From: Morchella semilibera
Taxonomy: Eukaryota > Ascomycota > Pezizomycetes > Pezizales > Morchellaceae
DNA length: 64,000 nt
Assembly (NCBI GenBank): GCA_009192285.1
Contig: CM018608.1
Coordinates: 824,201 to 888,200, forward strand
Direction of reading: 5' to 3'
The position numbers and the translations under genes are program-made. The notes beneath the pieces were generated by a model, which did not search any database, was not told where the DNA came from, and saw only the letters and a program-made list of their open reading frames with translations. Below are positions 1-64,000 of this stretch, one piece after another. Position 1 is the stretch's first letter; each line of letters opens with the position of its first letter.

Positions 1-750
1 GAGAGAGGGATGTAATTGTAATATTATTGATAGTTTTTTTCTTTTCTTTTGTTTTCTTTTTTTTGTTTAAGAGGAGTATGGCTTAACTACTTAGGTGGAT
101 GATGAGGGAATGAACAAATGAATGAATGAATTGCAATTGTTTTTTTTTTCTTTTCTTTTTCTGTTTTCTTTTCCCCTCTCTGCGTGGGATCAATGATCAA
201 GTTGGGTTTTTTCTCTCTCTACCTTTCTTTGGGCACGTTAGCCGTCAAGGTACTTTACAGGGGGGGGTTAAGAGGTATTGCTAGAGATCGAGAGCTTCAT
301 ATGATACCAACATCCAATTAATAGAGTTATTTACTACTGCATATGCTACATCTATCTATCTACAGGCCGGTGAGGACTCCTGCAGCTCCATGGCACACAC
401 GCACAGTGCACACAGAGAGAGAGAGAGAGTCTATTCTAAGGAGCAACAGCTCAGCCGCGACGCCACGCATCCCATGTATGATAGAAGATACATCTTTGGT
501 ACAACAGCTACTCTCACTCAATAGTAATAGTAATACTCCCGTCTCAGCCCCTCAGCTCCCTTTAATTATAGACAGAGCCCCTCACAGTCTTATCTTCTCT
601 TCTTCTCCTTCCTCACTCTTCCTCTTCCTCTTCCTCTTCCTCTCCCCTTTCCTCTACATCTACATCTACACACATCTACCTATATACATCTACATCTAAC
701 TGATACCCCCCCACACAACCTAACAACCTAACAACCCGAACAACCTAACA
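1..750. other. Left flank and 5' leader of the SEC9 gene
   Basis: No gene is recognisable. The stretch is T-rich to about position 250, has a GA run near 415-430, and becomes strongly CT-rich between 590 and 660. It then turns into a CA/AAC-rich segment immediately before the ATG at 751, a common look for fungal core promoters and leaders. A 118-codon open frame at 343-699 is low-complexity (Ser/Leu/Phe from the CT tract) and is judged non-coding. Confidence 0.6.
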
Positions 751-2019
751 ATGGGCTTCTTCTCAAAGAAATCCAAAGACACCAGCTCCGACGACGCCAA
801 TCGTGCCGCCCTCTTCGGTGGCCGACAGGCCTCCCCCGCCCCTTCCTCCACTAGCACCAACAGTGCCAGAAACCCCTACGGTGCCCCATCCCCCGCTCCC
901 TCCTCCGCCTCCGGAGGCTATGGTGGTTACGGTGCCCCCCCTCAGCAGCAACAGCAACAATCAGGAGGCTACGGCGGTTACGGTCGCAGCGACTCCACCA
1001 GCACCTTCGACTCCAACCGTGACCAGCTCTTTGGCGGTGCCCAGCAGCGTCACCAGGAGCACAAGCAGCCACCCCCCTACGGCTCCTCATCCACTTCCAC
1101 CCCCTCCGCAAATGAGAAGGGTGCTTATGGAGGCTATGGAGGCTATGGCGGTAGCAGCAGCAGCAGTGGTGGTGGTGGTGGTGGATACGGAAGCAGCACA
1201 TACGGCCAGACCACAGGCGGTGATAGCTACAGCGCCGACCGCCAGCTGACCGCCGAGGAAGAGGAAGAAGAGGATGTCAACGCCGTCAAGCAGCAGATCC
1301 GCTTCACCAAGCAGGAGTCCGTCGCCTCCACACGTAATGCCCTCCGCGTCGCCGCACAGGCCGAAGAGACGGGCCGCAACACACTCGGTCGCCTCGGTGC
1401 ACAGGGTGAACGCCTACACAACACCGAAAAGAACCTCGACATCGCGTCCAGCCACAACCGCATCGCCGAGCAGAAGGCCCGCGAGCTGAAGACGCTCAAC
1501 GGGAGCATGTTTGCCGTGCACGTGTCGAACCCCTTCAACTCCTCGAAGCGCGCCCAGGAGGAGGAGCGCCGCATCCTCGAGCGCCACCAGAGCGACCGCG
1601 AGGAGAGGGACAAGACGAGGCAATTTGGGTACGATAGCCGGAACCATGTCGGCAAGGCGCTGACTGGCAGCGGTCCCGGCGCGGGCGGGAGGGCGCCTGG
1701 CAAAATGAGCCTGGCGGAGCGCAGCAAGTACCAGTTTGAGGCGGACGAGAGCGACGATGAGAAGGAGAGGGAGATTGAGAGCAATTTGGACGCTCTGGGC
1801 TCCGTCACAGGGCGCTTGAGGAGTTTGGCGATGGCGACGAGCGAGGAGGTGGATAGGCAGAATGCACAGATCGACAAGATCATGAAGAAGGTATGTATTC
1901 TTCCCTTTTTTACCTGCCTTCTCGAAGAATGGATGGCTAATATATCCCCACCCTTACAGAGCGACCGTGTCGACGACCAGATCGCCGTCACCCATAACAG
2001 GATCAAGAACATCCACTAG
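751..2019 (+). CDS. SEC9: SEC9/SNAP-25-type plasma-membrane t-SNARE
   Basis: Predicted Qbc-SNARE that pairs with syntaxin and a vesicle v-SNARE to fuse secretory vesicles with the plasma membrane. Two exons, 751-1890 and 1960-2019, give 399 residues. The intron at 1891-1959 (69 nt, GTATGT...CAG) has no stop and is a multiple of three, so retention would add 23 residues rather than break the frame. Residues 1-165 are a Gly/Tyr/Ser/Gln-rich region with GGYGGYG-like repeats. Two SNARE helices follow, about residues 176-245 and 338-399, each with a glutamine (in GAQGERL and in DRQNAQIDK) at the expected zero layer. The protein ends directly after the second helix, as usual for SEC9, with no membrane anchor. 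It converges on the SPT6 gene. The family call is firm; a SEC20/SPO20-type paralogue is unlikely. Confidence 0.9.
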   Translation: MGFFSKKSKDTSSDDANRAALFGGRQASPAPSSTSTNSARNPYGAPSPAPSSASGGYGGYGAPPQQQQQQSGGYGGYGRSDSTSTFDSNRDQLFGGAQQRHQEHKQPPPYGSSSTSTPSANEKGAYGGYGGYGGSSSSSGGGGGGYGSSTYGQTTGGDSYSADRQLTAEEEEEEDVNAVKQQIRFTKQESVASTRNALRVAAQAEETGRNTLGRLGAQGERLHNTEKNLDIASSHNRIAEQKARELKTLNGSMFAVHVSNPFNSSKRAQEEERRILERHQSDREERDKTRQFGYDSRNHVGKALTGSGPGAGGRAPGKMSLAERSKYQFEADESDDEKEREIESNLDALGSVTGRLRSLAMATSEEVDRQNAQIDKIMKKVCILPFFTCLLEEWMANISPPLQSDRVDDQIAVTHNRIKNIH

Positions 2020-2782
2020 ATTTGTACATAGAAAAAGCGTTTTGTTTCTTTTCTGTGTTTACATTTCTTCTCTTTCCGGGTGTGTTTGTTTGTTTACCAT
2101 TATCAATGATTTTGTAGACAACTTTCTAGTTAGTTTCCTTGGATGGTATATTTTTAGCTTATCCCTTATCTTATGTTTTACTTTTTTCCTGGGCACCGGC
2201 TGGTTGGTTTGGGATCCTGGGGGTGGTAAAAAAAAAAAAAAAAAAAAGGTTGTGGTGGTGATAGTAGTAGTAGTGAGGTTCATGAAATATCACTCGTACG
2301 TGAAATATAACCACTTCTCCCCCCCCCCACCCCCCACCTCGTAAATTAAAGTTAAAGGTAGCAAAGTAGAATATGAGTAGACATGGTCCCAACAAATGTG
2401 CACACACGGTCCCTTTTTTGTGTGTGTGTGATAAAATCATTCATTACATGTGTTTATAAACCCTAATCGTGTCCCTGTAGCTGAAATAATATAAGAGGAA
2501 AAAAGAGAAAAAAAATAAGAAAAAAAGACGGAAAACACTGCATCAATCATGATCAATCACAATCACGCCCGCCCACCCCGCTATCACCATCAAGCTCTAA
2601 GAAGAAGAAAAAATAGAAAAAAAAGGGAGGAAAATATGATATCATACCACTTCAAAGTGGATTTTTAGGCTTGAAACTCTTTTTGTTGCTCCACCCCCCC
2701 CCCCCCCAGACCTCTCCCCCACCTTACTCAATACCTTCTCTGCTTTCCCGAGCTGCTACATATCACAATAAGTTAAATAAAT
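2020..2782. other. Convergent 3' region between SEC9 and SPT6
   Basis: No gene seen. It contains homopolymer tracts typical of 3' flanks: an A run near 2228-2246, a C run near 2320-2335, further A-rich stretches around 2505-2530 and 2600-2630, and a long C run near 2693-2708. These are risky places for assembly accuracy. Confidence 0.6.
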
Positions 2783-5700
2783 TTACATCCTCGCGCGTGA
2801 TTTTTGCGAGTGCATGAACATAGTTTTGAAACCCTGCGGTTGTAGTCAGTAAGGATGCCAATAATATTGGTGATCGATGTAAGGGAAGAAGGGAAAAGCA
2901 TACATTGCACAAAGTCATCATATCCGGGAACGGTGTATCTCGCAGCTGGAAGGCGGACGGGATGATCTTCACCGGCCAGCTACCCACCGGCGATGAGGCA
3001 CCGGCCTTGAACATGAGAAGGAAGTAACCAGGGTGCTTTGTGTCAAAGCAGAAACCATATGTTGAGCGCTTTGGGTTGGCTTCGCAGTACTTCTCAAGCC
3101 ATTTTTCTAGAGGGGATTGTTAGGATCAGGGAAAAACTAGGCAGGGGGGGATAGATGTCAACATACCACAGTCAGCCTTGGTTCCTGATCTGAACTTGCT
3201 GTTATGTGTCAACTCGTCAACTTTTCGAGCCATGGCTTTGATGTGGTTGACGATCAGCTCATCCAAATCGCTGTACGAGAACCTTCCGCCAACCCTCAAT
3301 GTCCTTCCGACAGTAAACTCATTCTCCTTGTCAAGTTCCAGCACATCGATGTGTTGGTATATGTTGTCGCTGACCTTCCACGTAACAGCGATGTGATCAG
3401 GCCCATTCGAAGAAGGCCGGATAACAGCATCTCCGCGGCTCTGACCTGCAAGGAACTCCTCGGCTTGTCTACTATTGAAGGGTTTGAAAAGTGGATGTTT
3501 GATGACCCTTGCGGTGCGAGTCTGCTCTTGGTTTGTAACTGCTAGGCGGGCCTTGTCTCGCTCCTCTCGGGCATCGTCCCATTCCTCTTGCGGTACATCC
3601 GGGTTCTTGCGTTTCGGGTTCCGCACCTTGTCCTCCCGAAGTGAAAGCTCGGCGTAGAATGTCTTTGTATTTATATGTTCAATTCTAGCTTGGACTGTCT
3701 GCCCGATGGAGTACATGCTGCTGGGTGTGAAGTGCGATGTACCATTGTGCATTTCATCAATTGAAACGTTCCCCTCAATCCCGCAGTCAAGGCGAGCAGC
3801 GATAAATCTGTCAGTAACACGCCTAATGTTGACGGGCACGACCATCCCCTCATCCAGAGTCTCCCGGGTTTCACCTGTGAGCATGGTAAAGATTTCTTCG
3901 GTGCTAAGCTTGTTAAACTTATTACGGAGCTCCTCATATGCGTGCTGGAGTTCGGCACGGATTGTTTCAAGCGTAGCACGCTTTTTCTGATTGAAGTTAC
4001 GCTCCAGCTCCTCCGCATAGTCTTCCAAACTCAACTCATTGACCTTATCCTCCTGGCCGTTGATAAGTTCGTTAATAACAGCGCCAGGGCCACCTTCAAG
4101 AACCATAGCAGCGACATCCTCTTCGTCAATGTCAAGGGCATCTGCGGCCATCTTTCGTCCCAAATCATAATCCTCGGGGTGGACTCTGGTGTTGTCGAGG
4201 TAATCCGAGTTTCGGTCTGAGGCATCGTGTGGAATTATAAGGAAACTAGCACAATTTACAAACACCCTTGGACCAACGACCGTGCCCATTCCTTTCTCAT
4301 TGTCCCCCAAAAGCTCAATACGGCTTGAAACTCTCCCTCCCTGATGATAATCAATGACACCATTCCAGAAACATGAACATATAGGGAACTTACATTGGCT
4401 TGAATTGTCTTCAAAACACTAGTAGCCTTCCTAGGACCAAGGCCACATACATACGGAACCACTGTTGCAACATAAGGCTTGCTAGCAGCTTCGTTAATAT
4501 CGACACCCACTAAGTTCACCATATCCACAATAGCAGAATCTAGCGCCCTCTGCAATTTGTCCTCAGGCAAAAGCTGTTGGGCAGGATGAAACACGATTGA
4601 CACGATATCCTTTCCCAATCCAGCGTATTCCAACAGAGGATTTTGAACGTATCTAGCCAATGCAACACAGTAGCGGACAAGCGGGGGAAGATCAGGATGG
4701 TCCACCATAGCCCTCTCACTATTATGATATAAACGTGCAACCTCGTCATTAACGTAGACCACTTCGATCGGGATTTTTTCATCATCCTCTCCAGTAACCA
4801 TGATGTCATTCTGTTCGACAAGGTTCCGAAGGTCCTCAACTAGCTTGTGTGTTTGAACGCTGAAGCCGCTTACACCAATAACATCTGGCTTCCTCCGTTG
4901 TAGAATATCAACCAGTTCTTGTCGCGATTTTTCATCCTTAAGATCCGAGTATTTAACGCTTTCGAAAACCCTGCCATCTTCGTCGCTAAAAATACCAACC
5001 AGGGCATCTCTACCTCGCTCTCCCTGGCCGTTTGAAAGAGCGAAAACTCGCGGGATCTCACCCAACTTCAAGGCTTTGGGTTTATAGGGCGCTTGGTCAA
5101 GTTTCTGATATCAAGTAGTCAGTAAAAGCTTTAAATACAAAAAGGACATGGTTTACCTTTGAGTAATTCCGGCGGCAATCAGATGCTACAGCGTCTTCGC
5201 AGGCAGTTCGCAACTCATCCTTCACGTTCTTCTGGAACATAACTCTGAACTTTGACATCGCGAGATCAACAACATCCTTACGCTCTTTGTTCCAGGCATC
5301 AGCAATATCACTGACGTTTTCAGAGATGATATATTCATAAAGCCTGCGGGTGTAGCTCTCTTCATTCTGCAGCTCGATATTTATCTCTACCAACCCGTCA
5401 CTTTCAGCCTTCATCATACGGAGGTACATTCCTGGCTGCGCCGCGATCGCCTGCATTGTCTGGTTACGGAGGTATTTAAATTCCTACTCTATATCAGTTT
5501 CAAGCTCATGATAGCGATAAAGAGTAAGAAGGGACCGCATACGTAGTACTGGTGCTGCTCGTCAATCTTCTTTACACCCTTTTCTGTAACATTGACATGT
5601 ACCAAACTCCTTGTAAACCATCTCTCTCTCAATGCTTTCCTTAAGCTTGGATTAGTGAACATCTCCTCCGCAAGCATAACCTTTGCAGCCTGCAGCGCCG

Positions 5701-7505
5701 ACTCGCCAGATGCGAACTCTGGAATTTCGATGTACTCGTCTGACATTGCATGTGGGTAATCCAGTGGATCATCTGCAAACTCACGCTTCTGGTCCAATTG
5801 GACATTGACTGAGAATTGCGATGCGGATATACCAAACGCCCGGACCAGGCCATAGACCTTACCGTTGCGAATTCGCTCAAACATTGTTTTAGCATTTCCA
5901 GGTCTTCGGTAATGACTTCCACGACCTTCTACGCCGTTTAAGGCAATATCCTTGAGCTGTGAATGATAGCGGAAATGGATGTAATCGTGCATGTCTTGGA
6001 GTTGATCGCTTGTTTCGGCGTATCTGATACCCTCTTCAGCCTCTTTATCCACAATACCAGCATGGTGCTTGAGTTGGTCATAAGTGCGCATAAAAGCTTG
6101 GCGCTTGTCGAAATAAGCCCGGAACTTAAGATCAAGCTCAAGTATCTCCCAAAGATCATCCTGAGATATAAGCCTTTCGGCTACAATCTCATACTGTGCC
6201 TCACTATCGCCATTATACTGGCGTTTGGGCACTTTCTCGGCATGGATCAAGTAATCCTTCCGATGTTGGAAAACAAAAGGAACCTCCATATCTTCAAGAA
6301 TAAAGAACTCTAAGATTTTCTTGATAGCTTTCACCAATGCCTCCACAAGATGTGGTGTCAGTCTCTTTTTGGGAATCAAGAATTTTGAAATCCAGTCTCC
6401 CTCCTCATCAATTTCATCACGGCCGATTCTAAGATGGGCGTATGGCTTGCGGGCGATTTGATATCTTTCTGGTATATCTTTTAGACGGATCTCGTTGTCC
6501 TCGTCCGTAAGCATACGTTCGGCCAATTCGCTGGGCTCAAAAACGTCCTTAAGCTCTAAATCCTTCACTTTATCCTCGCCCTCTTCCTCTTGGTCTTCCT
6601 CAGTGATAAGCGCAAAGTCGTACTCGTCTCCTCGGCCGAATATATCCTGCATATCCGATATAGCGCCTTCGCGAAGGTTTAGATGCTCGGGTGCATAGCT
6701 GACTCTGCCTCGGTCCCCACCCCTACTTCTTTGTCCGGTCATTTGCATGTCATCGTCACTTCCTCCCTGGCGCCCCTCATCCCCAGAGTCTTCCTCAATG
6801 AAATCCGCAAATTCATCAACAAGTCCACGAGCATCTCCTCGATCGCCTCCACGAGCACGCATATTACCAAGGCCTTCATCATCATCATCGGGCTCCCCAG
6901 GGGCATCAAGGTCTTCCTCATCGGAAAAGATATCGATAAGGTCGCGTGACTGCTGCCTGCGGCGGCCATCATCGCCTTGTGTACGGCCTCGCTTGAGCCG
7001 TTTGTACTCGCTCTAGACAACTTGTTAGATCAACTAGGGTAGCGCTTATTAAGGGTAGAGAACAAACCGTCCTATGATGAACCTCAAAGCCGGTGTTCTC
7101 CAGGACTAAGTCCAAATCATCCTCATCCAATCCCTCTTCTTCGTCATCCTCACGTTGGGCTCTAGGCCTCTTCTTCTTCCGCCCTTTGACCGTTAGTCTT
7201 GATTCATCGTCTTGTCCCTCTTCTTCCTCATCCTCATCGTCAACAATGAAGCCTTGCGCAATCTACCCAGTCACGTCAGTAGTTCCTATATTTCACTCGA
7301 GCTATTAGAGACATACCTTAGCTGCCTCTTCATCGTCATCATCATCTTCTTCTTCACTACTGTCTTCAGGGTCTTGTCGCTTCTGTTTCCCGTTTAATCC
7401 TGACTTCCGGCCATCGCCACCTTCACCGTCGAAATCGTCATCTAGCTCTTCGTCCTCTTCATCATCCAGCTCCGCCTCACGCTCAATGAAATCGCCCATA
7501 GCCAT
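2783..7505 (-). CDS. SPT6: Transcription elongation factor SPT6
   Basis: Histone chaperone and elongation factor that travels with RNA polymerase II. The spliced product is 1439 residues, normal for fungi. Exons, 5' to 3': 7505-7317, 7262-7068, 7012-5543, 5483-5157, 5104-4394, 4340-3167, 3106-2904, 2833-2783; all seven introns are GT-AG and 52-70 nt, and phases agree throughout. The first ~200 residues are highly acidic (runs of Asp/Glu), as in all SPT6. Then come the helix-turn-helix/tex-like core in exon 3, the YqgF RNase H-like fold near residues 740-880, a helix-hairpin-helix (CGLGPRKATSVL) near 945, an S1 domain (around GIEGNVSIDEM) near 1140-1210, and tandem SH2 domains from about 1255 to the end, with the phosphate-binding RPSS motif. 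The last coding residues are basic (HSQKSRARM). An in-frame second ATG two codons in is an equally possible start. Confidence 0.95.
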
Positions 7506-9226
7506 GTTTTTCTTTTCTTTTTTTCGTGCTGCCTAAACTGTGCGTAAAGTGAACTTCTTGCCAAGGGGAGGAACTAAGGGCGGTACCGATCTTGTCGTGA
7601 TTTTGTGAATTTAACTGCGCAACCAATCAAATTAAGTATAAAAGCTGGCACGCAAGAGGTCAAGGTGTTGAGAGAACTAAAAGAGAAAGAAAGGGGAAAG
7701 ACAGAGAAGAGAACTATTCAAGATTGAGAGCTATATAAATGGTTTCTTAAAGAAACGTCCGGGTAACTCGCGCATCTCGCACGAGATCTTGGCGCAACTT
7801 ATGTAACACTAAATAGAGATTTTAGGCCAAGCATCAATTTTGAGAAATGCTGTTTGCCAACCCAGCAAAAAGATCCCTGCAACTGGTAATTTTTTGAGAA
7901 ATGCTGTCTAAAAAGACCCCTTGGCCTATGTAAGGTCCCTGATTAGCGCGACCTAATAGAGATAAACCTAACCCACCATGGCAACCAAATGCTAGCTAGG
8001 ACTAGGGGGTGGGGGGGATAGCTCCCCATTACAACTGTAGGTACATGTACTACGGGAGGGTTTGATATCCACAAGTTATCTATAAGTACATGTTAGTATG
8101 TACGCGATATGTGCTTTAACATGCCGCTTTATATGCGAGTGAGATTGCATGATTGAGTCAAGGCGCATAGCTTTGTGATCTCTTGGAGGCATAAAACCGG
8201 TTTAAAACCTATAATGCTGATCAGAAAATTATTCTACAAAATCTTATCAGAAAAAGCCGCAGTAAAAATATAAGGACAATACTACTTAGGTACGGTCTAT
8301 ATAAATTTATTTAAGTTCTTATATACATGTAATTATAAGCTAGAGGCTAATTAGGCATTATTTGTATCGGAAAATCCAAAATACCACATCCCGACCTACC
8401 TTGACTTCTTCCTTCTCTTTTCCTCCCTCACCGTCACAAGCATGAGCTTTATGTCTACCCCCCCCCTTAGCCAGTAGAAAATCGAATTCTTACAATTTTC
8501 TTCCACTAGCTCCTTGATTGTGCAGAGGAACAGGAACGTAAGAATATATATACCGAATAATGCAGAATATACACGGCACAGCGAACGGGTCTACTAGATC
8601 CCAAGTCGACTTAAGCTTCTCGCTCCTTATAGCACGCTTATTTCTACAACGCCTAGAGGATCTCCACCGAGAAAGGTTCACACCTTGTAATCCTAGGCAT
8701 TCGCCTGCGCGACCTAGCCATGAATTTGATTAAGCACCGTGACTGCTATAGCTAGGTTCTTATTTGCTTGTGTTTTTAATTTGTTCACTAACCCCAGTCA
8801 ATGGTATCTCTATTATTGTAGTCAATGGGACTAGTAGTCTATAGCTAAGTATTAGGACCTTCCGTCCCCGGCTGAGGTATCCTTTTGATCCCCTCCAGTC
8901 AATGAGACCTTTGCTTCCGCAGCTATTAGGATATATACCCTTACACTATCATGGTGCATGAGACTCCTCACTCTAATTGATAGTTTTTTCCTAGCTTTCC
9001 AATTGTAGCCTTCACCAATAGCTCCCTTTAGTATCCGGCCGTATATGCTGGAACACTCCAATCACAGTGGCTAGTTTCGTATGAGTATGCTTCCAAGTGG
9101 GCCCCTGGTATACGTCTTTTGTTTAATCCCCAGCTAGTCTAATTTATGGCCTCTAGTCTTTCGGATCTAATTGCCAGTTAAAAGATTACAACGATGTAGT
9201 AGCTACATACATGTGCAAAGAATTAT

Positions 9227-9595
9227 GCAAATGTGGGTCTTGCGTGACCCAATAGTCCTAGCATGGACCAGGAAATTGCATAAGGGTACCTATCTATCGC
9301 AAATGGCTATGCAAACCAGACCAAAACAGCAAAGAAGGTAACCACCATTATGCGTTGAGAGGCTGTGGGCTAGGGGTTGTGGGGGATGGATATAGGGTGG
9401 TCGTGGAGGAGAGGTCTCCCAGCCGCGCATGGGGTGGGTTCGACCCCTGCCCTCTGGAGCACTAATTCTTTTTCTCCAGGTATATCTACATGTATCTTCT
9501 AGGTTGGGTGTGTGGGGTCTTCATGAGTTTCTTGGTCCATTCTTATAGCAAAAAAACCCCTCTAATAGGACTATCGGGTCAAGACCCACATTTGC
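9227..9595. mobile_element. MITE-like element with long terminal inverted repeats and a tRNA-like interior
   Basis: The left end GCAAATGTGGGTCTTG recurs as its reverse complement at the right end (…CAAGACCCACATTTGC at about 9580-9595). Similarity continues inward through a second block (CATGGACCAGGAAA on the left, TTTCTTGGTCCATTC on the right), so the arms are about 70 bp with small gaps. No coding capacity. The interior at about 9410-9455 carries GGTTCGACCCC, matching the RNA polymerase III B-box consensus, within a region that could fold like a degenerate tRNA arm. Target-site duplication is not clear, unlike its neighbours. It could be a MITE that captured a tRNA-like fragment, or a chance B-box match. 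Confidence 0.55.
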
Positions 9596-9757
9596 AACAA
9601 TTCTAGTTTAAGCCTCCCGAAGGTACCGGGAAGACACCCTTCTAGGTTAGAAGGAATGAAGAGACGACGGAGCCTCAGGGATAACGAATGGTGTAGCTAG
9701 AGCATGTAGTACTGTAGATACATGTATACATGTATGTACTCTACGTGCCTATATGTA

Positions 9758-9981
9758 CCCAGGGTGTCGGAAAGTGATGCACATTTGGTGGTTTCATAGC
9801 CACACGGGAACCAACCCCCACACCAGGCTATTTCAAGGCAAATATGAGTGCAGATACTCTTCATAAAGTATATGCTTAGTACTTAGGTATGGTAGAGAAG
9901 TTCTGTACGATTTTGTTGTATTGTGATAAAGTATTTGGGCGTTGTCTAGTCAAAATGTGCATCACTTTCCAACACCCTGGG
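9758..9981. mobile_element. Tc1/mariner-type MITE, 224 bp
   Basis: Near-perfect terminal inverted repeats of about 32 bp begin CCCAGGGTGTCGGAAAGTG on the left and mirror as CACTTTCCAACACCCTGGG on the right. The element is flanked by TA on both sides (9756-9757 and 9982-9983), the target duplication of Tc1/mariner transposition. There is no transposase frame, so it is non-autonomous and would depend on a full-length relative elsewhere. The two ends differ at few positions, which suggests a fairly recent insertion. Confidence 0.75.
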
Positions 9982-10078
9982 TACATGTACATACATGTAT
10001 ACATGTAGGTACATACTGAAATCACATGGTGATGCAGGATGAGAATCTGGTAATCCAAACTAAAACGGCCTGATGGTA

Positions 10079-10199
10079 CCCCGTTTCCCTGCTCAGCGAG
10101 ATCCCTATTGATCGAGAATTATGGCCCTCCACCACATAAAATCTGCCTGCAGCCAAGAAATATTTGTATGTAGGGATCTCGCTGAGCAGGGAAACGGAG
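10079..10199. mobile_element. Short TA-flanked MITE, 121 bp
   Basis: Terminal inverted repeats of about 29 bp: CCCCGTTTCCCTGCTCAGCG on the left against CGCTGAGCAGGGAAACGGAG on the right, with at most one mismatch. TA dinucleotides flank both ends (10077-10078 and 10200-10201). The unique centre is only about 60 bp, so the single strand would fold into a long hairpin. It lies 98 bp from the previous element but has unrelated ends, so it is a different family. Confidence 0.75.
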
Positions 10200-10478
10200 T
10201 AGAAAGGGATATTTCCACATGGCTCATGAGGATCATCGGGCTAACCTCAAACGGCATATTTAGCGAGGGCTGTTAGTGCAGACCCTGCGACTTTAACACG
10301 TTGACTCGTAGCAGCCGTTAGGTCACACAATTTTGTGGGATGTGTCCCTTAAGTCACAACTGTAAAATCCTGTCCACCGCCCCACCTCAACTTATTCTTG
10401 TCCTTACACACACAAGATAACATCACAACAACGGCATATCTACTATAGTCGAGACAGCTCCCCCTAACCTAAATCCAC

Positions 10479-13000
10479 ATGTCTTTGCTACCGGAACTCC
10501 TCTTGACGGTGCTATTCGGAACCCAAGCCAGCTTCACTCACCCCGGGGTAATCTTACCACAAAAGGAATTATTGGGTGACTCTGAACTGAAAAATATAGT
10601 CAAGAAGTCGCAGCGAAGTAGGGAGGCTAGGTATATATTTCTCATACAAGTCCTCATGAATTATCTTCACTAGGTTTTCTCGACTGGAACTGTGGAGCCC
10701 TTTATTAACCTATTGCTTTCTATAGGGAGACGTTAGGATATAACCCCCGAGTATGGAAAGCACTAACGGAAACTCTAAAGTCCGGAAATGATCAACTTGT
10801 AGCCAATAAACATCATCTGCTTCCTAAGGTATGGGACCTTGCGATACTGGGTAGGAATCTTTTGGCTGCCAGAGAAAAGGCTCAAGATCTTTCAGCGTAA
10901 TTAATACTCCAGCTTATGACTTCCTAGTAGACAGGGCTGGTACGCTGACTCTGAATACGGATATAGAGAGGAAGGATTTGAAGCCGAGATCCGAAGGCTG
11001 CTGGATATATGCATAGAGAAAGCTGGCAAACCCATCTCACCCAATCTCGAAAAGCCAGCTCATGAGAAGGAAATGCAGATTAAATCTGGGTGTACGTGGA
11101 GATAGTTTCTCTGTTGACCCCAAACTATACCTTTTTGAGGATACTAGCTAATATCGAGGCTCGGCTCTTTAGATAAGAAGGTCCTTATTACTACGCTTCA
11201 ATTCCTCAATAACCTCATGACCCAAAATGAAACCCGCAAACTTCATGTTTGGCTACATATGTTTGGCACCCCATCTTCGGCTACCCCAGCTGCAAACCCT
11301 ACACCTACAAAGAGTGCACCGAATAAAAAATCAAAAGGTTCTAGCAAGCCTCTGCCTTCATCAGGTTCAGGTGTTGGCTTAGTTGGTGGTGCAACTGGAA
11401 ATTATGGCAATAATCACACCGAAACCATAGCAAAATGCAACTCTTTATCGGCCGGGTTTAATGCAAAGTATTATAAACCTGGTTTTATGACCGAGGTGCC
11501 GAGGCTGCTACAACCTGATGAAATTGAGCCCTTGCCAATGATTCTACAGAGTGGTGTGGTCGCGTTTGAGGGTACAGACCAGTCAATGCAGGCCGTCAGA
11601 TGCAAGTTGATGCTTGCCCAAGGCTACGGGAGGAACTTGCTACGGGAAATTTTGATCTTCTTAGGGGCGTGGGAGGTTGATGAGGATGACTTTTGTTACA
11701 GAATGATGTGAGGAAATTCGTAGATCGAAAATCGATCATAAATATTAACAGATATTCTAGGGCTCAGGTGGTTGAAGCTATCTTGATCAATGGGCTGATA
11801 CCCTACTCTTATGAATGCTTTAGAGAGTATGTCATATCTTATACATTTTGGAACCCAATCTTTACTAATTTAGATTAAACAGTGAAAAGGACATAGTCAC
11901 ACCTGCTCAATCAGTGCTACTGAAGCTCTTAGTTACAGTTTATCGCCCTTCCGTCCCGACACCAAGTATGGCAAGCTCGGACCAGCAGCAACATTCTCTT
12001 CTCCATCCTTTCAGCGCTCAATCTCCTGCTATCCAATCTGACGGTGGGTCGACCGAACCGCACGAGGTCGCACCATCGATTGAGAACTCTATACCTGCCT
12101 TTTTCGTTGGGGTATTTCGAAAACAAGTTCTTCCTCCCACGGTCAAAATAATAAAGCTGCAAGGAGCAATTCGCAGGGGCGAACAGAAGAAGGAAAGCTT
12201 TGAATACAGTCTCTGGGATTTGGATAGGATATATGAGGGGGTTTATCAATTTTTAGAGCTACTCGTCCTGTTTTCAGATGACGAGGAGGCAAAGAAGGTT
12301 TTGCTAGCTGGTGACAAGGGGCTGGTAGCAGATCTGGTAGAATTCCTCGGAGAACTTGACAGGGCAATTCCACGTTGGGTTGCTTCTAAGGCGCCTCCGC
12401 CGGCTCCGCCAGCTTCAGCTGCTATAAAAGAAATCGTGGAAGACTCCACCACTAAAGTTAGTAAGGCTTACATGGTGGAGAGGCCATTTGATGTTCATCC
12501 AGAAAACGAGGGTAATGGAGATGAAGATGAAGAACGGCCCATATTAGACCTTGATGATGAGGAGGATGATGATGATGGGCGGGATGATGAGAGGGGACTA
12601 GCTGAGCCGGAAGATTTTACGTGGCCGCATATCAAGCGCTATCTAATTATTCTCTTAAGTGGGTTCGCATGGAAAGAAAAAGCAGTGCAGGACCTCGTTA
12701 GAGAGAAAGAAGGGCTGCAGCCCATCCTGAATCAGTGTATGATTGACGATGATAATCCTTGTAAGTTGCACTGGACTTCTATTCTCGGGATATTTGCTAA
12801 CGATCAAAGATATTCGAGAACACGCGATATTGTGCATTAGAAACATGCTAGAAGGCAACCCTCAGAACCAAAAAATTGTTGAGGATCTAGATGCCATCCA
12901 AACAGTGCCTAGTGAGGTTCTTGATAAGAATGGATACGAGCACTTTATCGATGAAAACGGTAGAGTGCAGCTGAGAAAACTTCCAGAGCGAAAAATGTGA
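10479..13000 (+). CDS. Ataxin-10 domain protein (CTR86-like)
   Basis: Armadillo-like protein of the ataxin-10/CTR86 family, whose exact cellular role in fungi is unclear. The C-terminal exon pair is decisive: PYIREHAILCIRNMLEGNPQ is the conserved ataxin-10 motif, and splicing 12760 to 12810 (intron 12761-12809, 49 nt) joins it in frame. Other supported exons are 10479-10630, 10726-10896, about 10928-11089, and 11159 onward, with an intron at 11827-11873 (47 nt, GTATGT...TAG). An acidic run lies near 12510-12590. Two junctions are odd. Between 10896 and 10928 the frame continues only across a 31-nt gap with GT and AG ends. Near 11675-11700 the frame shifts, either through a 26-nt GT...AG stretch or a one-base error. 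The family is confident; the N-terminal exon structure is only partly resolved. Confidence 0.75.
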
Positions 13001-13321
13001 AGCATAAACAAATTTTCTGTATATACATGCTTGTATCTAGCTATAGTCCGATTTATAAAGCAGAATGGAGCCTTGTTTTTTCAGTTCATTTGAATCAGGC
13101 TTTGTTAGTGCTCAAGAAACGAGTGAGAATACGTGATACACCACTCTCCGGTTTCTAGGGTTAGGTGACAAATCTTTTCCTGCACGTGTTTCTGCCTGGC
13201 GGCTCTGCTTCGGCAACATCCGTCCCCCTAACTCATGCATAACTTGTTCTAAAACATTCATCACCTCAACTTAAGAAGACAACCACTCTCCAGAACCACA
13301 CTCAATACTCCATCAGAAACG
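13001..13321. other. Intergenic spacer and TAF10 promoter
   Basis: 321 bp between the ataxin-10-like stop and the TAF10 start, both genes on the plus strand. It must hold the terminator of the first and promoter of the second. I see no recognisable motif beyond moderately AT-rich sequence. Confidence 0.5.
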
Positions 13322-14045
13322 ATGACGAACCCACCCGGCCCGTCACAGCCTGTTATCAAAACCGAAAACACGCCTGAAAACACACTCCCAGATGTCGACG
13401 TTGATATGGAAAACGCGACAAACGCGACGCAGCAAGATCCCCTGGCGGGCGATAGAATTCCGGCTCCAGCTCCCATTGCAGCAAGAAAGGATAGAAACCT
13501 CCGAGAGTTCCTGGGGATGATGGAAGAATATGCGCCAATCGTGAGAGCTCTGTTCAAGATCTCCCTTTGCCTTTTACTCGAAGCTTGACCATTTGCGATA
13601 ATGTAAAAACACATCACTACACGTGATAGCTAACGCTATTTGATGCTTGTAGATCCCAGACGCCGTAACTGACTACTATTTGTCGCTTTCTGGCCTCTCC
13701 ACCGCCGACCCACGGCTCAAGCGCCTCCTTGCCCTCGCAACTCAAAAATTCATCGCTGATATTGCCACTGATGCATACCAATACTCACGCATACGTCAGA
13801 ACTCTTCAAACGCCAGCGGCGTCCCTGGTATCGGCGCTCTCAATGTAGGCGCTGGTGGAGGCGCTGGAGGCGCGGGCGGTGGTACAGGTGGTGGTGGTTC
13901 CTTTAGGCCCATTGCAAGGCCAGGTTTCGGAGGTGGTGGAGGTAGTGGTGGGAGTGCAGGCAGAACTGTATTGACCATGGAAGACCTTGGTAGTGCGGTC
14001 GGAGAATATGGCGTCAATACTAGAAGGCCGGAATTCTACCGGTAG
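13322..14045 (+). CDS. TAF10: TFIID/SAGA subunit TAF10
   Basis: Histone-fold subunit shared by TFIID and SAGA, needed for RNA polymerase II initiation and chromatin acetylation. Exons 13322-13540 and 13653-14045 join in phase 0 (intron 13541-13652, GTGAGA...TAG) to give 203 residues. The conserved core runs from about residue 53: [20 protein letters not shown], then the histone fold through [37 protein letters not shown]. After that comes a Gly/Ala-rich insert of about 50 residues interrupting the fold's C-terminal part, then [20 protein letters not shown], which restores the standard TAF10 ending. Such glycine-rich inserts between the last helices are common in filamentous fungi. The N-terminus is Pro/Asn/acidic and unstructured. 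Confidence 0.93.
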
Positions 14046-14660
14046 AATGGCGGTAACCTAGGGCCTTTCTAAATGGACCCTCCCCTCCCCATTTTTTTTA
14101 TCGCTTCCTTCTTTTCTCTCTCTTTTCTGCTTCCCTCCTCCTATCTGGGTGTGGTTCTATCAGCTCGCACATCTTAATGTTTTTATCCATAAATCCCTTT
14201 ACCCTCCCACTTATCTTGGTACTGGATATAAATCTCTCTTTTGGGCGTTGGCTGGTTGTATTTTATAAGAATTTTTTTGAATTGAACCTATATTTCGTGT
14301 CCGGATAAATGTTGTAGGCAAGTTTCCTCAAAAGATAGGCTCCTATCTTCCGGTTGAAAACAGTCGAAAACATGAATGGAAAAGATCCATATTCATAACC
14401 TGCCATAGAAACTATAGGAAAGATTGCCTACAAAAGTACAGACTTGATGACTGTCGCCCAAAATGAAATTAAACTCCTAACCAATACCCAGCGTAAAAAA
14501 ATAGAGGAAAATGGGAAAGATCGTATTCAGTCCATCAATTCATCCATTCATCCCAGAGAACTCAAATACAGTGGTTCGTTGTCATAGCCCAACCCCGCAT
14601 TGCTTGGTGCCTGAATTTACCCATAGGCCTTATAACAAGCAGAAGCGGTAACATGCTTGA
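14046..14660. other. Convergent spacer between TAF10 and the DUF1748 gene
   Basis: 3' flanks of two convergent genes. Apart from the small inverted-repeat element at 14317-14428 nothing stands out. T-rich stretches near 14090-14135 follow the TAF10 stop, as expected of a fungal 3' end. Confidence 0.5.
14317..14428. mobile_element. Short TA-flanked MITE, 112 bp, downstream of TAF10
   Basis: Ends GGCAAGTTTCCT and, inverted, AGGAAAGATTGCC match over about 11 of 13 positions, and both flanks are TA (14315-14316 and 14429-14430). It sits about 270 bp past the TAF10 stop and may lie in the 3' transcript region. It has no coding capacity. The ends are short, so confidence is moderate. Confidence 0.5.
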
Positions 14661-15072
14661 TTACCGCTTTCTCTCAAAATAAGAGCTGCTGCCCATAACA
14701 GCGATGCTTTGGTCCATCATCCACTCGCCGATGTTGAGGTACTTTTCAAGAGCCGAGCGGACGTCCCTGGATTCTATCTTCTCTGTTTGGAGACTGGGAC
14801 TAGAGTCAGTTCCGGCTCACTAACTTTAGCTCTAATGGGACGCTTTTGGTGTGAGGGTTGTTTGCAGAAAGGTGGAAAGGTGTAGTACGTAAGTCCAGTA
14901 GAGCGCTTGACTCCCGCAAGAAACGCAGAGAAGAGGATGGCGTCAAAGCCGTAGTGCGCTAGCTTTCCAAGCTGCATAATGTTAGTATTGTTATTTTACT
15001 TCACACTCGCCTTTGTTGCTTCATTATGTTGTGTGCGGGGGGAGGAGGGGGGGCAATAAGAAAACGTACCAT
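14661..15072 (-). CDS. DUF1748 family small fungal protein
   Basis: A 74-residue conserved fungal protein of unknown function with an N-terminal hydrophobic helix. Three exons: 15072-15070 (the ATG alone), 14971-14889, and 14799-14661; introns 14972-15069 and 14800-14888 are GT-AG. The spliced protein starts MLGKLAHYGFDAILFSAFLA, continues GVKRSTGLTPSLQTEKIES and ends MGSSSYFERKR, the family pattern from end to end. The same frame without the first intron would begin MQLGKL, but the family normally begins MLGKL, which supports the single-codon first exon. The helix near residues 8-24 could be membrane- or mitochondria-associated; that is inference. Confidence 0.85.
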
Positions 15073-16351
15073 TTTGAAGGGTAAAAATATAAAAGGAATA
15101 ATCTTTTCGAAGGGTGAGATGATTATCGATCTCTGCGAAGCCACAATAGTATACTTGATGATCGGGGGATCTAAGAGTTGGGGTGGGGATGGCTCTAGAA
15201 AGGTTGAATGTAAGGAGGTGAGTGAAGCTGCTGCCCATGAAGAGAAGAGAGACTTCTATTCGGATTCACGTGCCGCAATTGCTCCGTTGCTAGGATCAAA
15301 TTTCCGCTTACTTAACAAGAAGACTCGCATCGCTGCGGTTGCTGGTTCGGTTCGCAATACGAGTGATAGCTGATTACAATACAGAGAAATACATGTATAA
15401 TGGGTTTACCACCGGTGGTGAAAATAATACCCACATTTATACATTAAAATGGATAAAAGCACAGACTTTCTGGCCAAAAGGGGCTATATAATGCCAATCA
15501 TATATGAACATTGTCCACTGGTGGGGAAATTCACCACTGGTGGGAGGTATTTTACCACCAGTGGGAAAACTTTATAAGTGTTGGCATTAATCCTTGAATA
15601 TTCACTAATGTAGCATAAAGACTGAAATTCACTGATACCACCGGTGGTAAATACATGTAGTTTATCAACCGTTGGTGAAATTGCTTTTGACACGTTTACC
15701 GCTCCATAAACACCCCGTGTACTCTATATACGGTACACCAACCGTGGAAAGTTACATGTATTCTCGCCACAAGTAGTACTACGGGGGTAGAGGTAAGTCT
15801 GTAGACGGTGGTCGTAGTACATGTAGTATACATGTAGTACATGTATTTATTTCCATGATAGCATGGTTGCCAGCGCAATTAGGAAATACTTAATTTCACC
15901 TCAAGTATGTATGGATGTAAATAATTATACAGTACCTACATTAGTACATGCACTGCACTATTAATTTATGGCACAAGCATGCGCACCCTACTGCGTAAAT
16001 GTAAATTATGAAGTCATTTGATATTTCTAACAGCAGGACAACAATGCTACCGCGGAACAGTTATAACTCAAGGCAATAGCTAGAATCCGAATTATCGACC
16101 TAGTTGTATTGAAGTCCAAGTATTCAAAAGAATACCCTCTATCCCAGGGCTTGACGGCTTATGTCCGTGTACATACATGCACCTAGATTACAAAGAATTA
16201 TTTGAGATTTTAGGTCACTGAACTACCTATCCTAAGGGATGTAGAATATGTGGGTAAGGTAAGTACATCTGTGTGCGTATATGCGTCCTTCGTGTTCTAC
16301 AGTACATGTAGGTACATCCCTCCGAAATTTTCATACATAGCAAAAGTGAGG
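15073..16351. other. Intergenic region with palindrome-rich element
   Basis: 1.3 kb between two minus-strand genes. A 115-codon plus-strand frame at 15026-15373 overlaps the ATG exon and first intron of the DUF1748 gene antisense and has no family resemblance, so it is not called. The region is dominated by the palindromic element at 15409-15647 and by repeated TACATGTA (about seven copies between 15390 and 16310). Confidence 0.55.
15409..15647. mobile_element. Palindrome-ended MITE-like element, 239 bp
   Basis: Both ends are the self-complementary word CCACCGGTGG, flanked by TA (15407-15408 and 15648-15649). Inside and just beyond are four more variants of the same word: CCACTGGTGG at about 15515, again at about 15533, CCACCAGTGG at about 15556, and CAACCGTTGG at about 15666. 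Six such palindromes in about 270 bp is far beyond chance. The arrangement suggests nested or internally duplicated copies of one element. No coding capacity. Confidence 0.6.
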
Positions 16352-16903
16352 CTAGGTCCTTCCTGCGCCTCGAGCACCTCTCCCGGCATCTTCAATGCTC
16401 TCATCATCCACAACCTTCGCACCTCCACTTTCATCCTTCTCCCCTAGCATGTTGGACAAAACCTTTAATTTATTCCTGCCTCGTTTCAATGTCTCATCGA
16501 CCTCTTCAACTGATTCCTCGTCATTCTTGAAAGGTGGATTTGTCAGGATGGTAGCCAACGACTCGGTTTGCTTTTGTATACGTGAGTTTGTGATCTGGGT
16601 ATTATTTACCGGTCCTGTATCCTCAACGGTAGACAGAGTTGTGGATTGAGGCGGTATCCTAGCTTTCCAGACCGAGCAACGGCCTTGGAGTCTTCCCAAC
16701 TCAAGGAACCTTTCAAACCCTTTCTCCAGCCCGAAGGCACGGCCTTCAATTCTCCCAGCCTGTTCGCCATCCTTCACACCAAGAGCATATCCTTCTTGAT
16801 AGAAACTATATAGGTTTTAGTCGTCTGGTTTTTTAATGGATATAGCAGCGAGATATACATACTCCTCCTCTAAACTCAACAGTGAATCGAAAATGTCTGC
16901 CAT
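16352..16903 (-). CDS. LTO1: LTO1-like protein (Yae1 N-terminal family, ORAOV1 homologue)
   Basis: Partner of YAE1 in the adaptor that delivers iron-sulfur clusters to the ribosome-recycling ATPase ABCE1/RLI1. Two exons, 16903-16863 and 16805-16352 (intron 16806-16862, GTATGT...TAG), give 164 residues. The first exon encodes MADIFDSLLSLEED, continuing FYQEGYALGVKDGEQAGRIE, a run with glycine every fourth residue (GYALGVKDG…GRIEGRAFGLEKG), the deca-GX3 signature of this family, at residues 17-45. The C-terminal half is polar and ends Gly/Arg-rich. It is divergent from the methionyl-tRNA synthetase gene, 566 bp apart; both serve translation, so a shared bidirectional promoter is plausible. Confidence 0.85.
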
Positions 16904-17469
16904 TTTCCGTACGGGGATTCGGATGGTTCGGGTTGATATGCCTGCTTGTCTAGGAGTGGTGTATAGCAGCAAAACCGTTACCAAGCAGGTGGTAGTAACA
17001 GAGTGCTTGTGTTAGTACATGTAGGAACAAATTTTGAATCGCTCATGGGTACATGTATGCATAGGTTTTGGGTAATCTTTATTCGTTAAATCTAATCCCA
17101 ATGCTAGTTTAACCCAGAATCGTGGATAAAATGATGCAATTTTACAGGGAATCCTGGAGGTCACGAATCCCCCGCTTGATAAGATAAGAGCCCGGCAAAA
17201 CCTCATCTTCTTGACTCACTGTTGACAACCCCCACCTAACTGGCTCTCCTCCCGCGTACCTATACCTCAACCTTCGTACTGGTGGAATATTTGTGACAAA
17301 TAATATCGCGACATAGACCAAACATTATCTCCAAACGTAATTATCCTACCGCATAGTTTGTCGATTAGAAGTGGTGGTCGTGGGTCATGGCATATTGTGT
17401 CATGCTCTGTACTTTGTTAACAACTGCGGGGTGAAGCGCGTTAGGAAAAAAGGTTACCTATCCGCCAAA
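16904..17469. promoter_or_regulatory. Divergent promoter region between LTO1 and methionyl-tRNA synthetase
   Basis: 566 bp separating two divergent starts. It contains two TACATGTA copies (about 17015 and 17048) and no evident coding region. I cannot name a transcription-factor site. Function as a bidirectional promoter is inferred from gene orientation only. Confidence 0.5.
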
Positions 17470-20247
17470 ATGGCGACGCCTACACTGAAAGTCAACATCC
17501 CAGTCCCCGCCCCCGGGGGCTCTGCTTCTTTTATTCAAGCTTTGAAAGTTTGTATCGCGGCTACAGCTTACGGGGTTCCTGTTCAATACTCTAAGGGTTT
17601 GTTCTTCAATATCTAATTCTTATATCTAAAAAAAAAACAATAAATCAAAAAAGCTGACCTTTATTGGGATTTAGCTGCAGGACAAACAAATGTCAGTGTC
17701 GAGTCTCCTAAGGACAGCAAGACCTTGATTGAAGCAAATGCTATTGTCCGCTACTTTTCCGTTATTGGATCCAACCCATGGTCAAAATCTGGTCAAGAAG
17801 CACTAAAGGACTATGCGTTGATTGAGTTCGAAGAGTCTAGACAGGAACTTAAGTGGGATGTAGCCGAACACATCATTTCGAGTGCCAACTTTGGCAAGGT
17901 AGGAAAGGCTTAGGACTTATCCCATAAACTTTTCGCTGATTTCGTTCAAAGGACACCACCAGCGCACCCAGCCCAGCTGAGATTATTCTTTTCTCGGCAC
18001 TGTATGACCTGGTATCAACGGCAACCCCCGCTAAAGACTCTGTTCTTTCAGCTTGGTTTGTCAAAGTAATTGGAAGCTCGTGGGCAAAGTCTGGGATCGA
18101 ACAAGCCGCAGCAAACACCGCCGACAAACCCGTTACCATCAGCAAAGGAGCTCCGGGTATGGAGGAAAAGGCAGAAAGAGTATTCGTTAAACTTGTAAAA
18201 CGGGGTGTGGAAATGAAGATCCCTGGTCCCGGAGAAGCTATGTAAGGTTTCCTTAGATGAGGATACATTGCCACCTTTTGGTTGGCCATCGATTCTAATA
18301 ACGTTGTTAGACTTCCAGTACCTGGTCAGAGGAACGTACTGATTACATCAGCATTGCCATATGTTAATAACGTACCGCATCTTGGAAACATCATTGGGAG
18401 TGTTCTTAGTGCGGATGTCTTTTCAAGGTGATGACCAAACCCCAAGAGTTTGGATAAGGCTAACAATCTGCAGATATGCTAAGGCTCGTAACTACAATAC
18501 TCTTTATATTGCGGGACAGATGAGTATGGAACCGCCACTGAAACTAAGGCTCTCGAGGAAGGTTGTACTCCTAGGGAATTGTGTGACAAGTACAATGCGC
18601 TTCACGCTGAGATCTACAAATGGTTTGATATTGGATTCGACTACTTTGGCCGAACGACTACCGACTCCCAAACTAAGATTGCACAGGAGATTTTCATGGA
18701 TCTCCACAAAAGCGGATTTCTTGTTGAGGAGTCTATGACTCAGCTCTTTTGTGAAAAGCACCAGGGCTTCTTAGCAGATCGTTTTGTGGAGGGCACCTGC
18801 CCCAAGTGTAGTTATGAGGACGCTAGAGGAGACCAGTGTGATACATGTGGACAATTATTGGATCCTTTCGAACTTATCAAGCCGAGATGTAAACTCGATG
18901 GTACCAGTCCAATCCCTCGAGACTCAACACACATTTTCATCGACCTTGAGAAGCTTCAGCCAGAGATTGAGGAGTGGGCAAAAAGAGCAGCCGAGGAGGG
19001 GCAGTGGTCTAAGAATGGTCGGATTATTACAGAATCTTGGCTCAAGCAGGGCCTCACAAAACGCTGTATTACCCGCGATCTCAAATGGGGGACCCCAGTA
19101 CCATTGCCAGGCTTCGAGGACAAGGTCATGTATGTGTGGTTTGACGCATGCATTGGATATGTCTCAATCACTGCAGAATATACAAAAGAGTGGAAAAGAT
19201 GGTGGAAAGATGCGGATAATGTGAGGCTATATCAGTTTATGGGCAAAGATAATGTTCCTTTCCATACTGTCGTTTTCCCCGGGAGTCAGTTAGGAACTAA
19301 GAATGGAGATTGGACCATGCTACACCATATCAGCACCACAGAGTACCTGCAATATGAGGGTGGGAAATTCTCCAAGAGTAGAGGCGTGGGTGTGTTTGGT
19401 AATAACGCACAGGACACCGGGGTACCACCAAGTGTATGTTTGGTTCCTAAGTAGTGCCTGCGTCAGCTACCGAGCTAATAATCTACAGGTGTGGCGTTAT
19501 TACCTCCTCTCTTCACGCCCGGAGACAGGTGACACTCAATTTGTCTGGAAGGAATTTGCTACAAAGAACAACTCCGAGTTGCTCGCTAACCTGGGAAACT
19601 TTGTCAACCGTTTGATCAAGTTTGTTAACGCAAAGTATTCTGGCGTGGTTCCCGACTACACCAAAGGCATTAATGACCCAACGTTCGATCAATATAAGGA
19701 TTCTGTCAACGCTCTCTTGAAAGGTTATGTTGAAGACCTTGAGGGTGTACACCTGAGAGCCGGGCTTGAAAAAGCCATGGCAATTTCTGGAGAAGGCAAC
19801 CGTTTCTTACAAGACAACAAACTAGACAACAGCCTTTTCGCAAACTTCCCCGAAAAGGCTGCTGCAGTTGTCGGTTTCGGATTGAATTTGATTTATCTTC
19901 TTTCAGCAGTCATATACCCTTATATGCCTGCCACCACCATGTCGATCATCGATCAGCTCAATGCTCCTCTTCGTGCTATTCCCGATACATGGGAAGCCGG
20001 TGACTTACTTCCAGGTCACGTTATCGGGAAAGCGGCCTACCTGTTTTCTAGAATCGAGGAGAAACAGGAAGAGGCCTGGAAGTCTAGATATGGAGGTAAA
20101 CAGGAGAAGCTAGTGGATGCGGATGTAAAGAAGGAGAAGAAGAAGGGGAAGAAGGCAGCGAAACAGCATGAACAAAAGAAAAAGGAAGAAGAGGAAAATT
20201 CGAAAACTGTAGAGGTTAGGGATACCCCCAACCCTACTGCCGCTTAG
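17470..20247 (+). CDS. MES1: Methionyl-tRNA synthetase, cytosolic
   Basis: Charges tRNA-Met for initiation and elongation. Exons: 17470-17596, 17681 (or 17675)-17898, 17952-18241, 18311-18427, 18474-19433, 19489-20247. Exons 1-3 encode a GST-like N-terminal domain, as in fungal enzymes. The catalytic domain starts [19 protein letters not shown], with the HIGH-type motif HLGN, and has a four-cysteine zinc knuckle (CPKC…CDTC) and the KMSKS motif as KFSKS. The C-terminus is Lys/Glu-rich without a tRNA-binding EMAP domain. At about 18511-18515 the conserved AGTDEYG motif is readable only if one base is added to a GGG run; without it the frame is lost, and exon 5's length is also one short of the required phase. 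Since the rest is intact, a sequence error is the likely cause. A 6-nt alternative acceptor exists at exon 2. Confidence 0.93.
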
Positions 20248-20952
20248 ATGTAGCTACACCATGGGAACTGGGGTCACAGATATATTTTATATACTTTCTT
20301 AGAGAATACCCTCTTAGAGAATCGGATGATCCGTGTTTGCTCATTTACCCTCCTCTCTAGGGGGGTCTATGAAGAAGATGGGATGGTGTATATTTCCATG
20401 ATAGTAGTTAACAATCTAGCATGATAAATAATACAGCCACTGAATCAATCAAGGGCACATACAATAGGTATAAGACATACTTAAAGATTCATATGTTGTG
20501 TATTCCCTCCTCCACACCTATACTGTTCATAGCGGTAGGTGGTACAGGAAACATTCCATCGCCTATCTAGGGTTAGGGCTATTCGCATGTCCATTTACTA
20601 AATGTACCCCGGGATACATTCACGATTGCGATTGGCCCAAACAACACCAAACCTCGGGAGATACTACGAGTTGAGAACATACTTGTCGAGAAGCCAGAAT
20701 TCTTAAACCCTCCCCAGACCCCTGAGGCTCTCGCCCTACACTGATAAGCTTAAGGGGTAGGTATCTAGGCCATCTATAGTTTGTTGAGGTACATCTATCC
20801 ATTCTTCCATTGTCTTCCCTCCCCTCACTCACATCCTATCAACCTGCCAATAGTACTACACAATAGGCCGCACATCTCTGCACGTTCCGTCCTTATCGCA
20901 GCTTTCTTAAAAACATTCTTTTTCTAGCACTTATTCTCTATAATCCTATCGA
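20248..20952. other. Spacer between MetRS and the MOB4-PPAT gene
   Basis: 705 bp between same-strand genes. No gene recognised. AT-rich directly downstream of the MetRS stop, then a pyrimidine-rich stretch near 20810-20945 leading to the next ATG. Confidence 0.5.
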
Positions 20953-23408
20953 ATGTCATTTGGTCCATCGAAATCACTGAAGATGGCTTCGTCTATTCCA
21001 GAGAAATCTCGACCATCTTCAACCTCTCCACGTCTGCCGTCTCCCCCGCCATTCCCTGAGGTTCAAATCCCCGCCGCCTCTACTACAAACTCTAAATCTA
21101 GTACAACCGCGACTACAAACCCGATCGCCCCGCGCCGTATTCGCCCTGGCACCAAGTCCAAAAACATTGCGACCGGCCCGCCGCTCGTGCCGCTCAACGA
21201 ACTTGAATCTGCATTCCAGCTTCAGGAGCATCTTGCCGCGCTCCTGTCATCAATCACATCGCCGCCAGGCTCAGATACTACCATCCCGCTATCACGTGAA
21301 GCATGTGAAGCACTTGCTACACCACCGGAGGGCGCTGATGAGTCGCTGTGGTGTTATGAGCTTACGCGCCGATTGACCAGGGACCTCAATGTTTTAATTG
21401 TTGCGTTACTAAATGACAATTGCACTGCTTCTTCGTGCCCAGAGATGCGCGCGAGTGAGTGGCAGTATCTGTGCGCGGTGCACGACCCACCCAAGTCTTG
21501 TTGCGCCATTGACTACTCCACGCATACCCTAGATCAAGCAGCCACTATGTTATGCACTCAAAAATATTTTCCTAGTAGGTTAGAATCTTTGGGCCCAGGA
21601 AGTACCAAGCATTTGGGCAGTATTTTTAGGAGGCTTTACAGAATATTTGCGCATGCATGGTTTCAACATAGGAGCGTGTTTTGGGACGTGGAAAATGAGT
21701 TTGGTTTGTATCTGGTAAGCCACGTTCCATTAAAAACCAATACCTCTTTTCTAATTGTAGCAATTATATAGTTTTTTAAAACAGTATCTGAACGCTATCA
21801 CCTAATTCCTAAAGACAACCTAACTCTTCCACCAGAGGCAGAGGGCTTAAAATCAACGGATGACGAAGCGGAATTTGATGAAGAAGAAATCGACGAGTTC
21901 GACCGCGGGACGGGAGAGCATAACCGTCAGCAACAGCTAGCTGGAGAACTCGAAGAAGATGATGGCGATGAAGATTACCCAGATAGCGACGAATCTGAAT
22001 CTGATGAGGATGAAGAAGGAGAGCCTAGAAACGGGGAAGATGAAGACGAGGAAGATGAATTTGAACTAGAAATGGATATCCATTTGTTGGAAGATGAGAA
22101 AAGCGAATTGGCAGGAATCGAAAATAATATAGACGACAAAGATGAAGAGCAAGACCCGGAGGAAGTAGTTGAAAAGTCGCTCTTGCTTCTACCCGCTCCC
22201 CCAGAAAACGCCACATTAGCGTGCCTGAAGAGCTTATATGCTCCCTCTCTTGCCGCTGCTTTCCAGCAGACTCCATCCGAAGTATATTCAATACTAGATG
22301 TAGCGATCCATGTGCCCTTCCTGTCTTCTCCCGCCACCATTTCCCGACGAAAGTTATTCACAAAAACTCAAAGGCTCCTAGCGAGACTATATTCATCGGC
22401 ATATTCGGCAGCTATCAAAGAAGGGAGGGAGGATCTCGTTGATGTCAGGATCGTATTTTTGAGCAATACTGGTTTGAGCTTCGAAGACGAGAAGAAGATT
22501 CCCACAGGCGTTTTCAATGGTCCAATCGTGAGTTTGCGGAGGCTTGCGGATTCAGGAAGGGAATGGAAGAATATCGTTATCGCATCACCTCCACCAACAG
22601 AAGGGGAAGAGGATGGCGAAGGGGAAGGAGAGGTGATCGCGAATAACTTTTTGGAGTATTATCGTGATCAGGTTCGAACCGATATTGTTGTTCTCCGCGG
22701 CGATCTCGGTGATATTCCGGAGAACTCTGAGGACAAGGAAGGGCCGGATGGAAAAGAACTAGAAGATGGGGAAGAGCACTCGATTGTAGCAGGTCTGTTG
22801 ATACCTACATGTCCTCCTGTAATAATCACTAACGTAGTAGCATAGTTGGCGGAACATTCGACCACCTTCATCCAGGACACAAGCTCCTCTTGACAATGAC
22901 CGCCTTCATTATCTCTCCTCATGCACCTTCGCCGCGTCTAATAATCGGTATAACTGGAGCTAGTATGCTCAAAAATAAGAAATACGGAAAATATATTACT
23001 CCATGGTCCACACGAACCCACCAGACTCTTCAATTTCTCCGGGGGATTCTTGATTTCTCTTCTCCTGATGAAATAAAATCAAACACTACCACCTCGTCAA
23101 TGACACCAGAAACTGAGACTACACTTCGAGCCTTTACAACACTATTTGCTGGCGCTCTTGTTGTAGAGACAGTCGAAATCGATGATCCTTACGGTCCTAC
23201 CGCTACTAACGCGGACATCTCTGCCCTTGTAGTGTCTGCCGAGAGTTCTCAAGGAGGGGAAGCTGTAAACACTAAAAGGCTTGAGGCTGGATTCAAGGAA
23301 CTGGAGGTCTTCTCTGTAGACCTTATTGATACTGACACAGAAGGTGTTAAGATGAGTAGTACTGATATCAGAAAACGGTTGGAGGAGAAGGATGCGATTG
23401 AGAACTAG
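20953..23408 (+). CDS. Fusion of MOB4/phocein domain and pantetheine-phosphate adenylyltransferase (CAB4-like)
   Basis: Three exons (20953-21714, 21772-22792, 22846-23408; introns 57 and 53 nt) form a single 781-codon frame. Residues about 80-275 are a MOB4/phocein domain, a STRIPAK scaffold component: the zinc ligands C157, C162, H234 and H239 lie in CTASSC and HAWFQH, and IDYSTHTLDQAA and the ending ENEFGLYLFFKTV fit the family. A 90-residue Asp/Glu-rich linker follows without a stop. From about residue 400 it matches fungal pantetheine-phosphate adenylyltransferase, which makes dephospho-CoA: LYAPSLAAAF, then GGTFDHLHPGH with the HxGH nucleotidyltransferase motif at 603-606, and SSTDIRKRL near the end. 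The internal ATG at 22072 could start a separate adenylyltransferase, but there is no intergenic space. Each domain is confident; one chain in vivo is inferred. Confidence 0.85.
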
Positions 23409-25515
23409 TCAAATAGTGTGGGGTGGGGCCGTGTAATATTAAATCTGTAGACTATGTAAGCCTGCAGTTATCCAAATACATGTAGCCATACCCCGAGGTT
23501 TAAGTTTAGGAGCGATTCGTTCTTAGGTTCTGATTTTGGGTTCGATTTTACATTAGGATACACGATTGACAAAGTCCGCTCTGCATTTCACGCCTCTAAC
23601 AATGTAGAGGAGTACATGTACAGAAATTAGTCACGGACTATCACTCGTAGAAGCCAGCTTAAGATTGTGAAATAGAGTATGACACTGTCTACTTGCATAC
23701 ATGTACATATATGTAACTTGTAGATTAGTAAAGGTATGATAAATTTTTTCTCGTTAAGAATTGCACCTTTCCATACATGTAGCCAATTAAGTTCTAACTG
23801 CTACAGAGTTCTACATGTGTGTACTTTGGCAAAACGGCAGATGGAGTGGTCAGAGCGCTAAATCCCCTCCGTTCGCTGTTTTACGACTCGCTCTAATACG
23901 GATCAAGTTAGCCCTACTTGAAACGATCTAATCTTTAATGTCGCCATCCCCTTATCTGATCGCGTATTCTTTGAGACGCACAGCTAGAAATCATACCCTA
24001 GGCCCTAGAGTCATGTATGTAGGACTAGGCACATACCCGATACATGCCAAGGATAGAAGTATGTACCTACTCGGTACACATTTCTCTCACGAACTCGCCA
24101 TGTAAAGTACGTAAACTCGAAAGCAGAACAGCGAGAGAGAGGGGCGGCATAGTATGCACACTCTAGTGCTGCAAAGGATCATCTCTCCAACACACTGCTA
24201 AAAAGGCCTCAAATAAAACCGGCAGTATCTAAAAAATATGTTATTGACTAATAAAATTTGTATATATTACAAACAGGAACGGGTATGGGCAGGCGCAGCG
24301 CAGCACAGCTAAATCGGGCCAAAAAAACCACCAATTGGACTGAGTAGTAGCTCAACCTGCAAGGAAACCAAGGGACTCGTCGATTGTCACGACGCTTTCA
24401 CCTTTATTCAGCTGAAGATTAGGATTCGCATCTTCTCTACATACTCAAATCTTGGTACTCCCCAAACCTTGCTTCAGTGATGTAGGGTATGGTTAGAGTA
24501 ATGGGCATCCAAAGCTTGGAGTTCAAAACACGCCCGCATATCAGATCTTACAAATCGTAGCTGAGGACCAGGTCAAATTCTTTGAATGGCTCGACTGGCC
24601 AGACATAATTGGTACTGGTGAAATTTCAAACCTGGGGTACAGCATTTCGATGCCAAAAGAGACATCATGCGTTAATACTGTTTAGTGCGCATGCCTTATA
24701 CTCTACGAATTTGAGACATCATCCGAAGACCCCTCTTTTTGAGGCGTAGAGATTCGAAATACTTGAATTTGTGTGATCTCAGCTAGACTCTAATACATAC
24801 ATACTTAACCGGACTGGCCCACAATGGCCTCACGAGCCCATTTCTACGGAATGTGTCCGAGAGAAAATTCTAGTAGGCCTTCGACGCTTTGTACTAACTC
24901 CCAAGATCTTGTTCGCATTCACATAATATATGTAGGCACTATATGTAAATCACATGTATAACATTTTAATGTATGTAGGAGTGTTTGACCGGAGCCGTCC
25001 GCTCAGGGTGCTGCCATGCAGAGATCCAGTCAGTTTTCATATCATCATGCCAAGTAATCAGATGCTGAAAGATCTACTCTAGAGCTCTTGATTGTTCAAA
25101 ATGCTATACTTCAGTGACGGAAGGTCTACTAGACTGCTTCGGGAGCCGGTACTAAGAAGCCGTAAGGTACGATTTTCTTCTTTCGTGGGGGAGGCTTACA
25201 CTAGCCATGCTTGTACCCTGCCCCGCAATATTACGATTTTTATTTCAGCTGTGCCTGGAGGTTGAATTTCTTGATCTGTCCAGTATTGTATTGGTGTACG
25301 TCCCCAGATGCATTTCCTTGGGCGGTTTTCAAAAGTAGATATAAAGAGGCCAATTCCCATGAAAATTCTGAGGTTCTCATAGTCAGTCTGCCGAGTCAAC
25401 TACATACTTATTAGTTACTCTCTATACCATACCATATTAATTCCAGTATTAAATCAGGAAAGAAGACAGATAAGCCGGAAAAAAAAGCTAAACCGCCAGC
25501 ATCAATATCAATATA
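23409..25515. other. Intergenic region, no gene recognised
   Basis: 2.1 kb of AT-leaning sequence with four TACATGTA copies (about 23478, 23614, 23699, 23775). Open frames are below 70 codons and unlike known proteins. It must contain the promoter of the phosphoglycerate dehydrogenase gene at its right end. Confidence 0.5.
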
Positions 25516-25779
25516 ATGTCGGGCAGAATCAGATCATTATTCCAGGGGTTTCGTTCTGTCGACGTAAAGGAAAAGTATAGTAGCCCCCTGCAACAAGGTT
25601 TTCAAGCGGCAACGGCTCCAAGCATGACTCTTCTTCAGTTATTAGACAACTTCCTCCCACTCCCCCAGAAGAAAGCGACAACCACGGTCAACCGAAAGCC
25701 TTTGGATTCCAACCACAACACATCAACCAAAAGAGCATACCCATTAGTTCATCTACCGGAAGAAACGGATCAAACATGA
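25516..25779 (+). other. Possible upstream ORF of the phosphoglycerate dehydrogenase gene
   Basis: An 87-codon frame starting MSGRIRSLFQGFRSVDV whose TGA overlaps the dehydrogenase start codon as ATGA (25776-25779). This is the geometry of a termination-reinitiation uORF. It might instead be untranslated leader, or an N-terminal extension separated from the enzyme by an indel, since this gene carries another one-base anomaly. No homology recognised. Confidence 0.35.
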
Positions 25780-27569
25780 CTGACGCTCGTGAAATTGAGG
25801 TCAATGGCCTGCACTACACCCTTTCCAACGCTCTAAGCCTCTCAGCGTCCCCAAGTTCAACTTTCCACTCTCCCGCTGGATCTTACATGTCTCGTATAAC
25901 CCCCGTCCCTCAGCGAAGCAATTGAAGCCTTTCAACACCCAGGATATCAAGATCCTCCTCCTTGAGAACGTCAACATTGCTGCTAGGGAAATTCTCGAGT
26001 CTCAAGGCTACCAGGTCGAGTTCCACAAGTCTTCATTGCCTGAGGACGAGCTCATTGAGAAGATTCGGTTAGTCATTATTCACTCCCCCCCACCTTAATT
26101 TTTTTCTGCTTTGTCCTTTGATTCCGTCATGACCCTGGTCGCTTTTTTTTTTTGTGTGTTACTTCGCAACCCTTATCGATAACCGGAAAAACATAGACCC
26201 TGTCGCTAACATTTCTGTTGTAGTGATGTTCACGTAATTGGTATTCGCTCAAAGACCAAGCTGTCAAAGAATGTTTTGCGTGAGGCCAAGAACCTTCTTG
26301 TCATCGGATGCTTCTGCATTGGAACCAACCAGGTCGATCTCGAGTATGCCGCAAAGCATGGAATGACTGTTTTCAACTCTCCTTTCAGTAACTCTAGAAG
26401 TGTCGCCGAGCTCGTCATCGCCGAGATTATCGTTTTGGCTAGACAGCTTGGAGATCGCTCCAACGAGATGCACCAGGGCACCTGGAACAAGGTTAGCAAT
26501 AAGTGCTGGGAGATCCGTGGAAAGACTCTCGGTAGGTCACACCTCGAATACCGTCGATGCGAATATGTGCGCAGGACTAACTTAATAAAGGTATAATTGG
26601 GTATGGTCACATTGGATCTCAGCTCTCAGTTTTGAGCGAGGCTATGGGAATGAAAGTCATCTACTATGACGTTGTCCCTCTCATGGCCCTCGGATCAGCA
26701 AAGCAAGTCCCCACTCTCAAGGAACTTCTCAACCAGGCGGACTTTGTTACTCTCCATGTCCCGGAGCTTCCGGAAACCAAGGACTTGATAGGTGCCGAAC
26801 AGCTGTCATACATGAAGAATGGAAGCTATCTTATCAATGCCAGCCGTGGCAGTGTTGTTGAAATTCCCGCTTTAATGTGAGACATCCTTCAATAAGATAT
26901 ATCTGAATAACTTATTAAAACTTCATGCAGTGAGGCTATGCGCTCTGGGCACATTGCTGGGGCCGCTCTTGATGTCTACCCTTCAGAGCCGGCAGCCAAT
27001 GGGGACTACTTCAACTCGAACCTTAACTCTTGGGGTGACGACTTGAGGTCGCTCAAGAACCTTATCCTTTCTCCCCACATCGGTGGTTCAACGGAGGAGG
27101 CACAGAGTGCAATTGGTGTTGAGGTTGGCGAGGCATTGGTCCGCTACATCAACGAAGGAAGCACAATTGGTAAGGCCACAGTTATACCTCCTTCCTTTAC
27201 GCAATTTGCTAAACAATGCACTGTAGGCGCTGTAAACATGCCTGAAGTCACTCTTCGTGGGCTTACTCTGGCTGAGGAGAATCACGTCCGTGTCATCTTC
27301 ATCCACAGCAACAGGCCTGGTGTTTTGCGACAAGTCAACTCAATTCTCGGGGATCACAACGTGGATAAACAGATGTCCGACAGCCGTGGCGATGTTGCAT
27401 ACTTGATGGCAGATATCAGTGACGTCGACGCTGGTGACATCAAGAGCTTGTACGAGAGCTTGGAAAGCCTGAGCTGTAAGCCCCTAATATCTAGTGACCG
27501 TAATAGATTTGCCCGGATTCATAACTAACATTCTCCCTAGCCAAAATAATGACTAGAGTGCTTTATTAG
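25776..27569 (+). CDS. SER3: D-3-phosphoglycerate dehydrogenase
   Basis: First step of serine synthesis: NAD-dependent oxidation of 3-phosphoglycerate. Exons: 25776-26067, 26224-26531, 26591-26876, 26931-27169, 27227-27475, 27541-27569. Recognisable parts, in order: a fungal N-terminal tail (SLSASPSSTFHSPAGSYMSR), the substrate domain with VHVIGIRSKTKLS, the Rossmann motif GIIGYGHIGSQ, the catalytic-histidine segment SPHIGGSTEEAQ, and a C-terminal ACT domain (VRVIFIHSNRPGVLRQVNSI) for serine feedback. It ends SKIMTRVLY, matching yeast SER3/SER33. Near 25911-25918 the tail and the enzyme body are in different frames and need one extra base in an AA run; a sequence error is the simplest reading. 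The intron at 27170-27226 is a stop-free multiple of three. Confidence 0.93.
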
Positions 27570-29040
27570 AAGCTTGAAATTTTCATTTTCATCAAAGGTT
27601 TCTTGGGCTATTTAACACCGCCCATTAGGAAGAAACTCAGTACATATATGACTAGGGAAAAAAGTTGGGTATCGTTTCGCTCTGTTTGGGTTCATGTTTT
27701 CTTTTTTCTTTCTCTGTCTGTTTAGTTCTATAACCTATCAAAAGTGCTCATTTATCTGACACTTATGTACTGCCTATTGTTTCAACAAATTTGGGCCTTG
27801 ACCATCTTGTACCTTTTCGGGGCGGAACCCATAACAATGGTTCTATGCATTTTCGGGCGTTCGATTCAACTTGGTGGAAAATGGGAACCAGGTGTGTGGG
27901 TGGATGGAAAACATGTTGAGTTTGAGTAGTGAGAAATATAAAGGCGTTCAACACGGTAACAAATGGTAAAAGGTCTTCTAATGGATGGTGAGCAAGGTCT
28001 TGCTTGGGGTTATATCGGTTAGTCCGAGGGGAATGTGTTTTAAACATCATTGGCTTTTGCTAGCGATATGTGTGGCCCTTGGGCAGGTGTTTTCAGCTCA
28101 TTCTTATCAATTATCAAATCAATCAATCACAACAAGGCACTCGAGTACTAATATGATGCTCTATGGGCCCATTCCCCGACCTATCGATACACCGATGTGT
28201 TCTCCTTAGCCATAGGACCGGTTAGATTCACAAAGGGAGGGAACGGTTGCCTTATATCGGACAACTCTTCACCTCCACTCATTAAGCTTCATTGAGTCGT
28301 CCTTCCTAAAGATTATAACAACTCGGAAGAGTAAATACGACGCTTTACCCAATAGGTTCCATCGTTTTTTTCTTCTTCTTTCCTTTTCCATCCTTTTTTC
28401 TAAACGGCCGGGCGATCTAAGCCCTGTCTATCTAACATACATCATATACCCCGCCATCGCATCGGTTGGTGCAACTTTGACAATGTCTCACCGACGGCAT
28501 GCCCTCCCCTAAGTTTGGACCAGCCCATTTCTGCGACGTCGACGGACGGACGGGAGTGGATGGATGAATCTTGCCGATGGACAAACTTGAAAGCCTTGTA
28601 ATGTTTTACGTGGCAATGGTAAGGTAAGGGTAAAGATAAGGATAAGTGCACAACTACAAGTACATGAAGTACCTGGTAATACATGTACCGGGGGTGTCGG
28701 TATACTAGGTACTTATGAAGCTGGTGTTACTGTTGCTTGTGTCAATGGACTCGCCGAGGCACCTCCCCCCCCCCCTCCCCCTATTGACTTGGAGGTTCAG
28801 GGGCAAGAATGCAGTGCACATATGTACACGACTATACAGTGCTGTGTGTGATTGTTGAATAGTGATTGTTGACGGGTTAACTGAGGTTTATAGCCGTGCG
28901 ATCGAGTATGTGTAGCCCAGCTTGGGGGCCTTTTTCGGATCCTCGTCGCCGGGATCAGTACCTGCATGTATATACATGTGGGTACTTGTACTAGGTACTC
29001 CTCTACTCTAGCGAACTGCATGCAGTAGAGGTTACAGGTA

Positions 29041-29162
29041 CTAGTACTTTCTGACGTTTAGAAAATGGACCAATATTGCATACCATACTAAATTTTGGAC
29101 TTGGCGCGTATTCGTATGGCATGCAATAGCGGCCATTTTTCCAAATGTCAGGAAAGTACGAG
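29041..29162. mobile_element. Hairpin MITE, 122 bp
   Basis: The two halves are almost fully inverted copies. CTAGTACTTTCTGACG on the left pairs with CAGGAAAGTACGAG on the right, and similarity continues inward past AAAATGG and ATTGCATRCCATAC to a loop of roughly 25 bp. TA flanks both ends (29039-29040 and 29163-29164). Non-coding. Several mismatches between the arms suggest an older copy. Confidence 0.65.
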
Positions 29163-31613
29163 TATAGGGTCTGCTCTCCGGAGCCCATAACTAGTTGTGG
29201 TATGGTATTCCGAGATGGTTAGAGAGAGCTCGAAGCTCTCTGTTGGTGATAGCTTGCAGTGGTGATCTTAGGATGCCCCAGTGAGCATTGGCGGCATTTA
29301 GTTAGCTGCAGCTTCAGGGGCCTGTTACGCTCAAAGAAGTCTACTGTTACACCCTAGAGCTACCATGATGGCCTATGACTCATAATTAGCACCCGAGTGA
29401 TAATCTATGAGTAATTGACGAGCAGATAAAAACATGCGATCATATCCTGGTCACTTGCTTATATAATTATGTTGAGGGATTTTAGATGCCGGAGAGTATA
29501 CGTACAGCACTAGCTAGAGTGGCATGGGGTATGTATGGTAACTGGCGCGAAAGGTTATAGCACTTGACGAATGTGTATCTGGCTATGGTTTGACTTACGC
29601 ATTTACATGCTAAACGTTTATTCCCTTAAGGAGTTAAAACATATTATGTTTCGCTTCCATCATGGATTATCACTCGGCGAAAAGAGGAAGAATTACCATT
29701 TCTGAGCCTAGGAGGGTTATTCGCCTAAGACAAGGCTTTATAGCATAGAAACCCGCTGTTTATAGGCTTTTCGTGTACCGGAGTATTGTTTTGGGGGCTT
29801 TTATATATACACACCAGAGTTTTGTCCGCCCCGGGATTTTGTATGGAATAGGGCTGCTATTTTCCAGGAGTATGTTATGGGCTGTTTTGGAGTCTTACAA
29901 CATTTTTCTCTCCCGCAATATTGTCGCTGCGAGAGCATCGCCAAACACTGTTTCCCGCTCCTAAGCTTTACTGCATAATGTCATGGTGGTACTGTAGACC
30001 TCGACTTGAATAATTTAGTCTTTCAAGTTGCTACCAATATCCGCTAGATCTTTAGTTTGGAAGAAGTCCCATGAACCTGCGCCTATGTACGGGTGTGTAG
30101 CGCCCACTTACAGAGATTCTGAAGATTTGACCAATATTAAATGACGACATGCATACCTACACCGTACCAAAACATGCCAACATAAATGGGCGATACCCTC
30201 ACGCAGTTTATACCAGTCATGGTACATACCTAGTAGGGGGTATCATCACTCCTAGAACTGCTACTATTATATATGTACCGTATAGTCTCGCAATATGGAT
30301 ACAGCCGGGATCTAGATAGTTATGGCATTCTTATCACGAATACTCGCACGTTAATTGAGTCCTGAGAATGCACAACGTCACCATTTCTCGGGGCTTAACC
30401 GGCGTGCGAGTATATATATTCTTATAAGAAGTTCGCTTTGAGTTAAATTTATCCTTTCCTGAGTCAACCTTATTACTCGAATTTTCTCAAAAGAGCATAA
30501 CTACCACTAAAATAATTTCCAACAAAAAGACACCCGCTTCTATGAACAAGGAAGGAAAAGCCTTCGATTTTTGGCACTAAAGGCACTTCCCTAAAAGTGT
30601 TATTATTTATTATTTATTTATACACCATACTGCATGCAGCCCTTAGGCTATGGCAACCAACTACTCTCCCTAAAGGTACTCTTAGAAAGAGATGTTCCTA
30701 AACCCTCACAGAAACGGGCGGGGTCGGCCACAGCTATCACTAAAGCCGGTTTATCCTTATAAAATAGTCCTAAAATATGTCGAGAGTGTACTGTGCGTAC
30801 CACCTAGCAGACACCTGCTCCAGGGCTGCCCCAAGATATACCGCACAAGATTTAGAGCACAGCCTTGCAATGCGGAGTTCACTATTACTGGAACGAACTC
30901 TGCAGACTATCATCCGCAAAAGAAGTCCCAGAAAGTTGAAACTGATTGTGAAAGCCCCAACCTGGTTGAGACTTAGAAGGCCTGATTTTACGTCCCTCGA
31001 GATTGTTGAACCATTAATGGCTGTCACTATAACTCATAGCCTTGCAACAGTAAAACGGCTTTAAAGAGTGCATCTCGCGCGGTTACTAGCTAGCTATATG
31101 GCCAACCTTTAGCAAAGTCATGCTACCGTCTCAAGAGGGTCCTTGATTTTAGGGTAGAGAGCCAGTTCGACGATATTTATATTCTTACAAATCCAAAGTC
31201 TCCTGATTTTGCAGTTTTCTATTGAAATAGACCTATGGTCTTTGTGTGGAGCTGATAATATGAGGCTTTCGTCCGGTAAATTCTTCTAGTGACGATCTGA
31301 CTAGTACTGTAGGGATCACCACATGTCACTCGGACTCATAAGGGGCTGCATAATATTATTAATTTAACCTATCAATTAAAAGAGCCGCATTATGTCTCCT
31401 TGTGATTCACCCGAGCCTTCAGGATTGGTCCCCGCAATCAATATATAATGTAAAGCTTGATGCTCCAGAGGGATTTTATGCTCTTTCCTCTTATGACCTA
31501 GGAATATAATATTGCTCGTGTGCGGGTACAGCAAGCGGAGATCCCTGGAACCCTGTTCCACGGTTCTGGGAGAGTCTCAAACTTCCTAGCTGGGGGCGGC
31601 GATGTATCCCTTA

Positions 31614-31716
31614 GCCTGTCAGTAAAATGCTGACCCCTCTAGAAGAAGCAAATTTTGTGCGGCTTTACTAATAGGTCCCGCCATCTCCTTATATAGTGGG
31701 GTCAGCATTGACAGAC
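31614..31716. mobile_element. Short TA-flanked MITE, 103 bp
   Basis: Ends GCCTGTCAGTAAAATGCTGACCCC (the left arm carries a small insertion) and GGGGTCAGCATTGACAGAC are inverted copies, with TA on each side (31612-31613 and 31717-31718). The interior is non-coding. The call rests on the ends plus the target duplication. Confidence 0.6.
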
Positions 31717-32024
31717 TAACGAACAGTGCTTTTCAAATTGATAGACCGGCTGTTATTTACCAAATTTGCTTCAACCTGGTAATATTAAGTGCGAGTATTA
31801 TTATCGAACCAATCTAGCATCCAGTGTAATATAAGATTTTACCCTGAGCGCCAGACTTGTGCTTGTCGGTGGTCTAAGGCCTACTAGGTCTCTCCGCCTT
31901 TATGGAATAGTAATTGCTTAACCTTCAGAAGACTGGTGATGTCCTAAAATGGGTATTGCCGATTAGTATGCTAATTGCAAGTCATCTTGCCCGCTTTCAG
32001 CAAACAGTGCTGACGGTAACCTGT

Positions 32025-32440
32025 GGGTAGGTGACCCGTGGAGTCACTTGAGTGGATCACTCGGCTGAGAGGTATACGTACTTTCTAGATAAAACTAGAG
32101 AGAGAGAGAGAGATGAATCAAGGGAAGCCCGTTGGTAGTGTGGTACAGACCACACATCACACGAAAACCTCCAAGAAACAGTGCAAGAAACAAATCTTGA
32201 CATGCGGTTTATGTGGCGATGCTGACCGCAGCGGATTCTAACTCATTCTATCACACATGCGGTCGCCTTTCTTTCAGTCGTCGTGGTTAAGCGAGTCCTT
32301 CTTTTAGGAAGATCAACTGTTTCAGAGATTACCGCGCTTGTGATCACAGAGCGTTTTCTGGCAGCACAGGCTGCCCAGAATCTGGTACATGCAGTTGGCT
32401 TGCATTGTGTCTCAGTGCAACCATGGAATTCCCTGTGGGT
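32025..32440 (+). ncRNA. Hairpin-rich segment, possible structured RNA (strand uncertain)
   Basis: Several short perfect hairpins lie close together: GAGTGGATCACTC near 32050, GTGTGGTACAGACCACAC near 32138, and TCTGGCAGC-ACAG-GCTGCCCAGA near 32357. The latter two share the loop ACAG. TTGCA…TGCAA follows near 32402. There is no open frame. I do not recognise RNase P, MRP, SRP, U-snRNA or telomerase RNA motifs. It could equally be a degenerate repeat; the call is speculative. Confidence 0.2.
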
Positions 32441-33020
32441 AGAAACATCAGGTGTGGGGTAAAAGTTCTAAAGATAGGGAGCGAGTTTAGAGTACATAAC
32501 TTTACTCATATGATACTCCGATTCCTGGCAGCTCAAATTGCGCGGGGGCACAGTTGAGAGCGGATCGGGCGGCGAGATGTAATTGTTGACAGGTCAACTA
32601 TGATTGTGTTGGTACTGGTCAGAGGGCTCGTGTTGATAAGGAGAGAATGATCGTGGTAAGATGAAACTTGAATAAGAAAACAATCAAGCAAATGTATGTA
32701 CATACATACATGTAGCCATTTCTTGCTGGATACATGTAGGTGCAACGTGATCGATGTATTTGGACGTTTTTGAGAATCATTAGTGATCACTCGCAAGGTG
32801 ACACCCGAAACATAAGCGATGATGGAAGAGCCTCATAGCAGCCACGTATCAATATTAGGGAGAGCAATATCTCACCTCTGGAGGGTAAAAATGAGGTTTT
32901 ACACTTTGCTGCTTCAAAGGCTCATTATGCGCCGAGAACCCCTTAAGGTGATCTGAATTACCTGCGCATTTGGGCTATATGTGACTTGATGCGAAAATTT
33001 TCTATTAAAGAGGTCCCGCC

Positions 33021-33050
33021 ACCTCCGGTCATCTCCGGTCATCTCCGGTC
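33021..33050. repeat. Three tandem 10-bp units
   Basis: The unit AYCTCCGGTC is repeated three times head to tail with one difference. Non-coding context. Confidence 0.8.
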
Positions 33051-33270
33051 ATCTCTACGTAGGTACATGTTTTCATTCCCCCCTTATACACCTGTATACC
33101 GCCTTCAGGCAACCTTAAACTCATGCATGGTATTAGAGTAGAAGATATAAAGTGGGTATATACTTTAGAGTATATACATGTAGTGATACGAGGCCGAGGA
33201 GAGAAGATTTAACAACATGGAAATGATACCAAACGAGTAATAGCAGACCAGTTCAACATCTGAGGGACGA

Positions 33271-33330
33271 GTTGGACAGAAAGTCGAGCACTTGGACAGA
33301 AAGTCGAGCACTTGGACAGAAAGTCCTGCA
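33271..33330. repeat. Three tandem 20-bp units
   Basis: Three head-to-tail copies of STTGGACAGAAAGTCGAGCA. Downstream, near 33380-33412, the same word occurs in reverse orientation twice (TTTCTGTCCAAC and GACTTTCTGTTCAA). The whole 33250-33412 stretch could therefore be an inverted-repeat element whose left end expanded. Confidence 0.7.
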
Positions 33331-34988
33331 TCTCTTATTGGCTAAATCGTTGTAAGTCTTTGCCTAAAACAGCTAGAATTTCTGTCCAACCTGTCCGACT
33401 TTCTGTTCAATTGGCGTAGCTAAAACTCTCTATTGCTGATACGACACGGTGCTTGCCGGTATCTGTGAAGCAGGATCTCAAATTTACATATACGCTTACA
33501 AAGAGCCTGCGGTCTAGAAGCAATAATTTACAGAGTCCTCGACTTGATTTGTGGCCTTTGCGTTCTTGGCTGAAGATGCATTGCTAGCTGTCTATTGTGA
33601 CGAATCAAATACAATGTGACACAACTGGTGACCTTTTTTTTCTTTCTTTTTTCATCGTGGTTTCGTTGCGGTATTACGGTATAGAGAAGAGATATAATGC
33701 ATTTAGGGAGAGACCAGATACCAGAAGGTTTTAAGCTGACTGTATTTTTTCCTAGAATCTCTAGAGGTCTATTTTTCTCGCAGAATCGTCCCGGTTAAGC
33801 CGGATGTATTTCTACAAAAACAAGGGAGCTAAATTATAAAATCATACCATTTGAAGATTTTATGATGGTGGTAGCGATATTTATTAAACAAGCAGGTAAT
33901 CAGCAAAATACCTGGCTTGTATGTAAAGATCATCCTCTGAGTATCGGTCAGCGTCATTTTCTCGTCAACCAAGCTTCTGATCTGCAGAACTTATCGAACG
34001 GTAGTCCGATCATTGACCCTCTAGTTGATTTATAATGCGGTTTTCGGAAAAATCCCCGAGTCCATGAGTTTCTTTAGTACATCCCTAGTACCTGCATTAA
34101 CTCCTGCTACTTTACCTCTCTCTGTGATTATTTTTTTGTATTAGTTACCCGGATGAAGTCGGTATACCGGATAAATTACGTTAATTTTCAATACCGATCG
34201 ATTTGATTGATTACTTTGGTACGAGGGGGCACAACTCGATGGTCAAGTTTACACATAACCATCTATCTCATCGTGGGGAGTCCCGTGCAGGAACGGCAAG
34301 AAAGAGCGAGGTAGGAGGGAGGGATGGGGGTCCCCGGGGGGGGGGGGGCGGTGTGTGGAGGGAAGGTATGTTGTACCCCACACTATCCCCCATTTGATCA
34401 CCATTCGGACCATTCCCGCTTCCGCGCGTCACCGTAGAACGTGGTTCAGTGTTGTGTCAGTTAGTTCCTTTTGCTCTTCCGTGGGGGGGAGGGGGGGAGG
34501 AGTAGGATATGAAGAGAAAGGATGTTCATTTAACGTTCGGATTTCTTTGTTCTTTGTGAATTTCATCTGGATTTCCATCAGAAACAAGAGCAAAGAGAGA
34601 AGCCATTTTAGAGGTGTAGTGGGTTTGGTTGGTTGGTTGGTTGAATTTGGGTGGGTGGTTAGGCCATTAGGGTGTCTGCCCTCTGCCCCTTTGCCCTGCT
34701 TTAGAGCGCATGTAGTTGTCTGCCTGCCGTGCGAGTTTCATCCGCGCCTTTTTCTTTTTTTTTTATCTCCGCACAGCGGTCAGCAAGTTAAGCCTATGTA
34801 AAGTGTGCTGCAGCACCAGGATCCCCACTAAAGAGTTGGGGTGCGTACTTGTTCACTTCCAATCATTCATTACTCAGCGTTCATCCTTTAACCAAATCAA
34901 CGTCTGTCAACAGTCATCTACCTGTCCAATACAATACAGTTCAGTGACCTCAAACGAAGACGACCACAAAGAGGAAAAGGAAGAAAAA

Positions 34989-36083
34989 ATGTCGAGTAGC
35001 TACACTCCAGGCGGGCGCCATATCTTTGACTATCTAAACGTCGTACCGCGGGACGACAATACCTTTGACAACTTCGACCCCAATGATCTTGCGCAGTTCA
35101 CTGAGGCCAAGTTCTTTGATTTTGACATGGGACAGCCCACTGAAGACCTCGTCGAAGCTGACCCCAAAAAGGAGAACGGGAGTGCTGCTGTTACTACTGC
35201 TTCTGCCGGGGGAGATATCGAACTGAAAGGAGTGAATATGGACTTCTATGGTACGTAGAGTTCATGTCAAGTTCGTGGAGGAGGGGTTGTTCAAAGTTGT
35301 TGCTACTGTGGTCGTTGTACGAGAAACCCCGCGGGTGTCTATCCTTTCGCCCCACCTTTTTTTTTGGACGACACCCAGTGCCAGTAGATACTGAAACTTG
35401 TTAGAAGCTTGTCAAAATTTTTCTTTTTTCTTTTTCTTTTCTCTCTTTTCTGTTTTTTTCACCTGGGGATATTGGTAGTCAGGATCGTTCATGAAAGCTA
35501 ATTACCGGTTCCAATTGTTTTAGCGGATTTCGATAACTTTGATTTCCACAGCCTTAATGAAGGCATAGTGGACCCATTACACCAGCAGATCCAGGGAGTT
35601 CCCCTTTCGCTCCCTACTCCCTCTGTCGTTGCCGCTGCCGTTGCCGCTACCGTTGCTGCCCCGCCCCATCCTGCCACCTCCAGTGCTGGTACCCCATCCA
35701 CTTCGGCCTCCTCACCCTCCACACCCCGTCCCGCAAAGCGAAAATCCTCCAGCGAGCCAGACAGTCTGGAGGAAGCCTCCCGCCTTGCGGCTGATGAGGA
35801 TAAGCGCCGCCGCAACACGGCAGCATCCGCAAGGTTCCGGGTTAAAAAGAAGCAGCGGGAACAGGCCCTCGAGCGTACCGCCAAGGAGATGACGGACAAA
35901 TGCTTGCTCCTGGAGCAGCGCATAAATCGTCTGGAAATGGAAAATAAGTGGCTCAAGAGCCTAATTGTCGAAAAAAATAACGCGCCGGGAGAGGACGATC
36001 CCAGCGTGCTTTTTGCGGCCAAGTACTCGTCAGCAGCCGTTACAAGCACTGACGAGTGCAAGGATGGCGTGGGGACTGCTTAG
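34989..36083 (+). CDS. bZIP transcription factor, CYS-3/MetR-like sulfur regulator
   Basis: Probable activator of sulfur-acquisition genes. Exons 34989-35250 and 35524-36083 (intron 35251-35523, 273 nt, GTACGT...TAG, long for this window) encode 273 residues. The basic region at about 180-200, DEDKRRRNTAASARFRVKKK, and the leucine zipper to about 237 (LLLEQRINRLEMENKWLKSL) are nearly the signature of the CYS-3/MetR group. The N-terminus is acidic with FDNFD-type patches, followed by a Pro/Ser/Thr/Ala-rich stretch, as expected of activation regions. An in-frame upstream ATG at 34716 would add 91 residues of leader-like sequence; the start at 34989 after a purine-rich AAGAAAAA context is preferred. 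Target genes cannot be inferred here. Confidence 0.85.
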
Positions 36084-37359
36084 AATCGAGAAGTTTCTTT
36101 TGTTTCCCTTATTTTCTTTTTTTTTTTTTTTTTTGTTGGTAAAAGGTGGGTGTGATTGATGACTTGGAGTTTATGTGGTGGCTGTATTGATTTTTTTTTC
36201 TTTCCCCTTTCCACTCGCTCTCTCCCACTTCTTTTCTTTTTCTTTTATCGAATTTTTTCTTCCCCAGACGCATTTTTTTTTAAACGAGTTATATTGTATG
36301 ATGGAAGTACAGGGAGGAGGAAGGTGTGGCTGGCGTGTGTGCTGGCGAGCACTCCTGTGAGTGGATAGGGAATGTCTTTATGTAATGCTCGAAAGAGTTG
36401 GTTATTCTTGTATGTGCAAAGAAAGAATAAATGGGATTAAAGAAGCGATATATTTTTTTTAATAAGGAGGAGGATGAGGGGAGGGGGGAAAATTGATGGA
36501 ACCAAAGAGAGAGAGTGAGGGGTTCCAAGGTGACTTTGTATTGCTGGAATTCGAAGTCGACATCGGGGGTAGAAAAGACGCAAGATGGCATAACACGGTA
36601 CTCAGGATTACGCCCCTCATACTCTATTCAACCTACCTATGTATCTGTGATGTCGCGATTAGTGCAGCTACTTACAAATGCCCCATGGCCCCACTGCATG
36701 AGAATTTCCCCGACATACCCTCTGGAGTATGGATATCCGTGATATGCTGCTTTCTTTTTCATTTTTTTTTTTCATTTTCTTTTATTTTCATTCCTTCCAG
36801 TGGCTTGCCTGACCGGAACGGTAATATGTTTGCCCCGTAAAGGGTGGGAACAGAAGGAGGTCTTAGCGGACAGTTAAAACCATGGGAGTCTGCTGCTGCC
36901 TGCCACCGTAAAGCTTATTTGCACGACAACTGAAACTGTCTATTTAGTAGGTACATGTGTATGTATTAGAGTAGGATAATGGAATAATAGACTTGTAGTA
37001 AAGGTGATGACCATCTGTAATACTCTACCAGACCGATTTAAACATGCGCGGGGTAAATTAACAGAATTGGGAAGTGAAGGGGTTAAGGAAAGGTTACTTT
37101 TTTTACAGCTCTCTCTGAAGCTCCCCGTCGCGCTAGTCCCGTTCGGCCAATGTCAGTGATATCACCGCAACTACTACTCAAGTCCTGGTACAAAATCTCT
37201 CAGGACTTAATTAACGCGCGGGTACATGCAATTAATTAAGCGGCCCGCCAACCCTGTTAGTGAACCTTCTCCACCCTCTCTACCCAACCCCAATCCCTGA
37301 CCGTTGAAAGAAAGAAAGAAAGAAAAAACATTTCCTCCGCGATAGATACGACGGCGAAA
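36084..37359. other. Spacer between the bZIP and zf-HIT genes
   Basis: 1.3 kb with T homopolymers just after the bZIP stop (36118-36135, 36188-36200) and further pyrimidine runs near 36750-36790. The open frames there reflect these tracts and are not called. The start of the next gene is preceded by an AAAG-repeat tract near 37308-37328. Confidence 0.5.
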
Positions 37360-38711
37360 ATGTCCACCGCCTCACCATCCCCACCATCCCCGACCCCAAT
37401 CACACCAACAACAGACACTGCCCTCCTATCAGAACTCTGTCCCTTCTGCAATGCCGCTCCCCCGAAATACCGTTGTCCCGCCTGCGATGCCCGTACCTGC
37501 TCCCTCGCCTGTTCGAAGCGCCACAAGACCTATAAACAGTGCAGCGGTATGCGCGACCCCACGGCATATCTTAGGCGGTCGGCGCTCACGACGCCCACGG
37601 CGCTCAACCGTGACTTCAACTTCCTTGCGGGGGTCGAGAGGGCCGTCTTGCGTGCTGATGCTGATGGGGAGGAGGAGAATAGGGAAAAGGCGAATAGGCA
37701 GGCCATGCAGAGTAGACAAGCTTTTATAGAAAGGAGTGGAGTTGTGGTGAGGAACGCGCCGAGGGGCATGAAGAGGGCAATGGAAAATAAGACGGATGTT
37801 GTCAGGTATGCGGATATGTCGCCATTTCTGCAGGGTGTTGGGTGCTGTGCTGACAGTGGATGGTGGGGACAGGACAAAGAAGCAGAGGGTGTTGTGCTGG
37901 ACGGTGGAGTGGATTATCTGCGATGAGGGTAATAGGAGGATCCTAGATGATAGGTACATGGCACCTGCCTCCCACTACTACTACCACACCTTTACTGTAC
38001 TTCTTCCATATTAACGTATCGGGTGGGGGGCCCTCTTGTAGAGTCACGGAAACATCGCAGCTCTTCCACGCCTTCTTCCACCCAAACAATGCCGAGTCCC
38101 GCAAGAAATCGAAGCCAGAAATGGCAAGAACGCGCTTTTACCTCCGGAAAGTTGGGACGCCGGCCAATAAGCCCACGCTAATACGGCTGAACCCTATGGC
38201 ACCGCTGGGGGTCTGTCTGAGGGGGCGGACGGTGGAGGAATACCCGACAGTTTATGTAACGGGGCAGGACGGCCCCCCGCAGGGGTGGGAAATAGATGCC
38301 AGTATCGCGGCGGATGCGGGTGGGAAGCTAGGGGTGCTGGAAGAAAGTGGAGAGGTGAACCTGGGCGCCCTGGAGAAAATAATTGCGGGAAATATAAAAG
38401 ATACTTTGATGGTAGAATCGGACGTTAAAGAGGCGCCAGAAGATCATGTGGAAGAAGCACCGGAAGGGGACGGGTCGATAGTAGAAGAGCCGGAAGTGCA
38501 TGAGGAAAGGGCCCAGGGAGGGGAGCCACTAGTGAAACCAGGGGACCCCAATGCAGAGGCTGCTGAAGAGGGGCCAACGAAGGACTCAAAGGTGGAATGT
38601 CAGCAGGCAGAAGCATCCATCGGTACCAAGGCGGGGGCAAACCCGGAAGCGGGTTCTAGTGATGATACTCAGGCGGTAGAAACAGATATACAGTCTGCTG
38701 TGGAGCTGTAA
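37360..38711 (+). CDS. BCD1: zf-HIT protein, BCD1-like box C/D snoRNP assembly factor
   Basis: BCD1 is needed for box C/D snoRNA stability. The HIT zinc finger occupies residues 27-61 with all ligands visible: C27, C30, C39, C42, C47, C51, H55 and C61 (CPFC…CPAC…C…CSKRH…C). Downstream the BCD1 core QRVLCWTVEWI is followed, after an intron at 37954-38041, by SQLFHAFFHPNN and YLRKVGTPANKPTLIRLNP. The last ~150 residues are acidic and low-complexity. The upstream part and the WTVEW part are in different frames. They join if 37806-37833 is removed: 28 nt, GTATGC…CTGCAG, exact splice ends but far below the usual intron size. A one-base error nearby is the alternative. Supported exons: 37360-37805, 37834-37953, 38042-38711. 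Confidence 0.82.
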
Positions 38712-39137
38712 AATTGGCGCTGTAAAGTATTTCCCCTTCAAATAGAACTGTATTATATCTTTTGTACAATAGCTAGTCGAGATTTTACAATGTAATTTTG
38801 CCTACTTAGAAGCTGGTCGGGTAGGTTATGGTCCGGCATTTCGAGCGTTGTAAGAAGATAAATACATACACCGAGTCTTACCACTCGGATTTGATCAACG
38901 TTGTAGTATTCTGGCTGCTTTTAATTTGATAACGAGTAGAATTGGATTGTCGCCCTGGGGCGTTGCAGATAAATATTAGGATTGCGGGAGGTCTATGGCG
39001 ATGGTGTGAATCTCTTTTGCGGCATCGGGATGTCAAGTGCCCCATCACCACACCTATCGGGGTATTATACTGGCGTGGCACCGTCTACTCAAATACCGTT
39101 TCTGGATAGATAACATCTGGGGCTGTTGGGCTGGCAC

Positions 39138-39235
39138 AGCCCGGACAACAATATAGGGCCCGGACAACAATAGGGCCCAGCCAGCAATAGGGCCCGGGAA
39201 GTGGTATATAGGGCCCGGCAAACAATAGGGCCACC
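39138..39235. repeat. Imperfect tandem array of GGGCCCGG-CAACAATA units
   Basis: Five or so units of roughly 18-24 bp, each containing CAATAGGGCCC or ATATAGGGCCC followed by GG and ACAACAA or a variant. Degenerate, non-coding, and compositionally like the wider GGCCC-rich region. Confidence 0.6.
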
Positions 39236-41189
39236 TGGGTTATCGGGGTTTCTTCTAGTGAGTGGGGATATCCACTTTCGAACCTTTCCTAACCCTAGCA
39301 GAAATCGTTAATGACTAGTGCGTCATTAGCCCTTCGAAGTATTTATATACGACAGACATTTAAACACCCGGCACCGCACCCGGTTATGAGCTAGCTCCAG
39401 GGCGAGGGGGGCGGTCCGCCGGGGCCGGTTATAGGAATGAAGGTTTTGTTCCGGAGGGGCACTGTATATATACCGATACTACATGTAGCTCCTGGATTCC
39501 CTGAGCCTATGTCATACCGACTGGTGGGGTGGTAGGAGTGTTGAAGGGCCCGGGTTGATTGCTCTCTATCCCAGCTATAGGGGATATGAAAGGCTTTTTA
39601 TATATCGCAATATCTGGTCCCCATTATATCTGACATGCCGCGTCCGTCTGATATCTAGTAAACCGTATCCTCTCATTTCGTGCTGTCTAGAGGTGTAAGT
39701 GCCGTTGACTACAACTGTATGCTTCGCCGGAAGCCCGGGGGTCAACAGGGAGGGCGACTTAGTAGCGAGTGATTCACCGTGATTCACCCACCTGGGCCAC
39801 CCCCCCCCCCCCATAGACCGAAAAACCGCCAAACTCCTGAGCAGCAAGCTGAGGGTTGAGGCTGTCTTTTATGCTTCTTTTGCACCCGTCCACAGCCTCT
39901 TGACCATGTTCGGGAGGTGTCTCGGACCACCACGGTTAAGTAAACCCGGGCAACAGCCGGTTTTGGCCCGGGCCTTTAACTCATTCCGTGGGCCTATGTA
40001 TTGGGTATGTATATTTGCCTTGAAGCCTGAAGATTTGGCATATAAAACATAAATGAGGCCGCCGGGCTCTAACTGTTGCTTTCATGGGCTGGGCGAGGCC
40101 CTACTTAAATTTAGCCCGAGTCGGCCCAAGTCACCCCCTGGGATCGAGACCGGCCCAGCCCATGTAAATTTGGCTTGGGCCCGCCGTTCTGTGGGCTGGC
40201 CCAAGTCGCCTAGCCCTTAGGGAATTTTATCACGACTGGGCTATAGAGAAGGCTTCACGACGGGCCCGCCGTTATTTGGTTCAACCCGGGTCGGGCTAGG
40301 TCCCCACACCCCACACCCACAATACCGCCGGGCCGGGCCCATCCAAATAATTTAACCGGGTACTTTTTCATGGTCTGAGTGATGGTATATGAAAAAGAAA
40401 GCTTTTATGCCAGTTCAAGTGAGCGCTGTGATTGGCAGCCTGGATGATATGGAGACTTGGGTCCGGCTCTGGTAAAAGCAAAATAGGCTAGGTAATTGGG
40501 TCAGGTCCCTGCTTTGTTTTAGTGGGTTGGGCCAGGTCGAGCGCTTTTTGTGGCCCAGGTATACCCATTGTGAGACCTGCTACAGAGACGAAGTTGTCTC
40601 CGGTAGCTAAAAGACTCCGCGAGCGCCTGTACGTTCGTTTGACCAGTTCGAGGGTCTGTAGGGGTCCTGGGGATATCTCATATGCACCCTAGGGACACAG
40701 TTGGTTCTCCTCATAACTCACGCCCCAGCTACGGTTCCTACAGCCTGCCACAATCTAAAATCGTCTCTCAAGTAACAGAAATCGCATCCTCCCCCAGTAT
40801 ATCGGGCTAGCTTCTCTTGAGCCGGCTGCTAATAGGGTTGATTTGGTCGGTACCTGGCCCGTTAGTGGGACGTTCTTTCGGTAGATACGTTCTCCTTCAA
40901 AAGTACCTTTAAAGTATGTACTATATGTACATGTAGCCGGTGGAATGCTGGCAAGGTCTCCAATGGGGCTTAGGTCCCAGAGGACCCAATGGTATATTAT
41001 GCTCTTTCTATGACTGGGAACACCTAGATATGGAGATCAGGTCAGGACAAAACATGACATGATTTTCAACATTCAGGCTAAAAACACCGATTCCTCGTGG
41101 GCCCAAAGAGAGCCCAAATAGCCCGGGCCCCGACTCCCAGAGGCCCGGCCCGACCCATATTATCTATCACAAGGCCCGGCCCAAATAAC

Positions 41190-41240
41190 CCGAGTGAGCC
41201 CGGGCTTCACGGTTTGGGCCATGGCCCGTTGGCATCCCTG
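41190..41240. mobile_element. hAT-like terminal sequence (fragment)
   Basis: The right edge of the GGCCC-rich block reads, on the minus strand, CCAGGGATGCCAACGGGCC followed by further GGCCC words. CAGGG plus a GGGCC-rich subterminal region resembles the ends of non-autonomous hAT elements. A related start, CAGGGCTTCCAATGGGCC, occurs at about 54864. I could not find the matching left end or an 8-bp target duplication. Confidence 0.35.
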
Positions 41241-42362
41241 GACCGTGCTGCAGGACGGGGGTCCCGTGCATGTAGTAGAAATCTTATCCGAAAGTCAGTG
41301 TGCATACCGTCAAGCAGCGTCTAGCTATTTGTTAACTGCAGGCGGAGTTGGGTATGAGGAGGGTGCTCTTTGTGGTAGTCTCGGCCTGACAGAGGCCTGG
41401 GGGAGTACGAAGCTAGATGCCTTTGTACAGATCTGGTAGTGCCCCCCCTCGAGAGTTCATGAGCTATGGTGAGTTAGGTTTATCACTCTCGACCGATAAA
41501 AGTGGCGGAAACTATTAGATTAGACTGTCCCAATAGACAGGCTACCTGATTATTAGAGCTGTCCTCCTCCGGGCCCGTCGGTTCACTTTGCGGCGGATGC
41601 TCGGGCATTTATGAACCTTAACCCGGCACTATTGGTTTTACAACCCCTTCATCCCCAAAATCTACTATTTAATATGGGTACCGTACCGAATCCAAGGTTC
41701 GGCAGGTTAATGGGTGTATATGCTTCCTCGTTTACCGGTCTTTGAAGCCGATGAGGAGTTACTTATAGGGATGCAGTTTTCACTATAGAAACTACTCACG
41801 CGTCTTTGAACCCCCCAAAAGACACAGAACCCTGAACATGCACGAGTAGATACTTGAGATAAAGGGGAACGAGGTCGTTGACCGTTCCAACAGCGCCCGC
41901 CCCAGACGTTGCGTCATAGAATGTCACTCAGCGAAACAACAGTCACAACGCCAAGACGCTAGCCCACACACAATCATGACCCTTGCCTACACATTTTGAC
42001 AACAGCAACGACATACAAAATTCTTGGACAACCTCACGCCCAACGCCCCGACCACGACTCTAGACTAAATCACCCCCCCTGTAAAGGTATTTTGGCCGAT
42101 TTTCTTTTTGTTGCGATGCTGCTCTCGGATCTGGAGAATTGGAAGGTTATGGGGAAGTGCTGTTGGTGGGGATTTTTGGAGTTGAGGGAATCTGGGAATT
42201 GAAGACTCCCCAGACCCGGGATTCAAAGACCTCGAGATACCTTAAGCATCCCCCATACGCTCCTCTTCTCCGGGTCTTGCTGTTGGCAGTTTTTTTGATT
42301 TGTTTTATAGGGATCATTGGCTAACATTGAACCTTACCATAGTTTCCTAAAAACCAGTAAAG

Positions 42363-43271
42363 ATGGGTATTTCTCGTGACTCCCGCCACAAGCGCTCCGC
42401 TACCGGTGCCAAGCGTGCCCCATACCGCAAGAAGCGTGCCTTCGAACTCGGTCGCCAGTCCGCCAACACTCGTATCGGAAACACTAAGCGTGAGTAGTCT
42501 CCATGACTTCCACGGTAAACCCTTCTATCCAACATCTCTGGCTGCCTCGATAGGACTCTAGCAGTTCTCTCAGGCGCCGAGATAGAAGGAGGCCCCATCG
42601 CTGTCTCTTATAAAGAAAGCGTTGGGAGCTATACATCCACCGTCAAAGGATGTGGGGGATTAATGCCCCAGAGAACATGAGTACTGAGGCGAAAATATAG
42701 GTATCCACATTGTCCGCACCCGTGGAGGAAACCGCAAGTTCCGTGCCCTCCGTCTGGACTCTGGAAACTTCTCGTGGGGTTCAGAGGGCATCAGCAAGAA
42801 GACCCGTGTCATTGCTGTCGCATTCCACCCTTCCAACAACGAGCTGGTCCGTACCAACACCTTGACCAAGTCTGCCATCGTCCAGATCGATGCTGCTCCT
42901 TTCCGCCAATGGTAAATCTTGAGCCTATTTAAAAGCAATTTTGTCAATATATTCTAACACTTATCAGGTACGAGGCCCACTACGGCCAGCCTCTCGGAAA
43001 GAAGCGTGGACCCAAGGCCGCCGCCGCCGCCGCCGCCGCCGCTGCCCCCGAGGAGGCCAAGGAGGAGAAGACCAAGTCCAAGGCTGTCCAGCGCAAGATC
43101 GCTGCTCGCCAGGCCACCGCCAAGGTTGAGGGTCCTCTTGAGTCTCAGTTCGCCGCCGGTCGTGTCCTCGCCTGCGTCTCTTCCCGCCCGGGACAGAGCG
43201 GACGTGTGGATGGATACATCTTGGAGGGTGAGGAGTTGAGCTTCTACCAGAAGCTCATCCACAAGAAATAG
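42363..43271 (+). CDS. RPS8: 40S ribosomal protein eS8
   Basis: Structural protein of the small ribosomal subunit. Exons 42363-42489, 42701-42911 and 42968-43271 encode 213 residues. The introns (211 and 56 nt) are GT-AG with matching phases. The start [20 protein letters not shown] and [20 protein letters not shown] are diagnostic of eS8; the end is [11 protein letters not shown]. Residues about 138-147 are a run of alanines encoded by GCC repeats, followed by a Lys/Glu-rich stretch. This lies in the variable eukaryote-specific insertion, so it is probably tolerated. The 211-nt first intron early in the gene fits the usual pattern of fungal ribosomal-protein genes. Confidence 0.96.
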
Positions 43272-44314
43272 TTAACAATAAAAAAAATCTTGTGAAGCTA
43301 GGGGCACTGGGTAAACCCCCAAATACAATTAAAAAAAGTTCTTTTGTTGGGTTAATATGTGATTCTTTATCGTAGTCAATGGCGTTTCTTGGTGTGTTTT
43401 ACAGGAAATGGCCCTTTTTTTTCCTTTGCTGTGGATTGTAGTTTAGCTAGATCCAAATGAATGGTCCATTTATCCGCGTCCTCCTCGCTCCTGAAATGTG
43501 GATAAATTCTGAATGCCCCATGTACTACCCTACTATTGTATGTATGCAGTAGGTACTTGAACCGCAAACGTTATCTCACCAGTAGACAACTTAAGTATCA
43601 CAAAACTCCGAGAAGCGGACAACTTTCCGGCCGGCCCTCACAGTCAGCTGGCACTCACAGTCAACCGCTATTCCGTCCCGGTTGACTGGGGATATGGTTA
43701 GCTGAGAATACGAAGATCCACACCCAACCCTAGAAGACACGCTCAGAAGGAGATATGTAGTAATAGTAGAGTTAGTCCACACCCGTGCGTGGCTGGGAAA
43801 CCTCTCCTCCGCACCCAACCGCATGACGAATGGTGACTTCTTTGCTCCCCTAAACCTTGGAAGACCAGACAATTGGTCAAGTTGACCCAATTTGCACTGT
43901 CGGTTGACGGTTTAGCTACAAGCCCTGAATACATGTATGTACAGATGGAGACACAAATGTAACTCATACTTAGTCTCGTTCCCAGACCCCAGCGGTATAT
44001 TTTAGGTTGTATGGTTTCAATACTGTGATGAACCTATATTAAACCACCACCACCACTAACATCACCGTATGGGCTGGGAACGAGACTAACTCATACTAGT
44101 AAATACTACAGGACTACATGTATTATTATAACCTACAGTTATCCGCAGGACTTACGCGCCGAGTGCATAGAGTGAGTACATGTGAGTGCATATGAGATGG
44201 GCCGCCAGATTAGGTGCCAACCCGACAGGGGGTTGTGGATCCTCACGCGTAGAGTACTTTTATTCCAACACAGAACTGTCGCCCCCCCGGCCCTGCAACA
44301 GGCAACAGTAATGA
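43272..44314. other. Spacer between RPS8 and the SNF2 gene
   Basis: About 1 kb without a recognised gene. Contains the TA-flanked inverted-repeat element at 43973-44086 and two TACATGTA copies (about 43931 and 44114). Confidence 0.5.
43973..44086. mobile_element. Short TA-flanked MITE, 114 bp
   Basis: Ends GTCTCGTTCCCAG and CTGGGAACGAGAC are perfect inverted 13-mers, and TA flanks both sides (43971-43972 and 44087-44088). No coding capacity. The perfect ends suggest a recent insertion. Confidence 0.7.
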
Positions 44315-47300
44315 ATGATGTCTTCTCCCTCTCCCACCACCGCGACACCAGAACTGACGCCCCCCCACCACAATAGACCTGTTGCTGTAAGTGCCCCAGC
44401 TCGGCAACGCCCAAGGTCCCAAAATACTGACAATCCGCCGGAAGCACAGAACAATATTGCGAGCAAGCCCTCCTCACCCACACCACCACCACGCAAGCGC
44501 AAGCGGAATGCAAGCCCTGAAAACATCAGACAGGGACTGGCAACCATAGAGTTCCTCAATGACCTCAGCAACTTCTGTGGTGTTGGCACTGTCGACATCC
44601 CCATCCCACGGAGGGCCGGCATGGGCATGGTGGCGCCGGACGATTGGTACTGGCTGGAAACCCCAAAGGATTACAAGCCCCCCAAGCAGTCGATAGAGGC
44701 AAAGATGATTGCGCTTGTCGATGCTGGGTGGCTACGGTGTACCCACCAGATGATGCCTAATTCGCAGGCTCGGGTTAGAATCTACGTTCTGCCAGATGAT
44801 GTGGGCAGGACCTACATCGCGCGGGGCAACGCAAACCTACGGCGATATCTGAAGTCTGTTATTGCAGCGACAGATAGCTCAAGATCAAAATGGACATTGG
44901 GCAAAGAGCCGGACTGCAAAAGGCCCGGGAAGGAGGAGACCGCTAGTTTGTTCTACATGTTCAACAAATTAGAGTCGCCTGCGCCAGATCCGGAAAGTTT
45001 TTGGATCAAGGACGAAAATACAAAGGTAGTGTTCCCCCGACTACAAAATTAGCCTGATGGGTACGAGCCGGGCTAGCTTGGGCTCTATATCAAGCTACAA
45101 TGTTAGGGTAAATATGCACTCGATTGTTACTTCCTTGATATATGACCATGGCTTCTAGGCAAATAGGGCTTTCCTAGGCGCTGTGTAAGCATTAACATAG
45201 ACTCGAGTGGGCTCGTGCCCATCACTGCTCAAAACCAGGATCACATCTGACGTTCGCGCTTTATGCTGATATGTTGTTAGGAGCTGATTAATGACATCCT
45301 CACCAGAGACCTGCCAGGAATAAAGACTACACTTTACAGGCACCAGAAAAGGACTGTGGCATTGATGCTGCAGAAAGAACTAGCGCCAGAACAAACAATG
45401 GACCCAAGGTTAACCCAAGTACACGGGCCAGAAGGTGTCTATTTCCATGACTTTGAGACATCGGAACTCTTCCAGGATCCCAGGTATTTTGAGGATATGA
45501 AAGGTGGTATTTTGGCTGAGGAAATGGGTACTGGGTATGGTTTATCTTTCAATATTATTCCTGTAAATGATCACTCCTAGCCCAGCATCGTGACATATCC
45601 CTACATTCGTCGCATCAGCGACAACTGCCCCAGCACCTGCGGATCAGCTGAAGTCCTTCCCAGCACATTGCTCGTGGCAAACTCAGTCAGTAGTGGCGGG
45701 GTGAGCATAAATCAAGCTAGAACACCTCGCAAGCCGTTTTAGCCAGGCAACACCCATTGACCACACCCGCCTCTAGTGATTCATGGCTTTGGGTGATTAC
45801 GAGTGACTGTGAGTGATTGCGAGTGACTTTGGGTGACTTTGGGTGACTTTGGGTGACTGCGGGTGACTGCGGGTGACGGTATGGAGCTCTGGTGACTACG
45901 GCAGGCTTCAGGGCCGGAAAGATTTAACTCCGAGGCTAAAACCTTGGGTGGCTTTCTGCAAGGCCCTAGTCAATTTCGGGAGTCCTTCAAAGCTCCGTAC
46001 CGTTATAAAGGCCGAAGTCCCTCGTCCCGGATATATATTGCTGGTCAACATCTAAACTCCCACAAGCCATTCGAGCTTGTGTCGTGATAAATACTAATAG
46101 TCAATACGAGTATTGAGTACATTGCTAACTATCATTTAGTAAAACCCTCCTTTGTTTAGCCCTTATTCTGGCCACAAAAAACCAAATTAGCTTCATTCCC
46201 GAGGAATATGAACAGCCTCCGAAAGTCCGCCCCACCGTGGGCAGCCTAATGCAAATGTGCGTTGGGTCCATCTGGCGGAACGCCATCCCGTGGAAGCAAT
46301 ACTCAGGCACCGACGACTTGCCCGAGAACTGCGAAAAAGCAATCCTGGATAGCCCTGGCTACTACGAAACACAGCCACCAGCGCGATCCCGCAGCAGCCG
46401 CCACGATATGCGTTCCATGCCCAAAGAAAAAATATATCTCGGGTCAGGGACCATCGTTGTGTGCCCTCAGAATCTCGTTGGGCAATGGCATGGCGAGATT
46501 AGGAAGCATCTAGGGGAAGGTACCCTTAATGTTCTCACGCTTGAGAACTCCAAAGACCCGATACCGACCGTCCAGGAGCTGTTGCGTTATGATGTTGTCA
46601 TCTTCTCGAGAAACAGGTTCGACAAAGAAGCACAGGAGGGGCTTGATTCAAAGGGCCGTCGAGAGCCGGGCGGAAAGCCACCCGCTTGTAACTGCCCATA
46701 TATAGGGTCATCGCGGACTCCGGACTGTTCCTGCTTCAAGAGGGAGGGGGTCTACAAGTCTCCGCTCATGTTGGTCCATTGGAAGCGGCTTATTGTCGAT
46801 GAAGGCCACTCTATGGCATCGGGTTCAAAGACAAACAGTGTCCTGGTTGCCGATAAGCTCCCAGTAGAGCGCCGGTGGATCGTAACAGGAACACCAACCA
46901 GCGAGCTAGTCGGAATCATGACTGGGACGGTGATGGATAGCGTAGAAGATCAAGAAGCCTACATGGACAAGCTCCTCGAGGACAGGAAAGAGATCCGTAT
47001 CAATGAGTCCGCACAGCTGGAGCGGGTTGGGAAGATGGTGTGCGACTTTCTTAAGCAGGAACCTTGGACTTTGTCCCAGTGGAAGCGGTACATGAATCCC
47101 ACTCGGATGAAGTCCATGCTCGAGAAATTCTTCATCCGCCACAAGCCTAAGGATATAATGGACTCTGTAGTACTTCCGCCCTTGTACCACAAAGCTGTGC
47201 CTTTGGAACCCAGTTACTTTGACAAGATCTCAATCAACCTATTTATTGCGGTGTTGACGGTCAATGCGATCACCAGTGAGAGATCAGACAAGGACTATAT

Positions 47301-48829
47301 GTTTCACAAGGACAACAAGACATCGCTGAGGCGGTTGACCGATAATCTTTTGAAGAGCGCTGGGTTTTACTGGACCGGATATACTATTGAGGGTGTCTCA
47401 CTACAGGTCGACACCAGTATCGGGTATCTGAGGGCAGGGAACTGCACGGATGAGGATAGGGGACTACTTAAGAAGGCCATCGCTGCCGGAAAGGCAGCTC
47501 TCAATGACAAGACTTGGAGAAACATCAGCACCTACCATGAGATGGGTAAGCAAGCTCCTACACACCAAACTTCCGAGCCAAACATGTAGCTAATGACGGG
47601 CCAGTCTACTTCCTTGCCGACCTCCCCAGCCAGCTCGCAGACGGGTGGGCTCTTCGACCCGGCGCCCCCCTCAAAAGCGGCCTGCTTGAGACCAGCGGTT
47701 CTCAAATCCAGGGCCTCCAAAAGTCCCTCAACGCCCAAGGCTGGCTCGAATACGAGCCCCTGATGGACAAGCTCAAAGAGCTCGGCCGCGCCTACCTCAA
47801 GAGCCACAGCAAAAAACAGCAAGCTGCCAACCCTACACCCCACGCTATCACCTCAAAGACCACCGCAGTCCCCACCCTCCAAGTGGCCCCCCGCGCTTCC
47901 CCGACCTCAGCTCCATGCCGCTCCTCGCCGCACCGCGCATCGTCGGTACCGCCTCCAGCAAGCTCACCTACCTCCTCACCCAGATCGCGCAGCACCAGTC
48001 CCAATCCAAGATCCTTGTCTTCTACGAAGACCAAGACATAGCCTGGTACCTGATGCAAGCGCTCGAGATCCTGGGCATTGAAACCCTAGCCTACGCCCCG
48101 GGTCTCAGCGCCGCCCGCAAAGCCACTCACCTATCCATCTTCCAGCGCGACCCAAAGTACCGCGTCCTGATCATGGACCTGCGCCAGGCCGCGCACGGCC
48201 TCAACGTCTCGGCCGCAACCCGCGTGTACTTCACCGCCCCCGTGTGGCGCAAGGACATTGAGCAGCAGGCCATCAAGCGCGCCCACCGCATCGGGCAGAC
48301 GCAGGAGGTCTGGGTCGAGACGCTCTACCTGACGGGCACCGTCGAGGAGGCGATGCTGAAGCGGCGCCAGGAAATGACGGAGCGCGAGCGCGTCGACGCA
48401 AAGACGCTTGTGGACGACGAGGCCATGTGCGACATCATCCGGAAGTGGCGCTTCCTGCCCGTCCATGACGGCGAGGAGGGCGATCCTGCGTGCCGGCTCG
48501 AGGTCCCCGAGCCCCTGTTTGGCCAGGGGAAGCATGGCGGCGTGTATGAGGATGTTGTCAAGGGGCCGCGCAGGGCGTCCGCAAGGGACCCGGCGGTGAG
48601 GGTGAAGAGGGAAAGGAAGACGGCGTCGCCATCGCCAAAGAGGAAGAGGACGCCCGGGGCGGAGGAGGGGTTGCAGTCGGCGGTAAGGAGGAAGCGGTCC
48701 GACGTTGTGGGGAGCTCGGGGAGGCCGGACGAGGACAAGTACGAGTACGAAGAGGAGGAAGAGGGCGAGGGAGGGGGTGGCAGCAGTAGCAGCAATGATA
48801 ACGGGACGAGGGTTGTTCGGTTTTCATGA
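44315..48829 (+). CDS. SNF2-family DNA-dependent ATPase
   Basis: Chromatin or DNA-repair-type SNF2 ATPase of a fungal-specific branch; the precise role is unknown. Exons: 44315-45025, 45281-45534, 46140-47545, 47605-48829. The P-loop GGILAEEMGTGKT is split by the 605-nt intron between the two glycine-codon parts before K. The Walker B box is DEGH, motif III is TGTPTSE, and the C-terminal helicase motif is AIKRAHRIGQTQEV. Between the lobes is HLKDHRSPHPPSGPPRFPDL, typical of this branch. The N-terminus is Ser/Pro-rich with a basic patch PRKRKR, and the C-terminus is basic then acidic with no RING finger seen. Near 47811-47816 the frame holds only if an A6 run is A7; otherwise the last helicase lobe is out of frame. 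The 255-nt first intron might hide another exon. Confidence 0.85.
45791..45880. repeat. Minisatellite of nine 10-bp units inside an SNF2 intron
   Basis: Nine contiguous decamers of consensus GRGTGACTNN (for example GGGTGACTTT and GGGTGACTGC), in register over exactly 90 bp. They lie in the 605-nt intron of the SNF2-type gene. Confidence 0.9.
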
Positions 48830-49012
48830 TTCTCTTGTATTTCTCTTTTTTTTTTTTATTCTCTCTACACTAAGGACGGTGTATATATCTCTAGAATAGA
48901 CTCAGAAACAAGAACAAGAAGAATAAACGAGACACACATTCTACAGAGCCATATATTTGAATTTAAAAAAAAAATAAAAAAAACCGAATAACTATCATTG
49001 ACCTCTATCTAC

Positions 49013-51385
49013 CTACAAAGGCCTCTCATAGCTGGCCTCGGCCGTATAATCCTTACCCGGGCCCTCAACCCGATACCTGACCCAGAACCGGCACAAGTCC
49101 GGCCCCGCCGGGCCAAAGACAAACCGGTAACTGGGCCAGTACCAGTCCTTGACGCACAGATGCTCGCTCCTGGCCTTCCACCCGCCAGGCATATCCACCT
49201 CCCCCGCCGCCTCACCGCCGCCGCCGGTCCCGGTCCCGGGGAGAAGAAACTCCAGCTCGTGGAAGAAGTAGTCGACGGCGCCGCCGGTGCCGTCCGGCTT
49301 GACGAACCACACGCTCAGCGCGTCCGCGCCCGGGTCGTAGCGGTATATGTAGCTGCGCGCGCCGGCCATGGTTGCGCCCGCGTCCGTGCGGAACGTGCCC
49401 GTCTCGGTGTAGAGGTACTCGACCACCTCGCCGCCGGGGGTCTTTTGCGGCGGGTTCGTTGTGTCGGGGTGGCGCGGCGCGCACGAGGTGGTGGTGGTGG
49501 ACGGGGAGGAGGAGATGGAGAATGTGGGCTCGCGCGGGCGGAAGGTTGCGGTGCCCGTGAAGGTTCCGCTTGGGAGGGCGGGGTTGCGGGATGTGATGCG
49601 CCGGCGGAGCGTCCACGTGCCCTGGAGGCCGCGGAAGACGGCCGCGGCGACGAAGCGCGTTGTCTGTGCGGGTGGCAGGATGGTCGCCAGGTCCGCGATT
49701 GTCTTCGACGCCTCTGCCGCTGCGTCTGCGTCCGGGGGCGCAAAGTGGGCGGGTATCATTGTGTTTGGGGTGGATTGTGACTTTGCCAGCGAGAGCGGGG
49801 CGGAGAGGCGGGAGCGGATGTCGTTGACGACGCCGATGTAGTCTGGTGCTGCCCATTGTGGGCGGAAGAGGGCGTCGGCTGGGTCGCTGCGCTTCTTGCG
49901 GGCGGCGGAGAGGTCGGCGATTGCGGTGTCTAGGTCCGTTTGTGGCGGCCAGGGGGCGGCGCCGGAGAATAGGGCGGCGAGCCAGCGGCCTTGCATCTCG
50001 ATGATGCCGAAGTAGGGGCCTTTATACATCCCCACGAAGCCGGCGGTCTGGTTGAAGGCTGGGTGCAGGCATTGGTTGTAGAGGAGGAGGGGCGCAAAGT
50101 TTGGGTCTTCCGGCACCGGGGACGAGGAGGAGGAGGATGTCAAGGCGGTGTAGAGGTCCTCGGGCAGGATCCTCTGGAGGGAGGAGGCGGGGTGGTACCC
50201 GGTCGCGAGGACGACGGCGTCGACGTCCGTGATCTCCCGCACGGAGTAGTCCTCCCCTTCCTCGAGGACGAGCGTGGTCCCTGCCATCCTCGAGACGCGG
50301 CCGAGGACGGGCGTGATGGCGCCGTCGCGCACAAAGCTGCCGTACGAGTCGGAGATGGCCACCCACGGCATCTGCTGCATGTATTTCTCCGTCACCTGCA
50401 GCGCGGGCGCCAGCGCCGCCTGGTCGTGGCCGACAAAGCGCTTCATCTTCTCGCTGACGAAGCGCGAGACTGCCTCGGGCGAGGGCGCGGGGTCCGGCGG
50501 GGGGTCGGCCCGCTCGTTGTAGTCGTACATGAGCAGGTCCAGCGGGAGGAAGCCCGGCGCGGTGGGATCCGCGGCGTTGGGGACCGCAAAGTACTTTGCC
50601 AGGTTCCAGAACGGGCGCGAGAACAGATGCACGATCTCCGGCTTCTCGGCCCCGGAGGGGGAGGAGGAGGAGAGGCGCAGCGCTAACTCGGCGGCGGCTT
50701 CAATGCCGGTCATTGACCCGCCCACGACCACAATCTTCCTCTTGCCGCTCGTGTCGAGCTTTGCAAAGTCGGCCGAGTGTAGGACCTGGCCCGTGAACCC
50801 TGACGAGTGCAGGCCCGGGATGGGGGGGACATAGGGCGCCGAGAAGAACCCGGAGCATATCGCCAAAAAGTCGAACGTCTCCGCCTCCACCCCCGGGTTG
50901 TCCCCGCTCCGCCACTCGACCCTCCAGCGGCCGCCGCCGTCCTCCCTTGCGATGCGCGTGACGGGGCACGACAGCTTCACGGCCGACTCGGGGATGTACT
51001 TTTCGCGGTAGCGCTCGAGGTACTTGCCCATCTCTGTGACGGACGGGAACATTGTCGTCGTCTCGGGCCAGGCAAGGTCCGAGAAGGAGCACGTGTAGCG
51101 CGAGTGGTTGAGCGTGAGCCCCGGCTCCAGCGCGACGATGTCGGCCGCGGTGGAGGCGGACCAGAGGCCGCCGAGGGTGGGTTTGGCCTCGAAGAGCGTG
51201 GGGGCGATGTTGCGGGCTATCATGGAGCGGGCAGTGCTCAGGCCGGATGGGCCGGCGCCTGGGGGAAGGTTAGTTTATGGACTCTCTGTAGATTAGGTAT
51301 AGCTATATCTATCTAATATTAATATAGAGAAATAGGGAGATATGTATTTACCTATAATGGCGACAGTTTTGCGTGCGCCTGCCAT
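49013..51385 (-). CDS. Flavin-containing monooxygenase fused to a DUF6314 domain
   Basis: Two exons, 51385-51352 and 51258-49013 (intron 51259-51351, GTAAAT...CAG), encode 759 residues. The first intron lies inside the FAD-binding GAGPSG motif (residues 12-17), reached through MAGARKTVAIIG. The FMO-type FTGQVLHS segment is near 166-173, the NADPH motif GGSMTG near 191-196 and ATGYHP near 363-368, so this is a class B FMO-like enzyme; its substrate is unknown. The last ~190 residues (from about LQGTWTLRRRI to YTAEASYERPL) match a fungal DUF6314 domain, a lipocalin-like beta-rich fold of unknown function, often appended to such enzymes. Codons are strongly GC-ending. The stop faces the SNF2-gene stop 183 bp away. 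Long antisense frames across it are GC-driven shadows. Confidence 0.88.
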
Positions 51386-52099
51386 AGTGTATATATTCCG
51401 ATATTGATACCGAGTCGAGCAGAAGAAAGCCCAGATGCTGCTGCCCGTCCTCGTGTGAGTGCTCGATATCCGTGGGCACCGAATTGTGATCTCTGCACTC
51501 GGTCTTAAATACCTATGAGTCTTCTTCCTTTTCTTTTCCCTTTCCCGTAGTCAGTCAGTCAGTCAGCAGCGGGGTTTTCGGATGTTTCGGAGATGCCGTC
51601 AGTCAGTCAGTCAGTCATGTTTCGATTCGCACGGGAATACGAAACCTGCAGCTGCCGTAGTAAGACGAGAGAAGACGACAGTCCAGTAAGAAGACGAGGA
51701 AAGAAATGTGAAGTCGACGGCGATGATTGGACGGATGGGATGGATGGGTTAGGGTTGTGGTCTGAGGATCAGTAATTATACGCTGCAGCGTTGTCTCGTG
51801 CACGGGATATCACTCGAGGGTGGTGACCTGATTAGTAACAACTAAAGCTGACATGGTTAAGTATTATCATTACTGGAGACGGTGGGTTAGTAGAGCTGCA
51901 GATAGACAAGAGAACCCCGCTGTAGATACGTATCAGGGCTGGGAAGGACAAACAAATTATTAATACTACATACCAACAGAAGAGATATGAATCCACACCC
52001 CCCTCCCCACAAGAAGGTCAGAGAACTAATATAATAATAGGACAGCCTAGCCACACTTGCTATTCACCACCTGTGCATCAGAGCTCGAAAACTCACAAT

Positions 52100-54030
52100 G
52101 TCACAGCTGCGAACAACAAGACGTGGCCACGCTTCCGGGTCATATATACATACATACTCAGCCGTATAACCAATATTTCGAGGGACGGGACAGGACGGAC
52201 AGCCTGGTGCACATCATGTCTGAGTATGTATTGTCCTACGCTTATTCAAGCTTGGACAGGCCAATCATCAGACAAGACATGCCCACGCCTCCTTCCTCTA
52301 AGGGGACAACCTACAGCAGGTCTTGTCGCTAGTACTGCGGGAGCTTTTGTCGACCTGCTCACACACATCCCAACGACAAGAGGTGGTGCACGTCTCCGTT
52401 TTCAAAACCCATAACCCCCCCCAAAAAAAGGGGCACCAACCCAACCCAACCAAACACACAGCTATATCTGTGCCAATCAAGACAGCCTGGTAGCACATCA
52501 TGTCAAATCAACAAACCTCCTGCAGATATTAGAGATCTCTGGATCGACAAGACGTGACCACGCTTCCTCGGTGCTAAATTAAAGATGGTTCCACTCGTAC
52601 ATGCGTTAGCAGTAGTGATAGTGATGGCCAGCTTAATCCCTCGTCCCAACCCAAGCAAAGCCCAAGCCAACCGATTCCAACCCCCCCCCTCAGAGCCGCT
52701 CCCATCCAAACCCAACCCAACCCAACCCAAGAAAAGCCCAAGCCCAAGCCCCCTAGAGCCTCCTCTTTCTACCCGAATATCAACAGTGGAGCACAAATAC
52801 CCCCCACACAAATTATTAGACAGCCTAGCACCATCTTGTCATGGGGTGCGATTGGCTATCAACAAAAACCATATCCACCGGCACGACAAGATGTGACCAC
52901 GCCTCCTTCCTTTCCCTCGAGATTGTAGCAATGGGACATATGCATAGGCACCCCTCATTCCCCCAGTACCGTAACAATGGGACTAGACACCCCACACAAA
53001 TTATTAGACAGCCTAGCACCATCTTGTCGTGGGGTCAATGGGCTACCAGCAGAGCCCATGGACACGGCCACGACAAGATGTGACCACGCCTCCTTCCTTT
53101 CCCTCGGAATTGTAACAGTGGGACATAGGCACCTCATTCCCCCAGTATCGTAACAATGGGACTAGACACCCCACACAAATTATTAGACAGCCTAGCACCA
53201 TCTTGTCATGGAGTGCGATTGGCTATCAACAAAACCATATCCACCGACATGACAAGATGTGACCACGCCTCCTTCCTTTCCCTCGGGATTGTAGCAATGG
53301 GACATATGCATAGGCACCCCTCATTCCCCCAGTACCGTAACAATGGGACTAGACACCCTATCAGACAGCCTAGCACCCATCTTGTCAGTCGTTGAGAGAG
53401 GTGGGCTACCGGTAGGTAACACACACACTCTTAAGCCCTGACAAGACATGGCCACGCTTCTTTGGTACCCAATACAAGAAGGTTCTACTCGTCTCGCAGT
53501 AGTAATAACCAACTTAGTCCCTCGTCCCATCCCAACCCAAAACCCAAAACCAAAACCCAAACCCAAGCAAAGTCCCAAGCCAACCAGTTCTAAACCCCCA
53601 GAGCCACTTCTTCTACCGAGCACCAACAATGGGACATAGACCAACAATGGGACATAGACACCTCACACACACATGGAGGTACCAGACAGCCTGGTAACCA
53701 TCTTGTCAGATGGGGAAGTGGTGAGCTACTGGGTCGACCATTAATGCAGCATCGACAAGACGTTACCATGCCTCCTTCCCTCCTTCCTGTCAGACACAAC
53801 ACCGTCATTAGTTAGTAAATGATTTTCAAGAAAAAAAAAACAGCAAAAAGAGAGAAGGAGGGAGAGATACATACCTAGAGGAGATTCGAGTTGCAGCTCT
53901 GGCCAAGGCCAGATTCTGAATCTGTCGTGTTCTGTGATGCCTAGTACACATCAAGTCAACTCTAGACCCGGTTTTCAGAAGAAAACCACAGTTTGGTCTG
54001 AGATATGACACGACGTGACCACGCTTCGAC
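52100..54030. repeat. Array of about ten related stem-loop repeats
   Basis: Each unit has a left arm AGACAGCCTRGYACCATCTTG, TC, a 40-60 nt loop, and a right arm GACAAGAYGTGACCACGC, then CTCCTTCC. Right arms occur near 52119, 52271, 52352, 52538, 52883, 53070, 53250, 53439, 53752 and 53972. Three units in the middle (starting about 52808, 52996 and 53173) are nearly identical and tandem, period 177-188 bp; outer copies are diverged. The arms can pair (CATCTTGTC with GACAAGATG), by up to 13 bp in the unit at 53019-53080. Two copies are followed by a CCCAA/CCCAAGCC-rich tract (52640-52760 and 53515-53590), so there is also a larger duplicated block. No protein frame is conserved across units. 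Confidence 0.8.
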
Positions 54031-54858
54031 ATGTTGTTGTTGTAGACGGAGGAGGAAGGGGAAAGAAGGGGGTATTTATAGTGCAGCATCTTTCTTGTGC
54101 AAGATCTTTGTTGTGCGGGGGCTTGGCCGTCTGGTCTGTCGGAGGGTTAGGGCAAGGGACGGGTCCAACCCTCGGGTGGTGGGGCGATGGATGGACTCTA
54201 CACGCACTTGGGTACGCAGAATCTGATAAGGAGATCTTGCTTATCGGACTCGATTCTCAAGCACCGAGGACGAGCTAGGACGTACGAGTCGAATCGCCCT
54301 ATGGGGCGGCACCTCTAGATCTTATAGCGGTAATTGGCTTATGAGGTTATCGGCTCTCGAGCTATCGTAGATATGAATTCTCCTGTATGTATATAAGGGG
54401 TACACGTACACGCCTATCAAAAGGGTACGGCTTTACGCCCTCAGGCTTATCTCTATCTTCGCGATCGATCGTCTGTCAATAAAACGCCGCCCCCCGCCCC
54501 AACCTGGCATGGCTCTACTAACAGTTCCCGTTGTCCCCCATTCCTCTATTATGGGGCAGCAATTGGCAGACGAAGGGCCGGATGGGGCGATTCGGCTATA
54601 TGAGTGGGTTCCGATGGCGCATCATGGGGTATCACTCGCGTGCCAAGAGGGTGTCCGCCCCGCCCCATGCCCTCGCTGTAGATCCTCAAGGTGGCCCTGA
54701 GTGTGTCTCGGTGTCCCCGGGGTCAGTGTAGTCCACGAAGCGCATCAAGGCGGAGAAGACGGCGGTGTATTGGGTTTCCTCTCCGTATAAGGGATCTGCG
54801 TTGGGTTGCTTAATTAGTTCGAGCCATATATATACACTGGCCTATGCCTCGATCGAGC

Positions 54859-54972
54859 AGGGCTTCCAATGGGCCGGGCCATGGCACTATTAGGCCGGTA
54901 GTTGGGCGGGCCGGGCTGGGCCGGGACTCATTGGAGCCCGGGCTGGCCCCAAATAGATAGATGGGCCGGCCG
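54859..54972. mobile_element. GGCCC-rich hAT-like end (fragment)
   Basis: Starts CAGGGCTTCCAATGGGCC and continues through GGCCGGG words in alternating orientation to about 54970. It resembles the minus-strand sequence ending at 41240 (CAGGGATGCCAACGGGCC). No second end or target duplication was found, so it is probably a remnant of a non-autonomous element. Confidence 0.35.
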
Positions 54973-55025
54973 TAGTTTTTTTCTTTTTTTTTAAACCAAA
55001 ACATGCCCCATTGACCCCAACTGCA

Positions 55026-55099
55026 ATATTTCTCCCCCTATAGAAATATCTGATCAATTGCCATATTTCTCCCCCCATAGAAATATCTGATCAATTGCC
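55026..55099. repeat. Two-copy tandem repeat, about 37 bp
   Basis: Two adjacent copies of ATATTTCTCCCC…TAGAAATATCTGATCAATTGCC differing by one inserted base and one substitution. Non-coding. Confidence 0.85.
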
Positions 55100-55513
55100 A
55101 GCATCGGGATAAAACGATGATTTAATCTTGGGACAAGATTGTTAAAGATTAATACGGATACAGGCCGTCATGTATCAATTAGGTCTCTCTATCGACTCAT
55201 ATGGAAGGGTCGCCTCGAGGCATTTGCTCCGCCATTGTGGACTACACTGTTCGGGGTGGTTGTGGACCGGAGACCTCTTATACGGGGACTCGGGGGTTTT
55301 CAGTTGTGCCCCCTATAGGAAGATGTATCGACTGGCTGCACGTATGGGGTTTTCTATAGAAGGAGTATATATATATTATAGGGACGAGTGACTAGATAGA
55401 TTTAGAGTTTTATAGACCCGCAATGATTACAATTCCGGTTCCATTATCACTACCAACCTCCAAAATTAATTAAAAAAGCACAGCTAAAACCCCACTAGAA
55501 TCCACAAAACCGG

Positions 55514-58500
55514 CTACAAAATACCCCACCCCTCCTTCCCAGCCTCCACATTCGCAATAACCACCGCCTCCGCCCCAGCCCTAACCTCCACGCTCCTCTC
55601 ACCAGTCCACTCAACGGCCACCACGCCCCTCCACGCCCTCGCGGCGCCCAGCGCCTCCCTCCTCCTCGGCATCAGCACCCCCGGCGGGCCATCACTCCCG
55701 CCAATGAAGCTCAGCAGCCCACTCGCAAACCTCCACACGAGGACGCACCCCTCCTCCACGTCCACCCCAAGCATGTACCTTCCGTCCGCGCTGAAGGCCA
55801 GCCAGGCCGCCATCCCCACGTGGCCCTGCAGCACATTCATCTCGCACGCGGCCTTGAGGTCGAAGATGAGGACGGCGCCGGGCGAGACGGAGAGCGCGAG
55901 GCGCTGCGTGGGCCGGTGGAAGGCAACGCCCGGGTAGGCGTCCACGAGCTCGTTGACGAGCTCGGTCACGGCCGGGAGCACCCGCTCGCGCAGCGGCGAC
56001 GACGGGTCCAGGATCTTGACCACGGCGGCGACGAGGAGCGTCAGTACGTCGCGGAGGAGGAGCGGGTCGGTGCGCACGATGGCGGTGACGATGCGCATTG
56101 CGGAGACGCAGATGGTGGTGGCGGTGGAGAGGGTCGCGGCGGTGGATTGCGTCGGGGAGGAGGTGCCGTGGGCGATGTTGTTGGCTAGGCCTGAGCCTAG
56201 CAGGGGCGAGTTTGTGCGGGCGATGGAGAGGATGCAGGTGTGTAGGGTTTGCCGGCGGGAGTCGGGGAAGGAGTCGGGGCTGGTGGAGGAGATGCGGATG
56301 AGGATGTGGATTACCTGTATATATTGTTAGTAGAGAAGACCGGAGGAGGGGAGGGACTTGCTTCAGCAGGGTCAAATAGGGACTGGAAGATAGCCCATCC
56401 ATCCCCGACGAGCTCTATGGCCGTATCCTGAAAGTGAGGATTCGAATCACCGAGTAGCAGCTCCACCGAGAGCGCAACATTCTTCTTGACGCTGGTCCGG
56501 GGCGTTAGAGTTTCCCATTTCCGGTAATATCAATCATTGACATGCCCACTCACCTCTGATCAATCTTGTCCGCATAGTCCGCCGTCAACTTTCCCAAGAT
56601 CACGACGCTGCGGACAATGTCTTTCGAGGAATACAGTTCCGGCGGGACCAGGACGGGGACTGTGCCTCTTGTGTCAATTATGATCCTTCAGGAGGAGGAG
56701 GAGGAGGAGGGAATACTCACGGAACCTCGACCAGTAAGAGACGGCGTCGTCCCGCCGTTCGTCCGTCAGGCGCCGCATGCAAATCTTCATGAGCATCCTC
56801 GCGGTCTTCCGGACGAGTACTAAAGAAAAAAACCAAAAATCAGCAAAACTATCATTTCCCCCGGACGAACGACGCCATACAATTCCGGTCCATCCAATAC
56901 TTAGCAAAGACGCCCAGCGCGGGGGCCCTCCCCGCGCCATCCAGCTGGCTATTCTCCACGGCCCTCTCCACAACCGTCTCAAAGACCGCCTCGTCGTCGT
57001 CGTCCCTCCCCGCGGCCGCCAACAGCCCGCCCACCAGCGCCAGCCCGGCCAGCAACACAATCCCCGTGACGGTGCCGCCAACGCCCCACAGGCGGTCCAG
57101 CGCCCCCGGCGCCAGCAACGAGACATGTTTCCCCGCGCCAATCTGCCCGAGCACGGCGGGCCCGCCCCCGCCCCCCCTCCTGCGGAAGAAGTAGCCCTCG
57201 ACGGCCGTGCGCCACGGATAATCGTCCTGCCGGGGCCACCCCAGCAGCTCGTCGGCGCCGCCAGGGACCAGCGCCGTCAGCAGCGACCGGGCCGCCACCA
57301 GCGCCGGGTGATTCCCCACCACCACGCGCTCGGCGCGCCTCGTGCGCTGCCGCGCAACGTCCACCGCGCCCTGAAGCGTGTCCAGCACGCCCTTGACGTC
57401 CACCACCATGGCCGGCAGGCCCTCCTCGCAGAACCGCAGACACGCCTTCACGGCCGCGTCCATGCCCACGGGGCCTTCGTTCTCCTCCTCGCCGTCCTCG
57501 TGCACGTCGTGCTCGAAGGCGCCAACCCGCACCTCGTGCCACCCCTCGTCCGCTAGGTCCGCCGCATACACCCCCCCACCCCCGGCTGTTGTGGCAGCGC
57601 TGCCACGGCTTGACGGCGGCGGCGGCTTCAGCACGCCGCCCTCCTCCTCGCCGAGATCCCACTCGCGCCGCGCCCGTCCTCGTATGTCAGCAGCACCACG
57701 TTCTGCGCGGGCTTGGTGGCCACGGAGGTCAGGTGGAGGTAGTCGTGCGAGGGGAAGGTTGCCATGATCCTTGCGCGCTCCACGTCCACGATGCTCGCCG
57801 TGCCATCGGCGGCCGAGACGAAGAGCGTGGAGCGCAGGCGCTTGCCCAGCGTTGTCGGCAGGATGTTTGCGGATGCGATTGGCGTCGCCGAGAGCGGGAG
57901 GCGCCGCCGCGGCGGCTGCAGGCCCGGCGCGTCGACGATGAAGAGCTCGCCCGCTGTGGTCCCCACCACTAGGTATTCTTTGGCCGTGGCGTGGCGGCCC
58001 GGCGGCGTGTAGTCGCCGATCTTGACGCGGCGGAGGAGGCAGATGCGGGCGGTGGTGGCCGGGAGCGGGATCTGGGCGGTCGGCGCGGCGTAGGAGAGGA
58101 GGAAGGTGGAGAGGGTGTGTAGGTGGAGGACGGGGCCGTGGGCGAAGACGAGCAGGTTGGCGAATATGGCCGAGCATGTACATATTGGCTCTCCTGTGTC
58201 TTCCGGGGGAGCCGGGGCGAATAGTACTAGAGGGGCGGAAATTTGAGAAATGCGGGTTAGTCGATCATTGACACTGCATATATATATCACAAGTAAAAAA
58301 AAAGGATGTTTTTGAGTAATTGATGTATTTATATTAGAGATTAGAAAAAATATATGCACACCTTCTTTATTGTCACTCCATTCGATATCACCGCTGCTGC
58401 CGTCTGTGAGCGAGAACGACCCAACAGCCAGGCCGCCCTGCGGGGACCTTTCGCCCGCCCCCTTATCCGGGGAGAACGCAGCCACAACACCCCAATGGCC

Positions 58501-59511
58501 CTTCCTCCTCCTCTCCGAGAAGGCCATAACCACAGCCTTCTCGTCCTCCCGCACGGACTCGGGGCGCCTAAACGTGCGCGCAAGGCCCCACAGGCCGTCC
58601 TGCCCGCGCCGGACCACACACCCGTCCCCATTCCCGGCCCAAACGAAGACGACCCCGCGCCTCTCAAAGACCTCGTACCCGACGATCTCGCGGCCGCCAT
58701 GCATCCCGACCGACCCGCGGGGCGCAAACGAGTGGTCCGCGGCATACACGGTGACGCCGCGGCGCTGCACAAGGACATAGTCGCTGTCGGCGGCCCTCTC
58801 GAACCCCACCACAAGGCCCCAGGCGTCGCTGCTCTCCGCGGGGAACAGCCGCTGGTGCTCCCTCTCCACACAGACCGTGCCGCCCCGCTTCTGGAGGGCC
58901 CACCCCTGCACCAGCCCGTCGGGCATCCATGCCAGGATCTCGCGGCCGCCCGCGGCCACCGCGGGAAGCGGCCAGTCGACGCTCCCCGTCCACTGGAACA
59001 CGCGCTGCAGCGTCTCCGCGTTGAGGACCGCGATCTCGGTGCTGCACCCGTAGACGACGATGGCGGGGTCTACCACTGCTGGTGGGACGGCGGTGGTGGT
59101 GTGGCGCGGGACGAGCCGGAAGCCTTTGGGGCTTGAGGAAAGGGTGGAGGGCACGGACTGTAGGCAGCGGCCGTCGCGCAGGCACCACTTGCTCATGCGG
59201 CTGGAGGAGTCGAGCGTCAGGAGGAGGGTCTCGGTGCCGGACTCGGTGCGGGCGGGGAGGGCGCCGAGGGATAGGATTGGGGAGCGGTGGCCGCTGAGGC
59301 GGGCGTGTGGGCGGAGGGTAATGGCATGGCTGTCACTATTACTACTACTACTACTACTGGAGAGGAGGAGAAGCTCGCCGCAGGAGAGGCCCAGGACGAG
59401 ACAGTCGGGGAGAAGGAATTTTGCTACGGTTATTGTGGACCCGTGGGGGACGAAGGAGCGGTTGCCCTTGTCCCAGTGGGCGAAGGGCAGGAGGAATGAC
59501 AGCGAGGTCAT
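55514..59511 (-). CDS. WD40-repeat protein, WDR7/rabconnectin-3beta-like
   Basis: Large WD40 protein. The WDR7 class partners with DMXL/RAV1-type proteins in V-ATPase assembly; that role here is inferred. Exons: 59511-58362, 58226-56881, 56819-56721, 56665-56554, 56491-56362, 56314-55514, about 1212 residues. The N-terminal half has WD repeats (LSGHRSPILSLG, LDSSSRMSKWCLRDGRCLQS, SADGTASIVD), the middle is helical with a hydrophobic stretch (GTVTGIVLLAGLALVGGLLA), and the C-terminus returns to WD repeats (LQGHVGMAAWLAFSADGRYM), as in WDR7. The intron at 56315-56361 begins GCAAGT and ends TACAG, a GC-AG intron. Near 57665-57675 one base is needed to connect the N-terminal frame (YEDGR) to the next (REWDLGEEEG). 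Coding is very GC-rich, and long antisense frames are artefacts. Confidence 0.72.
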
Positions 59512-60105
59512 TTGGGGGTAAGTATACTAAGTTCTGAAGGACCTAGAGAGAGAGAGAAGTGGAAGACTTGAATTGGACCGTATATAGCTATTTGTAGATA
59601 CTGATGATACTGATGATGGTTGACGGAGCTGAGCTTTGTGGTGTTGATGTTGGAAATTACCGGATCGGGTTAGAGGGAATGGTGGACTGAGCCGCATCAT
59701 GTGAAAGCTCCGAACAATTAAACCGACGACGTCGATGAAGACGAAGATGAAGAGATGAAGATGTGAAGATGTGAAGATGTGAATGCCCCGATATATCAAG
59801 AGCAGAAATCGAATTGAGCATTCCCGACAGCTTCAATTCCAATTCAGTCATCATCGCTGCCCTGACCCGCCATTCGATTCATCTGAGCACGGTTCACCTC
59901 ATTTCATTTCCTTTGCCGCAACCGTGCAATATTAATTTACTATTATTGATATATTACAAGCTGATATTATTACTATTCTGCATATTATTATTATTACTAT
60001 CATCATCTCCTCATCCCCTTTCCCGCAAGATTAAAAACACCCGGGAGCTGTGCACTCAACTCCTTCTTAACCCATCTCCAGACCCTCAGCTCCAATATAT
60101 CCACA
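59512..60105. promoter_or_regulatory. Divergent promoter region between the WD40 and glutaredoxin genes
   Basis: 594 bp between divergent starts. It has GATGAAGA/GATGTGAA repeats at about 59730-59785 and an AT-rich ATTATTATTACT tract at about 59935-60000, standing out against the GC-rich neighbours. Promoter function is inferred from orientation. Confidence 0.5.
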
Positions 60106-60950
60106 ATGCCCTCCTCCCGCCGCATCAAGCTCTTCGGCGTCGCAGCCCTCACCGTGACCCTCATCCTCCTCTACCTCCGGGTACGTCCCCCCCCCCTCCT
60201 CCCACTGATCTGACCTGACCTGACCTCCCCCAGTCCACCAGCTACACCGACAGCCAATCGCGCTACCTCAAGGCCCTCGCCGACATATCCGAAAAGGAGC
60301 GACACCAGCACCACCAGAGCGAGTCCCTCGTGCCCCCCGCGGACCACAGCCAGGACCTCAGCGACTCGGCCGGCGTCGCCGAGCGCCTGCGCAAGGCCGA
60401 GGACGCAGCAAAGAAGGCGGCCGCGGAGAAGGCGGGCCCAAAGCCGGACTCGCCAAAGAAGGTGGAGGACAGCAGGAAGGCCCTGGGCGGCGGGAGCCAG
60501 GATGTCATGGAGGACAAGAACAAGCTGGGGCCGCAGGAAGAGTACGACCCGTTGGTCGACATTGCGGATTACATGAAACGGGCCCCGAGTATGTCCCCCC
60601 CCCCCCCTTTGCTGGTGATGGCGGGCTGACAGACGCTCCAAACAGTCGTGGTCTTCTCAAAGTCGCACTGCCCGTACTCGATGCGCGCCAAGGCGCTCCT
60701 GACGGAAAAGTACAACATCGTGCCCGCGCCGATGATCGTGGAGCTGGACCAGCACGCGCACGGGCCCGAGATCCAGGCCGCGCTCGGGAAGAAGACGGGC
60801 CGCCGCACGGTGCCCAATGTCATGATCTCTGGCCGGAGCATCGGCGGGAGCGACGACATCCACGCCCTGGAGTCGGAGGGCACGCTGCAGGACACCATCA
60901 CGAGGATGGGCGGCAAGAGGATTCGGTCGATTGCTAGGCGGGTGGATTGA
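60106..60950 (+). CDS. Membrane-anchored glutaredoxin (GRX6/GRX7-like)
   Basis: Secretory-pathway glutaredoxin acting on protein-glutathione disulfides in the ER/Golgi lumen. Exons 60106-60180, 60234-60588 and 60646-60950 give 244 residues. Residues about 8-24 (LFGVAALTVTLILLYLR) form a signal anchor preceded by basic residues (SSRRIK). A charged, Lys/Glu/Asp-rich stem of about 100 residues follows. The thioredoxin-fold domain starts at IVVFSKSHCPYS with active site CPYS at residues 152-155 (one catalytic cysteine, as in yeast Grx7), followed by the TVPNVMISGRSIGGSDD glutathione-binding region. No ER-retention signal is visible at the C-terminus (IARRVD). The neighbouring WD40 gene is divergent. 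Confidence 0.9.
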
Positions 60951-63631
60951 GTTCTTTTGGCTTTTGGGGGGGGTTTTTCCTTTTGGGGAGGGTTGGGCTG
61001 GGTGGGTGTCATGGGGTTTGCGGAGTTTGAGCTCTTGTGTCAACTGGCGGGTTGGTTTGGCTTCCCCGGCTTGTGGGGATAGTCTACGGAAATTGTGTAG
61101 TCGTTCATGTAGTTTAGTTTTCTGAAATTGTGTAGCAGGTCTAATCAACTTTTGATACTTGTCTTGTCTGCATGCTTTCCCGGGTGAGAATATTTACAGT
61201 GCTGGTAATGACCCACGTACGGTTGAGTATTGTCTCTCGCGCAACCATCATTACCGTGATATGACATGTAGCTAAAGTGGGCATAACTGTTTTGGGGTGC
61301 ACTTGGATTTGTGGTTCGAGTTACGTTGAATGGTTTGCAGACTTGATCCCACCCCAATTAAGTACATACAGTGAACAGACTTGCTTGTCCGGTATGCTAC
61401 TACCATGCAAGGGCACTTACAAGGCGGTACAAAGGCAGAACCCTTACAAAAGGTATGTATGCACATGCCCTTAGGGCAATTGCACTGTGAACCGCGACTT
61501 GATACACCACATGTAGCGATTGCGGTCTAGGCCGTGGAATGGTTTGCCAAATACTCTAATTTCACCCCATCTTTGCCAGCCCGTATTGGTCGTAGGAGCC
61601 GGTACATACTCCATGTACAATTGTAGGGGCATGTATGCACTGCACTGGGACGGTAGACGCACTGTTCTTGGCCCCCACACCCGGGATCCGCAGGCTTCCA
61701 GAAAAAGCCAAGAGTGGGTGATGTGATGTTTGCCATACCTGCATCATCATGGAGCAGATTATGCTGTGTGTGTGTGTGTGTTGCTTTTTTGTCTTGGGGA
61801 AACATATCAGCAACAGCAACTCGTGCGTGTGTGAATTAGGTAGTAGAGGAGGTGGTTATGTTTTACCTGTCATGTCAGATCCGGGGGGGGGCATGTGTTG
61901 TAGTTCCAGGTTTGTATTCACCGTTGAAGGATGCAGTCAGTCAGTCAGATATGTCAAAATTAAAGGGGAGTGATGATCTCCGCTATTACCTGCTCCAAGC
62001 AGCAGTTGAGGTTGGGATTACTTATCGAGATCATCCTTATCTGATCTGATCAGATCATCACCAGCAAAAACAACAACACCACCACCAACAGCACCCAACA
62101 TCACCATCATCATCATCGTATTATAGCCCTGCATATGTATATATCTGATGTGCTGCACAATACTCGGAAATATAAACTCCATCATGTAGTGTAGGTAGGT
62201 CCTTCCAATGCCACCCTATCGGAGTTCCTACTGGGGCATCTCGCGCGGCATCTGAGTGGTTGAAACCCGATTGGTTCTCCCACCACCTCCATCCATCCCC
62301 GTTTCGTCCGTGCCCCCATTCGCGCGCGCCCAACCCCATGGAAGCCGGCAGGGGAAGCAGAAGAAGGAGAAGAAGAAGCTCTCCTTCGGTGGTGGAGTGA
62401 GTTTGATCGTCTATCGCAATTATCGCGGCGAGAGAGAGAGGCCTGAAGCGCAAAAAAAATAAAGATACTACCCCCCCCCCCCTTTCCGAAGTCTGTGTCT
62501 ATGTTTATTGGGCCAGTATTGTAGCAGTAGTAGCAGTATTGTAGTATCTCTTGGGCCCTTCCCCCTTCTTTGCCTCGTTCTCCTCCACACACACACTACA
62601 GACACACGGATACACATACACATACACATACAGCATACCCACTCACTTCCTTACTGCTTCAGTGATCTCACGTCTCGTCTCGTACCTGCAGCGTGACCCC
62701 TTGAGCAACCGACCGACCGACCGACCGACCGACCGAATCGGATCAGCGGTTCCTGCCTGCCTCCTTGTGCGACGAGCTTGTTTTGTTTGGGGCAAGATAA
62801 ACCTGGCCTGCCTGCTGGGACTGATTTTTTAGATTGGGGGCTTCAGGGGGGTTTTTTACTTTCCCTCCCTTTCCCTTTCAAAGGCCAAACAAACCCTCCC
62901 TTTCGCTCCTCCCTCACTCGTTTTCCATCACTCGACTTGAATAACGCTATATACGAGGTCGGGGGGGTCCAGGGCGCGGCGGATAGAGACCAATTACACA
63001 CATACACGCAGAGAGAGGGGGACCAAGAGGAAGAGGAAGAAGAAGAGTGAGAGAGAGGTGGGGACGTTTATAAGAAACGAGGGATCCGGGATCTCCCCCC
63101 CATTAATTACAGTAGTTTATTTCTGGGAGTCGGTACCTCTCTTTTCTTTTCTTTTCTTTTCTTTCTTTTCTTTTTTCTTCTCTTTTTTAATTATATATAT
63201 CAATCGGGGTTTCGGAGCAGCCCTTTTTTTATTTTTTTTATTTTTTTGCAAAAGAGTCGTCAGGGATTAACGATTACGAACCAGCCAGCCCAGCCACACT
63301 CGCTCACTCGCTCGCTCGCTCGCGCACAAACATTATTATTATTGCTGGCTATTATTGTATGGAACGGTGACCCTACAAACCCAAAGACTTCCTCCTCCCC
63401 CCCCTCCTCCTCCCCCCTTCCATTGTCTTGCATTGCCTTGTTCTTTTTTGCTCTTTTCCCTCTCACATCCCCTTACATCTATCTCTCTCAGGGATACACA
63501 GCCAGGGATTGAGAGATAGAGGAGAGAGAGAGAAAGAGAAGACAGAAGAGAGACAATCAGAAAAAAGAAGTGAGCGGAGAAAAAAAGGAAAAGGAAAAAG
63601 AAAAACAAAAAACAACTCCCCCGGATTCATC
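60951..63631. other. Intergenic region and long leader of the right-edge gene
   Basis: 2.7 kb without a recognised gene. Open frames at 61277-61973 and 62121-62592 are short and unlike known families. It contains simple sequence: GT runs near 61764-61780, an (ACCG)n run at about 62709-62735, CTTTT repeats near 63138-63185, and GA-rich runs near 63515-63600. The last kilobase is pyrimidine- then purine-rich, typical of a long fungal 5' leader. Confidence 0.5.
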
Positions 63632-64000
63632 ATGGCATCCTCACTCCCTCCACCGCCGCCCCCACGGGAGCCCGCAACAGCTCCACAACACCGACACTCA
63701 CACCAACCCACCAGCACGACCCCTCGCCACACCCGCGAAAAGCCCAGACGGAAATCCGTCCACTCCCGCCACCGCTCCATATCGTCCGCCAGCTCGCCGG
63801 AGGTGATCACGAATCTCGTCGACTCGCTCAGCAAGCTTTCGCCCGGGCCCCTCGAGAATCCCGCCCTGTACGGGGCCTTGGCTCCTCCCCGAGCAGCCAG
63901 ATCCCCCTGCACAGGAGGGAGCACCCCGGGTACGACTATACGGTAGGTGCTGGGCGCGAACACGCATTCCTCCATCCGGATGACGCCGCTTTGGCGCCTG
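63632..64000 (+). CDS. 5' end of an unidentified proline/serine/arginine-rich protein (cut by window end)
   Basis: Starts MASSLPPPPPPREPATAP after a purine-rich leader, then a basic Ser/His/Arg segment (KSVHSRHRSISSASS) and a more ordered VITNLVDSLSKLSPGPLENP. After about 63870 the ATG frame ends soon (TAG at 63944), but another frame reads GSSPSSQIPLHRREHPGYDY and then GREHAFLHPDDAALAP to the window end, which looks more protein-like. Adding one G to the GGGG run at about 63872-63875 would join them. I do not recognise the family from this fragment. Confidence 0.55.

What the first reader, a model, noticed from the sequence alone, without database searches (positions are those of the whole stretch)
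52100..54030. Stem-loop repeat array with compensatory base changes
Seen: about ten copies share flanks and two arms that pair across a 40-60 nt loop. The base pair just inside the conserved CTTGTC/GACAAG core is G-C in the unit at 53019, A-T at 53201 and 53385, T-A at 52217, and G-C at 52324. The pairing is kept while the letters change. The unit at 52830 has an A/C mismatch, like an intermediate. Inference: the folded form matters, as RNA or as extruded DNA. The loops vary freely.
Basis: partly seen in the sequence, partly recalled or inferred. Interest (0 to 1): 0.75.

Follow-up and report, generated by a model that had tools for sequence, protein, structure and literature searches.

The report
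Ten tandem RNA hairpins in fungus
A stretch of fungal DNA between two genes holds ten side-by-side copies of a sequence that, read from the minus strand, folds into a microRNA-precursor-like hairpin whose pairing is kept while its letters change, so it is probably a non-coding RNA gene, although nothing here shows that it is transcribed or what it does.

Summary
Ten units (52041-54028), all in one orientation, share a 22-nt 5' arm and a 22-24-nt 3' arm; a covariance model finds these ten (50-89 bits) and no other credible copy in 64 kb. Two corrections. (1) The RNA is on the minus strand: 9 of 10 units fold better there (mean z -4.75 versus -2.49 on plus; random windows about 0), and the "A/C mismatch" is a minus-strand G-U wobble. 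The lower stems hold 30 G-U cells and no A-C cell, where column shuffles give 3.4 A-C (P 0.0007). (2) The "loops" are not free: they differ between units but pair within their own unit (-14.7 versus -9.6 kcal/mol swapped; 1 of 20,000 permutations). Each unit is thus one long, pre-miRNA-like hairpin. A TATAAATA about 45 nt upstream of the first hairpin and intron signatures on both sides of u9-u1 suggest one minus-strand transcript, separate from the FMO-DUF6314 gene. It has no shared open reading frame, no Rfam match, and none in the paper searches. Best reading: a fungal polycistronic hairpin (milRNA-like) precursor. Transcription and Dicer processing are unproven; no genome was held to test dispersal or orthologues.

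The parts
54073..54080 (-). TATAAATA box; the first hairpin u10 starts about 45 nt downstream (54028)
   Evidence: sequence; TATAAATA occurs 6 times on minus and 0 times on plus in the 64-kb window
53938..54028 (-). hairpin u10 (first in transcript order)
   Evidence: 61.6 bits; minus z -7.10; the outer end of its 3' arm departs from the GGCTGTC of most units
53787..53874 (-). predicted spliceosomal intron 1, GTATGT...ACTAAC...CAG, 88 nt, between u10 and u9
   Evidence: consensus only, no transcript data
53685..53775 (-). hairpin u9 (weakest)
   Evidence: 75.3 bits; minus z -1.52, the only unit that folds better on plus
53364..53461 (-). hairpin u8
   Evidence: 77.0 bits; minus z -4.35
53186..53272 (-). 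hairpin u7
   Evidence: 84.8 bits; minus z -5.33
53007..53093 (-). hairpin u6; arms identical to u5, upper stem different at 13 of 43 aligned positions
   Evidence: 83.4 bits; minus z -4.98
   Evidence: 88.6 bits; minus z -4.76
52481..52567 (-). hairpin u4
   Evidence: 67.9 bits; minus z -3.83
52305..52396 (-). hairpin u3 (most divergent arms, several double changes)
   Evidence: 58.2 bits; minus z -2.81
52198..52292 (-). hairpin u2
   Evidence: 68.2 bits; minus z -4.72
52041..52136 (-). hairpin u1 (last; 39 bp, MFE -52.0 minus against -24.9 plus)
   Evidence: z -8.11; 50.6 bits
51873..51973 (-). predicted intron 2 signature GTATGT...CTAAC...CAG, 101 nt, after u1
   Evidence: one of 4 strict signatures in the window against 1.0 expected in mononucleotide shuffles
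49013..51385 (-). neighbouring FMO-DUF6314 gene, same strand, with its own start ATG at 51385, a likely first intron and TATTTAAG at 51511; not part of the array

Best explanation
A non-coding RNA gene on the minus strand of a filamentous fungus. Transcription probably starts near 54040, some 33-40 nt below a TATAAATA box, and runs through ten tandem hairpins to about 51970 (inferred). In the RNA each unit folds into one 87-98-nt hairpin: a conserved lower stem of about 22 nt with a fixed G-G mismatch (the 'handle'), then an upper part of 41-56 nt whose sequence is particular to the unit but still paired (shown by computation; weakest in u9). Selection acts on the RNA fold (supported). The most likely use is as a polycistronic precursor cut by Dicer into small RNAs, as in plant homologous miRNA clusters. 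The constant 22-nt arms would give the same small RNA in ten doses, or serve as the recognition handle for unit-specific upper-stem products (inferred, not tested). My separate estimates: RNA-level selection on minus 0.85; one spliced transcript 0.5; Dicer processing 0.45.
For: Ten units in one orientation, one model, no other credible copy in the window. Covariation: 5 of 17 pairs with two-sided change against 1.3 in shuffles; 142 of 160 cells paired in the 8 non-redundant units against a column-shuffle maximum of 138 of 5000 shuffles. Strand asymmetry controlled for composition by shuffling, and zero A-C cells in the lower stems. A strand-blind hairpin finder gives 38 G-U to 3 A-C in the array against 1066 to 1023 in 485 background hairpins; against shuffles of the same units P is 0.004 (0.016 for 8 units). 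Upper halves pair with their own partner (1 of 20,000 permutations, all ten units; 6 of 20,000 with u5 and u7 dropped). In the MFE of the whole 2075-nt minus transcript 9 of 10 units keep the inner lower stem, u8 without its outer part; u9 does not. The conserved 5' block is 21-22 nt with sharp edges, the size of a Dicer product. Promoter-like box and intron signatures lie on the same strand. No reading frame is open through the units: 24 of 30 unit-frames hold a stop, and the six open ones are not one common frame.
Against: No expression or small-RNA data exist here. u9 folds weakly on minus and does not form in the full-length MFE. The G-U excess of the upper stems alone (12 to 3) is no more than composition gives (P 0.46), and in the lower stem the number of G-U cells itself is not raised over column shuffles (30 against 30.0; only the lack of A-C is unusual). 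Hairpins of equal strand-blind score occur in 33 of 5143 overlapping windows elsewhere, so strength alone is not special. Complementary sites in the rest of the window are no better than for shuffled units. Arms that are identical between units could be held constant by gene conversion. MFEI reaches 0.85 (threshold recalled) in 6 of 10 units only. The RNAalifold covariation term is small (-0.63 of -20.2 kcal/mol). Dicer and Argonaute genes of this organism were not seen, as no genome is held.
Confidence: 0.5

Rival explanations
1. A structured long non-coding RNA in which the ten hairpins are repeated binding platforms for a double-stranded-RNA-binding protein (scaffold or decoy), without Dicer processing.
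For: The conserved handle includes a fixed internal mismatch (G-G in 9 of 10 units, A-G in u9), as protein sites often do (recalled); a constant stem with varied upper parts suits a platform. The strand and covariation data support it equally.
Against: It does not by itself explain why upper parts of unrelated sequence also stay paired. Otherwise not distinguishable here.
Confidence: 0.25
2. Part of a long, poorly translated 5' leader or upstream tandem transcript of the FMO-DUF6314 gene, which lies downstream on the same strand and could be switched by it.
For: Same strand and orientation; predicted intron 2 (51973-51873) lies between array and gene.
Against: FMO has its own promoter-like TATTTAAG at 51511 and ATG at 51385; about 2.6 kb separate the presumed array start from that ATG.
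Confidence: 0.1
3. DNA-level inverted repeats without RNA function; compensatory changes come from template switching at quasi-palindromes during replication, and copies from tandem duplication.
For: Template switching can create and mend hairpin stems in one event (PMC8794818, abstract and outline seen); tandem duplication is plain for u5-u7. The abstract of that paper also says template switching can explain asymmetric base-pair frequencies in RNA stems, so strand asymmetry is weaker evidence against it than I would otherwise say.
Against: A process without RNA function gives no reason for lower stems with 30 G-U and 0 A-C cells on minus or for z-scores that differ by strand. Arms identical between u5 and u6 while interiors differ at 13 of 43 positions and spacers at 5 of 92 suggests constraint on the arms, though 0 of 44 against 5 of 92 was not tested.
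Confidence: 0.1
4. A cluster of miniature inverted-repeat transposable elements (MITEs).
For: Imperfect inverted arms and multiple copies.
Against: No target-site-like duplication (longest 3 nt, at 1 of 10 units), one orientation, copies only here in 64 kb, outermost ends less well paired than the inner arm.
Confidence: 0.04
5. A decayed repeat-protein gene: u10 sits behind CAACAACAACATG and (K/R)RGH(V/I)LS can be read in several units.
For: ATG at 54032 opens 52 codons up to predicted intron 1. Six of 30 unit-frames are open (u3 two; u6, u8, u9, u10 one each), and the longest stop-free stretch on minus is 113 codons.
Against: Interiors differ in length (41-56 nt) and, in the RGHVLS frame, 8 of 10 units hold a stop (not u3 and u10). 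The longest stop-free stretch on plus is longer, 137 codons. Covariation between arms is not explained.
Confidence: 0.01

Closest known systems
Plant homologous polycistronic miRNA clusters, e.g. rice MIR395 (PMC2812943, passages read)
   Same: Several tandem hairpins on one strand, arisen by local duplication; the passages describe up to eight copies of one family in 497 bp, each in its own stem-loop.
   Different: Here a fungus, ten hairpins over 2 kb, and no mature small RNA or target known.
Fungal mi/milRNA hairpin loci (PMC9757828: abstract, sections 10 and 11 and passages read); Neurospora milR-1 (PMC3547838: passages read)
   Same: Intergenic hairpin, stem of about the size of a small RNA, TATA-like element (milR-1).
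   Different: The words cluster, tandem and polycistron do not occur in the main text of PMC9757828, so tandem arrays are not discussed there in those words. The four major Neurospora milRNAs are Pol III products with a T stretch after the milRNA; no run of four T follows any of the ten units on minus within 20 nt.
Repeat modules of structured lncRNAs such as the XIST A-repeat (recalled, not looked up)
   Same: Tandem hairpin repeats with a conserved core and variable surroundings.
   Different: No sequence relation tested; kingdom and context differ.
MITEs (definition recalled)
   Same: Short inverted arms, multiple copies.
   Different: No target-site duplications, single locus in the window, pairing kept through the interior.

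Membership tests
Fungal milRNA / hairpin-RNA precursor | Stable single-stranded hairpin with a paired duplex of about 20-24 nt | tested here: met
   9 of 10 minus-strand units have z at or below -2.8; u9 -1.52; conserved 5' block of 21-22 nt
Fungal milRNA / hairpin-RNA precursor | Not in coding sequence, not a known structural RNA | tested here: met
   24 of 30 unit-frames hold a stop and no frame is shared; no Rfam gathering hit in the window, 4 hits far below gathering at E 3-6.1; no tRNA
Fungal milRNA / hairpin-RNA precursor | Abundant, precisely cut small RNAs that depend on Dicer or Argonaute | not testable with these tools
   No expression data
Fungal milRNA / hairpin-RNA precursor | Hairpin conserved in related species | not testable with these tools
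   No genome or fungal collection held; one arm pattern gave 0 hits in viral contigs and 3 in prokaryote contigs, all Hoeflea, about what chance would give by my estimate
Fungal milRNA / hairpin-RNA precursor | Complementary targets | tested here: inconclusive
   Only the 64-kb window could be scanned; best sites no better than for shuffled units (4 shuffles per unit)
Homologous polycistronic miRNA cluster | Several related hairpins on one strand in one transcript | tested here: inconclusive
   Ten hairpins on one strand, TATA box and intron signatures; the transcript is inferred
MITE | Terminal inverted repeats with target-site duplications | tested here: not met
   No flanking direct repeat of 3 nt or more at 9 of 10 units, 3 nt at u10; random segments give 3 nt or more in 335 of 500
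MITE | Copies dispersed in the genome | tested here: inconclusive
   None elsewhere in 64 kb; the rest of the genome is not held
Repeat-protein gene | Open, length-conserved reading frame | tested here: not met
   RGHVLS frame stopped in 8 of 10 units; 24 of 30 unit-frames stopped

The most novel reading that the evidence does not exclude
A constant-handle, variable-payload hairpin array: the 22-nt lower stem is a fixed recognition handle for Dicer or another enzyme, while the upper stems are diversifying guides. Evidence that does not exclude it: u5 and u6 have identical arms (44 of 44) and near-identical spacers (5 of 92 substitutions) but interiors that differ at 13 of 43 positions, and interiors pair best with themselves. 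It rests on u6; the other close pair, u5-u7, shows no such excess (interior 40 of 44 identical). It would be a fungal genomic store of different small RNAs that grows by duplication and diversifies in place, perhaps against genomic parasites, viruses or host genes.
Probability: 0.13. Interest if true: 0.88.

Novelty: new variant of a known kind. Interest (0 to 1): 0.6.

Why it matters
Reported fungal milRNAs often rest on weak annotation: PMC9757828 says in its abstract that less than half of 1727 reported loci passed basic standards. Here structure, covariation and strand can be argued from the repeats of one locus in one genome. If transcribed and diced, it would be a fungal counterpart of plant miRNA clusters. 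It would also let one ask why handles stay fixed while interiors differ, in at least one pair of copies more than the neighbouring spacer.

Tried and rejected
Plus-strand RNA: rejected, 9 of 10 units fold worse there. Known RNA family, tRNA: none. Protein repeats: no shared open frame. Separate Pol III genes per unit: no run of four T within 20 nt after any of the ten units on minus; on plus one, after u3. Bacterial promoter/terminator scan: 0 promoters and 2 terminator-like sites, chance level and not meaningful for a eukaryote. G-U excess in upper stems as independent strand evidence: dropped, because shuffles of the same GT-rich units already give 75% G-U. The raw MFE scan of the window is led by GC-rich stretches and was not used. 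Targets in the window: none beyond chance. Literature: the listings of searches (8 to 15 rows each where more papers matched, 6) showed no description of this array; five spellings of the arm letters gave 0 papers. That library lacks most subscription papers. Genome dispersal and orthologues: not testable. Rows dropped: u5 and u7 were left out of the 8-unit controls and of the conservation profile.

Full report
WHAT IS THERE. The window is from a eukaryote, most likely a filamentous fungus: SPT6, SNF2-type, Mob1, methionyl-tRNA synthetase and BCD1-like proteins in split reading frames, with SPT6 chains that I take from recall to be yeast proteins as the best solved relatives. No genome is held. 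The array lies between an FMO-DUF6314 gene on minus (start ATG 51385) and a weak WD40-like reading frame on minus (55514-56098, below the curated cut-offs). It has ten units, all in one orientation, spaced 12 to 251 nt apart. Units u5-u7 are a recent tandem triplication with a period of 179-188 nt.

CHECK OF THE OBSERVATION. The arm core occurs nine times within 3 mismatches against 0.03 expected, and a covariance model built from the ten finds these ten at 50.6-88.6 bits. The next hits are mostly the same hairpins read on plus (at most 16.6 bits), and the best hit outside the array has 11.1 bits, E 0.38. The ten were the training set, so their scores are high by construction; the point is the absence of others.

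COVARIATION. On the plain MAFFT alignment A1, 17 lower-stem pairs named by me give 92.9% paired cells (shuffles 88.6, sd 1.1, 0 of 500; slid registers 26.5-49.7%), 5 pairs with two-sided change (shuffles 1.3, 0 of 500) and covariation score 0.265 (0.190, 1 of 500). The number of further pair types (14 against 12.9, 149 of 500) is not unusual. RNAalifold on the same alignment finds 22 pairs, 7 with two-sided changes, but a small covariation term (-0.63 of -20.2 kcal/mol). In a hand-made alignment with bulges placed, which leans towards the structure, 6 of 20 pairs carry two or more Watson-Crick types and one carries four; 142 of 160 cells pair in 8 non-redundant units, reached by 0 of 5000 column shuffles and by 1 of 5000 whole-arm swaps. 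The fourth position is never a pair: G opposite G in 9 units, A opposite G in u9.

STRAND. RNA folding of the minus strand is more stable in 9 of 10 units, u9 being the exception. Against 200 dinucleotide shuffles of each unit the mean z is -4.75 on minus and -2.49 on plus; 115 random windows (60 shuffles each) give -0.05 and -0.01 with sd 1.2 and minima of -3.64 and -3.96. A hairpin finder that treats G-U and A-C alike returns 38 G-U and 3 A-C on minus in the array, against 1066 and 1023 in 485 background hairpins, most of them weaker. The array is GT-rich on minus, so shuffled units already give 75% G-U. The observed 38 of 41 remains in excess (P 0.004; 31 of 34 without u5 and u7, P 0.016), but the upper stems alone (12 of 15) do not (P 0.46). 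In the lower stem, shuffling 3' letters within columns leaves G-U unchanged (30 against 30.0) but gives 3.4 A-C where none is seen (P 0.0007). So G-U is tolerated and A-C avoided, which a fold in DNA gives no reason for.

THE LOOPS. The 41-56-nt interiors are mostly unalike (39 of 45 pairwise identities lie between 0.39 and 0.54), yet 5' halves pair better with their own 3' half than with that of another unit: -14.66 against -9.62 kcal/mol, 1 of 20,000 permutations; for 8 units -15.29 against -9.54, 6 of 20,000. Loop-only z-scores on minus are negative in 10 of 10 (mean -1.55; plus mean -0.80). In the MFE of the whole 2075-nt minus transcript the inner lower stem forms in 9 of 10 units (u8 without its outer part; u9 not). 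The total is -790 kcal/mol against -554 for plus, a difference that composition also feeds. Between u5 and u6 the arms are identical (44 of 44), the spacers differ at 5 of 92 and the interiors at 13 of 43 aligned positions (Fisher P 0.0002, interiors against spacers). u5 and u7 show no such excess (interiors 40 of 44 identical, spacers after them 89 of 100 with gaps). One odd copy cannot tell diversification from replacement by recombination.

GENE MODEL. On minus, TATAAATA ends at 54073, followed by a CT-rich stretch and the first hairpin at 54028. TATAAATA occurs 6 times on minus in 64 kb. A fungal intron signature (GTATGT, ACTAAC, CAG; 88 nt) lies between u10 and u9 (53874-53787) and a second (101 nt) just after u1 (51973-51873). 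Four such signatures exist in the window on both strands, 1.0 expected in mononucleotide shuffles. These are consensus matches only. An ATG at 54032 opens 52 codons. But the RGHVLS frame is stopped in 8 of 10 units, and 24 of 30 unit-frames hold a stop; the longest stop-free stretches over the array are 113 codons on minus and 137 on plus.

WHAT IT IS. Rfam has no match. The conserved block is 21-22 nt on the 5' arm with sharp edges; the 3' arm is 22-24 nt in most units (u1 and u10 are shorter as cut there). [quoted passage not shown] Fungal hairpin loci are reviewed in PMC9757828 (abstract, sections 10 and 11, passages), where tandem clusters are not mentioned by the words searched. Neurospora's major milRNAs use Pol III with a T stretch (PMC3547838, passages); no run of four T follows these units on minus. 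Hence a Pol II polycistronic hairpin precursor is the best guess, with a protein-binding lncRNA as the main rival. Template switching (PMC8794818, abstract and outline) may be the mutational route that keeps stems paired; its abstract also offers it as an explanation for asymmetric base-pair frequencies in RNA stems, so origin and selection need not exclude each other.

LIMITS. About eight independent copies, one locus, one genome, no expression data, no relatives. One arm pattern gave 0 viral and 3 prokaryotic (Hoeflea) matches, about what chance gives for that pattern in 257 Gb by my estimate.

Noticed in passing
window 30340-30413: A separate hairpin (29-nt arms, 76% Watson-Crick complementary, 16-nt loop) that as plus-strand RNA pairs 27 bp with one 2x2 internal loop: MFE -40.7, z -7.69; minus -27.8, z -2.85. 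Strand-asymmetric and pre-miRNA-like; not found by the array's model.
   Followed up: partly
window 29053-29147: Another long hairpin, minus z -5.92, plus -3.54, in the same ORF-poor gap.
   Followed up: partly
window 33262-33413: Three tandem copies of a 20-nt unit (TTGGACAGAAAGTCGAGCAC, the third 85% alike) with inverted copies downstream, able to fold back.
   Followed up: partly
window 27528-34355: A gap of nearly 7 kb without a listed ORF of 100 aa, between stretches with such ORFs, and with many inverted repeats.
   Followed up: no
window 52546-52659 and 53440-53540: Spacers downstream of u4 and u8 are related (pieces 79-80% identical, offsets 894 and 881 nt; 62% over 150 nt with gaps), so the array may also have grown by a larger block duplication.
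   Followed up: partly
window 49013-51223: An FMO-like flavin monooxygenase N-terminal part joined to a DUF6314 domain in one reading frame.
   Followed up: no
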